Assembly: GCA_020072925.1 (NCBI GenBank) | Contig: JAIQGA010000016.1 | Location: 1 to 54,319 of the forward strand | Origin: Terriglobia bacterium | Lineage (GTDB): Bacteria; Acidobacteriota; Terriglobia; UBA7540 | Length of the DNA stretch: 54,319 bases | Direction: 5' to 3' | Shown: in pieces, positions 1-54,319 of the stretch | Numbering within the stretch: position 1 is the first letter of the stretch | Layout: every line of letters starts with the position of its first letter | The notes under the pieces: generated by a model | What the model saw: the letters and a program-made list of their open reading frames with translations, nothing else | Databases searched by the model: none | What the model was told of the DNA's origin: nothing | Translations under genes and position numbers: made by a program

Positions 1-52
1 GGAAGCGCCAAGCTCGCTCCGACACTCGGCAGAAAGATCGCGGCGCGCCGCC

Positions 53-730
53 CTAGCGCGGGCTGACGCCCGTAACCCAACGGCGAACAACCAGTCCGTT
101 CACCCCGAGAACCGAACCGGCGCAGAGGAAAAGCGCGAACACCAACGAGAGGGGCAGGAGCACATAGACGGTGCCGCGCGTCAGGTCCACCCAGAAGTTG
201 CCGATGGTGTTTGCCTGCTTGCGCGCAAAACCGCGAATGAGCGCGATGGCGACGGCGATTCCCGCAGCGGCAGAAACAAAGTTCTGCACGGTCAACGCCG
301 CCATCTGAACGAAGTAACTGAGCGTCGTTTCCCCGCCGTAGGCTTGCCAATTGGTGTTGGTCATGAAGCTCACGGCGGTGTTGAACGCCAGGTCGGGGGT
401 CATCGCCGTGGCGTTGCCGGGAGCGTGGTGCGTGCTGAATCCCACGGGGTTAAGCGGCAACAAGCCCTGCAGGCGCTGAATGACATACACGAACAGGAAG
501 CTGATCAGGCTGAAAGCAAGGACCGACGCCGCATACTGCGTCCAGCGCTGTTCGCTGTCTTCGCGGATTTTACACACGCGGTAAATCAGACTTTCCAACG
601 GGCGCAACAGGGGATGCAGGAAGGTGCGCCGGCCCTCGAACACGTTGGCCATGAAGAGGCCAAGAGGTTTCGTGAGTGCGAGCAGGATCAGGAAGAAAAC
701 CACAATGTACAAGACGCCACTTAGGGTCAT
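53..730 (-). CDS. kdpA: Potassium-transporting ATPase KdpA, N-terminal part only
   Basis: KdpA is the potassium-selective membrane subunit of the Kdp P-type ATPase. This frame has 225 residues against about 560 for the family. Hydrophobic segments and conserved stretches such as [39 protein letters not shown] and [18 protein letters not shown] match the first third of KdpA. Homology fades after [13 protein letters not shown]; the frame then reads [10 protein letters not shown] through a palindromic repeat and stops. It follows kdpF by 10 nt. Identity is secure. Whether the gene is really truncated, interrupted by a repeat or misjoined at the contig end cannot be settled here. kdpB and kdpC would lie to the left, outside the window. 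Confidence 0.85.
54..75. repeat. Imperfect palindrome at the kdpA break point
   Basis: A GC-rich imperfect palindrome (core ACGGGCGTCAGCCCG on the minus strand) sits exactly where the kdpA reading frame stops. It resembles the HGRDARAT-type palindromes at 12441, 19109 and 41144 but is degenerate. Positions 1-53, beyond it, show no recognisable kdpA sequence in any frame. It may be an inserted repeat or a bad contig-end join. Confidence 0.4.
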
Positions 731-740
731 ACCCGCCTCC

Positions 741-830
741 TCAGAACCGCTCCGGACGCAACAGCGCGTAAACCAGGTAACCGAACAGAAACAGTGCGGC
801 GATGCCGGAGATGAGGTAGTCCATGGTCAT
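741..830 (-). CDS. kdpF: KdpF, small stabilising subunit of the Kdp ATPase
   Basis: This 29-residue single-span peptide begins [20 protein letters not shown] and ends LLRPERF. The size and the terminal L-x-x-PE-x-F pattern are typical of KdpF, which binds and stabilises the KdpABC complex in the inner membrane. Its ATG overlaps the stop codon of the upstream 78-residue ORF in an ATGA junction, so translation is probably coupled. kdpA follows 10 nt later. An internal ATG two codons downstream is an alternative start. Confidence 0.85.
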
Positions 831-1063
831 GTCTCCATACGGGCCCGTCGCTTCCGCCACCAGCGCCGTGCCGCCACTACAGACCAAACGGCTTCTACCA
901 GCCCGAATGGCCAAGCTCCCTGCAGAAAGCCGTAAATTGACCCTAGCGCGCACGACATTCCGAAAGCCAGGATGAACCACCGACTGCGATCCTCGAGCGC
1001 GTAGCAGAGGAGCATTGCGGTGACCGCAAACAAGCCAAAAGCTGAGAGGGCGTTCACGTTCAC
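827..1063 (-). CDS. Small membrane protein of the kdp operon (unknown function)
   Basis: A 78-residue protein with two or three hydrophobic segments (NALSAFGLFAVTAMLLCYAL, WFILAFGMSCALGSIYGFL, WPFGLVEAVWSVVAARRWW) and a basic C-terminus. It starts with GTG directly after the stop codon of the preceding 27-residue ORF and overlaps the kdpF start by 4 nt, so it lies in a tightly coupled operon. From memory, similar short proteins accompany kdpF in other GC-rich bacteria; function is unknown. A second GTG two codons downstream could be the real start. It could be an accessory subunit of the Kdp pump, which is inference from position only. Confidence 0.7.
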   Translation of the reverse strand: MNVNALSAFGLFAVTAMLLCYALEDRSRWFILAFGMSCALGSIYGFLQGAWPFGLVEAVWSVVAARRWWRKRRARMET

Positions 1064-1147
1064 CTACAACCTGTCGCAGGCTTTAGCAAAAGCCCAGCAA
1101 CCGATGAAGAAAAACACGGCGATCAATACGTAGAAAAGGTCAAACAC
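1064..1147 (-). CDS. 27-residue single-span peptide at the head of the kdpF-kdpA cluster
   Basis: A very short ORF starting with GTG and preceded by GAGGTGA at 7-nt spacing, a good ribosome-binding site that overlaps the stop codon of the universal-stress-like gene. The product is one hydrophobic helix (core FDLFYVLIAVFFFIGCWAF) followed by AKACDRL. Its stop codon TAG directly abuts the GTG of the next gene. The ribosome-binding site, the hydrophobic composition and the gapless arrangement argue that it is translated. It resembles KdpF in size but lacks the PE-x-F ending. Function unknown. Confidence 0.6.
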   Translation of the reverse strand: MFDLFYVLIAVFFFIGCWAFAKACDRL

Positions 1148-1154
1148 AACCGTG

Positions 1155-1637
1155 TCACCTCGATTCCACGAAAATCACCCGGTGTCCCAATTTCTTGAGC
1201 CGACTTTCCAGGCGCTCCTCCTTCGATTGCCACCAGCGCCTCTTGCCACCCACGACGACCAGCGAGGCCGGGGCCAATACGTCTTCGAGAGCTTGCGAGG
1301 CATTCCGGCACAAGAAAATGTGAACGGAAGCTTCTCCCGAAAAACCGCCCGCCAGCTTGGCGAGTTTGTTCTGAAGGAAAGGGAGCGACACCGCCGGTGC
1401 GCTCAGCGGGAGCGTGTAAGGAACCGTATAAATGAATACCAGGCGAACGTGTGCACCAAGGTCCTGCGAGAGCGCCCATGCTTTTCCCAGAGCGCCCTGC
1501 GTTCCCGCGTCCGAAGTGTAGATTACGTCCACCGCGAGTGTGGGGATGGCGTCGCGGCCGACTGGACTCTCCCGCTCAAGTCGCAGACCTCCGGTTCCCA
1601 GTGGCACGGTCAATTCATAGCGAATAGCATTCCTCAT
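1155..1637 (-). CDS. UspA-like (universal stress/KdpD-associated) domain protein
   Basis: About 160 residues with a Rossmann-like alternation: a first strand-helix (DVIYTSDAGTQGALGKAWALSQ), a central strand (GAHVRLVFIYTVPY), then ASLVVVGGKRRWW and a final VIFVESR, resembling a universal stress protein fold with a weak nucleotide-binding loop. It lies between kdpE and the kdp structural genes, just after a candidate KdpE operator. The neighbouring KdpD lacks its usual N-terminal USP region, so this protein might supply that role in trans; this is inference. The start is ATG at 1637 after GAGTGAGG; a GTG at 1646 is in frame. Confidence 0.65.
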   Translation of the reverse strand: MRNAIRYELTVPLGTGGLRLERESPVGRDAIPTLAVDVIYTSDAGTQGALGKAWALSQDLGAHVRLVFIYTVPYTLPLSAPAVSLPFLQNKLAKLAGGFSGEASVHIFLCRNASQALEDVLAPASLVVVGGKRRWWQSKEERLESRLKKLGHRVIFVESR

Positions 1638-1669
1638 GGGCCTCACTCAAAATGACTCTAGCGAGTGGC

Positions 1670-1702
1670 GCATAAAGAACGCATAAAGAAACCGTAAAGA
1701 TT
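1670..1702 (-). promoter_or_regulatory. Candidate KdpE operator: three 11-bp direct repeats
   Basis: Read on the minus strand, three units follow each other at an exact 11-bp step: TTTACGGTTTC, TTTATGCGTTC and TTTATGCGCC. They lie between the kdpE stop and the first gene of the kdp structural cluster. Direct repeats spaced about one helical turn are the usual binding mode of OmpR-family regulators such as KdpE. A TAGAGT -10-like hexamer follows about 10 nt downstream. Operator identity is inferred from position and spacing. Confidence 0.6.
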
Positions 1703-1705
1703 TTT

Positions 1706-2404
1706 TTATCTCTTCGGAGGGACTTGTAATTGATAGCCGACCCGCGGCACGGTCAGGAGGTAACGCGGGTTAGAGGGGTCGCGCTCGATTTTCTTGCGGA
1801 GGTGATTGACGAACACGCGCAGGTATTCGACTTCGTCACCGTAGTCGGGGCCCCAGATGGTTTGCAGGAGCTTGGTATGCGGAACCGGGCTGTTCCGATT
1901 CGCCGCGAGGCAACGAAGCAAATCGACTTCCTTGGGTGTCAGGGAAAATTCAACCTTACCGTTCAGGACCCGGCGGGTACTGAAGTTGATTTCCAGGTCG
2001 CCGAGTGACAGGGCTTCGGGCAGACCTTCGGCGAGTAATGGAGCGCGCCGAAGCGCCGCCCTGATCCTGGCCAACAGCTCGGGAGTGCCGAACGGCTTCG
2101 TGACGTAGTCGTCGGCGCCCGCGTCCAGAGCCTCGACTTTATCCTTTTCAGCACTGCGCACCGTCAGAACAATGATCGGAATCTCGCTGGACGCGCGGAT
2201 GAGCCGGCACGCCTCCAATCCGCCAATCCCAGGCATGTTGATATCAAGAAGAACCAGGTCGTACTTCTCGTTTCGAACCGCCTCGAGGGCTTCCTCGCCG
2301 TTCCTCACGTCGCTCACCATGTAGCCATGCGACACGAGCGTCATGCGCATCACCCGCCGGATTTGCGGATCATCGTCAACGACCAGTATCCTGGCATCGC
2401 TCAT
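1706..2404 (-). CDS. kdpE: KdpE, OmpR-family response regulator
   Basis: A 232-residue response regulator. The receiver domain has the acidic pair in [10 protein letters not shown], phospho-acceptor Asp in [10 protein letters not shown], and the conserved Thr (IIVLTVR) and Lys (YVTKPFG). The C-terminal winged helix contains [12 protein letters not shown] and ends [14 protein letters not shown]. Its ATG overlaps the kdpD stop codon (ATGA), so the two are translationally coupled. Gene order places it with the kdp operon, which it would activate under potassium limitation or salt stress. The 11-bp direct repeats just after its stop codon are a likely target. Confidence 0.9.
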
Positions 2405-3897
2405 CGCGTGACTTCTTTCCCAGCCAAAGGCAGGGTGAATGAGAACTCTGCGCCTTTTCCGGGCTCACTCTCCACCCAGATCTTTCCCCCATGTGCCCGG
2501 ATGATTTCCCGAGCGATCGCCAGGCCCATGCCCGTGCCCGGAATCAAGTCCCGGTGCTCCTTGCTCCGATAGAACTTCTCAAAAATGCGGCCTTGGTCCT
2601 GTTTGGAGATTCCCGGACCGCAGTCGGTAACGCTGATGGTTACCGCGTCGTCCTGGACGCGGGCACGGAGGGCAAAGGCTGAACCGGGGGCGGTGTACCT
2701 GATCGCGTTGCTCAACAATTGCCAGAGAACGATCCCGACAAGCTCCGGGTCAGCCATGACGGGTGGAAGGTCTTCCGGAATATGCACTTCAGTTCTTCTC
2801 CCCTCGAGCGCGCCGCGGAGTTTCTCTAGGCTTGCCCTGACGAGGCTGGCTACGGCGTGAGGGCTGGTCTGCAATTGCAGCTTTCCGGCCTCGATGCGCG
2901 CCATTTGAATGGCTTCCGTCAACATCGAGTTCAGAAGATCGGTCTCCTCGTTCACAATGCGCAGGAGTTCCTGGTGAGTGGGATTACACGATCCATCCGC
3001 GAGCATTGACGTAACGGCCGCTTTGATGGGAGTAAGCGGCGTTTTGAACTCGTGCGCCAGCGCGTCAAGCAGCGTGGACTTGAGCTCCTCGCTTTGCCGC
3101 ACCGCTTCCGCGTGGCTGGCCGTCTCCTGCGCGCGGGCGCGCTCGAGCGCAATGGCGGCGAGGTTGGCGATCGAGTGTTGCGCGGTTTCAGAGACCGACG
3201 CTCCCTGGATGGCCAGGCTCCCGATGGTCCGCCCCCCCAGGCTGATAGGCATCACGGTGATGGCGGAGGCAGCGTCGTGCCAGACGGTGCCTTGCACCGC
3301 CACATCTCGCAGCTTATGTTCATCCGTCGGGATGTCTGTGGGCCCGGCTCGGTAAACCCGGTCGGTCGAGCGGTCCAGGAAGGCAACGCCCTCCGGTTCG
3401 AATGCTTGCGCGACTTGAAGAGCGATTTGCCTCGCCAGTTCGGAGGGGTTATCGACCAGCAGCAGGCTGCGGCTGAGCGCGTAGAGTCGTTCCAACTCGT
3501 GCTGCCGCTGGATGGCTTCCTCCGCTCTTTCCTTGGCTCGCGAAGAGAGGTGACTGGCGATCACGGCGGTCACGAGGAACACGAACAACGCCAGCCAGTT
3601 CTGGGGGTCGGAAATTGTGAAAGTCCCCACCGGCGGCAGGAAAAAGTAATTGAAGCAGATCACCCCGAACACTGAAGCGGCAACCGCCTCGAAAAGCCCC
3701 CAAACCGTCGCGATGGCAAGGACCACGAGCAGGTAAGTCAAGGCCACGGTGGTGGAGTTAACACTAAATATTCTGGAGTATAAGAATGTTGCCGCGGCTA
3801 TTAATGCCAGCGCGCAGACGATCCGGAGGACCTTCAGGAACCCCGTCCCCAGCTTCATCTTCATGACGTGAAACCTCGGGATGAATCCAATTGCCAT
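2401..3897 (-). CDS. kdpD: Short KdpD-like sensor histidine kinase lacking the N-terminal domains
   Basis: A 498-residue kinase. Four membrane spans in a DUF4118-type region (residues about 22-112, including the [12 protein letters not shown] signature of KdpD) are followed by a GAF-like region (about 135-255), a HisKA box AHEFKTPL with His282, and an ATPase domain with N box [10 protein letters not shown]1 DCGPGIS and G2 GTGMGLAIA. Full-size KdpD is near 900 residues; the KdpD N-terminal and USP domains are absent. The start chosen is ATG at 3897, preceded by AGGGGGT; the open frame continues upstream without membrane-protein character. Stop overlaps kdpE. The candidate signal is potassium or turgor, by homology. 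Confidence 0.88.
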
Positions 3898-4065
3898 TTT
3901 ACCCCCTGATGTGCTGCCACGAAAGAGTGGATGGGTTGTCAGGAGCTTTCGCTTGGAACGAGGCATGGCCGCGCCTGCCGGAGAATGTGGCTGGACGCGT
4001 AGCCTGACCGGGTAGGGCTGACCAAAGCCAGGAAATCTGCCACTCGCGACTCCGGCTGAAGTCGC

Positions 4066-4094
4066 TTGACAATTGCATTCCCAAGATGTACAAG
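4066..4094 (+). promoter_or_regulatory. Sigma-70-like promoter of the 4132 gene
   Basis: A perfect TTGACA (4066-4071), a 17-bp spacer and TACAAG (4089-4094) lie 37 nt upstream of an ATG with a GGAGGCG ribosome-binding site. Read from sequence only. Confidence 0.5.
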
Positions 4095-4131
4095 CATTGA
4101 CTAACTTCCAAACAAAAAACGGAGGCGCCTC

Positions 4132-4464
4132 ATGGACTCGAGATCTCCGGAGTGGGAAGAACCGGCCCCTGGTATTAAGATTCTGAGGCTTTACCAAACA
4201 AGATTGAACCCGGAATGGCCGAGAATCGTGATTCTCGAGCTAACGGCCGAAAGGTTCAGGGAGTTCGAGCACGACACCCTGGCATTTGATGAGAAGTACC
4301 ACCTTATCCACGACAGCCCGATCTCGTGGATTTCGCCCTGCGCAAAGCCGCCGCAAGTTAAGGGAGTTAGGAACGCGTCGGATTCTGCGTCATGGACAGT
4401 AGTAATCCTCAAGGGCGGGGCGACGAAGGCTGCTTGCGCCGCTTATCCCCATGAGTCACCCTGA
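4132..4464 (+). CDS. Small protein of unknown function
   Basis: A 110-residue soluble protein with no family I can name. It has a strong ribosome-binding site (GGAGGCG, 7-nt spacing) and an upstream TTGACA/TACAAG promoter. The middle of the protein ([20 protein letters not shown] and [15 protein letters not shown]) looks like an ordinary folded domain. It is transcribed divergently from kdpD, with 234 nt between the starts. The last 20 residues, rich in Ala and Gly, are less convincing, and the stop overlaps the convergent kinase gene by 9 nt. Confidence 0.6.
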
Positions 4465-7011
4465 TGCTCTGGCGGGAAACAATTCCGGGCCGAAGGGCCT
4501 CTGGCGAGGATGAAGGCAGCTCGGGCGAATGAGGGAACAGTTCCACCAAGGGTTTGGTGGGCCATGCCCCGCGAGGGGCGGGGCAACCACAGACGCCTGT
4601 TGGGCGCGGCGGGGTTCGTCCAAGAGCCGGAGATGGGCGTAAGGTGGAAAATCCAGACGGTGCATGAGGTTTTGGAAGCGCGGGTCGGGCCGAACGGAGT
4701 CAAAAGCCGGATCAACCATCAGTTGAACCAAACGGGAATCCCGCTCCGTATAGGCTTTTTCAAGCCAGTTAAGTCCCTCATCCTTCTCCCCGAGGGCGAC
4801 ATGAACTTGGGCGAAAAAAAACGAAGGTATGTAGCCTTGCTGTACATGCTCGCGCCATGCATTTAAGATACTTCGCGCGGCGGCCTTGTTTCCCGATTGA
4901 GCATAGGCCCGCGCTAGATCCACGGCCCGGGCCGGATCGTTGCCGGAAAGGCTAACCGCTTTTTGGCATTCTTGGACAGCCTGCTCGTACATTTTTTTCG
5001 CCAGGTAGCTGAGTCCCAGGCAATTGTGCGCGTTGACTGAATTAGCCTCCAAGCCGACCACCTTCCCGCATTGCTCGATGGCTTCGTCGTACCGACGGGC
5101 AAAATAGAACGTCCATCCCATCGCGACCTGGGTCGAGGTGGAGAGCGGGTCGAGTTTCTGTGTCCGGCGGACCTCGGCGATTGCTTCGTCCGCCCTGCCC
5201 ATCTCAGATAAGTAGTCGGTGTACCTGCGGTGCGCTTCCCCGCTGCCCGGGTCCAACTCGAGGGCGCGCTTGAATTCTTTCTCCGCCTCCGGCCAGTTCC
5301 AATCCCCGAGGAATCGGACCTCCGCAAGAGAGGCGTGGGCCTCGGCCAAGTTGGGATCGATCTCGAGAGCCTTGAGCGCGTACTGCTTCGCTTTGGGCAT
5401 CCTAATCTGTGGAGGCAGTTCGTCGGTCAGCCAGTAGTAATCCGCCAAGCCCGCGTAGGCGGGAGCGTAATTAGGATCTAGTTGGGTCGCCTGCTCGAAG
5501 TATTGCCGGGCTATCAGCCAGTCGCGTTCCGCACTCCGGTTCCAGTGAAAGCGTCCTTTCAGATAAGCTTCGTAAGCCGTGGGGACCACGGCAGGCGCAC
5601 TTGCGAGGCGCGCGCGTTCTTGCGGGGTTACGGCAATCTCGATTTCATTGGCGATGGCGCTTGCCACCTCGGCTTGTAGTTTCAGTACATCCTGCAAGTC
5701 GCGCTGATAGCTTTTGGCCCAGAGATACCTGTCGGTGGGCGCATAGATCAATTGTGCCGTGATCCGTACCTCGTCTCCTGAGCGAAGCACGGTTCCTTCC
5801 ACTACGGCGTCCACGTTTAATTCGTGCGCAATCTCCGGCAGCGGCTTATGCGTTCCCTTGTAGAGCATTGCGGAAGTCCGCGATATCACGCGGAGCGAGC
5901 TGATTTGGGCCAGGGCGGTGGTCAACTCGTCGGTCATTCCCTCCGCAAAGTAATCCTGCTCGGTATCCCCTGAAAGGTTCTCGAGCGGCAATACTGCGAT
6001 GGATTCAATTCGGCCTGGACCTCCGACCCGAAACAGCCAGTCGCGCACGCCGCCGACATTCATCAGGACCATCACCATCCCCAGCACGACTGCGCAAGCT
6101 GCTGCCAGGGCCGCGATCTGCCATCGGGTGCGGGTCGGGCCGAAGGTTCGGATCGATTCTGCGGTCCGGGGCAACGCCAACTGGCGCAAGTCGACTTCCA
6201 AGTCCTGGGCAGACTGGTAGCGGTTCTCCGGCTCTTTCTCAAGACACTTGATGATGATCCGCTCGAGTTCTGGAGAGATCCTGCTGTTCAGAGCACGCGG
6301 GGGCACGAGGGGTTGGTGCAGAATGGCATCAGTCAGACGTGGCCCTGTCTCTTCGCGGAATGGCCGCTGACCGGTCGCCATCTCGTAAAGAACCGCTCCC
6401 GCCGCCCAGGTATCACTGCGGGCATCAACCGGCTGAGACTGCAACTGCTCGGGCGCCATGTAGGGCAACGTGCCGGCAGTCGCTTGGTCCCCGCTCGCAG
6501 AGTCGGTTGTGGCATTCGTCCCAATCGTTTCGCGCGGGGGCTTCAGAAGCTTGGCTATTCCGAAATCAAGAATCTTCAGCCGGCCGTCGGGAGTGATGCG
6601 CAGATTGGCGGGCTTTAGGTCGCAATGCACGACTTTCTGCGCATGCGCGGCTGCCAATCCGTTGGCCAACTGGACGCCTAAACGTGCGATCTCTTTTTCG
6701 GGCAGCGGACCTTTGGTCAGCGTATCGTCGAGTGAGGTCCCGGCGATATACTCAACAACCAGGTATTCCACGTTGCCTTGGCTGTCGAATTCCAAAAGAG
6801 TCTCAATGTTGGGATGGCTCAGCTTCGAAAGGGCCCGTGCTTCCTTGCGGAGCCGCTTACGGATCGCCTCATTGGTCAGCGCGCTCTGGGGTAAGACCTT
6901 TACGGCCACCTCTCGACCTAGCCGTTCGTCGCGTGCCAGGTAAACTTCACCCATTCCTCCCATACCGATTCTCTTCAGGATGCGGTAATGGCCGAGTAGT
7001 TGACCAATCAA
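4456..7011 (-). CDS. Membrane Ser/Thr protein kinase with TolB-like and TPR regions
   Basis: An 851-residue PknB-type kinase. The kinase domain covers residues 8-275, with Gly loop IGMGGMGEVY, Lys38 (AVKVL), catalytic HCDLKPANL (Asp131) and DFG at 149-151. HCD replaces the usual HRD, so activation-loop regulation probably differs. A membrane span (about 297-319) leads to a TolB/FlgO-like periplasmic region (335-460: IAVLPLENLSGD, DYFAEGMTDEL) and TPR units from about 480 to 760. The natural family end is near FQNLMHRLDFPP; about 60 further residues are low-complexity sequence read through palindromic repeats. The start is TTG at 7011 with a GAGAGG upstream. Role: membrane signalling; substrates unknown. 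Confidence 0.9.
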   Translation of the reverse strand: MIGQLLGHYRILKRIGMGGMGEVYLARDERLGREVAVKVLPQSALTNEAIRKRLRKEARALSKLSHPNIETLLEFDSQGNVEYLVVEYIAGTSLDDTLTKGPLPEKEIARLGVQLANGLAAAHAQKVVHCDLKPANLRITPDGRLKILDFGIAKLLKPPRETIGTNATTDSASGDQATAGTLPYMAPEQLQSQPVDARSDTWAAGAVLYEMATGQRPFREETGPRLTDAILHQPLVPPRALNSRISPELERIIIKCLEKEPENRYQSAQDLEVDLRQLALPRTAESIRTFGPTRTRWQIAALAAACAVVLGMVMVLMNVGGVRDWLFRVGGPGRIESIAVLPLENLSGDTEQDYFAEGMTDELTTALAQISSLRVISRTSAMLYKGTHKPLPEIAHELNVDAVVEGTVLRSGDEVRITAQLIYAPTDRYLWAKSYQRDLQDVLKLQAEVASAIANEIEIAVTPQERARLASAPAVVPTAYEAYLKGRFHWNRSAERDWLIARQYFEQATQLDPNYAPAYAGLADYYWLTDELPPQIRMPKAKQYALKALEIDPNLAEAHASLAEVRFLGDWNWPEAEKEFKRALELDPGSGEAHRRYTDYLSEMGRADEAIAEVRRTQKLDPLSTSTQVAMGWTFYFARRYDEAIEQCGKVVGLEANSVNAHNCLGLSYLAKKMYEQAVQECQKAVSLSGNDPARAVDLARAYAQSGNKAAARSILNAWREHVQQGYIPSFFFAQVHVALGEKDEGLNWLEKAYTERDSRLVQLMVDPAFDSVRPDPRFQNLMHRLDFPPYAHLRLLDEPRRAQQASVVAPPLAGHGPPNPWWNCSLIRPSCLHPRQRPFGPELFPARASG
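4543..4584. repeat. Tandem hairpin repeat inside the 3' end of the kinase gene
   Basis: Two adjacent perfect 7-bp stems occur here: CCACCAA/TTGGTGG (4543-4560) and GCCCCGC/GCGGGGC (4566-4584). The composition matches a dispersed intergenic palindrome rather than coding sequence. It lies inside the C-terminal extension of the Ser/Thr kinase ORF. Confidence 0.6.
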
Positions 7012-7240
7012 GGGCTGGGAAACCTCTCTCTGGCGGACATATTAGGATTCGCAGGCAGGGCAAGTCAACCATTGGGCGACAATACGTCCAATAACCACTC
7101 ATCGCCAGCGTCGGCCCTTAAAGTGAAGCTGGGGGACGCAAGTTCAGACGTTGCTGGAACAAAGAATGGAGGACCCGCGTAAAAGACCAGTAGTCAACAA
7201 TCCACCGCAATTGGCCTGCCGAGGCGGGTAGGAGGCTCCG

Positions 7241-8638
7241 ATGAACCATCTAGAAGGCATGAAGAGAGACTTGCTTGCCGCCGTAGTCCTAGGCTTAGTT
7301 GTTTCGAGTTCACTGGTGGCCGGGGATGGAGTCGCCCCGATTTCATATGACTTGCGGGTCCACATCAATCCGGATTCGGGAAGCATTGCGGTTGAGGGAA
7401 GCGCAAAGGTGCCACTGGAGAATCCCCACGCACGAAATTTCAGGTTCAACCTTCACGACACATTCACCATAAAGAAGCTGTGGATAAACGGAAAGGAGGC
7501 CTCCTTTTCCTTCGCCGATGCCGAGCCATTGCCCCTGACTCCTGCCGCAAGGACTGTCGTCGTCAGTCTGCCCCTAGATATTGCTCAAGGCCAAGTCCAA
7601 ATGGACATCAAATACGAAGGACGGCTGAGAAAGCTCCCGGAGTTTGGCGCGATTCCGGGTCAGAAGCTGGCGATGGATGATCAAATCAACGCGCACATGG
7701 TCGAGCTCGCGGCCTATTCTTCCTGGTATCCGCAGTTTGTACTCGGGGGGCCAGTCCAGGTTGAGCTTGAGGTCTCCCTTCCCGCAGGTTGGGTCTCGGT
7801 CTGCTCGGGAGTGAAGCTCGATGAGCAGGTCAATCAAGGTCAGGCGATCACCCGTTGGTCTTCCGCGAAGGACTTCGACATCCTGATAGTCGCTTCACCA
7901 GACTACAAAAAGAAGTCGATTCGCCAATCGGGTATCGATATCGACATCTATCACACGCAAATGCCAAAAGAATTCATCGAAGGTGAAGCCAGCCAAATCG
8001 CCGCAGTGGTCAAGCTCTACACGGACCGCTTGGGAGAAACGTATATTCCGGGAGGGACGGTCAGACACGTGTACTCTCCCAAACGGAAAGGCCAGGGAAA
8101 GGCCGGAATTGCCCGCCCCGGGTTGATCGTCACCTCGGAAGGGCTGACGCTCGAGGCGCTCGCTACGGATCCTCATTTCTCACTGTTTCAACCGATCGCC
8201 CACGAAATCGCCCACTTCTGGTGGCATTTTGGCACCGGCCAGGGAGACTGGATCAATGAATCCTTCGCCGAGTACTTCTCTGCCGTTGCCGTTCAGAAGA
8301 ATGTTTCCGAGGAGGAGTTCAAAAGCGTCCTCGCCGATTACCGGAAGCAGGTCAGTGAATTGCCCGTTGACGCCCCGTCCATTTCCAATATTCCGTTCTC
8401 AAACGACGCCGTGGGCTTTGTAGTCCGGTATTACAAAGGTGCGCTGATGCTCCACAATCTGCGAAAGACTCTGGGTGAGGAAAAGTTCTTTCAAGCCTGC
8501 CATGAGTTTTATCAGACGTACAAGGAGAGGCCGGTCGGGACGGGTGAATTTCGCAGCTTTTGGAAAGAGAAGCTGACCGATCAGAAGCATTTGGTCGATG
8601 CCTGGCTTGACTCCAAAGGCGGATTGCCTTCTCTCTGA
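7241..8638 (+). CDS. Secreted M1-like (gluzincin) metallopeptidase
   Basis: A 465-residue protein beginning with a signal peptide (KRDLLAAVVLGLVVSSSLVAG). The zinc site is HEIAH at 321-325 with a second Glu at 340 in NESFAEY, the M1 arrangement HExxH-x18-E. The N-terminal half is beta-rich like the aminopeptidase N saddle domain. A typical GAMEN motif is not seen (nearest stretch ARPGLIVTSEG), so exopeptidase specificity is uncertain. The protein is about half the length of classical aminopeptidase N and lacks the large C-terminal helical domain. The ATG at 7241 is preceded by AGGAGG at 5-nt spacing. It converges on the acyltransferase gene at 8714. Confidence 0.85.
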   Translation: MNHLEGMKRDLLAAVVLGLVVSSSLVAGDGVAPISYDLRVHINPDSGSIAVEGSAKVPLENPHARNFRFNLHDTFTIKKLWINGKEASFSFADAEPLPLTPAARTVVVSLPLDIAQGQVQMDIKYEGRLRKLPEFGAIPGQKLAMDDQINAHMVELAAYSSWYPQFVLGGPVQVELEVSLPAGWVSVCSGVKLDEQVNQGQAITRWSSAKDFDILIVASPDYKKKSIRQSGIDIDIYHTQMPKEFIEGEASQIAAVVKLYTDRLGETYIPGGTVRHVYSPKRKGQGKAGIARPGLIVTSEGLTLEALATDPHFSLFQPIAHEIAHFWWHFGTGQGDWINESFAEYFSAVAVQKNVSEEEFKSVLADYRKQVSELPVDAPSISNIPFSNDAVGFVVRYYKGALMLHNLRKTLGEEKFFQACHEFYQTYKERPVGTGEFRSFWKEKLTDQKHLVDAWLDSKGGLPSL

Positions 8639-8713
8639 GGCTCCCGACAGGTCTGCCAGCCCGCGAAGAGCTGCACCCCCAGCGGGGGTCCATAGGCCGT
8701 TGCGCCAGCCCAG

Positions 8714-9943
8714 TCAAATTTTCAGGAAAAGCTTTCGGCGGTACATCCAGAAAAGGATCAGCCAGTAAGTGAAGAGGATCGCCACGCCCTGCATGAAAGG
8801 CTCGAGCCCGGCGCCCAAGAAGCTAAAGAAGTGCGGCCCCAATTGAATACTGAACGATCTGGCAATAAATTCCTCGAGTAAGTCGGCGATGAGGTAAGAC
8901 GCGATGGAATTCATTCCAATGACGACCAGCGGGTAGGCCCATTTCTTGTAGCCCTTCACGTCGATTACCGCGCTAAATCCCGCCAGCAAAAGGAAGCAGG
9001 CTCCACCGCTGAAGAGCGTCCAACTTGGCGTCCAGATCCGTTTCACGACCGGGCAGAGGTGCGTGAAGTGCAGCAGCAATCCGGCCGCAATGCCAATCAC
9101 CGCCGCAATAAGAAGGCGCTTCATGGGGATGCGCGGCGCGGCAGCGCGCAGCCAGCGGCCCGCCGCCAGGCCAAGAATCATGGTGCCCAGGGTGGGGATA
9201 AAGCTGAGCGTCAAGTATCCGCCGCCGTTGTAAACGAAAGGCGACGTGCGAGGGAAGAGGTTCAGGAACCACTGGTCGAAGGTGTTGCCCAGATTGGCGT
9301 TCTTGTTCCAATGCGCGGCAAAGCCAGTGTAATTGTAATGCTGGTGCCAGTCGAGCGATACGCCCACAGACTGCCAACTAAAGTTCGGGCCCGGCACGGG
9401 ATAAAGCGCCCAGGCCAGCCAGTAGCCCCCCAGAACGACGCCCAGGGCTGCCCATTGCCAGCGGGGCGAGCGGAATCCCAACAGAAACAGGAACGGATAG
9501 CCCAACCCAATCTGGGTGAGCGTGTCTTCGAAGGTGAAGTACGTTTGCGTGCTGTGCGTGGACCGCAAAAAGATTCCCAGGGCAATGAGCAGCAGCGCCC
9601 GCCACATTGCGTGCGCGAACAGCCTGCCGAACGTTGCCCCCTTGGCCAGGCGGCTGGCAATCGAGTACGGCAGCGCTACCCCAACCAGAAATGAAAACGA
9701 CGGCTGAATGAGGTCGTGGAGCGAGCACCCGGCCCACTCCACATGGGTCTGGTTGTAAGCGAGGACTTTCCAGAACAGGCTAGTCGGAAACGCTTCGGCC
9801 ACGTGCGAGAGGCGCAGGACCTCGGCCATCATAAGAAACATCACGAACCCGCGATAGGCGTCTACCGCCACATTGCGGGCGACGGGCCGAGCGCTACGGG
9901 TCGGCGCCGCCACCTGGGTTGAAGGTTCTGCAACTGTCGCCAA
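8714..9943 (-). CDS. DUF5009/HGSNAT-like membrane acyltransferase
   Basis: A 409-residue polytopic membrane protein. The N-terminal motif [15 protein letters not shown] and the following [23 protein letters not shown] are characteristic of the bacterial relatives of heparan-alpha-glucosaminide N-acetyltransferase, which move acetyl groups across membranes to amino sugars. About ten hydrophobic segments are visible. The C-terminus ends in a basic RRKLFLKI. It is a single gene between convergent and co-directional neighbours. The substrate cannot be read from sequence; cell-surface polysaccharide acylation is the likely role by family. Confidence 0.75.
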
Positions 9944-10007
9944 AAGTCACCTCGCGGCCGGGAAAGTCATTTTGTGATCATGCCCGGCGGTGAGTATACA
10001 CCCGAAT

Positions 10008-10150
10008 TTCATTGAGCCATTGGGCCAGTGAGTCATTTACCCATTTTGCCGCTGGTAGATTGACTGGCGGCCTCAGGGACTCGTTCCACCCCCGTATTCT
10101 TCAGCCCCATTTATGTTTTCAATGATTCAATGAATCAATGACTCAATCAT
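10008..10150. repeat. Hairpin element with 8-nt periodic arms
   Basis: The left arm (10008-10047) is five degenerate octamers, TTCATTGA, GCCATTGG, GCCAGTGA, GTCATTTA, CCCATTTT. The right arm (10119-10150) is four, TCAATGAT, TCAATGAA, TCAATGAC, TCAATCAT. The reverse complement of the right arm has the same TCATTGA theme, so the arms can pair imperfectly (about 23 of 32 positions). The core is 71 nt without coding potential. It fills most of the gap between the sulfatase-like and acyltransferase genes. Compare the heptamer versions at 14574 and 33949. Confidence 0.6.
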
Positions 10151-10159
10151 GAAATCCCC

Positions 10160-12307
10160 TCAGTGGTAGGGCAACGAACGCAGTAGATCTTCTTGAGAAG
10201 GACTCGGGTGCGCGGCCGGTGTCGACATGCGGCCCTGGAAGTAAGCCTGGCAACTACCCACTGGCGGTCCGAGCAACCGAAAAGCTTCTGGGTTCGCGAG
10301 GGCGCGTCGGGCAAAAGGTTTTCCCGGCTGGTCGAGCGGCGAGAGGTAGGCCACCTGCCACCACGGTGAAACCGAGCGCGCCAGGATCGCCTCCATTTGC
10401 CCGCGCATTTGGTCGATGACGCCTTGCAGGGCGGGGGAGGCAGCCAGGTTCTGACTCTCGGCCGCATCTTTCTGCCAATCGAAGAGTTCCGTGTGACCTT
10501 CTGAATCCAGCAGGAAATGCCAGCGCGCGTCGCACAGGCTAAGCACGGTTCGCCCGCGCCGGTCGGCCTGCGAAGGAGTCAGCTCAGAAATCACCGGAAC
10601 CGCGTCCTTCGCAGGCGCGCTGCTGGGCGTCCAGAAGCGGCTGAGGCTGGTTTGCGAAATTGGCGCGCCGACTTTCCCGAGTGCGAGTTCGAGAACCGTC
10701 GGGAAAATCTCACGCAATTCCGCAACGCTCTCGACGCGCTCTCCGGTGGGAATGCCGGGCCCGCTGACGAGCATCGGCACATGCAACACTTCGCGGTAGA
10801 GGTCCCAGCCGTGGTCATACGCGCCGTGCTCGCCGAAGCCTTCGCCGTGATCTCCGGCGACGATGACAAACGTGCGCTCACAGTCCGGAGAGGCTCGCAG
10901 CACTTCGATCAGCCGGTAGACCTGCGCATCGAGATAATTCAGGCTGTTGTCGTAGCCATCGAGCAGGTCTTGACGCTCGGAAGGCGAAATGGGACGGCGC
11001 CAATGCCCATCGTGCAGCGCCGCGGAAATGTGCCGCAGGATCGGCTTGGGGATCCGGCCGAAGCGGCGATCGTAGGGCGCAGGTGGCACGTAGGGCCGGT
11101 GCGCGTCCATGTAATTGATAAACAGAAAATACGGGCGGCGCGAGCGGTGGGCGTACCAATCGAACACCTGCCGGTTGATTTCCTCGGCATCGAGGTGGTC
11201 GAATGCGTTGAAGCTGACGAACTCTTGAAAGAGCGTCTGGTAGAGCGACTGTCCGACGAAGGTGGCCGCCAGGTTGTGGCGAAGCCAGTCGTGCGCGTCA
11301 ACGTAAACGTCAAAGCCCTGGTCGAGCCCCCAGCCCGCCAGCCCGAATTCCTCGTTGGCGTTGAAAGCCGCCGTCTCGTAGCCCTGCGCCTTGAGGATTT
11401 CCGCCAACGTCAGCGGCTGCGCGGCCATGGCCTGGTTCCAGCCGGCACCGTGCTGATGCGGCAGCAAGCCCGTGAGCACGGAGGCAAGGGCAGGCAGCGT
11501 CCAGGACGTGGGCGCCACGGCGTGCTCGACGAGCACGCCTTGGAGGGCCAGGGCGTCCAAGCGCGGCGTGGTGGGCCGCGCGTAGCCGTAGCAGCTTAGG
11601 TGGTCGGCGCGCACCGTGTCCAGCATGATCAACACGATGTTGTTGTGGGGTGTGGCAACGGGCGGCCCGGCAAGGGGGGAAGGGAAATACTGCGGCTCGC
11701 TCGCGGCTACAGCTACCAGCGCCAACGCCAATGCCGCCACGACTATCAGGTCTAGCAACGCCAGCATCCGTCGCCATCTTCCGCTGGGGAACCCTTCCTC
11801 ACGCTTCGATAGCCTGCGCAGAAGCAGCAGCGAGGCCGTAAAGCCCACAACGAAATAAATGGCCGGTGTGATGAGAAAGTTGACAATGAGCGGGACACTT
11901 ACGAGCGGTTTCGGAACCACTACGCCGACACCCGCCCGGAACCAGAAGAGCAGCCAGCCCACATACGCTGCGGCAGCGCCAAACCCTGTGGCCGCGAAAA
12001 CTGCACGCCAAAGCGGGTGCGTTTTTCTGAGTCCTGCAAACCCGCCTAGCAGCAGGCCGGTCAGCGCGCCGGCCGGGGCATCGGCCAGAGGAGCGATCAG
12101 CCAGATGGCGCCGCGCACGTCCGGTTGGAGAAGCCCGGTAAACCGCGGCAAATGGCGTAGCAAGCCTGCCTCGAGGAATCCGAGCGCCAACCCCAGCGCG
12201 GCGCCGACCGTGGCAAAGTCGAGAGCCGGCCGCGTGCGCTGGGCTTCGTTCCCCGTAGGCCGCCCTGCGCTGCGGTTCGGGTCGGGCTGGGCATGATCTT
12301 GGGGCAT
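10160..12307 (-). CDS. Membrane-anchored sulfatase-superfamily enzyme, Thr at the nucleophile position
   Basis: About 715 residues: several membrane spans in the first 250 residues, then an alkaline-phosphatase/sulfatase fold. Metal-site segments are visible: IVLIMLDTVRADHLSCYGY near its start and VIVAGDHGEGFGEHGAYDHGW later. At the place where sulfatases carry C/S-x-P-x-R, this protein reads TLPALASVLTG, so the nucleophile position is Thr and the formylglycine motif is missing. Thr is the nucleophile in phosphoethanolamine and phosphoglycerol transferases, making a transferase or phosphodiesterase role more likely than sulfate hydrolysis. Start chosen at ATG 12307; the open frame upstream reads through an HGRDARAT-type repeat. 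Confidence 0.75.
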   Translation of the reverse strand: MPQDHAQPDPNRSAGRPTGNEAQRTRPALDFATVGAALGLALGFLEAGLLRHLPRFTGLLQPDVRGAIWLIAPLADAPAGALTGLLLGGFAGLRKTHPLWRAVFAATGFGAAAAYVGWLLFWFRAGVGVVVPKPLVSVPLIVNFLITPAIYFVVGFTASLLLLRRLSKREEGFPSGRWRRMLALLDLIVVAALALALVAVAASEPQYFPSPLAGPPVATPHNNIVLIMLDTVRADHLSCYGYARPTTPRLDALALQGVLVEHAVAPTSWTLPALASVLTGLLPHQHGAGWNQAMAAQPLTLAEILKAQGYETAAFNANEEFGLAGWGLDQGFDVYVDAHDWLRHNLAATFVGQSLYQTLFQEFVSFNAFDHLDAEEINRQVFDWYAHRSRRPYFLFINYMDAHRPYVPPAPYDRRFGRIPKPILRHISAALHDGHWRRPISPSERQDLLDGYDNSLNYLDAQVYRLIEVLRASPDCERTFVIVAGDHGEGFGEHGAYDHGWDLYREVLHVPMLVSGPGIPTGERVESVAELREIFPTVLELALGKVGAPISQTSLSRFWTPSSAPAKDAVPVISELTPSQADRRGRTVLSLCDARWHFLLDSEGHTELFDWQKDAAESQNLAASPALQGVIDQMRGQMEAILARSVSPWWQVAYLSPLDQPGKPFARRALANPEAFRLLGPPVGSCQAYFQGRMSTPAAHPSPSQEDLLRSLPYH

Positions 12308-12440
12308 GATTCCGAGTCGAGGGTTGATAGTCGAATTCGCCGTGCCGCGACAATGTCTATGTTGGCCGGTATTCACTCCGGCCGTGAAAATCCATTCTAC
12401 ACTCTGCCACCTTCCTCGCGATACGACGGCGCGATGGGGA

Positions 12441-12460
12441 GCGCGGGCGTCCCGCCCGCT
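12441..12460. repeat. HGRDARAT-type palindrome
   Basis: CGGGCGTCCCGCCCG is a palindromic core flanked by GCG and CTT. It lies in the 307-nt gap (12308-12614) between the sulfatase-like gene and the LolA-like gene. Otherwise that gap shows no gene, only likely promoter sequence for the minus-strand gene. The same core occurs at 19109 and 41144. Confidence 0.7.
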
Positions 12461-12614
12461 TGAGCGAATCGCGCTGTAGCGGCTGTCTGCGACCGCGGAT
12501 CTTCGGTTTTCGAGCATTTCGGCGTTCATAGACGCGGCTAGAGCCCCCTGGATAGATAGTTTCACGTCCTCTCCCGTGTCACTGTATCTTGTTGAATCTA
12601 AGGGGCAGGGACAG

Positions 12615-13337
12615 CTAGTTCATCTGCAGACGTTTTGCGCCCGGCGCGGGGTGGATTTCGAAGGTCGAAGACGGAAGCTTGCGGTTGACTTTTACCGACG
12701 TGTAATGCGCGATGAGGTAATCACCACCGGGCTCATAGAATTTTTGTTGCACGGGCAGCCAGGACTCTTCGCTGATCCAGATTTCGACTTTGGCGAGCTG
12801 CGCGGCGATGCTCTCCTTGCGCGGGACGAGTTCGAGCACGGCGGTGGTATCCCCCTCGAGTTCCTCCTCCCGAAGGAACTTGACGCTGTAGGACTTCATT
12901 AACTCTCCAGTCTCGGAGCCGAAGCCGAGGAGCAGGAACTGCTGGACGAGCGCGCCGCGTTGCCCGAGGTCGTATTCCTGAATCTGGTTGATCTTGGGGA
13001 GATAGATCTGGCCCTTGTCTTTCTTGAAGAGGAGGAATTTTGCCTCGGGTTTATCCATTTCAATCATGATCTCGGGATTTTTGCTTTTGTGATAGTAGAG
13101 GCGGCCCTCCTCGATGGACTTGTCATTCACAAGAACCGTGACCTTGGTGTACTCGAGGTTGGCAGAGACGGTCTTCAGGCGCTTGGCGGCGTCATTCATG
13201 CGGGAGAGAATTTCCTTGAGGTCCGGCGCAAGTTTGCCCTTGCGCGCGGAGGCTGAGGCCGCCCACATCCCGCACAGCATAAGCGCTGCGAGGCCACACA
13301 CTCTGAGATTTCGCCCGCGAAATTGCATGATGTTCAT
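12615..13337 (-). CDS. LolA-like periplasmic lipoprotein/lipid carrier
   Basis: A 240-residue protein with a signal peptide (LRVCGLAALMLCGMWAASASA). The mature part follows the LolA-type pattern: an early helix (LSRMNDAAKRLKTVSANLEYT), then consecutive beta strands with spaced aromatic and acidic residues (GRLYYHKSKNPEIMIEM, LPVQQKFYEPGGDYLIAHY). It is the last gene of a five-gene minus-strand operon holding an ABC ATPase, an FtsX-type permease and a lipoprotein. By analogy with the Lol pathway it would accept lipoproteins or lipids from the permease and carry them through the periplasm. Assignment to the LolA fold family is good; cargo is inferred. Confidence 0.75.
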   Translation of the reverse strand: MNIMQFRGRNLRVCGLAALMLCGMWAASASARKGKLAPDLKEILSRMNDAAKRLKTVSANLEYTKVTVLVNDKSIEEGRLYYHKSKNPEIMIEMDKPEAKFLLFKKDKGQIYLPKINQIQEYDLGQRGALVQQFLLLGFGSETGELMKSYSVKFLREEELEGDTTAVLELVPRKESIAAQLAKVEIWISEESWLPVQQKFYEPGGDYLIAHYTSVKVNRKLPSSTFEIHPAPGAKRLQMN

Positions 13338-13395
13338 TCGTTTGTGACCGCCGGCGCGAGCACCGGGGCCATCTCTTAAGATGCCAATTCCGACG

Positions 13396-13857
13396 CTACC
13401 GTGCGACGATCACCGTATATCCCAGCACCACGTGGTTCTTGTCCCGATTGGGAACGATGACCTTGACGGCAAAGGGCATGTCGAGGCGGCGCTTCAGGAT
13501 GACGGGGATGGCCTCTTCGGGCTTGAGGGGGGCGAAGGACTCGACCAGGCGCGCATCGATCAAGTATCGCCAGCCATCTTTACCGTGACCCATATCGACG
13601 ATGCCCTGCTGGTGACGCAGATCGGTCAACTGCAGCGTGGGACGGTCATTGAACCAAGTTCGTGGGGAGAGGAATATGAACATCAGGATCGCCAGAACCA
13701 GCAGATCGTACTGCCAGCTTCCGCGCTCGTACGCCCAGAAAACCGTTCGGGTGACCACCAGCTTGATTTTGCTCCAGAGTTTTGCCAAAGCGCCCTCTCC
13801 CGGCCGGCTGGCGGTCTGAGGCAGAGTCCGATCATTAAATTCAGTACTGGGCGCCAT
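13396..13857 (-). CDS. Single-span membrane protein of the Lol-like operon
   Basis: A 153-residue protein. Residues about 27-66 contain an amphipathic stretch followed by one transmembrane helix (WQYDLLVLAILMFIFL), then a periplasmic C-terminal domain with VILKRRLDMPFAVKVIVPN. I recognise no named domain. It lies 40 nt after the ABC ATPase gene and 58 nt before the LolA-like gene on the same strand, so it is probably part of the export machine. It could be an adaptor linking the permease to the carrier; this is inference from position. Confidence 0.6.
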   Translation of the reverse strand: MAPSTEFNDRTLPQTASRPGEGALAKLWSKIKLVVTRTVFWAYERGSWQYDLLVLAILMFIFLSPRTWFNDRPTLQLTDLRHQQGIVDMGHGKDGWRYLIDARLVESFAPLKPEEAIPVILKRRLDMPFAVKVIVPNRDKNHVVLGYTVIVAR

Positions 13858-13897
13858 AAATCTGAGACGAGAAAAATAACGGGAAAAACAGGAAGAA

Positions 13898-14569
13898 TCA
13901 ATCGGAAATAATGCGCCCGTCCCGCATGCGGATGATTCGGTCGGCGACCGCCGCAGCCTCAGGATTGTGCGTGATCATGAGGATAGTCTGCCGGAAGGTC
14001 CGGTTGAGGGTACGCATCATATTCAAAACGACTTGCGAATTTTCGCTATCCAGGTTGCCGGTGGGCTCGTCCGCCAGCAAAATCTTGGGCTCACAAATCA
14101 CCGCGCGGGCGATGGCCACTCGTTGCTGTTCGCCGCCCGAGAGGGCATAGGGCCGGCGCTTAAGTTTTTCCTGCAGGCCCAGCATCTCGACGATGGCTTG
14201 AAAGCGGTGCGGATTGAAGCCGTTGCCCTGAATGTGCTGGGCGATAGCGATATTCTGCTGGGCGGTGAGCGTGGGCAGCAGATTGAAGCGCTGAAACACA
14301 AACCCGATCTTGTGCCGCCGGAAACGCGTGCGGTCCGCGTCTGACATCCGGGTAAAGTCGTTCCCATCTACCAACACGCTGCCAGTGCTGGGACTGGTGA
14401 GCCCGCCCAGGACGTGCAGGAGGGTGGACTTGCCGCAGCCGGAAGGACCGACCACCGCTACGAATTCGCCCTCCTGGACTGTGAGGTCTACGCCGCGCAA
14501 GGCCGGAACCTCGACTCTGCCGAGCCGGTAGACCTTCCTCAGATCGCGAGTGGCGATGATGGGGTCCAT
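13898..14569 (-). CDS. LolD/MacB-type ABC transporter ATP-binding protein
   Basis: A 223-residue ATPase with Walker [10 protein letters not shown] (41-49), Q loop [12 protein letters not shown], signature LSGGEQQ (143-149), Walker B ILLADE (163-168), and switch His in MITHNPEA. The sequence pattern is that of LolD, MacB and FtsE-like ATPases, which power mechanotransmission by FtsX-type permeases rather than classical transport. The cognate permease lies upstream, separated only by a 104-bp hairpin element that ends 4 nt before this start codon. That element could affect translation or mRNA stability of this gene. Confidence 0.88.
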
Positions 14570-14573
14570 AAAA

Positions 14574-14677
14574 AAGTTCTCAGTCCTCAGTTATCAGCGC
14601 CAATTGCCGTTCACATTGTTCAGTAGTCGGTTCCTGCTGCCATCAACTAACTACTGACAACTGACTACCGACAACTT
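14574..14677. repeat. 104-bp hairpin element with 7-nt periodic inverted arms
   Basis: The left arm (14574-14597) and the reverse complement of the right arm (14654-14677) agree at 19 of 24 positions. Both arms are made of heptamers on a TCAGTNN theme, for example ACTAACT, ACTGACA, ACTGACT and ACCGACA in tandem at 14646-14673. The core is 56 nt. The element fills the gap between the permease stop codon, which its last base overlaps, and the ATPase ATG. The unit resembles the heptanucleotide STRR repeats described in cyanobacteria. Confidence 0.7.
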
Positions 14678-15777
14678 CATTCATACGCCAGCGCGTCTAC
14701 GGGGTCGAGCTGGGCGGCGCGCAACGCGGGGTAGAAGGCGCCCAGCAGGCTTCCCAGGAGGGCGAGCGAAGCCGCGTACAGGGCCCATAGGAAGGTCAAT
14801 TCGACGCTCAGGGTCGGAAAGGCTGCCAGGATGGCCTTGCGCCCCACGGCGGCGCCCCCGTAGCCTGCGAGGATTCCTACCACGCTCAGCAGTCCTGCTT
14901 CTCGCAGGATTATGGCAATGATATACCCTTTCGATGCGCCAAGCGACTTCAAAATGCCGATCTCCCGGGTACGTTCCGTGATCGTGGTATACATCGAAAG
15001 AAAAATGACCAGAAAGCCAATCGCCACCGCGATGCCAATCATCGCCGTAATAAATGCATCGAGCCCCGGCAAGTTGTTGGAGGTCATCAGCGACATGTAT
15101 TCCTTGATGGGAAGGACCTGGTACTTGCCCGGCAGGTCGTGAATCGCCTCGGTAACGCTTTCGACATATCCGGGCTCGGTGCATTTGACATAAAAGATCG
15201 AAGCGCGGTCCTGCACCCCCAGGAGGTCCTCCGCGGTGGCCAACGGGATAAACAGCCGGGCGCCTTTCCCATGTTCCACGATCCCGGCGACTCGAAACTG
15301 GTGGTTGAGCATGTTAATTTGTTGTCCGACCTTAATGCGATTGGCCTTCGCATAGATGTCGTCCACCAGAATATCCATGGGGCCGGTAAATGGCCCGCCT
15401 GCGTGGTAGACAAAGCCTCCGCTCAGGCGGGTAAAGCTTTGCAGGTCGATCCCGTAAATAACGTTGATCCCGCCAACGGAATTGAGGACGAACAGCGCCG
15501 GCGCCACGGCCAGCACGTGCGGAACTTGGGCCAGACGATCGCCGATTTTGAGCGGCATGGGCGCCTGGGAAAGTCCGAACAGGAACGATGAGTTGGGCGG
15601 TTGTATCAGGAGATCCGCGCCCACCCCCTCGACGCGCCGCGCGTTCTCGTGAACCATCCCGTGCGTCAGCCCCACAACAAGCATCACCATGCCCACTTCA
15701 ATGGCCACGGCGAGAGCGCTGACCGCCGTCCGAACTGGACGATGCAGGATGTTGGAGATAATCATCCTATTGACCAC
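14677..15777 (-). CDS. FtsX-family ABC transporter permease (LolC/E- or MacB-like)
   Basis: A 366-residue permease with a first span near residues 14-36, a large periplasmic MacB-type domain (residues about 37-240) and three C-terminal spans. The cytoplasmic coupling motif RTREIGILKSLGASKGYI after the second span is diagnostic for the FtsX/MacB/LolCE superfamily. The upstream lipoprotein gene overlaps this start by 11 nt, and the ATPase follows. Only one permease gene is present, so the complex would be a homodimer. Likely role: extracting a lipidated or lipid substrate from the inner membrane towards the LolA-like carrier. Confidence 0.87.
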   Translation of the reverse strand: MVNRMIISNILHRPVRTAVSALAVAIEVGMVMLVVGLTHGMVHENARRVEGVGADLLIQPPNSSFLFGLSQAPMPLKIGDRLAQVPHVLAVAPALFVLNSVGGINVIYGIDLQSFTRLSGGFVYHAGGPFTGPMDILVDDIYAKANRIKVGQQINMLNHQFRVAGIVEHGKGARLFIPLATAEDLLGVQDRASIFYVKCTEPGYVESVTEAIHDLPGKYQVLPIKEYMSLMTSNNLPGLDAFITAMIGIAVAIGFLVIFLSMYTTITERTREIGILKSLGASKGYIIAIILREAGLLSVVGILAGYGGAAVGRKAILAAFPTLSVELTFLWALYAASLALLGSLLGAFYPALRAAQLDPVDALAYE

Positions 15778-16678
15778 GCGGGCTCTCCTGCCGCCAGGCG
15801 GCGCTCAAATCCACCAGTTGCGCGCCGGCGGGCTTCTCCAGCAGGAACTTATCCGAAGCGATGGGCTGGTTGAAGGTGGCCTTCAGGACCGTGACGCCGA
15901 GGGCATAATCCTCGACGGGCCGCGTCAGCTCAATGTGCGCCGCATAGCGGACGCCCGCAAAATCCTGATAGTTGGAATACCGTACGTCCTCAATGTATTT
16001 TCCCTGCGCGGTGTAGAATTGCGTCCGCACCAGCTCGAGATTCGAGCGATCGAACCAGACCTTCCGCTTGAGCACGAGTTCTCCGTTGCCCCCGGGCGAC
16101 ACGACGCTCACCACGTAAAAACGCCGCCCTGCCTCCTCCGCTTCCTCCGAAAAGTATTTCTCCGTCGCCGCGTCGATGGGCGGGACGAGCAGCGCCTCCA
16201 GAATGTGCTGGGGGCGGAGATTCTCCAGGGAGTTCTTCGCGGGGCGGTGAAACTCCGTCTTCCCTACGATGAACTTCTGCTTGGGAGGAATATAGAGGCG
16301 AAACTCCTTGCCGTCGGAGACCATGTCAAAGATTTCCGTGCGAATTACGGGCGCCTGTCCCTGAATGCGGATCAGGTCCGGCTTTTCCAGCAGGATAAAC
16401 CCTTTGACGTCGTGATACTCCTTGATCACGCCCGAGTAGATCGACCCGGCCGTGGGCTCCAAATCCACGGTCGCGACGAGCGTGTGAACCGCTTCGCTTT
16501 GGGAATTGATTCGTGCAACGAGATCGGCAAGAGCCGCTTCCTGAAGAGGAGCCGGAGCCTGTGGCGGATGAATCCGAGTCTCCCGGCGCACCATGCAACT
16601 GCTGGTCGTCAGGATTACGACGACCACCGCCACGCTGCTCAAACCGTGTGTGAGAGTGACAGCGACGTGTTTCAACAA
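15767..16678 (-). CDS. LolA/LolB-fold lipoprotein, first gene of the Lol-like operon
   Basis: A 303-residue protein with an N-terminal hydrophobic segment ending VVVILTTSSC, a weak lipobox with Cys as the probable lipidation site. The body matches the beta-rich LolA/DUF4292-type pattern (EYHDVKGFILLEKPDLIRIQG, KEFRLYIPPKQKFIVG, VWFDRSNLELVRTQFYTAQG). It overlaps the permease by 11 nt and heads the operon. A second LolA-like protein closes the same operon, so the two may be donor and acceptor in one relay. Lipidation and membrane location are inferred. Confidence 0.72.
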   Translation of the reverse strand: MLKHVAVTLTHGLSSVAVVVVILTTSSCMVRRETRIHPPQAPAPLQEAALADLVARINSQSEAVHTLVATVDLEPTAGSIYSGVIKEYHDVKGFILLEKPDLIRIQGQAPVIRTEIFDMVSDGKEFRLYIPPKQKFIVGKTEFHRPAKNSLENLRPQHILEALLVPPIDAATEKYFSEEAEEAGRRFYVVSVVSPGGNGELVLKRKVWFDRSNLELVRTQFYTAQGKYIEDVRYSNYQDFAGVRYAAHIELTRPVEDYALGVTVLKATFNQPIASDKFLLEKPAGAQLVDLSAAWRQESPRGQ

Positions 16679-17102
16679 GATGCCAATCCCCTAGTCTAGC
16701 AGTCGGTCGGAAAACTGTCAATTAACCGCTTCTTCATGATAAACCTTGTAGTTTCAGCCTATTACACGGGTTAAAGGTCCCGGATCACCTGCACGCCGCG
16801 CCAATTCCATCTGTTGTCTTCCTAAACCTCCAGGACTGTCGCCTTTGTTAGGCACCGGGCACCGAGAACTCCCGCAACTACTTGAAAACATTGCCAGCAC
16901 CATGCCGGATTCCGCATATTCGAGACTTCACTGAGAATTCAGGCACGGCTGGGGCCAAAATGGTGGCTCATGTGCCCAGCTTCCAGGACGTGAGAAACAA
17001 CTTGCAGGCGCAACAATGCTCTCAGGATTCCCGTGCCCTTTGCCCAAAGTCGGCTATCAACTGCGGAGAGTTCGCCTGCCGCGTGAGGATGGAGGAAGAT
17101 CG
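16679..17102. other. 424-nt intergenic region
   Basis: No gene, repeat or RNA can be supported here. It lies between the head of the Lol-like operon and the end of pyrD, so it should hold the operon promoter on the minus strand. A 74-codon open frame starting at 16882 on the plus strand has no ribosome-binding site and overlaps the pyrD stop. Confidence 0.4.
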
Positions 17103-18107
17103 CTAACCTTCGCTTGGCGGCGGAGGCGCGTTCTCAGGCACCTTCAATGAGCCGATGAGGTCGGAGAGGTGCAGTTGCTTTTGCCGGCAGTACTCGCCAA
17201 TACCCCTGACGATGCGCACGGCGGTTCCGGGGTCATAGAAATTCGCCGTGCCCACTTGCACGGCCCGAGCGCCGGCAATCAGGAACTCCAGCGCGTCTTC
17301 CGTCGAGGCGATGCCGCCAATGCCGATGATGGGGATTCGCACGGCCCGCGCCGCCTGGAAGACCATCCGAAGCGCCACCGGTTTGATGGACGGTCCCGAG
17401 AGGCCGCCGGTTACATTCGAGAGGCGAGGCGTGCGCGTCTCAATGTCGATGGCCATGCCCACGAAGGTGTTGACCAGAGAAAGCGCGTCTGCCCCGGCGT
17501 TCTCCGCCGCGCGCGCGAAGACGGCAATGTCCGTGACGTTGGGGGAGAGTTTCACGAAGAGGGGAAATCGCGCCGCGCGCTTTGACGCTGCTACCACCTC
17601 TTCGGTCAGTTTCGGGTCGCTGCCGTACACCATGCCGCCGCAGCGTGTGTTCGGGCAGGAAATATTCAGCTCATAAGCCGCGATGCCCTCGCCCGCATTC
17701 AGGGTCTCGATGCAGCGGACGTAATCTTCCGTGGAATAGCCAAAGACGTTGACGACGGTGCGCGCTCGCAGCGTGCGGAGGAATGGCAGTTTCTCGGCAA
17801 GGAAGCGCTTGGCCCCCACGTTTTGCAGGCCGATGGCGTTCAGCATGCCGGAATCGGTCTCGTAGATGCGAGGCGGGGCGTTGCCTTCCATCGGCTCGGC
17901 CGAAATGCCTTTCACGCAGATCCCGCCGAGTTGGTTTAAGTCGATCAGGTGCGCGATTTCCTTGCCGTAGCCGAAAGTTCCGCTGGCCGTAAGCACAGGG
18001 TTCTGAAACCGTACACCGGCCACCTCAGTCGCGATGATCGGTTCGAACCCGGCCTTCGAGGTCTTTTCGGCGACGCCCGCCGCTGTAGATTTTCCTTTGC
18101 CCGACAT
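17103..18107 (-). CDS. pyrD: Dihydroorotate dehydrogenase catalytic subunit (class 1B)
   Basis: A 334-residue FMN enzyme that oxidises dihydroorotate to orotate in pyrimidine synthesis. TIM-barrel landmarks are [11 protein letters not shown] near residue 40, the active-site segment NISCPN with Cys151, the [11 protein letters not shown] strand, and the FMN-phosphate loops [10 protein letters not shown] and IIGIGGI. Cys as catalytic base marks class 1. The preceding pyrK-like gene, with a cysteine cluster for an iron-sulfur centre, indicates class 1B using NAD. About 20 N-terminal residues precede the usual start. The start codon is 7 nt after the pyrK stop. Confidence 0.92.
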
Positions 18108-18114
18108 CCGTGTT

Positions 18115-19044
18115 CTACCTCGTGCCCTTTGTCTGCTGCCTTACTTGTCCTGGGTGGTTTTCCCCGTCTACCGTCTCCCGTATTCCGTCCTCCCACACCA
18201 CTTTCTCCGCCCAGAAAACCGGCCCCTCCGTGCAGACCCGCTGGTAAGCCTCGTGTCCCGTGCCCTGCACACGGATGCAGCAGCCCAGGCACACCCCTAG
18301 CCCGCAGCCCATGCGGTTCTCCATCGAGACGAGGCATGGGTGGCCGTATTTCCTGGCCAATTCCACTGTTGCCCTGAGCATCGCCCAAGGGCCGCAGACC
18401 AGCAGCAGGCATTTCTTGTTGGTGTGGCGGGCCAGATAATCTTCCAGCGGCCGGGTGACAAAGCCCTTGTAGCCCGTCGCCCCATTTTCGGTGGCAAGCA
18501 ATGCGGCCCGCACGTAGGGCTTGAAATCCTCCGCGCCCACCAGATCCGCCTGCGTGCGGCCTCCGAAAAAAAGGCGCGCGGAGAATCCCGCTTCCGCCAG
18601 CTCTTTCGCCGGTAGAAGTAGCGCGGCGATGCCGATGCCTCCGGCGACGAGCAGAATCTCGTCCGCCTCGTGAGCGCGCGGCAAATATTCCTCCACGAAA
18701 AAGCCGTGCCCCAGCGGCGCAAGCAACCCGACACGGTCGCCAGGCTTCAGCGCGGACATCAACCGTGTTCCGCGCCCCACAACTTTATAGAGGAGTTGCA
18801 TGACTCGCGGGGCCTGTTCGGTGCGAGCCTTCCCGCCATGGTGATTTGCCACCGGCCTGATGTCGTAAATGCTCATGGGGCGGCGCAGCAGGACGTCGGA
18901 GCGGCCCAAGATACGCACCATGGCGAACTGCCCGGGGCGTGTGGCCACCGCCTGGCGTGGGGAATCCAAACTCAAAAGGAAATGGCCGCCGGTGAGGGGA
19001 CGGTTTTCCGTTACGGCCACAATTTCATCATACATCTGCTTCAT
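18115..19044 (-). CDS. pyrK: Dihydroorotate dehydrogenase electron-transfer subunit
   Basis: A 309-residue ferredoxin-reductase-like protein. The FAD domain contains [10 protein letters not shown] and RRPMSIYD; the NAD domain has [14 protein letters not shown] and [11 protein letters not shown]. The C-terminal iron-sulfur loop is [13 protein letters not shown] followed by a fourth Cys in VCTEGPVF, typical for PyrK [2Fe-2S] binding. It passes electrons from PyrD to NAD. It precedes pyrD by 7 nt. The start is ATG 19044; the frame remains open upstream through an HGRDARAT-type repeat and encodes a spurious GRDARAT peptide there. Confidence 0.88.
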
Positions 19045-19108
19045 GTTAACAGAACTCCCGCGATGTTTGTAGGGACGGGATTCTATCAGCAGTGCGCCAG
19101 TCTGGGGC

Positions 19109-19178
19109 GTAGCACGGGCGTCCCGCCCGTGAGAGCGATCCCGCACCGGCGCGGCACGGCCAAGATGGCCGTGTTACG
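19109..19178. repeat. Double HGRDARAT-type palindrome
   Basis: Two 19-nt palindromes occur in order: CACGGGCGTCCCGCCCGTG (19113-19131) and CACGGCCAAGATGGCCGTG (19155-19173). The same two-part architecture is present, inverted, at 41144-41196. The element lies between the hydrolase stop and the pyrK start. Confidence 0.8.
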
Positions 19179-19183
19179 CGAGT

Positions 19184-19864
19184 CTACGCCAGGTGCTTTT
19201 GAATCCAGCGCCGGATGTGGGGGATGGACGAGCGAGGGAATTTGTGCGGCGAGTTATAGAAGCGGAAGTCCAGGGTGTGTGCGCGCTCGGCAAGCTGGCG
19301 GCGGAAGAGCAGGTTCTTCTCGCGTGAGTACCACTCGTCCTGCGTGGCCGCGATGTGGAGGACGTGCGTGCTCGCGGGCTTGTAGTGCGGGTTCTCCGCC
19401 CAGTCGCCCGGCACGCCACCGCATACGGCAATCGCGCCGCGCACCGCGTGAGGGTGAGTGAATATAAACCGGTAGTTGTAGGAGCACGCCTGAGAGAAGG
19501 CGAGGAGAAAGACCTGGCGGCGCTCCGCGTGGTGACGCCGCACCGCCAGATCGATCAGAGCGCGAACGTCGTCGTGGTGGAGTTCGACGGATTCGTGCAT
19601 TTTCCACGTGGTGCCCCACCCGAACCCCACACGGAAATTCTTGGGATCGTTTCCATCGCGCAGGAAGAGTTGAAACGGTCCTTGCAGCGCGATGACAATC
19701 ATCTTCCCATCGGCGATGCGCCGCGCCACGCGCATCATGGAGGTCATGTCGCCCTGATATCCGTGCAGCGCGATGAGCAGCGGCCAGCGCTTCCGCCGTC
19801 GGCCCGGGCGAGGCACTTCGATTTCATAGTAGCGACGAAATCTGCTGACGAAGTGTTGCTCCAT
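19184..19864 (-). CDS. Alpha/beta hydrolase (phospholipase/carboxylesterase type)
   Basis: A 226-residue single-domain hydrolase without signal peptide. The oxyanion-hole motif is LHGYQGD (residues 34-40). The nucleophile elbow is AFSQA with Ser124; the fifth position is Ala rather than the usual Gly. The acid is Asp176 in ATQDEWYS and the base His207 in YNSPHKFPR. This triad spacing matches the small carboxylesterase/phospholipase family that includes YpfH-type enzymes. Substrate unknown, most likely an acyl ester. Transcribed alone on the minus strand; the stop lies next to the double palindrome at 19109. Confidence 0.8.
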   Translation of the reverse strand: MEQHFVSRFRRYYEIEVPRPGRRRKRWPLLIALHGYQGDMTSMMRVARRIADGKMIVIALQGPFQLFLRDGNDPKNFRVGFGWGTTWKMHESVELHHDDVRALIDLAVRRHHAERRQVFLLAFSQACSYNYRFIFTHPHAVRGAIAVCGGVPGDWAENPHYKPASTHVLHIAATQDEWYSREKNLLFRRQLAERAHTLDFRFYNSPHKFPRSSIPHIRRWIQKHLA

Positions 19865-20037
19865 AGGCTGAAGAAGGCCAAAGTCGGGATCTCAAGCTCC
19901 TTGGTCCGCTGTTGCGCCGGTTGTCAGAGAGCGCAATTCAGCTCCATTATCCGTGGCCACAGGAGAAGCCGAAATTCTAGCACAAGTTCACATGACCCCA
20001 GGGTCTCCTGCCAGCCCCGGATTTGTGCGGCTGCCCC

Positions 20038-20065
20038 TTGAAGATGGGTTCTGAGGTGGTATCAT
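20038..20065 (+). promoter_or_regulatory. Possible promoter of the DUF3592 gene
   Basis: TTGAAG, a 16-bp spacer and TATCAT lie about 140 nt upstream of the ATG at 20204. The remaining 19865-20203 gap shows no gene, repeat or RNA structure I can support. Confidence 0.35.
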
Positions 20066-20203
20066 CTCGCCAGCAATTGCCTCACTCTTTTGAGAGGCCG
20101 ATCTGGCAAGGGGAGGGAAGCGTTGAAGCCTTTTTCGCGCGCCCGAAGGATAGGCTAAGGCCCGCGCCACGCTCGGTTGGGCAGCGGGAGAAGGAGCGTT
20201 GAC

Positions 20204-20791
20204 ATGCCTCCGATATTAAGAAAAATCCTGCGGATTTTCGCGGGTATCTTTGCGCTGATGGGCCTTATATTCCTGGCCGTGGGCATCTGGACGGGAGAGC
20301 GTCAGTACACCATCTTGAAGTCCTGGCCAACCGTCGAGGCGGAAGTGACGAAGAGCGAAGTGAGGCAACACCTGGATAGCGGTTCCGGGAGCAGCGCGAG
20401 CACCGTCATGTATCAGACTTTTGTCGAATTCCGTTATACCGTCAACGGCAAGGAATACCTGACGCCCTCCGACGCCGGCTACAGTACCTCCAGCTATCCG
20501 CAAATGAAGCGCCTGGCGGATAAGTTCCCTCCCGGGACGCGCCATGCCATCAAGTACAATCCCGTCGATCCCAACGATATCTATTTCAACGCGGAGTATT
20601 CGTTCGGATTTTTCCTTCTTCCGGTTGTATTTGGAGGGGTCGGGCTGATCTTTTGCATTGTTGCGATCGTGGTGCTGGTGGTGGCGTCTCGCCTGGGAAG
20701 AACCCGGCAATGCCCATCCTGCGGCGGGGCTGTGGAAGCAGGCCAGCATTTCTGCCCCAACTGCGCCGCGGTGCTTCCCACGGCTGCTTGA
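20204..20791 (+). CDS. DUF3592 membrane protein with C-terminal zinc ribbon
   Basis: A 195-residue protein: membrane span at about residues 8-28, an extracytoplasmic DUF3592-type beta domain (SWPTVEAEVTKSEVR, FVEFRYTVNGKEYLTP, HAIKYNPVDPNDIYF), a second span near residues 137-165, and a cytoplasmic zinc ribbon CPSCGGAVEAGQHFCPNC. Start chosen at ATG 20204, preceded by GGAGAAGGAG; the frame opens earlier without a ribosome-binding site. No operon partner: upstream is a divergent hydrolase gene and downstream a gap with its own promoter. Function unknown. Confidence 0.8.
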   Translation: MPPILRKILRIFAGIFALMGLIFLAVGIWTGERQYTILKSWPTVEAEVTKSEVRQHLDSGSGSSASTVMYQTFVEFRYTVNGKEYLTPSDAGYSTSSYPQMKRLADKFPPGTRHAIKYNPVDPNDIYFNAEYSFGFFLLPVVFGGVGLIFCIVAIVVLVVASRLGRTRQCPSCGGAVEAGQHFCPNCAAVLPTAA

Positions 20792-20970
20792 TTAACGGGC
20801 CTTTCTGAAACCTTCCCTTGATCGCCTCGCAAAGGGCGGCGGCGCATTTCATTCTTTCCAATGCTGCATTGGGCGCCGCCAGCGGATTTTTTCCCCTTCC
20901 GGAATTCCCGCGATTATGGGGAAAAAGGCTCAGCGCTCCCTATCTCAAGGGGCTAAAGCGCAGGAGGGTT

Positions 20971-21000
20971 TTGAGAAAGGCTGCCTTTTCATTCTACAAT
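20971..21000 (+). promoter_or_regulatory. Sigma-70-like promoter of the CNNM/CorC gene
   Basis: TTGAGA (20971-20976), an 18-bp spacer and TACAAT (20995-21000) lie 23 nt upstream of the ATG at 21024, giving a very short leader. Confidence 0.5.
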
Positions 21001-21023
21001 GTCCCATGGCGGGTTAATCGGAC

Positions 21024-22415
21024 ATGATCCTTCTCAAGGCTTTGCTGATCGCCGGTCTCGTGGCGCTCAACGCCTTCTTTGTGGCGGCGGAGTACGCCCT
21101 GCTGAGCGTCCGACGCACGCGCCTGGACCAACTGGCGCGGGAAGGGCGCCCCCGCGCGCGCCTGGCGCTCTCGCTACTCGGCGATGTCGGCGAACTGTTT
21201 TCCGGGATCCAGCTTGGCATTACCGTGGCCAGCCTGATGATGGGCTGGATCGGCGAAGCGATCATGGCGGATGCCATCAACAGCGCGCTCGAGGGATACC
21301 TCAGCCGGTTTGCGCGCGCCGCGGTGGCGCATTCGATTGCCGTGGCCGTAGCCTTTCTGCTCATCACCATTCTGCTGATGGTGCTGGGTGAACTGGTGCC
21401 CAAGGCGCTGGCTTACGAACGCGCGGAACAATGCTCACTTCTGATTGCCAGGCCCATGTTCCTTTTCCTGCAATTGAGCCGCTATCCCGTGCGCGCGCTG
21501 GACGGCCTGGCCCGCGCCGTTTTGCGGGGTTTGGGGCATCGCCCGGGACGCGGCCATGGTGGGCTGCACACTCCCGAGGAGGTCAAGCTGATTATTTCCT
21601 CCATCCGCCGGCGTGGCCTGCTCGGCGAGGACCAGGAGGAAATGATCCAGAGCGTGTTCGACCTCCAGCACGTTCGCGTGCGCGAGATCATGGTGCCCTG
21701 GACGCGCCTCACCTGCCTTCCTCTCGCCCAGGATTTTCCCACGCTTCTTGACCGGATCGTCAAAGACCAGCATTCCCGCATCCCTATCTACGAAGGCCCG
21801 CCGGACCATATCGTCGGCATTCTCTACACCAAGGATTTGCTGGGTGTCCTCCAGGACCGCCTGCGCGACCGGGTCCCGATGGAGGCGTCGTTCGATCTTC
21901 GCGCCATCCTGCATCCGCCCATGATCGTGCCCGAGGCGATGCCGCTCAGCCAGATGCTCGATGAAGCGCGTCGCCGGCACGCGCAGATGGCGCTGGTCGT
22001 CGACGAATTCGGGACGTACGTGGGTCTGGTAACCATCGAAGACGTGCTCGAGCAGATTGTGGGTGAAATCCAGGATGAGTACGATCGCGAGGAATCCGCC
22101 ATCCGCAGGCTGAGCGAGACCGTCCTGGTGGTGGATGCTTCCGTCAACTTGCGCGATCTGGCGAACGACTACGACATCACTCTGCCGCGCGATGCCGGGT
22201 ACGAAACCCTGGCGGGCTTTATGCTGGCGCGGCTGGGCATCATTCCCAAGGGCGGTGAGACCTTTGTATTCGAGGGCCGGCGCTACACGGTGGTGGAAAT
22301 GGAGGGGCGGCGGGTGTCTAAAGTTCGCATTGAGAAGCTTCCTGCCGCAGTGGTGGCGCAGGCCGGCGCCGCGACAAGCCGCCCCGCCAACCCCGCGGTC
22401 CAAAGTAGGCAATAG
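21024..22415 (+). CDS. CNNM/CorC (HlyC/TlyC-type) CBS-domain membrane protein
   Basis: A 463-residue protein. The N-terminal DUF21/CNNM domain (1-190) has four hydrophobic segments and the motif VLGELVPKALAYE. A CBS pair (about 205-335) contains VREIMVPWTRLTCLPL and MALVVDEFGTYVGLVTIEDVLEQIVGEI. The C-terminal CorC/HlyC domain (about 345-435) ends near VSKVRIEKL, followed by an Ala/Pro-rich tail. Family members act in Mg2+ or Co2+ efflux or homeostasis; haemolysin names are historical. It has its own promoter and no obvious operon partner. Confidence 0.87.
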   Translation: MILLKALLIAGLVALNAFFVAAEYALLSVRRTRLDQLAREGRPRARLALSLLGDVGELFSGIQLGITVASLMMGWIGEAIMADAINSALEGYLSRFARAAVAHSIAVAVAFLLITILLMVLGELVPKALAYERAEQCSLLIARPMFLFLQLSRYPVRALDGLARAVLRGLGHRPGRGHGGLHTPEEVKLIISSIRRRGLLGEDQEEMIQSVFDLQHVRVREIMVPWTRLTCLPLAQDFPTLLDRIVKDQHSRIPIYEGPPDHIVGILYTKDLLGVLQDRLRDRVPMEASFDLRAILHPPMIVPEAMPLSQMLDEARRRHAQMALVVDEFGTYVGLVTIEDVLEQIVGEIQDEYDREESAIRRLSETVLVVDASVNLRDLANDYDITLPRDAGYETLAGFMLARLGIIPKGGETFVFEGRRYTVVEMEGRRVSKVRIEKLPAAVVAQAGAATSRPANPAVQSRQ

Positions 22416-22439
22416 CAGGTTTATTGGAAATTCCCGACA

Positions 22440-22682
22440 ATGTCATCATGAGGAGTCCCGCTGGGCGGGACGACGAAGGATCTCGGCATTTGCCCGATCC
22501 ACAAAATACGGGGATTCTTCGCTTCGCTATTTCGAAAATCATCCAGTATTGGTCATTCCCGCGAAAGCTGGAATCCAACTCTCTCCTAACCGAAGTGGAC
22601 CCCCGCGTTCGCGGGGGTGACGGCGTTGGCGATTTTCCCATTCATAAGTTGGCCGCAGGCCCATTGGCACTCAGAATGACAT
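22440..22682. repeat. Nested palindromic repeats in the 350-nt gap
   Basis: The outer ends ATGTCATCATGAG (22440-22452) and CTCAGAATGACAT (22670-22682) are inverted repeats matching at 11 of 13 positions. Inside lie CATTCCCGCGAAAGCTGGAATC (22554-22575) and a perfect CCCCCGCG/CGCGGGGG hairpin near 22600-22618, which together form the common AKAGIQ...DPRVRGGD palindromic unit. The arrangement suggests one repeat inserted into another. The 22416-22765 gap has no gene. Confidence 0.65.
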
Positions 22683-22765
22683 GTCCGAGGCTTTCCCAGC
22701 AGCTTTTCGATCTTTTCTAGGAAATGTCGCTGGCAAGCGGGCTGCGGTTTGAAGGCCGGGCCGGA

Positions 22766-23575
22766 TCAGTCTGCGCCAAAGACCACGCCGACCTCCGAGC
22801 CGCGGCTAGCGTTCAGGGCTTTCGCAGCGGAGCCTCGATTGGTGCAGATCTCGATAAAGCCGGAACTGCCCACGATCGCAAACAACTCTCCGGGCTTGCC
22901 CATCGAGTAGGCGAGGTTCAAGCGCGTGATTTCCTGCTGATTGACGATGATCCTGAAAGGCGGGGGATTCTCGGCGAAAAGCTGGGGAATATCTTGAGGG
23001 GTGATATTCGTGATGATATTTCCGAATTTATCGATTCTCAACGTCACGCCTTTCACTAGGTTGTCGCCCGTTTTCTTGGGTTTTGGCGAGGTAAACTTGG
23101 CGTAATCCGTGATGGGCTCGCCGAACTTGTCCACCTCCAGCCCCTTGCTGAGCCAGCCCACAATGGGGGCGAAGATGTCTCGCCCATGGAAGGTGTTGCT
23201 GACCGGGTTCAGGAAGTAATGGTCCGAAGTGACGTGGCGCACCTCCACGTTTTCCTCGCGCTCGTAGATGAGGGAGAACACGCCGTTGTCCGGTCCCACA
23301 AATTTGTACTCCATGGTGCGGGCGAGCAGCGGACGGCGCGCCGTCCCCACCCCCGGATCAACCACCACCAGGTGAATTGTGTCGCTGGGGAAGAAGCGGT
23401 AACTCTGCGCCAGCGTGTAGGCGGCGTCAAAGATGTCATACGACCCGATCTCGTGGTTGATGTCCACGATCAGCGCCTCCGGGTTGATGTTCAGAATCAC
23501 TCCTTTCATCGTCCCGACAAAATGGTCGGTCGTGCCAAAGTCCGTAATTAAGGTGATAACCTGTTTGCGAGGCAA
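22766..23575 (-). CDS. SAM hydroxide adenosyltransferase (SAM hydrolase, DUF62)
   Basis: A 269-residue enzyme of the duf62/fluorinase superfamily, which cleaves S-adenosylmethionine to adenosine and methionine. Diagnostic stretches are ITLITDFGTTDHFVGTMKGV at the N-terminus, VVVDPGVGTARRPL, VGPDNGVFSLI and the C-terminal GSSGFIEICTNRGSA. The start is TTG at 23575, preceded by GGGGGAGAGA, giving the family's normal length; an open frame continues upstream for about 70 codons with no conserved features. It is divergent from ubiD with about 175 nt between starts. Confidence 0.85.
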   Translation of the reverse strand: MPRKQVITLITDFGTTDHFVGTMKGVILNINPEALIVDINHEIGSYDIFDAAYTLAQSYRFFPSDTIHLVVVDPGVGTARRPLLARTMEYKFVGPDNGVFSLIYEREENVEVRHVTSDHYFLNPVSNTFHGRDIFAPIVGWLSKGLEVDKFGEPITDYAKFTSPKPKKTGDNLVKGVTLRIDKFGNIITNITPQDIPQLFAENPPPFRIIVNQQEITRLNLAYSMGKPGELFAIVGSSGFIEICTNRGSAAKALNASRGSEVGVVFGAD

Positions 23576-23751
23576 TCTCTCCCCCTTGCTACCTTTGGAA
23601 GTAATGCGAAGTAAAGGCAAGCTAACGGAAAGGGCAGGGTTTGTCAAGCTAACCGTGAGGGTTCTTGATTTGAGACCCGCAATCTGCAATGCTTCGGCGC
23701 TGGCTATCGACGGCCCGCGGGCGGTCACATCACTCTCCCCGAGGTACAACC

Positions 23752-25230
23752 GTGGCATACAAAGACCTGCGCGAATTCGTAACACGTCTGGAGAAGGAAA
23801 ATGAACTCCGCCGCATTCCTGTCGAGGTGGATGTCGATCTCGAGATCACGGAGATCACTGACCGCGTTTCGAAGGCCGGTGGCCCGGCGCTGCTGTTCGA
23901 GAAGCCACGATCCGCCAGCGATGGCGTGACGTATCCGTTTCCCGTCTTGATCAATATGCTGGGGTCGAAGCGGCGCATGGAGCTGGCTCTGGAAGTTAAC
24001 GCTCTGGACGACGTGGCGCGGCGAATCGAAGACTTGCTCGAAATGAAGCCGCCGGAAGGATTATTCGACAAGGTCAAGCTGCTGCCCAAATTGGCGGAAG
24101 TCGGCGCGTTCTTTCCTAAGACGGTGAAGAGTGGGCCTGCGCAGGAGGTGATCGAACGCGAGAATTTCTCCCTGGCGCGACTGCCGATCATGAAGTGCTG
24201 GCCGCAGGACGGCGGACGGTTCATCACTTTTCCTCTCGTCATTACGCGCAGCCCCAAGAACGGCCGCCGCAACGTCGGGTGCTATCGCATGCAGGTATTC
24301 GACGAGCGCACCACCGGCATGCACTGGCAGATCCACAAGGGTGGCGCGGAACACTTCCGCTGGCTCGAGCGGCAGGGGAAGGGGCGACGCATGGATGTCG
24401 CGGTGGCCATCGGCGCGGACCCTGCGACGATGCTCTCTGGCGTGCTGCCTTTGCCCGAGGATGTGGACGAATTCCTGTTTGCCGGATTCCTGCGCCAGGA
24501 GCCCGTCGAGCTGGTCAAGTGCCAGACCGTCGACCTGGAGGTGCCCGCGCAGGCCGAAATCGTTCTGGAGGGCTACGTGGAGCTCGACGATATTCGCGTA
24601 GAAGGGCCGTTCGGCGACCATACGGGCTACTACTCGCTCGAAGACAAGTTTCCCGCCTTCCACATCACCTGCATCACGCGTCGGCGCGCGCCGCTTTATG
24701 TCTCAACGATCGTCGGTCCGCCACCTATGGAGGATTACTGGATGGGTTACGCGGTGGAGCGCCTCTTCTTGCCCCTGATGCGCAAGCAGATGCCGGAAGT
24801 GGTCGACATGCATATGCCCGCCGAGGGCATCTTTCACAACCTTCTGATTATCGCGATTCGCAAAAGCTACCCGGGCCATGCCCGCAAGGTAATGAACGCC
24901 ATCTGGGGGCTGCCGGGCGCGATGTTTACGAAGTGCATTGTCGTGGTCGACCACGACGTGGATGTTCACAATCTCCGCGAAGTGACCTGGAAGGCTTTCA
25001 ACCACATTGATCCGGAGCGCGATATCCAGTTTGTGCTCGGCCCGGTGGACCAGCTCGAGCACGCCTCGCGCCTGCCCAACTTCGGCTCCAAGATGGGCGT
25101 CGATGCCACCCGCAAAACCCCCAGCGAAGGCTTTACCCGCCCCTGGCCCGACGAAATCAAGATGGACCAGGATGTGCGGGAGAAGATCGACGCCCTGTGG
25201 AAGAACTTGGGGCTAGGTTCTGGGAGCTAG
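23752..25230 (+). CDS. ubiD: UbiD-family prenylated-FMN-dependent decarboxylase
   Basis: A 492-residue protein, close to the 497 residues of E. coli UbiD. Conserved blocks include NVGCYRMQVFDERTTGMHW and IHKGGAEHFR around the prenyl-FMN and metal site, EGPFGDHTGYYS holding the catalytic acid residues, PPMEDYWMG and the C-terminal FGSKMGVDATRK. It decarboxylates 4-hydroxybenzoate-type quinone precursors or related aromatic acids. Start is GTG at 23752, preceded by GAGGT at 6-nt spacing. No ubiX is seen in the window. Acidobacteria mostly make menaquinone, so a futalosine-pathway or aromatic-acid role is possible. Confidence 0.88.
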   Translation: MAYKDLREFVTRLEKENELRRIPVEVDVDLEITEITDRVSKAGGPALLFEKPRSASDGVTYPFPVLINMLGSKRRMELALEVNALDDVARRIEDLLEMKPPEGLFDKVKLLPKLAEVGAFFPKTVKSGPAQEVIERENFSLARLPIMKCWPQDGGRFITFPLVITRSPKNGRRNVGCYRMQVFDERTTGMHWQIHKGGAEHFRWLERQGKGRRMDVAVAIGADPATMLSGVLPLPEDVDEFLFAGFLRQEPVELVKCQTVDLEVPAQAEIVLEGYVELDDIRVEGPFGDHTGYYSLEDKFPAFHITCITRRRAPLYVSTIVGPPPMEDYWMGYAVERLFLPLMRKQMPEVVDMHMPAEGIFHNLLIIAIRKSYPGHARKVMNAIWGLPGAMFTKCIVVVDHDVDVHNLREVTWKAFNHIDPERDIQFVLGPVDQLEHASRLPNFGSKMGVDATRKTPSEGFTRPWPDEIKMDQDVREKIDALWKNLGLGSGS

Positions 25231-25317
25231 GGACTATTGGGCGGTTGGTTGAGCGCTCGGTGCGCGCCCACATTTGACGTTGCCCGGTCCGGCCGATAAA
25301 GAGGACTTAGAATTCCG

Positions 25318-27153
25318 CTACTTCGCTCCTCCTTTTTCCAGGGCGGCGCGGAGGTAAGGAAACTCGCGGGCCTGTGACAAAGCCGTTTTGCCCTGTTTGT
25401 CTTTAGCGTTGGGGTCGGCCCCCGCCTGCAAAAGTGCCGCCGCCGTGTCCGCATCGCCAAAGTCGATCGTGGCGGCGTAGAGCAGCGGCGTGTAGCCAAA
25501 ACGATCCACGGCGTTGACATCCGCGCCGGCCGCGATCAAGACTTTTGCCACCTCCGCGCGATGCCCTACGACCGCCCAGTGCAGCGGCGTCATGCTGTCG
25601 ACGTCCTTCTCGTGAACGTCGGCTCCGCCTGCCAGGAGCGCCCGGACAACCTCAGGATCACCGAACCCTACGGCCTCGATCAGAGGGCTGGTGGGGAACA
25701 TTCCAATGATGTCCATCCTATGCTTCGGGTCGGCGCCTTTGGCGAGCAATAGCGCGATGTTCTCGCGATCTCCCGCCATGGCGGCCAGGAAGAGCGGGGA
25801 AGCATTGTTCAGGACGCCCTTGCCCGGGTTCACCTCGGCGCCGTGCTCGAGCAGCAGCTTGACGGACTCCGACGTGCCCAGATAAGTTGTGGCCACCATC
25901 AGGGCAGTGTAGCCGGATTTGGCCTGGGCGCGCACGTTGGCGCCGCGTTCAATCAGCATCTTCACCTTGTCCGCGTCCTGCGCGGCCATCATCAGCAGCG
26001 ATGTACCCTCCGGCGTCTGGCTGTTGGGATCGAGGCCGGAGTGAAGCTGCGCCTTCAACTCCGCAGCCGTTCCGAACAACGCCGTTTCCATCCACGGTTT
26101 CGGGCCTTGCGGCGCAAGCACGGGAATCGGCCGCGGGGTAGACGGTGTTGCGGCTTTGGGGAGGGCCAGCATCAGCGCCATCGCCGCCCAGCAAGTGGCG
26201 TCGGTGGAGATGAACTGATCGTGACCGTAGGGCACGCCGGTCTCAATATACGGCGGGCTGACGGAGGCGGGGGAAACCTGGCGCGTGTGCACGTGCCACA
26301 TGCCGGCTTTATCCTGCGTGGAAAGCAAGTATCTTAGTCCCTTTTGCCAGGCAGGGTCGGTGGTCGGAACTCCTCCGGCGACGTGCAGCGCCACCAGCGC
26401 CTCACCTGTGGAATACGCATCCGGCTGCACGTGCGGAAGCTCCGTCCAGCCTCCGTCCGGCCGCTGCAAGGCGAGCAGGTCTTGCGCGGCGTGGCTCTGG
26501 TCCTCCGAGGTCGCGCCCGCAAAGTGCAGGCCCAGGAGGCGGAAGGTGAATTCCTCCGTATCCTGCGGGTGGGCGGCGAGCAGCCAGGTCTTAGCACGCG
26601 CCACGCGGGCTTCAGTCTCGTTGCGAAGCTGCGCGGGCATGTGTAATTGGAGGGCGCGAATCGCTACGGCCGTCGCGGTGATGTTGCTGTAAGACTGAGG
26701 TGGCCGGTCATCCCCGGTCGGCCAGTGGCCGTCGGCGCGCTGCCAATTGGCCACGCGCCGCGCATAGACCTCCGTGACCAGATTGGGCTTCACGCCCGCC
26801 GCGTGCGCAGCGATGAGCGCCCAGCCGTCCGAGGGCGCCGGATCGACGATCATGGGGTCCTGCACTGCGCGATCGATGGACGTGAAGTCGGGCATTGTCA
26901 TCAGCCCTTTTGCCGCCACCTGGGCCGCCGCAGCCTCGTCCAGTGGAATGCCACGCTCGCGCGCCATGCGAAAGGTGAGCATCGGCAGGCCGTGGTTGTG
27001 GCACGAGAAGCAAACCATGGCCTTGTAAAAGCCCGTCGAGCCGTGCTGGACCATCGCTACCGCGCGAGTTGCCCCGGAGCGGAGCTGGCTGGGCGAAGCA
27101 GTTTGTGCGTGCAACGCGGGAACAAACAGCAACAACGCAAGAGCCCTCCACAT
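25318..27153 (-). CDS. Exported CxxCH / alpha-toroid / ankyrin-repeat protein
   Basis: A 611-residue protein with a signal peptide (RALALLLFVPALHAQ). Near the mature N-terminus it carries CFSCH (Cys48, Cys51, His52), a c-type haem attachment motif. Residues about 100-330 contain QxxDGxW-like repeats (NWQRADGHWPTGD, LQRPDGGWTELPH, STQDKAGMWHV) of the prenyltransferase/squalene-cyclase alpha-toroid type. From about 355 to the end there are six or seven ankyrin repeats (TSLLMMAAQ, TALMVATTY, TPLHWAVVGH, TPLLYAATI). Convergent with ubiD, 87 nt apart. Function unknown; haem binding is predicted only from the motif. Confidence 0.82.
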   Translation of the reverse strand: MWRALALLLFVPALHAQTASPSQLRSGATRAVAMVQHGSTGFYKAMVCFSCHNHGLPMLTFRMARERGIPLDEAAAAQVAAKGLMTMPDFTSIDRAVQDPMIVDPAPSDGWALIAAHAAGVKPNLVTEVYARRVANWQRADGHWPTGDDRPPQSYSNITATAVAIRALQLHMPAQLRNETEARVARAKTWLLAAHPQDTEEFTFRLLGLHFAGATSEDQSHAAQDLLALQRPDGGWTELPHVQPDAYSTGEALVALHVAGGVPTTDPAWQKGLRYLLSTQDKAGMWHVHTRQVSPASVSPPYIETGVPYGHDQFISTDATCWAAMALMLALPKAATPSTPRPIPVLAPQGPKPWMETALFGTAAELKAQLHSGLDPNSQTPEGTSLLMMAAQDADKVKMLIERGANVRAQAKSGYTALMVATTYLGTSESVKLLLEHGAEVNPGKGVLNNASPLFLAAMAGDRENIALLLAKGADPKHRMDIIGMFPTSPLIEAVGFGDPEVVRALLAGGADVHEKDVDSMTPLHWAVVGHRAEVAKVLIAAGADVNAVDRFGYTPLLYAATIDFGDADTAAALLQAGADPNAKDKQGKTALSQAREFPYLRAALEKGGAK

Positions 27154-27377
27154 AGCGCCTCCTGGAGTGTGACGAGGGGAATGCCACCCGCCTGGGATTG
27201 AATTTTCCGTTGATTAACCCGATTGCCAAGATACACCGGGAGGCGGCAGAAAGCAACTCCATCCTCCGGCGTCCATTTGGCTCCCGCTCCTGAGGCTGGA
27301 CGACGTCAACGGAACCGGGAATCTCCGCTCGGCTTCCGGCTGCGCAGAAAAAGGGAACAACCAACCAGCAGTTTGCG

Positions 27378-27406
27378 TTGACATGCTTGGGCCACGGGCC
27401 TAAGAT
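27378..27406 (+). promoter_or_regulatory. Sigma-70-like promoter of the STAS gene
   Basis: A perfect TTGACA (27378-27383), a 17-bp spacer and TAAGAT (27401-27406) lie 23 nt before the ATG at 27430, which has AAAGGAG upstream. Confidence 0.6.
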
Positions 27407-27429
27407 GGCGCGCAAAAGGAGATTATCCC

Positions 27430-27798
27430 ATGCTGCTGACCATTCATCCCAAGGAAGTCCAGGACGTCGTCGTACTGGAGTTGAGTGGCAAGATCGTGGC
27501 CGGCCAGGAAGCGGACAGCGTCCGCTCCCAGATTCGCGACTTGCTGGCGACCGGTCACAAAAAAATCTTTCTGAACATGCGCGAGGTCACGCGCGTGGAC
27601 AGCACCGGGATTGGCATGCTGGTGGAATCCGCGATTTTCACCGCCAAGCAGGGCGGGCACCTCAAGCTGGTCAACGTTCCGCGGTTGGTGCAGAGCATCC
27701 TGCTGACTCATCGTCTGCTCCAGGCGTTCGAAATTTACCCCAGCGAGGAAGAGGCGCTGGCCAGTCTCGCGAAGAAGGCCGCGGAGCCGGCCGCCTGA
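27430..27798 (+). CDS. STAS-domain anti-anti-sigma factor (SpoIIAA/RsbV-like)
   Basis: A 122-residue single STAS domain. It opens with TIHPKEVQDVVVLELSGKIV, has a central strand KKIFLNMREVTRVDSTGIGML with phosphorylatable Ser58 in the DSTG loop, and a final helix region with an acidic Ala-rich tail. Such proteins bind an anti-sigma kinase when unphosphorylated and release a sigma factor. No partner anti-sigma kinase is adjacent. It has its own TTGACA/TAAGAT promoter and an AAAGGAG ribosome-binding site. The Tat oxidoreductase follows after about 100 nt. Confidence 0.85.
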   Translation: MLLTIHPKEVQDVVVLELSGKIVAGQEADSVRSQIRDLLATGHKKIFLNMREVTRVDSTGIGMLVESAIFTAKQGGHLKLVNVPRLVQSILLTHRLLQAFEIYPSEEEALASLAKKAAEPAA

Positions 27799-27901
27799 GC
27801 GCTGGGCCAGAACTCCCGAGTGGTCACGCCGCTGGAAGGTTCGCAGTGCTTTTTCTGCCTGCCTTAGGTCCACGAATCGTCAACCTCGCAAAGGAGTCGA
27901 G

Positions 27902-29407
27902 ATGAAGGGAATCGTCAATTCCGCACTGGGGGGGGCGGGCCGGATTTCGCGGCGCGAGTTTGTGCGCGGCGCGGCGTCGGCAGCCGCCATAACCATTTTG
28001 CCGCGGCACGTGCTCGGCGGGCGAGGCCGCGTGGCGCCGAACGACAAACTGCACGCCGCGTGCGTGGGCGTCGGAGCCCAGGGCACGCGCGTCATGATGG
28101 AGTTCCTGAAAGAGCCCGACCTGCAAATCGTCGCCGTGTGTGACGTGAACCGTGAGAGCAGCGATTACTCGGAGTGGGGAGAGCACGAAATCCGCGACAA
28201 GGTCCGAAGATTGCTCGGCCCGCGCGGTGCCGACTGGGGCAGCGACTGGAAAGGCTGCACGGCGGGACGTGAGCCTGCGAAACGGATTGTCGAGGCTTAT
28301 TACGCCGGCAAAGCTGCCTCGGGTGAGTATCGCGGCTGCGCAGCATACGGCGACTTCCGCGAGCTATTGGAAAAGGAGAAGGATCTTGACGCGGTCATCG
28401 TGGGGACGCCGGACCACTGGCACGCGCTGGTGTCGATCGCCGCAATGAAGAAGGGCAAACACGTTTACTGCCAGAAGCCCATGACGCACTCGATCACCGA
28501 GGCGCGGCGCATGGCCGAGGTGGCTCGGGAGACGCGCGTCGCGACACAAGTCGCGGTGGGCAATCAGGCGTCCGAGGCGACGCGTCTGCTGTGCGAATGG
28601 ATCGGGGCAGGCGCCATCGGCCCGGTGCGCGAAGTGCATAACTGGTCGAGCCGGCCGTTCTGGCCGCAGGGACTGGAGCGGCCCAAGGAGGAAGAGCCCG
28701 TTCCCCCCGGGCTCGATTGGGACCTGTGGTTGGGGCCGGCGCCCGCGCGGCCTTTCAATCATGTTTATTTGCCCTTCGTGTGGCGCGGCTGGTTCGACTT
28801 CGGCACCGGCTGCATTGGTGATATGGGCTGCTACAGCTTTGATACGATTTATCGCGCGCTCAAACTCGGGGCGCCCGCGAGCGTGGAAGCCAGTTCCACC
28901 CCGGTCTTCAAGGAAACCTTCCCGCTGGCCTCGATTATTCATTTCAATTTCCCGGCGCGCGGGGACATGCCGCCCGTCAAACTCACCTGGTACGACGGTG
29001 GCCTGAGGCCGCCGCGGCCTGACGAACTTGAAGAGGGCCGCGAGATGGGCGAGGAAAACGAGGGACTGCTGTTCGTGGGCGACCGCGGCACCATCATGTG
29101 CGGCTTCGCGGGAGAGAATCCGCGCTTGATTCCGGAATCCAAAATGCGTGCCTTCCACCCGCCGCCCAAAACCCTGCCGCGTTCCGCCGGGAACAATCGC
29201 GAATGGATTGAGGCGTGCAAAGGCGGCAAGCCCGGCGGCGCCAACTTCGAGTTTGAAAGCCTGGTTACGGAGACGATCCTGCTGGGCAACGTGGCGTTGC
29301 GCGCGGGTGGGAAACTTCAATGGGACGAACCGAGCCTCAAGGTCACCAATGCGCCTACCGCGCAGCGGTATGTCAATTTTGAATACCGCCCGGGATGGAA
29401 TGTGTAA
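27902..29407 (+). CDS. Tat-exported Gfo/Idh/MocA-family oxidoreductase
   Basis: A 501-residue NAD(P)-dependent oxidoreductase. The N-terminus has a twin-arginine signal, SRREFVRGAASAAAITILP (Arg17-Arg18). The nucleotide-binding fold follows (AACVGVGAQGTRVMMEFL), then DAVIVGTPDHWHALVSIAAMKKGKHVYCQKPM with the conserved EKP-like QKP motif, and the C-terminal beta-sheet domain. Relatives exported this way act on sugars or sugar alcohols in the periplasm of Acidobacteria, Planctomycetes and Bacteroidetes. Substrate unknown. Confidence 0.88.
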   Translation: MKGIVNSALGGAGRISRREFVRGAASAAAITILPRHVLGGRGRVAPNDKLHAACVGVGAQGTRVMMEFLKEPDLQIVAVCDVNRESSDYSEWGEHEIRDKVRRLLGPRGADWGSDWKGCTAGREPAKRIVEAYYAGKAASGEYRGCAAYGDFRELLEKEKDLDAVIVGTPDHWHALVSIAAMKKGKHVYCQKPMTHSITEARRMAEVARETRVATQVAVGNQASEATRLLCEWIGAGAIGPVREVHNWSSRPFWPQGLERPKEEEPVPPGLDWDLWLGPAPARPFNHVYLPFVWRGWFDFGTGCIGDMGCYSFDTIYRALKLGAPASVEASSTPVFKETFPLASIIHFNFPARGDMPPVKLTWYDGGLRPPRPDELEEGREMGEENEGLLFVGDRGTIMCGFAGENPRLIPESKMRAFHPPPKTLPRSAGNNREWIEACKGGKPGGANFEFESLVTETILLGNVALRAGGKLQWDEPSLKVTNAPTAQRYVNFEYRPGWNV

Positions 29408-29537
29408 TATCACTGTTATCTTCCCCTGACCGGCTTGCGCCCGCTGGTGTCTAAGCAGGAAGGAGTGTAAGCTCCGGACAGAAGCCGGGACCCGGGGGGA
29501 CACTGTCCCCCCACCTCGCGGAAGAGGAGATTCTCCC

Positions 29538-29789
29538 ATGAATCCCTATGTGATTGAAGCAATTCTGGCCTTGGCGGTCTGGACGGCCGTGGGCTATGCC
29601 ATCTGGAGGTGGGGTCCGGGCCTCAGGAAGTGCCGGGTACGTTGTCCGGAGAAAAACACTGCCGCGACGGTCCTCGCGGAGCAGCGCGAAAGTGAATTCG
29701 GTTGTCTCCGTGTTGTGGACGTCAAGGCATGCTCATTGCTGCCCGGAAGCGCGCTGGCCTGCGAGAAACACTGCGTCGCCAGGCTCTAG
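29538..29789 (+). CDS. Small cysteine-rich membrane protein, unknown function
   Basis: An 83-residue protein with one N-terminal span (VIEAILALAVWTAVGYAIWRWG) and a soluble part with five Cys (KCRVRCPEK, FGCLRVVDVKACSLLPGSALACEKHC is the order of the stretches, read in pieces). Ribosome-binding site GAGGAG is present before the ATG. The Cys spacing could bind a metal or form disulfides. It follows the oxidoreductase by 130 nt on the same strand. I recognise no family with confidence. Confidence 0.65.
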   Translation: MNPYVIEAILALAVWTAVGYAIWRWGPGLRKCRVRCPEKNTAATVLAEQRESEFGCLRVVDVKACSLLPGSALACEKHCVARL

Positions 29790-29856
29790 GACCCCGGGGC
29801 GCTTTGGGATTTCGCGTGCCATACAATTCGGCAAGGCATCGCGGTTGCGGCGCAAC

Positions 29857-29883
29857 AAAAAAAGGGCGGCCCTCTGGCCGCCC
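29857..29883 (-). terminator. Rho-independent terminator of the 29927 gene
   Basis: Read on the minus strand: a perfect 8-bp stem GGGCGGCC/GGCCGCCC with a 4-nt loop followed by seven T. It lies 44 nt after the stop codon of the small secreted protein gene. Confidence 0.85.
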
Positions 29884-29926
29884 TGAACAGGAGGAAGCAG
29901 CAAGATGAGCTTCCTGCTTCGCTTGG

Positions 29927-30319
29927 TTAGCTGCTGACTTTCGTGAAAAGGAGGTCTTCGGTCCAGCCACCGGGACGAATTTCCGTGATAACGTCTTGCG
30001 AGCCTTCCTTGGTGCTGTCAACCTCGGTATAGGGATTCTTATCCGTCTTGGTTACGACCTTAGCCTTCGCCTGCGCGACCAGCTTGCCATACTGGTAGAA
30101 CATCACCTCCGGCGCGGTCACGTTTTCAGGCACTTCCATGCGATAGGTCCCGGCGGGCAGCACGGAGCCGTTGCCGAGTTTTTCCGCTGAGGCCAGGGAT
30201 ACTTTCGTCGATCGATCTGCTGACTTGTGAGATCCCCACCAGCCGGCGTAACTCCATGTAGCAGCGATCATTACCGCCGCAGCCAGCCCGATGAAGGACT
30301 TCACAACTTGACTTCGCAT
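29927..30319 (-). CDS. Small secreted protein, unknown function
   Basis: A 130-residue protein with a signal peptide (VVKSFIGLAAAVMIAATWSYA) and a beta-rich mature part (VLPAGTYRMEVPEN, VMFYQYGKLVAQAKAKVV). Similar small exported proteins occur in Acidobacteria as far as I recall; no function is known. An AGAGGAGGAA ribosome-binding site precedes the ATG and a clear intrinsic terminator follows, so it is a single-gene transcription unit with signs of strong expression. Confidence 0.75.
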   Translation of the reverse strand: MRSQVVKSFIGLAAAVMIAATWSYAGWWGSHKSADRSTKVSLASAEKLGNGSVLPAGTYRMEVPENVTAPEVMFYQYGKLVAQAKAKVVTKTDKNPYTEVDSTKEGSQDVITEIRPGGWTEDLLFTKVSS

Positions 30320-30426
30320 AATAGTTAATTCCTCCTCTTACTAAGAGTCTTCTTCACACGAATATTTAGACGCGCAACGCGAGCATGAGGGTTGCCACGT
30401 GCTGCAACTTCGTTGCATCAAGCCGC

Positions 30427-33400
30427 TTACCAGTCGAGGCGTAACGAGAATTGAATCTGGCGGGAATTCTGGGCGGAACTGATCTTGCCGAAATTGGACG
30501 TTCCAAAAATCAATCCCGGCCGATCGAAGTTGGGATGGTTGGTCAGGTTAAAGCAGTCCGTGCGGAAGAGCAAACCCATGCGCTCGCTGAGCCGGATATG
30601 GCGCTGCAGGCTTAAGTCCCAGGCGCCCAGTCCGGGACCGGTGATGACGTTCCGGCCTTCGCTGCCGGGAATGCTGAACGCGCCGAGCGCATCAAAATAG
30701 ACCGGCGGAGTGCGAAAGGCATTAGTGTTAAACCATTGAGCAGGGTCGCGCTGGCCGACCGGCAGGTTGGGATTCGCAACGAGGTCCGGCCGATCCGTGC
30801 CGTTGGATTCCGTGCCGCTGAGCGCGGTAGGCAAGATGGCGGTCATCGGCTGTCCGGCTTGAAGCGTCAGGATATTGGCCAGATTCCATCCCCCGAAAGC
30901 CCGCGACGCTGCGCCCTGCCTGGCCCAGCGACGACCGGCGCCGAAGGGCAACTCCCAATTGCTCGAGAGCACGAACCGGTGGCGAACGTCAAAGTCCGAA
31001 AGCCCGCGCTCCCCGTTCAGGTTGTAGTTGTCCTGGGGCTGGTTGGTTCCATCCAGGCCCGAAGCCGTATCGATAGACTTGCCGTAAGTATACCCGGCCA
31101 CAAAAGAGAGTCCGCGCACGAAGCGGCGCTCCAAGCGCAGAACCAGGGCATTGTAATTGGAGTTCACATCCGTCGCGCGCACAAACTGGTTGCCACCCGG
31201 TTGCGGGTGATAGCCGCGGCGTTCGTTCGGCAGGTTCGGAACACCCTGATTCTGCAGCCCGCGCCGGGGCAGCTTGTGCGCGTCGGAGCCCGTATAACTC
31301 AGGGAAAATACCGTATTGGGCGTCACTTCGTGCTCGTACGACAAGCTCCATTCGTAAACGTAACCGTTGCGAATACCCGGAGGCGACGAGATGGCGACCG
31401 GCGGCGCGTTACCGAGCTGGTAGGCGAGCGGGTAACTCAAAGGCGATGGGGCGAAAGATTGTCCGCAGGCGCCCGGACCGAAAAAGCGGCAGAGGTCGAG
31501 GCCGAAAAGGAATTCGGTGATGGGGGCGCTCAGGCGCGTTTCCGCGGAGTAGTCCAGTTCTCCCAGGGAATTGAAGACCCCCAGGCCGCCGCGCAGCGAG
31601 CTCGTGCCATGCCCGGTGAGATCGTAGGCGAATCCCAGGCGGGGCGCCCATCCCGCCCAGTCCGGCCGGATCAGCGAGGGAGGCAGGCTGGCTTGCTGGG
31701 ATGTGATATAGTAAAGTCCATAATGCCCGGTAAGGTCCTGGATGAAGGGGTTACTGACGAGGCTGGCGGCCTGGCGCTGATCGTTGCGGACAATGAAGCG
31801 TGTGGCGTTGCTGGGATCGAGGATGGACGCGCGGCCGTCGGCATTGGTGGACGGAGAATAGAATTCCTCGCGCAGTCCATAGGAAAGTGTCAGGCGACGG
31901 GTGGCGTGAAATTCGTCGGCGAAGTACGCCCCGAAATAATCCAGCCGGTCGTTGCCCCCGGAATTGCCCGCCTGCGCAAAAGAAAGAAAGGGCCGCCCCA
32001 GGAGAAAATCCGAAAACGCTGTTCCCGAAACCGAGCCGAAACCGTCCTCCACCAGATAGAACAGCCGGTAGCGGCGGACGTCCGCTCCAAACTTCCAGGT
32101 GTGGCGGCCCTTGACCCAAACCAGGTTGTCGGTGAACTGGAAGGTGTGGTTCTTGCGGATCTGCGGTTGGAAGATGTCGCTGTCGCCCAAGTCGGCGTAG
32201 CCGGGAACGTTGATCGCAGGGATGCCGTCATTCGTGGCGCCCGGCGCGCGCGTGATGTCCAGCGACTGGAGAAAACCACTGCGGATGTTCTGCGCTTCCT
32301 TGGTTCCCAGGTAATACGCGTAGCCGAAACGGAAGTCGTTGATCAACGTGGGTCGGAGGACCGAGGTGAGACCCAGGGCCAGGTTGCGTCCGGTATCGTC
32401 CTTCCAAGTGCCGAATCCGGGCGGCGCGGAAGGGTTCTGGGCAAAGGAATTGGGGACAAACGGGAACAACTGCGCCCCGTTGAACAGCAGGAACCGACCG
32501 AAAAGCTGGTGGTTGGCCGTCAGTTGATGATCGAGGCGCGCCAGAAACTGGTCTGTGTTGACCTGGTGAAGCCCGACGTTGATGTTGTTGTTCTCGAGCG
32601 CTTGGGCATTCGGCAGGTTGGGCAGCGGAACCCTCGCGAGGATGGCCTGCGAGAGCGGATCGATCCGGGACGGCGGTATCTGGTTTCCAGGGAAAGGCAG
32701 GCCGGTCAGCGGATCGATAATAGCCGGGAAGGGACTTCCAGTAAGCGGATTAGCGCCGCTGAAATCGCCGCTGCGAAGCGCCTGCCTCGGCAAGAGGGGG
32801 ATGCGAAGGCCTTCATAGTTGGTGAAGAAGAACGTTCGATCGCGCCGGATCGGCCCGCCCAGGCTGGCCCCGAATTGGTTCTGGCGATAAGGCGGGATCG
32901 GCCGCGTCGGATCGTCAAAGAAGTTGCGCGCATCCAGCGCGCTGTTGCGCAGAAACTCGTAAGCGGTCCCCGAGAAGCGGTTGGCGCCCGAGCGCGAGGC
33001 GATGTTGACCTGCGCGCCGGAGGAAATGCCTTGGTCGGTAGAATAGGAATTTTCCACCACGCGGAATTCTCGAATGGCGTCGATCGAAGGGTTGACGGTG
33101 AGACTATACGCGAAAGGTTCCATCAGCGTGACGCCGTCGAGAGAATAGTTGTTGCGCTCGGAGCGCTGGCCATCGACCGAAAAACCCAGCCCCAGTGCCG
33201 CGGTGTTGAACTGCTGGCTGGCGCCGTTCGGGTAGGGAGGCACGGCCCCGGCGGCCAGCAGCGCCAGTTGCGAGAACTGGCGGCCGTTGAGGGGCAGAAG
33301 GCTTACACGCTGATTGGCGATCTCGTCGCCGATGGCCGGAGTCGCCGTCTGCACCAGGGGCGGCGCGGCGCTCACGACCAGCGCGGTCTGGGAACGGGGA

Positions 33401-33750
33401 AGCTCCAGCGCGAGATCCAAGCGCAACGTCTCGCCCACGTGCACGATCAGAGTGGGCATCACCTTCGCCGCAAAGCCTGTTTTTTCGACCTTGAGCTCGT
33501 AGGTCCCGACCGGCAAAAGCGGAAAAGTGTAATACCCTTGGTCATCGCTGAGGGTCTGCCGCACCTGCTCGGTGGCGTTATTCCGCAATTGGAGCATGGC
33601 CCCGGGCACCGCCTCGCCGCTCGGGTCCAAAACGATACCCTCGAGGTGGCCATTCCAGGATTGTCCGAACAGTCCGGTCGCACCTGGCAAGCAAAGCAGC
33701 ATAACGATCGCAAAAACTCTCGCCGGGAGAGTTTGTATGGGACAGAGCAT
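30427..33750 (-). CDS. TonB-dependent outer-membrane receptor with carboxypeptidase-regulatory domain
   Basis: An 1107-residue Oar-like outer-membrane protein. After a signal peptide (VFAIVMLLCLPGATGLFGQ) comes a CarboxypepD_reg domain (residues about 30-115: LEGIVLDPSGEAVPGAML, GYYTFPLLPVGTYELKVEKTGF), a plug-like region (about 125-260) and a large beta barrel ending RQIQFSLRLDW with a terminal aromatic residue. The start is ATG 33750, preceded by CGGAG. An FMN riboswitch on the same strand ends 133 nt upstream, so expression is probably controlled by FMN, which would suggest flavin uptake. The substrate is not visible in the protein itself. Confidence 0.9.
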   Translation of the reverse strand: MLCPIQTLPARVFAIVMLLCLPGATGLFGQSWNGHLEGIVLDPSGEAVPGAMLQLRNNATEQVRQTLSDDQGYYTFPLLPVGTYELKVEKTGFAAKVMPTLIVHVGETLRLDLALELPRSQTALVVSAAPPLVQTATPAIGDEIANQRVSLLPLNGRQFSQLALLAAGAVPPYPNGASQQFNTAALGLGFSVDGQRSERNNYSLDGVTLMEPFAYSLTVNPSIDAIREFRVVENSYSTDQGISSGAQVNIASRSGANRFSGTAYEFLRNSALDARNFFDDPTRPIPPYRQNQFGASLGGPIRRDRTFFFTNYEGLRIPLLPRQALRSGDFSGANPLTGSPFPAIIDPLTGLPFPGNQIPPSRIDPLSQAILARVPLPNLPNAQALENNNINVGLHQVNTDQFLARLDHQLTANHQLFGRFLLFNGAQLFPFVPNSFAQNPSAPPGFGTWKDDTGRNLALGLTSVLRPTLINDFRFGYAYYLGTKEAQNIRSGFLQSLDITRAPGATNDGIPAINVPGYADLGDSDIFQPQIRKNHTFQFTDNLVWVKGRHTWKFGADVRRYRLFYLVEDGFGSVSGTAFSDFLLGRPFLSFAQAGNSGGNDRLDYFGAYFADEFHATRRLTLSYGLREEFYSPSTNADGRASILDPSNATRFIVRNDQRQAASLVSNPFIQDLTGHYGLYYITSQQASLPPSLIRPDWAGWAPRLGFAYDLTGHGTSSLRGGLGVFNSLGELDYSAETRLSAPITEFLFGLDLCRFFGPGACGQSFAPSPLSYPLAYQLGNAPPVAISSPPGIRNGYVYEWSLSYEHEVTPNTVFSLSYTGSDAHKLPRRGLQNQGVPNLPNERRGYHPQPGGNQFVRATDVNSNYNALVLRLERRFVRGLSFVAGYTYGKSIDTASGLDGTNQPQDNYNLNGERGLSDFDVRHRFVLSSNWELPFGAGRRWARQGAASRAFGGWNLANILTLQAGQPMTAILPTALSGTESNGTDRPDLVANPNLPVGQRDPAQWFNTNAFRTPPVYFDALGAFSIPGSEGRNVITGPGLGAWDLSLQRHIRLSERMGLLFRTDCFNLTNHPNFDRPGLIFGTSNFGKISSAQNSRQIQFSLRLDW

Positions 33751-33883
33751 GCTTGGAGTCTCCGAGCGCACAGGCAATATCTCGTTAAAGGGCAGGGAAG
33801 AAGCAAACAGGCATGCGCCGACACAACGCAGCTTGCGCGCGGCGATACAAGCGCCCGCCGCGTGTGCGGACGAAGACCGGCCG

Positions 33884-34150
33884 GACCTTCTCCCATCCGG
33901 ACTTTACCGTCGGCCCCGGAATTTCACCGGATCGTGGGAGCCTTTAGAACAGTGACGAATGAAGAGTGATAAGTGACGAGCCAAAGAACTTGCGTCCATC
34001 GAAGCGAAATCCGCCTTCGATCTACTGCGTCGCTCCCGGCTTGTCACTCGTCACTTGTCACTGTCCTTAAGTTCCCTCGCGGGCTATACCGCCGATCGGG
34101 AATTGGGAAGCCACTTACGCGCATGCTTCCCTCACCCTGCCCCGAAGGTC
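33884..34150 (-). promoter_or_regulatory. FMN riboswitch (RFN element) with two enlarged arms
   Basis: Read on the minus strand, conserved RFN blocks appear in order: P1 GACCTTC (34150-34144), GGGGCAGGGTG, then AATTCCCGATCGGCGGT, ATAGCCCGCGAG, GATCCGGTGAAATTCCGG, GGCCGACGGTAAAGTCCGG, ATGGGAGAAGGTC closing P1 with a perfect 7-bp pairing (33890-33884). Usual length is near 130-150 nt; this one is 267. A 27-nt insert with a perfect 7-bp stem (GGGAAGC/GCTTCCC, 34105-34131) splits the P2 loop between GGGTGA and AATTCCC. The variable P4 arm is 142 nt (33934-34075). No intrinsic terminator is evident before the receptor gene. Confidence 0.88.
33949..34064. repeat. 116-bp hairpin element with 7-nt periodic arms inside the riboswitch P4 arm
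   Basis: The left arm (33949-33982) is made of GTGACGA-like heptamers (GTGACGA, ATGAAGA, GTGATAA, GTGACGA). The right arm (34038-34064) is the reverse complement theme (TTGTCAC, TCGTCAC, TTGTCAC). The arms pair over about 27 nt, with one extra heptamer on the left. The core is 55 nt and contains a 7-bp inner stem ATCGAAG/CTTCGAT on the minus strand. Architecture and core length match the element at 14574-14677. Confidence 0.75.
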
Positions 34151-34168
34151 ACTATTCAATTCGCCCTA

Positions 34169-34198
34169 AGTCTAGCACCAGGCGTGCCGCTCCGACAA
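34169..34198 (-). promoter_or_regulatory. Possible promoter of the riboswitch-receptor transcript
   Basis: On the minus strand TTGTCG (34198-34193), an 18-bp spacer and TAGACT (34174-34169) lie 18 nt upstream of the riboswitch P1 helix. Both hexamers match consensus at four positions. Confidence 0.35.
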
Positions 34199-34280
34199 GA
34201 GCGAAGTGGTTATTCTGAAGGGATCCGAGGCGCGAATTGTCATAACGGGGTCAACAATCGGTCATTTGATGAGAAAGAGC

Positions 34281-34308
34281 TTGGCGGGCCGCAGGCATCC
34301 GTTATAAT
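34281..34308 (+). promoter_or_regulatory. Sigma-70-like promoter of the EamA transporter gene
   Basis: TTGGCG, a 16-bp spacer and a perfect TATAAT (34303-34308) lie 23 nt before the GTG start at 34332. Confidence 0.55.
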
Positions 34309-34331
34309 CGCAGGTCGTTCTGAGTCGCACC

Positions 34332-35309
34332 GTGCCGCAAACTGAAACCAGTACCCAAGCCGCAACGCCCCAGGCGCGACGCCGTCGCGGTGAACCCTGG
34401 GCCGTGGGCCAAATCCTCGGTTACTCCTCGGCCAACATTTTCGATCGTGTCGCCGTTTCCGACGTCAATCCGCTCGTCCCGCTCGTCGGCCCTTTCTTTC
34501 GCGGCCTGCCCAGCCTGTTGCTGGGGGTTTTCCTGGTCTGGAAGAACCACACCTTCGGCCAGATGCGGCCGGGCTCGCGGAGCTACATCGGCGCGCGCGC
34601 CATTTGGCCGTTTGTGGTGGCGGGAGTTCTCTCCACGGCGGGCCTGTTCGTTTACTACTACGCGATCCGGGTCGGCGGGGTCATCATCACCATCCCTGTG
34701 CTCGAGACCTACGTGATCTGGGGCACGCTGGTGGCGTGGTTCTTTCTCGGAGAAAGGTTCCATGGGTTGGTGCTGCTGGGTGTGGGCCTGATTGCCGGCG
34801 GGCTTGTCCTGCTTTCTCTCGGCCAATTGCGCGGGCAGCCAATCTCGCCCCTGTGGTACTGGGCCATTCCGCTGGCGCTGTTCACGGCCCTTTCCTACGG
34901 AGTGTCAGGGTCACTGTGGCGCGACGGCCAACTGCACGGCGCGCACCAATCCACGGCCATCTTGCTGCAGTTTGTAACCAGCGTGGGCGTGGCATTCCTT
35001 TGGCTGGTCGCGCTCGGGCGCGCCGCCGCGCTCGTGCACACGTCGACCCGCGACGTGGCTGCGCTGCTGGCGAGCGGAGTGCTTTCCGGCATTGTGGGAA
35101 TCTACTGCATGTTTACCGCGCTCCGCCTGATGGCGGTGACGCGCGTCTATGCCTTCTCAGCGCTCAACCCCCTGGTCGCCGCGCTCCTGGCACGCTTTTT
35201 CCTCCATGAATACCTGAACCTTCCCATGTTGGCAGGGATCCTGTTGGTTTGTGTCGGGGTTGCGTTGACTCAAATCTTCCGGCCCAAAGACGAGAAACAG
35301 GCGCCCTGA
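34332..35309 (+). CDS. EamA/DMT-superfamily membrane transporter
   Basis: A 325-residue protein with ten hydrophobic segments in two EamA halves: VVAGVLSTAGLFVYYYAIRVGG and VIWGTLVAWFFLGERF in the first, LASGVLSGIVGIYCMFTALRLM and NPLVAALLARFFLHE in the second. The E-R-F and HEYLNLPMLAGILLV ends of each half are typical for the drug/metabolite transporter superfamily. GTG start, weak ribosome-binding site, own TATAAT promoter. It is divergent from the FMN-riboswitch-controlled receptor. Some members of the superfamily (RibN) move riboflavin, so this could be the inner-membrane partner; this is speculation from position. Confidence 0.8.
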   Translation: MPQTETSTQAATPQARRRRGEPWAVGQILGYSSANIFDRVAVSDVNPLVPLVGPFFRGLPSLLLGVFLVWKNHTFGQMRPGSRSYIGARAIWPFVVAGVLSTAGLFVYYYAIRVGGVIITIPVLETYVIWGTLVAWFFLGERFHGLVLLGVGLIAGGLVLLSLGQLRGQPISPLWYWAIPLALFTALSYGVSGSLWRDGQLHGAHQSTAILLQFVTSVGVAFLWLVALGRAAALVHTSTRDVAALLASGVLSGIVGIYCMFTALRLMAVTRVYAFSALNPLVAALLARFFLHEYLNLPMLAGILLVCVGVALTQIFRPKDEKQAP

Positions 35310-35467
35310 CGGCTCTTTCCCGAATCCCTGAACAGGCCGTGGCAACTGACAGAGAGTCGATTTCAGACCTGCGGTATTGCATCGCCCATGGCGGCCGCCA
35401 AAGGGAGATTCTCTGTGCCCTCCGTACCTCTCAAACCTTCACACGGAAAACACGGGGGTCTCCGTGA

Positions 35468-35508
35468 CCTCTGTGTTCCGTCTTCTTCAACCACCGAGGA
35501 CACAGAGG
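35468..35508. repeat. Inverted repeat (CCTCTGTGT/ACACAGAGG)
   Basis: A 9-bp perfect stem with a 23-nt loop that includes TTCCG and CCACCGAGG, the theme of a dispersed repeat seen in many bacterial genomes. It is the only structure found in the 303-nt gap 35310-35612, where two convergent genes end. Confidence 0.55.
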
Positions 35509-35612
35509 CATGACCGATGACGGGATCCGCACCCAGGGCAAGCCCAGGCTTTGACTTTCTTCTGCGGGATCAAAACACCATGGGTGATGTTCTATTAATG
35601 TGAAATGGTGAA

Positions 35613-37874
35613 TCAGAGGTGGGGCACGCGACGGGCCTTGATGGCTTCGAGGTGCTCCTTCAACCTTTCGCGGACTTCCCGATCTTTGCCTTCCTTCATC
35701 TCATGTTCAATCTCGGTAAGAGCAAAGTGAATGATGTCATGGTGATGAATTTCTTGGGGCGCCAGTTCGTTGCTGAACTGCAGCCAGAGCCGGTGCAAGA
35801 GATCGATTTCCTGGGCCGACAGGTGGGGAGCATGAGGCCCGAGGTAGAAAAGCTCTTCCTGCCCGCCGGGTGTGAAGATTTCCAGAGCAAGCTGCGGTTT
35901 GGGATCGGGCAAGAGCTCCCAGGCCAGCCCGGCGCGGCGCGCTTCCTCGGTGACGGCCATCTTGGAAGAAAGACCCAGAACCAGCGCGGAAGATTCGAGC
36001 GATTGCGCGGCGCGCAGCATGCCGTCCCAGATTTCGTTGGCGGCCGCGACGGCGAGGTGTACGGTTTTTCCCTGTTTTTCCGCGAGCGCCAGGGCGCGGG
36101 TAAAGAGAATCTGTTCCACCGTGCTGAAGAACTGGTCGGGGAGAAGGCCGCTCTCACCCGAGCCCGCGCGCTGCAGGATACGGATGTGCAGGACCACCAC
36201 GTCCTGCTTGGCGGGGCGAACGCGCTGGAGAACCTGGTTGAGGTGATAGAGCGCATTGTAATCGCGCACCATCACCAGGATGTTGCCGGGGCGGCAGCCG
36301 ACGGTTTTGGGGTTGATCTCCTCCTGCGGAGCGAGATGAAACTGGTCGAGCTCCGTATGCACGGTCTCGCGCGCGCGGGTCATACGCTCCGAGACTGTGA
36401 AGACTCCGAAGAGGAGCAGCGTGAAGCCCGCGCCCGAAAGCGTGGCGACCTGTTTGGTAAACAGATTCGTGATGGCGACGGCAAACAGCGTCAGCGTAAT
36501 CAGCGCCAGGCCGACGGGAACCTCCAGGCTGCCCAGCTTGACGTTCAGAGGCACACGGTACTCGCGGGGGCCGGCCTGCTTGTAGCGCAGCACGAGGACC
36601 GCCAGCCCCTTCATCACGAAACTCCAGATCACGCCGAACGCATACGCCTCGCCCAGAACGTAAATGTTGCCGCGGCTCAAGAGGATGGTGAGCAACTGGA
36701 GCGCCACGACGGTGTTGATGATGCGGTAGGAAGTGCCGTAAGTCTGGTGCGGGCGGCGAAACCAAGGGGCCAGCACTCCGTCTTCGGAAACGCGGTTGAG
36801 CACCCCGTTGGAGCCGACGATCGCCGTGTTCACCGCTCCCGCCAGAATCAGGGTGCCCACCAGCACGACAAAGGCGTGGAAAATAAGCCGCAAGGTGAGC
36901 GGACCGACCACATTCATCGCCAGGCCGCCGATAAGATTCTCGAAGAAATGCTTCCGCGTCGCGTCGGGAATGATCATGACAGCGAAGAAGGAGACCAGGG
37001 ACGTGAAGACCATGCTGTAGATGAAAATGATCAGCCCGGCCTTCTTGAGGTTGGGGAGCTTGGGGTGCTCGATTTCCCGGTAGACTTGCGCCAGCGTTTC
37101 CTCACCGCTCATGGCCAGAATGGAGTGACCGAGGCCCACGAGGATACCGATGAGGGCGACCGTATGGGGCAGGCTGCTGCTGCGCAACCAACCCAGCGCC
37201 TCAGGGGTAAACTGCAGGCTCGCCAGTCGGGGCAATGGCGGCAAATGCGCGCCTCGCACCCAGAGCGTGTAACCGCACCAGCCGATCATCACCAACACCA
37301 CAACCGTGGTGAGCTGCATGATGCGCAGCGCCTTTTCGCTGGATTCGGGGATGCCCTTGATGTTCTGCCACCAGAAATAGAGCGTCACTATGATCGCAAA
37401 GGTCGCGGCGGTCACGTTTTCGGGAAAAACCACGTTGAGGTGCACGTAGCCCGCCAGATCGTTCAGGAATCCCGCAAGGTACTGGCCCGCGGAGACGCCG
37501 CTGATGGGCCCGGTCAGGATGTAATCAAACATCAGCGCGGAGACTGAAAACTTGGCGAGGGTGCTGCCCATCGCTTCTTTCACCACGCGATAGACGCCGC
37601 CGCGCACGAACATGCTGCAGCTTTCCACGTAGATGGCGCGCACCGCGTAGGAAAACAGCATCACCGCCAGAATGAACCAGGGTGCGGACTTGCCCACCGC
37701 CTGCTCGGCGATGCCGCCGGCATAATAGGCGGAAGAGGCGAGGTCGTTCAGCACGATCGCCGCCGCCCGCCAGAAGGTGATGAAGGTGAGCATTGCCGTA
37801 GTCGCCACCACCACTCGCGGGAGGTGAGACGGCGCTGTCTGAGGGCTGGGTGACGGGGTAGGCTTACCGCTCAT
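35613..37874 (-). CDS. APC-family amino acid permease with C-terminal USP-like cytoplasmic domain
   Basis: A 753-residue protein. Residues about 20-510 hold twelve or more membrane spans with the APC pattern (FWRAAAIVLNDLASSAYYAGGIAE, GPISGVSAGQYLAG, ILAMSGEETLAQVYREIE). The last 240 residues are soluble and resemble a universal-stress-like domain (GNILVMVRDYNALYHLNQVL, DVVVLHIRIL, SLESSALVLGLSSKMAVTEEA), followed by a charged helix. Similar fusions are known in the APC superfamily, where the domain may sense nucleotides. Substrate unknown. It is monocistronic on the minus strand. Confidence 0.83.
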   Translation of the reverse strand: MSGKPTPSPSPQTAPSHLPRVVVATTAMLTFITFWRAAAIVLNDLASSAYYAGGIAEQAVGKSAPWFILAVMLFSYAVRAIYVESCSMFVRGGVYRVVKEAMGSTLAKFSVSALMFDYILTGPISGVSAGQYLAGFLNDLAGYVHLNVVFPENVTAATFAIIVTLYFWWQNIKGIPESSEKALRIMQLTTVVVLVMIGWCGYTLWVRGAHLPPLPRLASLQFTPEALGWLRSSSLPHTVALIGILVGLGHSILAMSGEETLAQVYREIEHPKLPNLKKAGLIIFIYSMVFTSLVSFFAVMIIPDATRKHFFENLIGGLAMNVVGPLTLRLIFHAFVVLVGTLILAGAVNTAIVGSNGVLNRVSEDGVLAPWFRRPHQTYGTSYRIINTVVALQLLTILLSRGNIYVLGEAYAFGVIWSFVMKGLAVLVLRYKQAGPREYRVPLNVKLGSLEVPVGLALITLTLFAVAITNLFTKQVATLSGAGFTLLLFGVFTVSERMTRARETVHTELDQFHLAPQEEINPKTVGCRPGNILVMVRDYNALYHLNQVLQRVRPAKQDVVVLHIRILQRAGSGESGLLPDQFFSTVEQILFTRALALAEKQGKTVHLAVAAANEIWDGMLRAAQSLESSALVLGLSSKMAVTEEARRAGLAWELLPDPKPQLALEIFTPGGQEELFYLGPHAPHLSAQEIDLLHRLWLQFSNELAPQEIHHHDIIHFALTEIEHEMKEGKDREVRERLKEHLEAIKARRVPHL

Positions 37875-38130
37875 AGATCGTTTCAGGGCCGAGAGAGGCC
37901 TTTCGGCGAAACCAGCGTAAACTCGTCATCGGGTTTCGGAAGTCGCTCTGAAAGTAATCTCTGCTATGTTCCCACAAGACGCGGATTCCGTAAACAGGTT
38001 TTCGATACACTCCCGCGCTGCCGGGAGGCACTCGGTCCTACGCCCTTTGCGGCCTTGAGCTCGACCCGCACAGGCGGGCGATCAACCAAAATATTCCTTC
38101 GGTGTGGCGCAAGACTTGGCGCCTGAGGCG

Positions 38131-39564
38131 CTAATACGGATTCCCGTAAGCGTTCACAACCCGGTACGGGTTCCCACCCATGGCGTTGATGGAGTTGAAG
38201 GTTGAATAGTGCATCTTCATTGAGAAATCCATCATGTTCATGAAGCTCTGGTGTTGCATCTGGGATTGACGCATCATTTCCTGCACGGTCTTTGCCCCAC
38301 CGCTTTGCGCCGTGCTCGCCGGCGCGCTTTGAGCCGCCACCTGGCCTCCCGCGCCGCCCAGGCTCTGCTTCCAGGTCTGCCGATATTGGACTTTTTGATT
38401 TTCGGGGACGGTTGGCCACCAGACGCGAAGGGCCGCGGCCAGTCGGGGCATCTGCGTGATCTGTTTTCGCTGGGCGTCGGGAAGTTTGGGATAGGTCTGG
38501 GCAATCGCTTGAGCCCACTGGTCACGAATTTGCGCGGTTAAGGGAGGCAGCGTGCTGCCCGACGCCTCCGTCAGTAGGAAGTAGGTGACTTCGACATACG
38601 CATCGGTCATCTGGCGCGTCAAGGGTGGATTGCCGGGGGCGATGGCTTTGTGGGAGGCGTCGTAGATGGCTGCGAGTTCGCGCGTAATCTCCTTGCCCGT
38701 CGGGTCCGCCGAGCCCTTTCGGAACTCCGCGAGGTTGGCGGGCAGCACCTCCTGGCGAACCAGTTGTTGCTGCGCCTCGGGCATCTGCTTGATCTTCTCA
38801 TAGGCCTGGGCGAGTTCGCCCGTGCCCCGAATCTCCTCTTCATCGTGCTTTTGCCAGCGGCCTACCAGATATCGCTGCAAGAGCACTTGTTGCTCATTGG
38901 TGAGGGGGGTTTCGAGCAGCCACGCGAAGTAGCAGGCAGCTTCGTCGGCCATCTGCTGGGTGAGCGGCGGGTTGCCCGCGGCTAGAATCTGCTTGCCGCC
39001 GGAGGGTGCAAGCCCGTTGGAGGCAAGCTCGGAGACACTCGCCGCAGCCACTGCCCCCGGCGTCTCGGCTGATGCGTTTTCGGCTGTGGCAGAATCTGCC
39101 CCGCCTTGCAGGGCGGCGATTAATGTAGCTGCCGGGCGCGCATCCGGGGGGTTGAACGTATAGGCCCTCCCTTTCTGGACATCCGCTTCGCCTGGCATAA
39201 GCCAGAAGTGGTACGTGATCTTGCCGAACTTTATCTCCGTCGCATTCAAGAGCTGACCGTAACGGTTCCACGGTCCTGAGGAAATTATCTCAGACCGCTT
39301 GATTTCAAACGCGTGACGACTGTCGCGCGCGGGGGAAACAACTTCGTAGCGAATCGTCGTAGGCGTAACGTAAAGAAAACCCAAGCACCAGGAGACGGCG
39401 TGCTCGTGGGCCACGGGAAATCGCTGAGCATTGCCCTGCCCGGCCGCTCGCCCCCCGGAACCGCCGGGAAGTGGGAAGGCTGCGCACTCCCCAAAGAGAG
39501 CCAAAATGGAAATCGTAATCGCCAGCCAATAAAATACCCGCCGATTGTGTCGCTGCTTGCGCAT
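38131..39564 (-). CDS. Exported protein of unknown function
   Basis: About 477 residues. The N-terminus is a signal peptide or anchor (VFYWLAITISILALFGECAAF). A first domain (about 40-160) has strands such as WCLGFLYVTPTTIRYEVVSPA and KITYHFWLMPGEA. Two copies of a motif around NPPLTQQMADEAACYFAWLL and NPPLTRQMTDAYVEVTYFLL follow, an internal duplication. The tail is rich in Met and Gln (MMRQSQMQHQSFMNMMDFSM). I do not recognise a family. The start is ATG 39564 with AAAGGTG upstream; the frame is open further upstream without a better site. Confidence 0.7.
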   Translation of the reverse strand: MRKQRHNRRVFYWLAITISILALFGECAAFPLPGGSGGRAAGQGNAQRFPVAHEHAVSWCLGFLYVTPTTIRYEVVSPARDSRHAFEIKRSEIISSGPWNRYGQLLNATEIKFGKITYHFWLMPGEADVQKGRAYTFNPPDARPAATLIAALQGGADSATAENASAETPGAVAAASVSELASNGLAPSGGKQILAAGNPPLTQQMADEAACYFAWLLETPLTNEQQVLLQRYLVGRWQKHDEEEIRGTGELAQAYEKIKQMPEAQQQLVRQEVLPANLAEFRKGSADPTGKEITRELAAIYDASHKAIAPGNPPLTRQMTDAYVEVTYFLLTEASGSTLPPLTAQIRDQWAQAIAQTYPKLPDAQRKQITQMPRLAAALRVWWPTVPENQKVQYRQTWKQSLGGAGGQVAAQSAPASTAQSGGAKTVQEMMRQSQMQHQSFMNMMDFSMKMHYSTFNSINAMGGNPYRVVNAYGNPY

Positions 39565-39926
39565 AAGGTTAGCACCTTTCAGTCTGGGATATGCCCTTTC
39601 GGGAACCCGTTGGCCCGCACGATACGCTTGGCGGGTTCCGAATGCAATGGGAAAAACGGGTTGGGACCTTCCACGGCGTTCCGGGGCGTTGGACCCAAAA
39701 TTCGCAGGCAACATTTTGCGCCGTGAGCCACTCAAACATTCCAGAAGGGCTGGACGGTCGCAGATAGGGATCATGCTTCCCGCACTCGCGGTGCAGGGTG
39801 GAGAATTGTTTCCAGTCGCCGCAAGTCTGTCTTCCCTATCAGCAATAATTGTGTACGTTCTTGAACTCAGGGCTTAGCGCGGATGAAGCGAGAGAGGGCG
39901 GTTGTCCGAGGAGAGGGGTTGACGCA
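39565..39926. other. 362-nt divergent intergenic region
   Basis: It separates the divergent genes starting at 39564 (minus) and 39927 (plus). It presumably holds both promoters. No repeat, RNA or convincing ORF was found. Confidence 0.4.
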
Positions 39927-41147
39927 TTGAGACAACTGCCGAAGTTCATATGCTTCCTGGTAGGATCGGTTCTGCTGATCACTTCCACATCGACTACCCA
40001 TGCCGCAAACGGATCGGGTGATGCGATCTCCGACCCCTATCGGACGGCGCAGGATTACCGTTACAACCTCGAGTACGATCTGGCCCAGAAAACCCTCGAG
40101 GACTGGTTGGCACAGCATCCCAGCGACCTCCACGCATTGCATGAACTGGCGACCGTGATGCTGCATCGAGAAATGTTCCAGCGGGGAGTGCTGGCTTCGC
40201 ATATTTACGGTGACCTGGGCAGCATGTTTCGAACCGGCAGGATTCCCTATTCGCCGGAGTTTCAGAAAAAGCTCTTCGACGTGCTGGCCAAAACCCAGTC
40301 ACTTGCCGAAGCCCGGCTGAAAATCAACCCCAACGATCAGGAAGCGCTCTACTGGGCTGGCGCCACTCACGCCACGCGCGCCGTCTTCTATTTCACCATG
40401 GCCAAAAGCTATTTGGCGGCGCTGCACGAGACCACAGAGGCGCGCAAGGAGCACGCGCAGCTCTTGAAAATCAATCCGAACTTCACTGACGCCTGGCTCG
40501 TGGTCGGCGTCAATGATTACGTGGCGGGCAGCTTGCCCTGGTACTACAAGATGTTTGCCTCCCTGGCGGGATACCATGGGAAACGCGCGCAGGGAATCGC
40601 CGAGGTCCAACGCGTTGCCGCGCAGGGCAATTGGGCCCAGGATGACGCCCGGCTGATTCTGGCGGTGCTGTATCGTCGGGAGAAGATGTATCCGCAGGCC
40701 ATGCAAGTCCTCCAGGGGCTGGCGCGCTCGTATCCGCGCAATTTCCTGCTGGAACGACAGATGGCGGGAATCTATCAGGAAGCCGGTGATCTTCGCTCCG
40801 CCGCCCGGATCTATGATGACATCGTAGCCAAGCGGGAGACTCGGCAACCGGGTTACGCGCACATGCCCGCCGCCAATATCCTCTTCGAGTCCGGTCAAAT
40901 CCACGCGCGCCTGGGAGAAACCGATATCGCTCTGGCCCGGTATAAGGAGGCGGCAAGTTTACCGGGCAAAGACATCTACATTTATCGCTCCGCTCTGGCC
41001 GCCGCGGACATCGAGATGCACCGGAACCACCGCACCGCAGCCCTTGAGACCTACCGCCACGTGGCGCAAGCCGTCCCCAACACCGACGAGGGAAAAGTCG
41101 CGCGCGAGGCGCTGACAGATCCTCCGGCAGCCGATCCCCCAAAGTAG
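39927..41147 (+). CDS. Exported TPR-repeat protein
   Basis: About 406 residues beginning with a signal peptide (FICFLVGSVLLITSTSTTHA). The rest is helical TPR-like pairs (YNLEYDLAQKTLEDWLAQHP, ALHELATVMLHREMF, ARLILAVLYRREKMYPQAM, LERQMAGIYQEAGDLRSAARIYDDI, ALARYKEAASLPG, TAALETYRHVAQAVPN). The start is TTG at 39927, preceded by GAGGAGAGGGG, a strong site; an earlier in-frame TTG lacks one. The stop codon TAG is the second to fourth base of a double HGRDARAT-type palindrome, so a repeat has set the C-terminus. Function unknown. Confidence 0.8.
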   Translation: MRQLPKFICFLVGSVLLITSTSTTHAANGSGDAISDPYRTAQDYRYNLEYDLAQKTLEDWLAQHPSDLHALHELATVMLHREMFQRGVLASHIYGDLGSMFRTGRIPYSPEFQKKLFDVLAKTQSLAEARLKINPNDQEALYWAGATHATRAVFYFTMAKSYLAALHETTEARKEHAQLLKINPNFTDAWLVVGVNDYVAGSLPWYYKMFASLAGYHGKRAQGIAEVQRVAAQGNWAQDDARLILAVLYRREKMYPQAMQVLQGLARSYPRNFLLERQMAGIYQEAGDLRSAARIYDDIVAKRETRQPGYAHMPAANILFESGQIHARLGETDIALARYKEAASLPGKDIYIYRSALAAADIEMHRNHRTAALETYRHVAQAVPNTDEGKVAREALTDPPAADPPK

Positions 41148-41196
41148 CACGGTCGTCTCGGCCGTGCTGGCTCACGGGCGGGACGCCCGTGCTGCG
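41144..41196. repeat. Double HGRDARAT-type palindrome supplying a stop codon
   Basis: CACGGTCGTCTCGGCCGTG (41148-41166) and CACGGGCGGGACGCCCGTG (41173-41191) form the same two-part element as at 19109-19178, in opposite orientation. Its leading GTAG contributes the stop codon of the TPR gene. Confidence 0.8.
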
Positions 41197-41363
41197 CCGC
41201 AGCGTCTCAGTCCACTCTGGATAACTGATTCCCCCCGGCAAGCGCCGTCTGGCCTCCTGCCCTCCGCTTGTCCGTCGTTGCGGGGTAGCTTAAAATAGCC
41301 CTGCTCGAAGGTATAACCCTCGCCGGTAAGCCATCTCCGTTCGCCTCGAATCGAGGATCTTCC

Positions 41364-43349
41364 GTGGACGTTGCATCGGAGCTCACGCTGCTGGTCGCCA
41401 GCAAACTCATCGTTTACACCTTCGGCGCGCTCATCCATTTGTTCCTGATGGTGCTGATCCTCGGCAACCGCCGGCTCCATCGCCTCGAGTGGCTTCTCTT
41501 TTCGCTGATGACGGCGCTCTTCATGTGGAACTCGGGCAACCTGCTGGCATTGAACCTTGGGCTTTATTACGGCCTCGCGCCGCCCATGCTGTCCGGCTTC
41601 GCACGGCTGATTGCATTTCTCGGGGCGATGGCGGCCGCGCCGCTCCTGGTCCACGTGCAAGCGGAATACTTCGTCCGGCCTCGACGCTTGCCCTTCAGTG
41701 GGCGGGTGCTGGTCCTGGCCTTCTACTTGCCCCTGGTGGCCGCGCCGTGGGTAGTCGGAAACCTCCTTGGCCGAGTCCATCTCGATCCGCCCGCCGCGCT
41801 GGGCGGCGCGGCACGCCCCCTCGCTCTTTGGATTATTGCCGCGCTGCTCGCGGGCGCAGCGTTCAGCCTGGCCTCGCGCCGGCCGCAGCGCGAACCGGAC
41901 CCGCGCCTCAGACGATTTCATGCCGTGCTGGCAATCTTTCAGGGAATACTGGCCGTGGGCCTCGCGTTGGTGTATCTCACCCGACCTCTCCCCGTGCAGG
42001 GGTTCGGTGGCTACCCCGCAACAGAGTTGATGCTGGCGGCGGTCCTGCCCGGCCTTTATTTGGGCTACGTAATCTTGCGCTACAACTTTCTGGATCTTCG
42101 CGTATCGCGCAATGTTGCCTATTCCGTGGCGGCGATTTTCGGCCTGCTGATTTACCTCAACCTGATGCGCCGCCTCAGCGGTTTTCTTGAAGCCCACGAG
42201 ATTCTTCCCGTGGCCGTCACCGAAGGTGTGATGATCTTTATCCTGGTTGTCTTTCTGGAGCCTGTGAAACGACTCATCAGTTGGGCCCTTCACAAGGCCG
42301 TCGTCTCGGAATTCGAACGCGTCCAGAAGCTTTCGGCAGAGATTCAGGATTTCGCCAAGCAGTCGGGAGATCTGGAAGGCTTGAAGCGGTTCGTGGAAGA
42401 AAGAACCCAACAGCAACTGGCTCTGGGGCAGGTGACTCTTCGTGCCGGAAAGGCGGCCGGCGGACCCGACGCGGTTCCGCCGAAGGGCAAGACTCGGAGA
42501 TTCCCCATTTGCCGCGGCACGGAGGTGATCGGCGCCCTGGAAGTGGCGCCCGCCGGCGCGGAGCTTTCCGGTGACCAGTTCGGCGCGCTGGAACTGCTTG
42601 CCGATCAGTTGGCCGCCGCTCTTGAGCTTTGCCAGCTCATCGCCGACAAAGTCAAGCTGGAGCGTGAATTGGCCGAAAAAGCGCGCTTGGCGTTCCTGGG
42701 GGAAATGGCCGCGCGAATCGCCCACAACGTCAAGAACCCGCTCAGCTCCATGAAGACCCTGGTGCAGTTGCTCGAAGAAGATACTAGCCTACCGGAGCGC
42801 GTGCGCCAGGATTGCCGGCTGGTGGTGAACGAAGTGGATCGGTTGAATCACAATATTTCGCAGGTGCTACGCTACGCCAAGCCGGCCCGCGATACCGACC
42901 GCCCCGTGGACCTGAGCGCCGTGGTCAAGCGCGTGCTGACTCTCGCGCGCGCTGAGGCCGAACAGCGCCAGGTAAAACTGGCCATGGAATCCTCCGGCGC
43001 TTGTCCGGTCGAGGGCGGGGAAGAGGCAGCGAATGATATTGTCTCGAATCTGGTGGTTAATGCACTGGAAGCCAGCGCGTCGGGGAGCACCGTCCGGGTT
43101 TCGCTGCGGCGCGCGGACGGCCGCGTCGAGCTGGCGGTGGAGGATCAAGGGAAGGGAATCCCCCCTGACCTGCGAGGGAAGATCTTTCAGCCGTTTTTCA
43201 CCACGCGTGCCGGGGGAACGGGCCTGGGACTGGCGATTGTGGCGCGGCGCCTGGAGGAAATCGGCGGCTCCGTCGATTGCCAGAGCCCCCTCGACGGGGA
43301 AGGGGATTCGCCGGGGACGCGCTTTCTGGTCCGCTTTCGCGCCGCCTGA
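41364..43349 (+). CDS. Membrane sensor histidine kinase (NtrB/AtoS-like)
   Basis: A 661-residue kinase. Residues about 10-310 form eight or nine membrane spans of a 7TM-type sensor region, followed by a GAF-like linker and a helical region. The phospho-acceptor box is IAHNVKNPLSSMK with His454; Asn after His differs from the usual HEIRNPL. The ATPase has N box NLVVNALEA, G1 DQGKGIP and G2 GGTGLGLAI. The start is GTG 41364. The NtrC-type regulator follows after 105 nt, so they form a two-component pair, but that regulator is frameshifted here. Confidence 0.87.
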   Translation: MDVASELTLLVASKLIVYTFGALIHLFLMVLILGNRRLHRLEWLLFSLMTALFMWNSGNLLALNLGLYYGLAPPMLSGFARLIAFLGAMAAAPLLVHVQAEYFVRPRRLPFSGRVLVLAFYLPLVAAPWVVGNLLGRVHLDPPAALGGAARPLALWIIAALLAGAAFSLASRRPQREPDPRLRRFHAVLAIFQGILAVGLALVYLTRPLPVQGFGGYPATELMLAAVLPGLYLGYVILRYNFLDLRVSRNVAYSVAAIFGLLIYLNLMRRLSGFLEAHEILPVAVTEGVMIFILVVFLEPVKRLISWALHKAVVSEFERVQKLSAEIQDFAKQSGDLEGLKRFVEERTQQQLALGQVTLRAGKAAGGPDAVPPKGKTRRFPICRGTEVIGALEVAPAGAELSGDQFGALELLADQLAAALELCQLIADKVKLERELAEKARLAFLGEMAARIAHNVKNPLSSMKTLVQLLEEDTSLPERVRQDCRLVVNEVDRLNHNISQVLRYAKPARDTDRPVDLSAVVKRVLTLARAEAEQRQVKLAMESSGACPVEGGEEAANDIVSNLVVNALEASASGSTVRVSLRRADGRVELAVEDQGKGIPPDLRGKIFQPFFTTRAGGTGLGLAIVARRLEEIGGSVDCQSPLDGEGDSPGTRFLVRFRAA

Positions 43350-43454
43350 CGATGGGGACGAGGCTGATTCCCAATTGGCCCTTCCCCTCCCTCGTGGAAT
43401 TGTATGTACTATTGGTGATGTCAGACCGCGCAACGATCTCAGGCGGATGATCCG

Positions 43455-44779
43455 ATGACCAACCACGAACCTAGCACGCCAACTCCGAAAGGCAAGACGA
43501 TTCTGATCGTCGACGACGACCACACGGCACGTTACGGCATGCGCCGCGCGCTCGAAGAGCGCTATCAGGTGCTAGAAGCGGAGAGCGCGGCTGCGGCGCG
43601 GCCCGTGATCGCATCGCACCGCCCGGACCTGCTGCTGCTCGACATCGAGATGCCGGAGGAGAGCGGCCTGGATTTTCTCCGCGAATTGCAGGCGAAGGGC
43701 GATGCGCCCGCGGTCATCATGATCACCGCTTACGGGTCCGAAAAGATCGCGGTGGAGGCGATGAAGCGCGGTGCGTACGATTACCTGCCCAAGCCTTTCG
43801 AGGTGGATGAACTGCGCCTGGTGGTCGAGCGCGCCACCGAGCACGCCGACTTGGCGGAAGAAAACCGGCGCCTGAAACGCCAGTTGGCGACGGAAGGGCA
43901 GTTCGGCGGCTTGATTGGCTCCGCCCGCCTGATGCGCGAACTTTTCGAATCCGCCGACCGCGTGGCGCAGGCCGACGTCACCGTGCTCATCGAGGGCGAG
44001 AGCGGCACGGGGAAAGAGTTGCTGGCGACGGAAATCCATCGGCGCAGCAACCGCGGCAAAGGGCCGTTCGTTCCCCTCAACTGCGCCGCCCTGCCGGAAC
44101 ACCTGATTGAGAGCGAGTTGTTCGGCTACGAGAAGGGCGCGTTTACGGGCGCGACTTCGCTGAAGCGCGGCAAGTTCGAGCTGGCGCATCGAGGCACGCT
44201 TTTTTTGGATGAGATCGGCGACATGTCCCTCGCCACCCAGGCGAAGTTGCTGCGCGTGCTCGAGACGCGAAAAGTCGAGCGCCTGGGAGGGACCGCGTCG
44301 CTGGACGTGGATGTGCGCATCATCAGCGCAACCAACAAGGACCTTGGGGTAGAGATTAACAAGCAGACATTCCGCTGCTCGCGCAGCAGTTCTGCCGAAT
44401 GCTCGCGGAGAAACACGGGCGGCCCGGCGTGAGCTTTTCGCGCGAGGCTCTGGAATTCCTGAGGAATCTGGATTGGAAAGGCAACGTGCGCGAATTGAAA
44501 AACACGCTGGAAAGCGCGCTGGTCATGAGCCGCGGCGAAGTACTGCGGCCGGAAGATTTCGATTTGACCGTCCGCGAGAAGGGATCAGCGGAGCAGCCGG
44601 ATTTCCTTAGCACCGGGGATTACCGCGAGGCACGAAAGCAGTTTGAAATCGCCTTTATCAAAACCAAATTGCGCGAGCATGGCGGCAACATCACGCGCAC
44701 CGCAGCCGCGATTGGCTTGCATCGCCAAAGCCTTCAGGAAAAACTCCGCGAACTGGGGATTCAGGCTGAAAAAGAGTGA
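43455..44779 (+). pseudogene. NtrC-type sigma-54 response regulator, broken by an internal deletion
   Basis: Frame 1 (43455-44432) encodes a receiver (Asp63 in LLLLDIEMP, Lys113), then a sigma-54 AAA+ domain with Walker A GESGTGKE (181-188), GAFTGA (228-233) and Walker B LDEIGD. It runs through ISATNKDLGVEINKQTFR and shifts. Another frame resumes at 44366 with DIPLLAQQF and continues to 44779 with the C-terminal Fis-type helix-turn-helix (GGNITRTAAAIGLHRQSLQEKL). Missing is the segment equivalent to EDLYYRLNV...LRERRE, which includes arginine-finger residues. Family spacing predicts about 76 lost nt, consistent with the frame change. The junction GACATTCCGC fits both flanks, suggesting deletion at a short direct repeat, or a misassembly. 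Confidence 0.85.
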
Positions 44780-44789
44780 GGAGGAGCTA

Positions 44790-45680
44790 ATGCGCAAACG
44801 CCGATGGCTGATGGTCTGGGGGACGCTGGCCATCTTCTCCTGCCTGGTGTGGACGGTCGCTGCGGCGGGTCAAGGCAAAAACCCCAGGAAGATTTTCATG
44901 ATTACTGATATGGAAGGAGTAGACGGAATCTTCGATTCGGACCTCCAATGCATTCCATACAAAAGCCCGCGCTGGGAGGAATCGCACAAGTTGCTCGCCG
45001 AGGAGGTCAACGCGGCGGTCGAAGGATTGAAGCAGGCGTGCGCGACTGACGTGGTAGTGTGGGATGGCCATGACGGGAGCCAGACGCTCTCCGTACTCGA
45101 CATTCAACCTCCCGCGCGCTTGCTGACGGGCGAGCCGGTGTCGCCGACCCTGGAGCTCGATCGTTCATACGACGCGGTCATTTTCATCGGACAGCACGCC
45201 ATGGCGGGCTCGGAGAAAGCCATCCTCAGCCATTCGTACAGTTCGTTGGGAATTCAAAACATCTGGGTCAACGGCAAGCCCACGGGAGAAATCGGCGCGC
45301 GCACGATGCTCGCCGGCACCTTCGGCGTGCCGGTCATCATGCTCTCGGGAGATACCGCAGCCTGCCGGGAATTGCACGAGCTGGTTCCCCTCGCGGAATG
45401 CGCCGAGGTGAAGTCCGGCGTCAGTCGGACGGCGGGATTCATGCTACCGCACTCGGTGGCGTGCGCCTTGATTCGAGAGAAGGCGCGGCGCGCGCTGGCG
45501 AAGGTCGGTGAAATCAAGCCCTACACGATCCCCGGCCCTGTCGAAGTGAGGGTCGAGTTCACGCCGCGAGGGACGCAGAGCTTCCGTTCTCGCGAAGGGG
45601 TCGAGCAGATCAATGCCAGGACGTGGGCCTTCCGCGGAAAAGACATCCTGGATGCCTGGCTAAAATATTCGTCCTTCTGA
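44790..45680 (+). CDS. M55-family (DppA-like) peptidase with signal peptide
   Basis: A 296-residue protein. After a signal peptide (LMVWGTLAIFSCLVWTVAAA) it has the M55 metal ligands: Asp40 and Glu42 in MITDMEGVDGI, a His in VVVWDGHDGSQ, a His in VIFIGQHAMAG and a Glu in NGKPTGEIGA. DppA family enzymes are zinc D-aminopeptidases that form decamers and release D-Ala-type residues. Classical DppA is cytoplasmic, so an exported version may act on peptidoglycan peptides. ATG 44790 follows GAGGAGGAG; this start is 10 nt after the stop of the broken regulator. Confidence 0.85.
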   Translation: MRKRRWLMVWGTLAIFSCLVWTVAAAGQGKNPRKIFMITDMEGVDGIFDSDLQCIPYKSPRWEESHKLLAEEVNAAVEGLKQACATDVVVWDGHDGSQTLSVLDIQPPARLLTGEPVSPTLELDRSYDAVIFIGQHAMAGSEKAILSHSYSSLGIQNIWVNGKPTGEIGARTMLAGTFGVPVIMLSGDTAACRELHELVPLAECAEVKSGVSRTAGFMLPHSVACALIREKARRALAKVGEIKPYTIPGPVEVRVEFTPRGTQSFRSREGVEQINARTWAFRGKDILDAWLKYSSF

Positions 45681-45726
45681 GCGGATGAGAGTGAGGAATG
45701 GAGCGCCCGGCTCCGAGTCAGAGTTG

Positions 45727-45921
45727 TCACCCACCGCCGGAGGGCGCACAGGTGGCACGCGAAGACGTTGAGGAGGTGCTGGCAGCCGAGAAAGATGAGA
45801 ACTGCTGATCCACGTGGGTTGACCCGCACTTTGGACAGGCCGGCGGTTCCTGGCTTCGGCTCATCACAAGTTTTTCAAAAAGCTTTCCGCATTTCGGGCA
45901 GCGATATTCGAAGATGGGCAT
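45727..45921 (-). CDS. FmdB-type small zinc-ribbon protein
   Basis: A 64-residue protein with the FmdB signature: MPIFEYRCPKCGKLFEKL, then PPACPKCGSTHVDQQFSSF. Two CxxC pairs form a zinc ribbon. The tail is Ser/Thr-rich. FmdB-like proteins are proposed regulators, but no target is known. Convergent with the M55 gene, 46 nt apart. Confidence 0.85.
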   Translation of the reverse strand: MPIFEYRCPKCGKLFEKLVMSRSQEPPACPKCGSTHVDQQFSSFSAASTSSTSSRATCAPSGGG

Positions 45922-45999
45922 GGGATACGGTTGCTACTCCTTGGGTTTGACCTCGCAGGATTGCTGTTCCTTCCCCGACGGGGCATGAGGTCGCGGCGC

Positions 46000-46086
46000 T
46001 CAGGTAAAACGAGATATGCCCGGTAGACGCGGCAGAACCAGAAACCACACGACCAGAAAAAGTATGAAAATCAGCAGACCTTCCAT
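46000..46086 (-). CDS. 28-residue single-span peptide
   Basis: A short ORF on the minus strand between UxaA-family and FmdB genes: MEGLLIFILFLVVWFLVLPR then LPGISRFT. One hydrophobic helix with a charged end. The ribosome-binding site is poor (GAATTGAG). Similar MEGLL-type micro-ORFs occur near such genes as far as I recall. Translation is uncertain. Confidence 0.4.
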   Translation of the reverse strand: MEGLLIFILFLVVWFLVLPRLPGISRFT

Positions 46087-46154
46087 AACTCAATTCTACC
46101 CTTGAACCGCGGAGATTGCGAGTGGCAATCTGTCCCTGCCCGAGTATCCGAAGC

Positions 46155-47720
46155 TCAAAGCGCCGGCCAGAGCGATTCCCAGATTTTGAACTCGTGGTGA
46201 AATCCTGCTTGTTCCGCCACGGTAAACTTCCGGCCTGAAGCCACGTCCAGAGTTTCCTGGAAGATTTTCCGGCCCACGTCCTCGACGCTTTCTTTCCGCT
46301 CGAGCACTGTTCCGGCGTTGATATCGATGTCGCCGTAGGTTCGCGCCAGCGGAGTGTTGGTGGCGATCTTCATCACCGGCCCGAGCGCGCAGCCGATGCC
46401 TGTGCCGCGGCCCGTCGTGAAGAGCGCCACCTGCGCGCCGCTCAGGAAAAGCGCGGGCGTCGAGATCTGGTCATAGCCGGGGGTGAAGAGCACATACAGA
46501 CCCTTGCGATCTCCCAGCCATTCGCCGTATTCGACCAGGTCCTCGACAATGGCCGTGCCGCCCTTGGCCTTCACGCCGCTCGACTTGAGATAGATGTTAT
46601 AGAGCCCGCCCTTGATGTTTCCGGGAGAGGGATTATCTCGAAAATCGTCGCCGAATTTCCGGACGTAGGATTCGTAGCGCTTCAACGCCTGCGTCAATTT
46701 GCGTCCGACGGCGCGCGTGCGCGCGCGCTGCGCCAGATCGATCATGGCCGCGCCCTGCAACTCGGGAATTTCGGGGAGAAAGACCGCGGCGCCGGCCTTC
46801 ACGAACATGTCGGCGGCCACGCCCACGGCGGGGTTCGCGGTTACGCCCGACCAGCGGTCTGACCCGCCGCACTTTGTTCCTACCACCAGTTTCGAGATTG
46901 ACGCCGCCTGGCGTTTGCATTGATTGGCCTGTCCCAGCAATTTCTCCACGATTTCGAGTCCCCGCTCGACCGTCTCGCGGCTGCCGCCCAACTGTTGGAT
47001 CGTCATGTTGACAACCCGACCGTTGTAATCTGGAACCGAGTTCTGGAAGATGGGCGCAGAGCATTCGACGCAGGTCTTGCCGCAGCCGAGGTCGATATAG
47101 ATCGCCGCTCCCAAATTCGGGTGACGCAGAGAATTGGCGAGCAACTGATTCAGGAGTCGGACGGCGCGGCCGTCCGGCATGCCGCAGCCGGACTCGTGGA
47201 CGACCGGCACGACGCCGTCCACGTTGGGGAATTTCGAACGCGAATAAATTTCGCGCATGGCGCGCGCGGCAATTTCGCGCGCTTCCGTGGACGAGCACAT
47301 CCCGGACGTTACCACGCCGACTAGGTTGCGCGTGCCCACGCGTCCGTCGGCGCGGACATAGCCCTCAAACGTCAGCGCGGCGAGCTCCGGGTCCCGGGGT
47401 TTGGGTTGAGGGTTGTCTCGATAACGCACCGAGAGCTTGGGAAGACGGTCCTCGAGGTTGGATTCGTTGATGGGGTCGCCCGGTTCGACGGTGCGCGAGG
47501 CGAGTCCGATGGGATCGCCGAGCGTGATATAGGCTTGCCCCTTTCGAATCTTCTTTGTTGCGAAACTTTGCCCACGCAGGGCGCGTCCCGAAACAGTCAG
47601 TGCCTCGTCGCCGTGCAGCAATCGCGTTCCTTTTTCAATAAACTCGGCGGTGACGACCGCGACGTTGTCTTTCTCCGACCGAATGACAATGGCTACGTCT
47701 TCGAGCTTCTTGACTTCCAT
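46155..47720 (-). CDS. UxaA-family sugar-acid dehydratase (altronate/galactarate type)
   Basis: A 521-residue protein joining an N-terminal SAF-like domain (about 1-95: AVVTAEFIEKGTRLLHGDEA) to the large UxaA C-terminal domain (GYVRADGRVGTRNLVGVV, HESGCGMP, LGCGKTCVECSAP, GTKCGGSDRWSGVTANPAVG, FTTGRGTGIGCALGPV). Conserved Cys residues would hold the metal centre that dehydrates altronate or galactarate to 2-keto-3-deoxy sugar acids. Downstream of a Zn-alcohol dehydrogenase on the same strand by 96 nt, with an MFS permease of the hexuronate type nearby. Confidence 0.87.
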   Translation of the reverse strand: MEVKKLEDVAIVIRSEKDNVAVVTAEFIEKGTRLLHGDEALTVSGRALRGQSFATKKIRKGQAYITLGDPIGLASRTVEPGDPINESNLEDRLPKLSVRYRDNPQPKPRDPELAALTFEGYVRADGRVGTRNLVGVVTSGMCSSTEAREIAARAMREIYSRSKFPNVDGVVPVVHESGCGMPDGRAVRLLNQLLANSLRHPNLGAAIYIDLGCGKTCVECSAPIFQNSVPDYNGRVVNMTIQQLGGSRETVERGLEIVEKLLGQANQCKRQAASISKLVVGTKCGGSDRWSGVTANPAVGVAADMFVKAGAAVFLPEIPELQGAAMIDLAQRARTRAVGRKLTQALKRYESYVRKFGDDFRDNPSPGNIKGGLYNIYLKSSGVKAKGGTAIVEDLVEYGEWLGDRKGLYVLFTPGYDQISTPALFLSGAQVALFTTGRGTGIGCALGPVMKIATNTPLARTYGDIDINAGTVLERKESVEDVGRKIFQETLDVASGRKFTVAEQAGFHHEFKIWESLWPAL

Positions 47721-47816
47721 GAATTACCTCAGCAAATACCCGTCAATCGCCACGCTGCAACCCGCAGCCGGAGCGGAAGTTCCCAAAGCCGCGGAGCGTT
47801 TGTGGACCGACGGCCA

Positions 47817-48962
47817 TCAACGATTGCCCGGCGACTGCATGTTCAGCACGCCTTTGATGTAATCGATTTGCTGGAAATCGTGCTCGAAGGCACGGTGAAT
47901 CTCCTCGAGGGCGTCATAGCGGTGCGTGATGAAGGGTTGGACCTGCACCGACCCGGAGCTGACGAGTTCCAGCGCGCGGCGGAAGGTTTTGGGACGCCCG
48001 TCGGTCTCGAAGCCGCCCGACGCGCCGATCGTTGCCACGAGCGTTGGTTCGAGGTACAGGAGCAAGCAGATCAACCCGATGTCGCGCCCTTTGTGGCCGT
48101 GTCCGTAGAGCAGTACCGTGCCTTGTTTGCGCAGGATACCCGGAATCTGCTCGAAGACCACCGAGTTGCCGGAGGACTCAATAAGGTAATGGACGCTCTC
48201 TCCGCGGGTCAATTCCAGCACGGCCTCCCTGAGGTCCTGACGCGCGACATTGATGGTCGTCCCCCCCATTTGGCGCGCCAGCTCCAGGTTCTTGTCGCGG
48301 ACGTCAGTCAACAAAACCAGGCCGTCGAAGTGTTTCACGTTGCGGAGGTATTGGAGAAACAGAAGTCCCGCCGGTCCCGCCCCGCAGATGAGGACGTTCC
48401 GAATCCGCTCCTTGCCGTCGTAGGTGTAGCGGCCGTGCGCGCGTTCGGCGCGATCACTGGCATGCAGGACGCAGCCCAGCGGCTCGACGAGCGCGGCCTG
48501 CTCGGGGGGCAGGCTGGTTTTCAGGCAATTGAGCGCGGGCATGGCGATACCCTCCGCCATTGCTCCGGGCAATCCCGTGATCCCATGCTCTCCAAAGTGT
48601 GCACACTGGTGGGAATCGCCTGAGGCGCAGTACGCGCAGGGCGGGACGCGTCCCTCGCCAAAGCAGTTCCGCCCCTGGTCGCACAGCACGCGGTCCCCGG
48701 GCTTCAGATCATTCACTTCGCGGCCAATCTCAACGACCTCGCCGCAGAATTCGTGGCCGAGGATTTGAGGCTGCTGCGATAACGGAATAGCCTTGCCCTG
48801 CGAATCGAAATTGTAATTGCCGTGGCCACGGTAAAGGTGCAGGTCTGTTCCGCACACGCCCACGGCTTCAACGCGCAGGACAACCTCGCGCGGGCGCGCC
48901 TGTGGGTCTGGCACATCGCGGACGACTAATTTTTCGACATCTTCAAGGACAGCGGCCTTCAT
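47817..48962 (-). CDS. Zinc-dependent medium-chain alcohol dehydrogenase
   Basis: A 381-residue MDR protein, sorbitol/threonine dehydrogenase type. The catalytic zinc ligands are in VCGTDLHLYRG (Cys) and LGHEFCGEVVEIG (His-Glu); the structural zinc loop has several Cys (CFGEGRVPPCAYCASGDSHQC). The nucleotide fold is NVLICGAGPAGLLFLQYL. It probably oxidises a polyol or sugar acid (for example a galactonate or tagaturonate-related step) before the UxaA-family enzyme. No substrate can be fixed. Confidence 0.85.
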   Translation of the reverse strand: MKAAVLEDVEKLVVRDVPDPQARPREVVLRVEAVGVCGTDLHLYRGHGNYNFDSQGKAIPLSQQPQILGHEFCGEVVEIGREVNDLKPGDRVLCDQGRNCFGEGRVPPCAYCASGDSHQCAHFGEHGITGLPGAMAEGIAMPALNCLKTSLPPEQAALVEPLGCVLHASDRAERAHGRYTYDGKERIRNVLICGAGPAGLLFLQYLRNVKHFDGLVLLTDVRDKNLELARQMGGTTINVARQDLREAVLELTRGESVHYLIESSGNSVVFEQIPGILRKQGTVLLYGHGHKGRDIGLICLLLYLEPTLVATIGASGGFETDGRPKTFRRALELVSSGSVQVQPFITHRYDALEEIHRAFEHDFQQIDYIKGVLNMQSPGNR

Positions 48963-49286
48963 AACTTTAGCGCGGAGATGCTTCCTGCCGTCTTGCGGAC
49001 TGGGCCAGGTCGCGGTAGCGGTAGAATCCCACCCGCCAACCCGTCACCATCGCACAACGACCTTCGAGGAACAAGCCCGAGATTTCATCATACCGCATCT
49101 AGGGCAGATCCCGGGTGTTGATTCGTCTTGCGCATAGAGCCGCCGCGGGAATCCCAGGGCCCAACAGCCTGTGTGATCCAGGAATCCAGGGTGGAGGTCC
49201 GGACGAAACAGCTTTCGACAGTGGGCAGAGGTTCAACGGCGCGGCACAGCTGTGGAGTTCAGGCGCCGGGCGCGAAGAGCCGAGTC
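48963..49286. other. 324-nt intergenic region
   Basis: It lies between two minus-strand genes (alcohol dehydrogenase and epimerase). No ORF, repeat or RNA structure could be supported. It probably contains the promoter for the alcohol dehydrogenase-UxaA unit. Confidence 0.4.
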
Positions 49287-50306
49287 TCAGATTGCCAGAT
49301 CCCTGACGTCGAGCTTGCCTGCCTGGGCAAGACGATCGAAGATTTCCGCGGTTTCCCGAATACCCTGGTCCAGCGGTGTGCGGGGCACGTCGCCGAGGTC
49401 CTTGACGAGTTGGCTGTCATCCAGGTCGAAGGCAATGGGCAACTGCGGGCCTTCTGCGCGAATCAGTCCTCGGGCGCGCGGGAAAACGCGCTCGAGCGCG
49501 GCCATGAACTCATCCATTTTCACGACGGCGCCGCGCAACGTGTAAACGCGCGCGCCGCTTAATTCCATCTCCGCACATCTCAGAAAAATCTCCGCGGTGT
49601 CTTTTCCGTATTGCAGTTCCAGGCCGCCGGTGAATCGGATGGTGTACGGCCGGCCCAGGACCGCGGCCTTGATGGCTTTCGTCGGCCCCGAGGTTACGCC
49701 CTGATCGCGGCCCACGCCGTAGACCGCCCAGGGACGCAGCCCTACACTCGAAATACCATCGTTGAGAAAATAGACTCGCGCGTTGCCTTCGTTACACTGT
49801 TTGAAAACGCCGTAGTGGGTTCCGGGAAGCAAGGGCGCATCGTCCGGAACCGTGGCCTGGCCATAGAGTTCTTCCGGGCCGAAGACCGCCGCGGAGCTGG
49901 CATAGGCGATGCCCCGCACCAGGTTGCGATGCCGCCGGGCAACTTCGAAGACGTTCAGCGTTCCCAGGACATTCACGCGAGCCCCCTGGGCCGGATCGGC
50001 GGCGCAGGCCGGCACTTGAAGCGCGGCAAGATGAATGATGTGCGTAATTCCGTGTTCGACGACCGCGCGCTCGACGTCCTCGTATGCCGTCACATCGCCC
50101 TGAATGAATCCGATCGAGGCAAGCTGCTCTTCGCTCAGCAGGGCCTGGAGGCGATGAGAGTGCGCGTCAATGTCGAGGATCCAGGGCTTATCGCCACGCT
50201 CCAGCAACGCCTTGACAACCCATGCGCCAATGAAGCCCTTCGCGCCGGTAATGAGGAACTGCCTATTTTGTGAGCCAGGCGGGCGATCGGAGCGGTCATT
50301 TGCCAT
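49287..50306 (-). CDS. NAD-dependent sugar epimerase/dehydratase (extended SDR)
   Basis: A 339-residue extended short-chain dehydrogenase. The nucleotide motif is FLITGAKGFIGAWVV; the acidic pocket is ILDIDAHSH; the catalytic YxxxK is THYGVFKQ preceded by YASSAAVFGPE. The C-terminal half has the usual sugar-binding pattern (LRPWAVYGVGRDQGVTSGP). It is 32 nt downstream of the MFS gene on the same strand, so they are likely co-transcribed. Uronic-acid or sugar-acid oxidation fits the neighbourhood, but this is inference. Confidence 0.82.
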   Translation of the reverse strand: MANDRSDRPPGSQNRQFLITGAKGFIGAWVVKALLERGDKPWILDIDAHSHRLQALLSEEQLASIGFIQGDVTAYEDVERAVVEHGITHIIHLAALQVPACAADPAQGARVNVLGTLNVFEVARRHRNLVRGIAYASSAAVFGPEELYGQATVPDDAPLLPGTHYGVFKQCNEGNARVYFLNDGISSVGLRPWAVYGVGRDQGVTSGPTKAIKAAVLGRPYTIRFTGGLELQYGKDTAEIFLRCAEMELSGARVYTLRGAVVKMDEFMAALERVFPRARGLIRAEGPQLPIAFDLDDSQLVKDLGDVPRTPLDQGIRETAEIFDRLAQAGKLDVRDLAI

Positions 50307-50338
50307 AGACTGGCATTATATGGAATGACTGGGGCGAG

Positions 50339-51619
50339 TCAACGAGAGGCTGAGGTTTCTGCTTGCTTCTCTCCTGAGGCCCGGATCAGGAGGAGGACGC
50401 TCGCGGTGGCAAGCAGGGGAACACTCCCCGCCGCGATGAAAGCCGGCCCATACGACGAGAAGCGATCCACCATGAGGCCGACGATAATCTGGAACGCGCC
50501 GCCCGCGAGGCCGGCGGCGAGGCCGCTCAGGCCGGTGACCGAGGCGACCACGTCCTGGGGAAATAGATCGGAGGGAAAAGTCAGGCCCATTGTTGACCAC
50601 GCGGCATACCCCCATATGGCGAAGCTCACCAATGCCAGCGCCCAGTAAGGGTTGTGGACAAGAGCCGCCGGAATACCGGCGAGAATCGGAAAGGAACTAA
50701 GGACACAGACCCACTTCCTCGCGCGAATCACGGGCATACCCCGTTTAATAAGGAATCCCGAGGCGAAGCCGCCGGTGAAATTGCCGATGTCAGCGGCGAC
50801 AAAGGGGAGCCAGGTAAAGGCAGCAATTCTTTTCAGATCAAAGCCATACACTTCGCTGAAATACTTGGCCAACCAGGTGATGTAAAACCACCAGATGGGA
50901 TCGGTGAGGGAGCGACCCAGTACAATCCCCCAGACATTGGGCTGTTTCAGCAGAGTCAACCAGCGGCCCGCACCCCGATGGGTCGACGCCATGGCAGTAT
51001 CGCGGCCCGCTTCTATCAAGGCGCGCTCTTCAGCAGCAAGGCGGGAATGGGATTCAAACGGGTGGTACAGCTTCAGCCATAACGCCAACCAAAAGAAACC
51101 GAGCATGCCGGAAAATGCGAAAGTCCATCGCCAGCCCACGGCCAGGGAAATGAGCGGAATGACAAGCGCCGCGATGGCGCCGCCCACGCTCGACCCGCTA
51201 TCGAAAATCGCCACAGCGATGCCCCGTTCCTTGGCGGGAAACCACTCCGCGACCGTCTTGCTGGCCCCGGGCCAGTTGCAGCCTTCACCGAGGCCGAGCA
51301 TGAACCGGAACAGGGCCAAGCCCCGCGCGGAGTCGGCCAGTCCCGTCAACATGCTGGAGATTGACCACCAGATGACGGCGAGCGCCAGACCCAGACGCGT
51401 GCCCACAATGTCGAGCAGCACCCCACCGATAAGCCACATTGCGGCGTAGGACAACTGAAACCAGGAAGCGATTTCACCGAACTGGAGACCCGTGAGGTGG
51501 AATTCCTGGGTGAGAACAGGGCCCAACTGGGCGAATGTCTGCCGGCTGATGTAATTAATCACCGTGGACCCGAATAGCGCCCAGACAATCCACCAGCGGA
51601 GATGCTTCATGGGTCTCAT
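50339..51619 (-). CDS. MFS transporter, anion:cation symporter (hexuronate ExuT-like)
   Basis: A 426-residue protein with twelve membrane spans. The early region VINYISRQTFAQLGPVLTQEF and the conserved loop FRFMLGLGEGCNWPGASKTVAEWFPAKERG are typical of the ACS family that imports hexuronates, galactonate and similar sugar acids. It is first in a minus-strand unit with the epimerase and is close to the UxaA-family gene. Together they suggest sugar-acid uptake and breakdown. Confidence 0.85.
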   Translation of the reverse strand: MRPMKHLRWWIVWALFGSTVINYISRQTFAQLGPVLTQEFHLTGLQFGEIASWFQLSYAAMWLIGGVLLDIVGTRLGLALAVIWWSISSMLTGLADSARGLALFRFMLGLGEGCNWPGASKTVAEWFPAKERGIAVAIFDSGSSVGGAIAALVIPLISLAVGWRWTFAFSGMLGFFWLALWLKLYHPFESHSRLAAEERALIEAGRDTAMASTHRGAGRWLTLLKQPNVWGIVLGRSLTDPIWWFYITWLAKYFSEVYGFDLKRIAAFTWLPFVAADIGNFTGGFASGFLIKRGMPVIRARKWVCVLSSFPILAGIPAALVHNPYWALALVSFAIWGYAAWSTMGLTFPSDLFPQDVVASVTGLSGLAAGLAGGAFQIIVGLMVDRFSSYGPAFIAAGSVPLLATASVLLLIRASGEKQAETSASR

Positions 51620-51926
51620 CAGAGTGATGGGATTCGCCAGTCGCGAACCCCGCGCCTCCCGTGCGCGCGCAACTTACCACAACATGACCGTGGAAGAGGA
51701 GTAGTTTATTTGGACTAGGGCAAATGGGATACAATGAACTGCCCGCCAAAGTTATCCGACGCTGTGGCGCAACTGACAAAAGCTCTTTGGTGATTGTCGC
51801 CCTTTTCGTTTGCCTTGCCGTTGCGGTGTCGATTAGAGTAGGGGCCTTCGCTCCCGTCGCCAGGAAGTCCGAGCCCGCCGTGAGAACCGAGCCCTAATCT
51901 CGAGAGCGAAGCGGAGGCTTCATAAC
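51620..51926. other. 307-nt divergent intergenic region
   Basis: It lies between the starts of the MFS gene (minus) and the isomerase gene (plus). A 35-codon plus-strand open frame near 51789-51896 with one hydrophobic stretch lacks a ribosome-binding site. Otherwise only promoter sequence is expected; none could be defined. Confidence 0.4.
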
Positions 51927-52820
51927 ATGAAACTAAGCTGCTGCTGGCTCTACGCCATCACCAAGTACGGTTATCCGCCATCAATGGACGACACGTTTCG
52001 CGTGCTGGGCGAAATGCGAGCGTTGGGTTTTGAAAACGTGGAACTGGAAGGCGTTCGCCGCGAAAACCTCACGCAAGTTTACAAAAGCCGCTTCGAACTG
52101 AAAAAGTTCTGCGACCGCCAAGGCCTGCGAGTGATTAATTTCTGCCCGGTGCTGCCGGGGTCCGTGAGCCTTAGCCGAAAGGAGCGCAAAGATTCGTGGG
52201 ATTTGTTCAAGCGAGGAATTGAGATTGCGAAGCTATTCGGCTGTAGCACGATCCAGGGGGACAGCTTCACACCCCCCCTCAAATTTCGGGGCGATTCACC
52301 TTACAAAGAGAGTATCAGCTACGGGAAGCACTTTACCGTGGAGATTGACCCGAAATTCAAATGGCAGCGGCTGTGGGACGCGATGGCCGAGAGTTTTTCG
52401 TTTTTCGCGCGCGAGGCCAGGAAGGCCGGACTGAAGTTTTGCGTCGAGCCGCGTGTGGGCGAACTGCTGAGCAACACCGATGCGCTCCTTCGGATGATGG
52501 ATGAGGTGGGGGACGACAACTTCGGTGCGGTGCTCGACACAGCTCATTTGAACGCTCAGAAGGAAATCCTGGCGCTTAGTGTTGAGAAGCTCGGCAAGCG
52601 CATTTTCTTTGTGCATGCCGCCGACAATGATGGCCGCGTCAACGATCACGTCGCCGCGGGGCGGGGAACGGTGGATTGGGACGGCGTGTTTCAAGGGCTG
52701 AAGAAACACAAGTTCTCGGGTTATGTCGCCATCGACGTCGGGATGGTGCCTGACATCGACGTGCAGTACCGTGAATCGATGGAATTCTTGAAGGCCAAAG
52801 CTGCCAAGTACGGCGTGTAG
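51927..52820 (+). CDS. TIM-barrel sugar phosphate isomerase/epimerase-like protein
   Basis: A 297-residue AP endonuclease family 2 type barrel. Visible motifs are MRALGFENVELEG (first strand-helix), CGSTIQGDSF-like KLFGCSTIQGDS, GLKFCVEPRVGELLSNTDALLRM, NFGAVLDTAHLNAQ with the conserved Asp-x-x-His, and FFVHAADNDGRVNDHVAAGRGTVDWDGVFQGL. Metal ligands Glu, Asp, His and Glu are therefore present. The family isomerises or epimerises keto-sugars or inositol-type rings. It is followed by a DUF5107 gene in the same direction after 63 nt. Confidence 0.83.
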   Translation: MKLSCCWLYAITKYGYPPSMDDTFRVLGEMRALGFENVELEGVRRENLTQVYKSRFELKKFCDRQGLRVINFCPVLPGSVSLSRKERKDSWDLFKRGIEIAKLFGCSTIQGDSFTPPLKFRGDSPYKESISYGKHFTVEIDPKFKWQRLWDAMAESFSFFAREARKAGLKFCVEPRVGELLSNTDALLRMMDEVGDDNFGAVLDTAHLNAQKEILALSVEKLGKRIFFVHAADNDGRVNDHVAAGRGTVDWDGVFQGLKKHKFSGYVAIDVGMVPDIDVQYRESMEFLKAKAAKYGV

Positions 52821-52883
52821 CGCCCTTGTGAACATCAATTGGCCGGCGAGGCCCACAGCGTCTCCTTGTATGGAGTCAAGGCC

Positions 52884-54093
52884 ATGAAATGCCTTCGATA
52901 CGTCGGATTGTTTCTTCTCTGGGTGCTGATTCTTGCCGCCGTGCCCGCGCCTGGCCAGACTGTGAAAGCCTGGCAGGGCACCATGGACATCCCCACCTAT
53001 TTGCTTGGCGAGGAAGATCCGAACCCCGCTTTTCCACTCGGCCGACATCGCATTTATCCCTACACGATGCTTGACGACCTCACTGATCAAAAGGAGAGCA
53101 AGGTTTATCGCTTCATCGGCCTCGAAAATGAATATCTGAAGGCGATCATCCTTCCTGACGTGGGCGGGCGGTTGTACTCACTTTATGACAAAGTTGATAA
53201 ACGCGAGGTGTTCTATCGTAACAATGTCATGAAGTACGGGTTGGTTGCCCTGCGCGGCGCCTGGATTTCCGGGGGTATCGAATTCAACTTCCCGGATGGG
53301 CACACGGTCATTACGGTTTCGCCTGTCGCCGCAACCTATCATCAGAATGCCGACGGGAGCGCCACTGGGGTGGTGGGAAGCGAGGATTGGATCACGGGCA
53401 TGCACTGGGAAGTCGCACTGACGCTGCGCCCCGGCTCGGCGCGAATCGAGCAGCACGTCACCCTGTTTAATCCTACTCCCACGCCCAACCCTTACTGGTA
53501 CTGGGCGAATGCCGCGGTGCCGGCGACCCCCGACATGCAGTTCATCTACCCCATGCGAGAGGCGTACCCTCACAGCCTCTCGGTGTGGAGCTACCCGATT
53601 CATCAAGGTGTGGACTACAGTTGGTACAAAAACGTTCGGCAGCCAACTTCGCTTTTTGGGCGGCAGGTCCACCGCAATTTCTTTGGGGCTTACTACCACG
53701 AGTCGGATTTCGGGGTTGTTCACGTGGCGGATTATCACGAGGTGCCGGGAAAGAAAGTGTGGACCTGGGGAGTGGCCGACGACGGCCTGATCTGGACCGG
53801 CCTCCTGACGGACCACGATCGTGGAGTCCTGGACCGAGTACTGGTATCCGGTGCATGAACTGAAGGGCGGGTTTGTCGAGGCGGAGCCGGACCTGGCACT
53901 GAATGCGCGCTTCCTGCCTGGCGCTGCCGCTGAGAAGCCACTGGTGGAAATTCTCCTGAGTCCGACCGTAGGAATTCCTCGTGCGAGGGTCAGCGTGACG
54001 CTCGGTGGCGAGACCCTGCGCGAGCTTGATGCAGCCCTGAAGCCTCTGACGACTGCGAAGTTCGAGGTACCAGTGGAAGATCTGGAACGCGCC
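52884..54093 (+). pseudogene. Exported DUF5107-like protein, frameshifted by an internal deletion
   Basis: The first frame (52884-53858) has a signal peptide (YVGLFLLWVLILAAVPAPG) and DUF5107 landmarks: LKAIILPDVGGRLYSLYDK, HWEVALTLRPGSARIEQHV, NPYWYWANAAVPAT, WGVADDGLIWTGLLTDHD. It then shifts and stops. A second frame from about 53812 resumes with VESWTEYWYPVHELKGGFVE and continues with the next domain. In the family a stretch like GPYNEIQSGRF...TQ lies between these two motifs; it is missing here. ATG 52884 follows GGAG at 8 nt. In gut and soil bacteria such proteins sit in glycan-use clusters. A real deletion or an assembly collapse could explain it. Confidence 0.7.
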
Positions 54094-54319
54094 AAACTCG
54101 TGGTGCTGGTCGGCTCGAATGCCGCCTGGTGCCATCCGGTGCTGTACCAGCGGATGGCTCAGGCGAAGCAGGATCATCCCGATCTGCGCGTGGCGCTCAT
54201 CGACCCGCGCCGCACCGCCAGCGCTGATCTCGCCGATCTGCATCTGGCCGTGCGCCCCGGTACGGATGGCGTGCTGTTCAACGGCCTGCTGGTCTATCTC
54301 AAGGATCTGAACTTCGATG
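54079..54319 (+). CDS. Nitrate-reductase-like (NasA) fragment fused in frame; runs off the window
   Basis: From about 54079 the same frame reads DLERAKLVVLVGSNAAWCHP, then PVLYQRMAQAKQDHPDLRV, ALIDPRRTASADLADLHLAV and RPGTDGVLFNGLLVYLKDL. This is the pattern of the molybdopterin-binding domain of assimilatory nitrate reductase (VGSN-x-AWCHPVL, VIDPRRT, LRPGTD). It has no relation to DUF5107. No start codon or ribosome-binding site precedes it. The junction lies within about 54079-54118. It is best read as a chimeric join at the contig end, less likely a true gene fusion. Confidence 0.6.

Follow-up and report, generated by a model that had tools for sequence, protein, structure and literature searches.

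Heptamer repeats in arm P4 of a Terriglobia FMN riboswitch

The locus and its riboswitch

The window (the whole stretch of DNA analysed, 54,319 nucleotides of contig JAIQGA010000016.1 from a Terriglobia bacterium) contains an FMN riboswitch upstream of a gene for an Oar-like outer-membrane receptor. A preliminary description made from the sequence alone had named this RNA as the host of a repeat hairpin, and the identification is borne out by RF00050, which matches the minus strand at 34153-33881 with 85.9 bits against a gathering score of 66.2 (E 4e-20; cmscan with permissive filters). Model positions 1-138 are all covered, and the conserved letters agree in the covariance-model alignment. 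Default cmscan of the whole window does not report this riboswitch, which its fast filters skip, because two long inserts extend the aptamer to 273 nt: the L2 T-loop holds a hairpin of 27 nt, and P4 is an arm of 141 nt. The features of the locus are as follows.

30427-33750, minus strand: Oar-like outer-membrane receptor gene (CarboxypepD_reg and OMP_b-brl_4; Pfam), presumed to be the regulated gene
33881-34153, minus strand: FMN riboswitch aptamer (RFN element) with all six helices (complete RF00050 match, 85.9 bits; helices checked)
33898-33909, minus strand: P6 stem-loop of the aptamer (RF00050 match, helix check)
33915-33931, minus strand: P5 stem-loop of the aptamer (RF00050 match, helix check)
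33936-34076, minus strand: P4 arm of 141 nt with GGGA/UCCC as closing strands (covariance-model match, fold, helix check)
33952-33979, plus strand: 3' heptamer array GTGACGA ATGAAGA GTGATAA GTGACGA, partner of the 5' array (repeat search, fold)
33980-34040, minus strand: hairpin core, which forms a stem-loop of its own and lacks a counterpart in other copies (fold; own-genome matches at chance level)
34041-34061, minus strand: 5' heptamer array GTGACAA GTGACGA GTGACAA, three exact units (sequence, repeat count)
34105-34131, minus strand: L2 T-loop hairpin (GGGAAGC...GCUUCCC), present in all readable riboswitches of the family
34332-35309, plus strand: divergent EamA-family transporter gene (Pfam)

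The receptor gene starts at an ATG at 33750 or a TTG at 33777. In 14 related loci a homologue of it lies next to the riboswitch, and in 9 related loci the EamA-family neighbour is kept. A possible alternative to P1 lies within window positions 33790-33890, where pairing is conceivable between the 3' strand of P1, with GGGAGAAGG, and a downstream CUUCUUCCC; an intrinsic terminator was looked for on the minus strand, and none was found.

The P4 arm: architecture, predicted fold and genomic copies

P4 is closed by GGGA at 34076-34073 and UCCC at 33939-33936, and between these strands lie two inverted heptamer arrays. The 3' array is the weaker of the two; its four heptamers, on the other strand, complement the 5' array imperfectly and exceed it by one unit. 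Inverted heptamer arms and a length of about 141 nt agree with the preliminary description, which had given 142 nt; its core of 55 nt does not. The arms differ in length by a single unit, their pairing leaves a bulge of 8 nt, and the core between them is about 61 nt. A repeat search of the window found a 16-nt pair, 94% complementary, in the P4 arms, and three tandem units with at most three mismatches occur three times in the window, always within P4, against a chance expectation of 0.04.

Folded in isolation, the P4 hairpin reaches -62.5 kcal/mol, compared with -38.4 +/- 3.9 for shuffled sequences (z = -6.3). In the fold of the whole RNA, the insert is expected to form 48.9 internal pairs and 1.2 pairs to the core. 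The best structure with the aptamer core enforced lies 2.3 kcal/mol above the unconstrained one, a gap that stays at 2.3 when P4 is replaced by GAAA. Because the cost of the core is unchanged by the insert and the insert pairs with itself, the predicted fold leaves the aptamer undestroyed, and P1-P6 can form together with the conserved junction sequence in a constrained fold. The unconstrained minimum-free-energy structure favours mispairing of P5 and P6, which is also true of the RNA without the insert. The closing pairs of P4 have a probability of 0.50 with the real insert and 0.00 with shuffled inserts, none of 100 shuffles reaching the real value. Two earlier proposals, that the GGGA...UCCC flanks close P4 and that the insert stays confined to P4 and spares the aptamer core, therefore hold in the predicted structures. 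The companion idea of P4 as one long coaxial helix needs narrowing, for crystal structures show P4 stacked on P3 only when no ligand is bound (Wilt et al., PMC7573352). The same authors suggest that P4/L4 matters for switching and helps to set the ligand-free conformation, so a neutral effect of a long P4 on switching is not guaranteed.

The insert had been described as a repeat, and its heptamer units are indeed dispersed in the genome of the same bacterium. Searching that genome with the P4 arm returned some forty short matches, mostly intergenic hairpins (position judged by eye) built of the same heptamers in inverted pairs around differing cores and often lying beside tRNAs; searching it with the hairpin core alone returned chance-level matches only. 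Exact tandem GTGACNA pairs (GTGACNAGTGACNA) number 27, against 0 for the reversed control. In 287 kb of this genome there are 18 period-7 tandem runs, compared with 0-3 at other periods except 14; these own-genome counts rest on pattern searches and on the 287-kb sample. The runs have many different units, are often inverted pairs and are sometimes nested in one another (L322-L341 and the window). Heptamer arrays show preferred end letters, with A before the first unit and GC or GT after the last. Across the class, the GTGACNA triple is present in 23 of 61 genomes. Elsewhere in the window, a 14-nt unit, CAACTAACTACCGA, twice the length of 7, is repeated in tandem at positions 14644-14676 and probably represents another heptamer family.

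Related riboswitches, other sites and another phylum

Within the class, the riboswitch is nearly confined to this Terriglobia family (26 of 39 family genomes); in the one class genome outside the family that has it, P4 is of ordinary short length and L2 is plain. In all 25 readable family riboswitches, repeat-free ones included, P4 measures 46-146 nt. One of them (L044) has a short P4 although the same genus has long ones; a further relative (L055) carries an N at the P4 spot. Clear heptamer arms are found in the P4 of 11 family riboswitches, the others having non-repeat stems, and lag-7 self-similarity appears in 12 of 35 long P4s, with none at lags 4-6 or 8-13. The preliminary description had pictured a single, unusual settlement in a short stem and had called P4 the one tolerant site. 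The comparison supports neither statement: P4 is already long throughout the family, repeat-bearing P4s occur in many genera, and a hairpin is present in L2 as well, an arrangement common in Chloroflexota and others (at least 119 stretches). Non-repeat lengthening of P4 in relatives, which it had set against its own reading, is there in part, because family riboswitches without the repeat also have a long P4. The idea of a tolerated repeat holds, though as a recurrent process acting on a P4 of already considerable length.

Whether P4 carries heptamers goes with the genome's repeat pool. If a genome with at least 15 tandem heptamer pairs is classed as pool-rich and one with fewer as pool-poor, at least three exact heptamers occur in P4 in 10 of 11 rich and 0 of 14 poor genomes, a difference with a Fisher p of 3e-6 when kinship is ignored; G018, the sole pool-rich exception, has two heptamers in P4. 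The dialect of P4, GTGAC or GTGGC, likewise tracks that of the genome (rho 0.71, p 0.02, n = 10, kinship ignored): in genera g5 and g6, with GTGGCNA-rich genomes, P4 has GTGGCNA beside GTGACNA, and most others have GTGACNA. Because the heptamer-bearing P4s group together on the rpoB tree (3 parsimony changes against a shuffle mean of 7.6), few independent events lie behind the pool association. Degenerate heptamers are detectable in the P4 of L035 (p < 0.005) and L039 (p = 0.05), and the genomes of both have almost no GTGACNA.

Arm mismatches give a view of selection on the stem. In P4s without clear heptamers, G-U exceeds A-C by 24 to 9 (p = 0.014), a modest effect that depends on a simple local alignment; selection on a transcribed RNA stem would be expected to give such an excess. 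The same bias, predicted for heptamer P4s under RNA-stem selection, is absent there (42 against 34), and its absence would be as expected of young repeats.

Heptamer hairpins also stand at other sites. At one orthologous tRNA-tRNA spacer, 13 genomes carry a heptamer hairpin, degenerate in a few (L292-L321), and in 16 others the spacer is only 4-43 nt, which provides a natural filled and empty site. In the RNase P RNA of a relative (G012, L125), one arm bears a hairpin of CTAGGGA/CTAGGTG heptamers, nested within a TGTAGCG...CGCTACA hairpin, and many RNase P RNAs of the family are 450-660 nt long. In the RNase P RNA arms of the bacterium's own genome, a different hairpin is present and heptamers are absent. 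The palindrome half TGTAGCG(S)CG, shared with RNase P arms, also lies at window position 22277; its 4 matches in 287 kb point to another hairpin with dispersed copies. When 40 dispersed heptamer loci were scanned against Rfam, adjoining tRNAs were the only structured RNAs recovered, so a general enrichment of heptamers inside structured RNA is unsupported.

Beyond the phylum, CCGTAAN-type heptamers make up the P4 arms of an FMN riboswitch in a Chloroflexota metagenome-assembled genome (L214), where these heptamers are also dispersed as hairpins (12 against 1 in the control). This is an independent instance of a P4 built from a genome's own heptamers.

Origin of the repeat arm and its meaning

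We consider it probable that the P4 arm is one copy of a dispersed heptamer hairpin that lengthens P4 and is kept similar to the genome's pool. On this proposal, the element would fold on its own during transcription because its two arms are complementary, and once self-folded it would merely lengthen P4 while the six-helix FMN pocket stays intact. As the self-folding insert would spare that pocket, the receptor gene could still be controlled by FMN. Over a lineage's history, P4 may be renewed time and again from heptamers of the same genome, or held close to them in sequence, by re-insertion, gene conversion or slippage; after loss of the pool, the arm would decay in sequence with its stem retained.

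The strongest competitor, to which we give roughly one chance in three, is vertical descent only, in which a heptamer hairpin entered once in the family ancestor and then drifted or decayed with no exchange with the pool. The clustering of heptamer P4s on the rpoB tree in three changes fits such a history, as do the vestigial heptamers of relatives without a pool and the tRNA-spacer element, likewise shared by 13 genomes at a single orthologous position. That the dialect of P4 follows the genome pool argues against it. Congeners, too, share only 0.62-0.72 identity in P4, with unrelated cores, against 0.84-0.94 in the aptamer outside P4; because P4s without heptamers diverge about as fast in most pairs (0.64-0.70), speed of divergence alone is weak evidence on this point. 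Birth in place strikes us as unlikely; on this view, replication slippage with hairpin-templated correction would have created the heptamers within P4, and the genomic copies would have arisen separately in the same manner. The excess of period-7 runs with many units suggests that some general period-7 copying exists, but slippage alone hardly yields the same GTGACNA unit with preferred end letters at many sites and in many genomes.

We regard as equally unlikely that a long, rigid P4 was selected as a means of tuning, in which stacking of P3/P4 against that of P1/P6 alters the ligand-free state. The reported part of P4/L4 in setting the ligand-free conformation (PMC7573352) would suit it, and so would the long P4 in 25 of 25 readable family riboswitches and the RNA-selection strand bias of the non-repeat P4s; it sits poorly with the spread of P4 lengths within the family, 46-146 nt, with the short P4 of L044 beside long congeners and with heptamer P4s that lack the strand bias. 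There is next to no chance that the sequence is merely repeat-like or an assembly error. The genomes are metagenome-assembled and one P4 has an N, but three matches to the tandem units were seen where 0.04 were expected, and the same P4 architecture in 10 more genomes refutes this reading.

How the dispersed element spreads was approached through known mobile repeats. Neither a target-site duplication (looked at unsystematically) nor a transposase nor an empty riboswitch turned up. Rickettsia palindromic elements and bacterial MITEs (PMC10969869) resemble the heptamer hairpin as dispersed hairpin formers that enter functional sequence and are tolerated. Here the arms, inverted repeats with some preferred end letters, are heptamer arrays, the cores are unrelated between copies, and neither target duplication nor cognate transposase was found. 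REP elements with their RAYT (Y1) transposases are likewise short, dispersed intergenic hairpins. We rejected mobilisation by RAYT: in relatives, Y1 genes are not flanked by heptamer hairpins, a GTGRYNA array lying within 1.5 kb at only 4 of 30 Y1 loci and at none on both sides.

Other heptamer systems provide closer parallels. STRR repeats are heptamers, and in 1997 Vioque reportedly found them inside cyanobacterial RNase P RNA, so that entry of heptamer repeats into a structured RNA is already known. The repeats described here, 7-nt tandem units that are dispersed and mostly intergenic, resemble STRRs and similarly place genome-wide short tandem repeats inside a structured-RNA gene; they differ in phylum, in RNA and, as far as is known, in unit, and here inverted arms form a riboswitch helix. 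The TAACTGA repeats of Beggiatoaceae are abundant intergenic heptamers as well, but those are nearly all direct (one indirect), have a single unit and mostly lie just upstream of start codons (PMC4679880). It is also known that riboswitches accept inserts: in the parts of Barrick and Breaker 2007 (PMC2258182) drawn on here, riboswitches tolerate long stem-loop insertions, and in the FMN aptamer a helix can interrupt the T-loops. The present RNA follows that pattern, with a complete aptamer, long stem-loop inserts that spare the core and a helix in L2; that its P4 insert copies the host's dispersed heptamer element has no equivalent in those parts of the paper. A search of open-licence papers gave no precedent for a dispersed repeat forming a riboswitch arm.

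More broadly, we suggest tentatively that period-7 hairpin repeats may, in several phyla, supply material again and again for the peripheral helices of structured RNAs, entering tolerant arms such as P4 of the FMN riboswitch and those of RNase P, being rewritten along with the pool and, once the pool has died out, persisting as ordinary stems under pairing selection. The differing lengths of variable arms in riboswitches and RNase P are ordinarily left without an explanation, and here one source can be named and traced. A repeat family that bears dialects shows arm sequence following the genome, decay after loss of the pool and recurrence in another phylum. Default scans can miss real riboswitches that carry such inserts. 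In a soil bacterium, the riboswitch that senses vitamin B2 shows that junk-like repeats can become parts of a working RNA.
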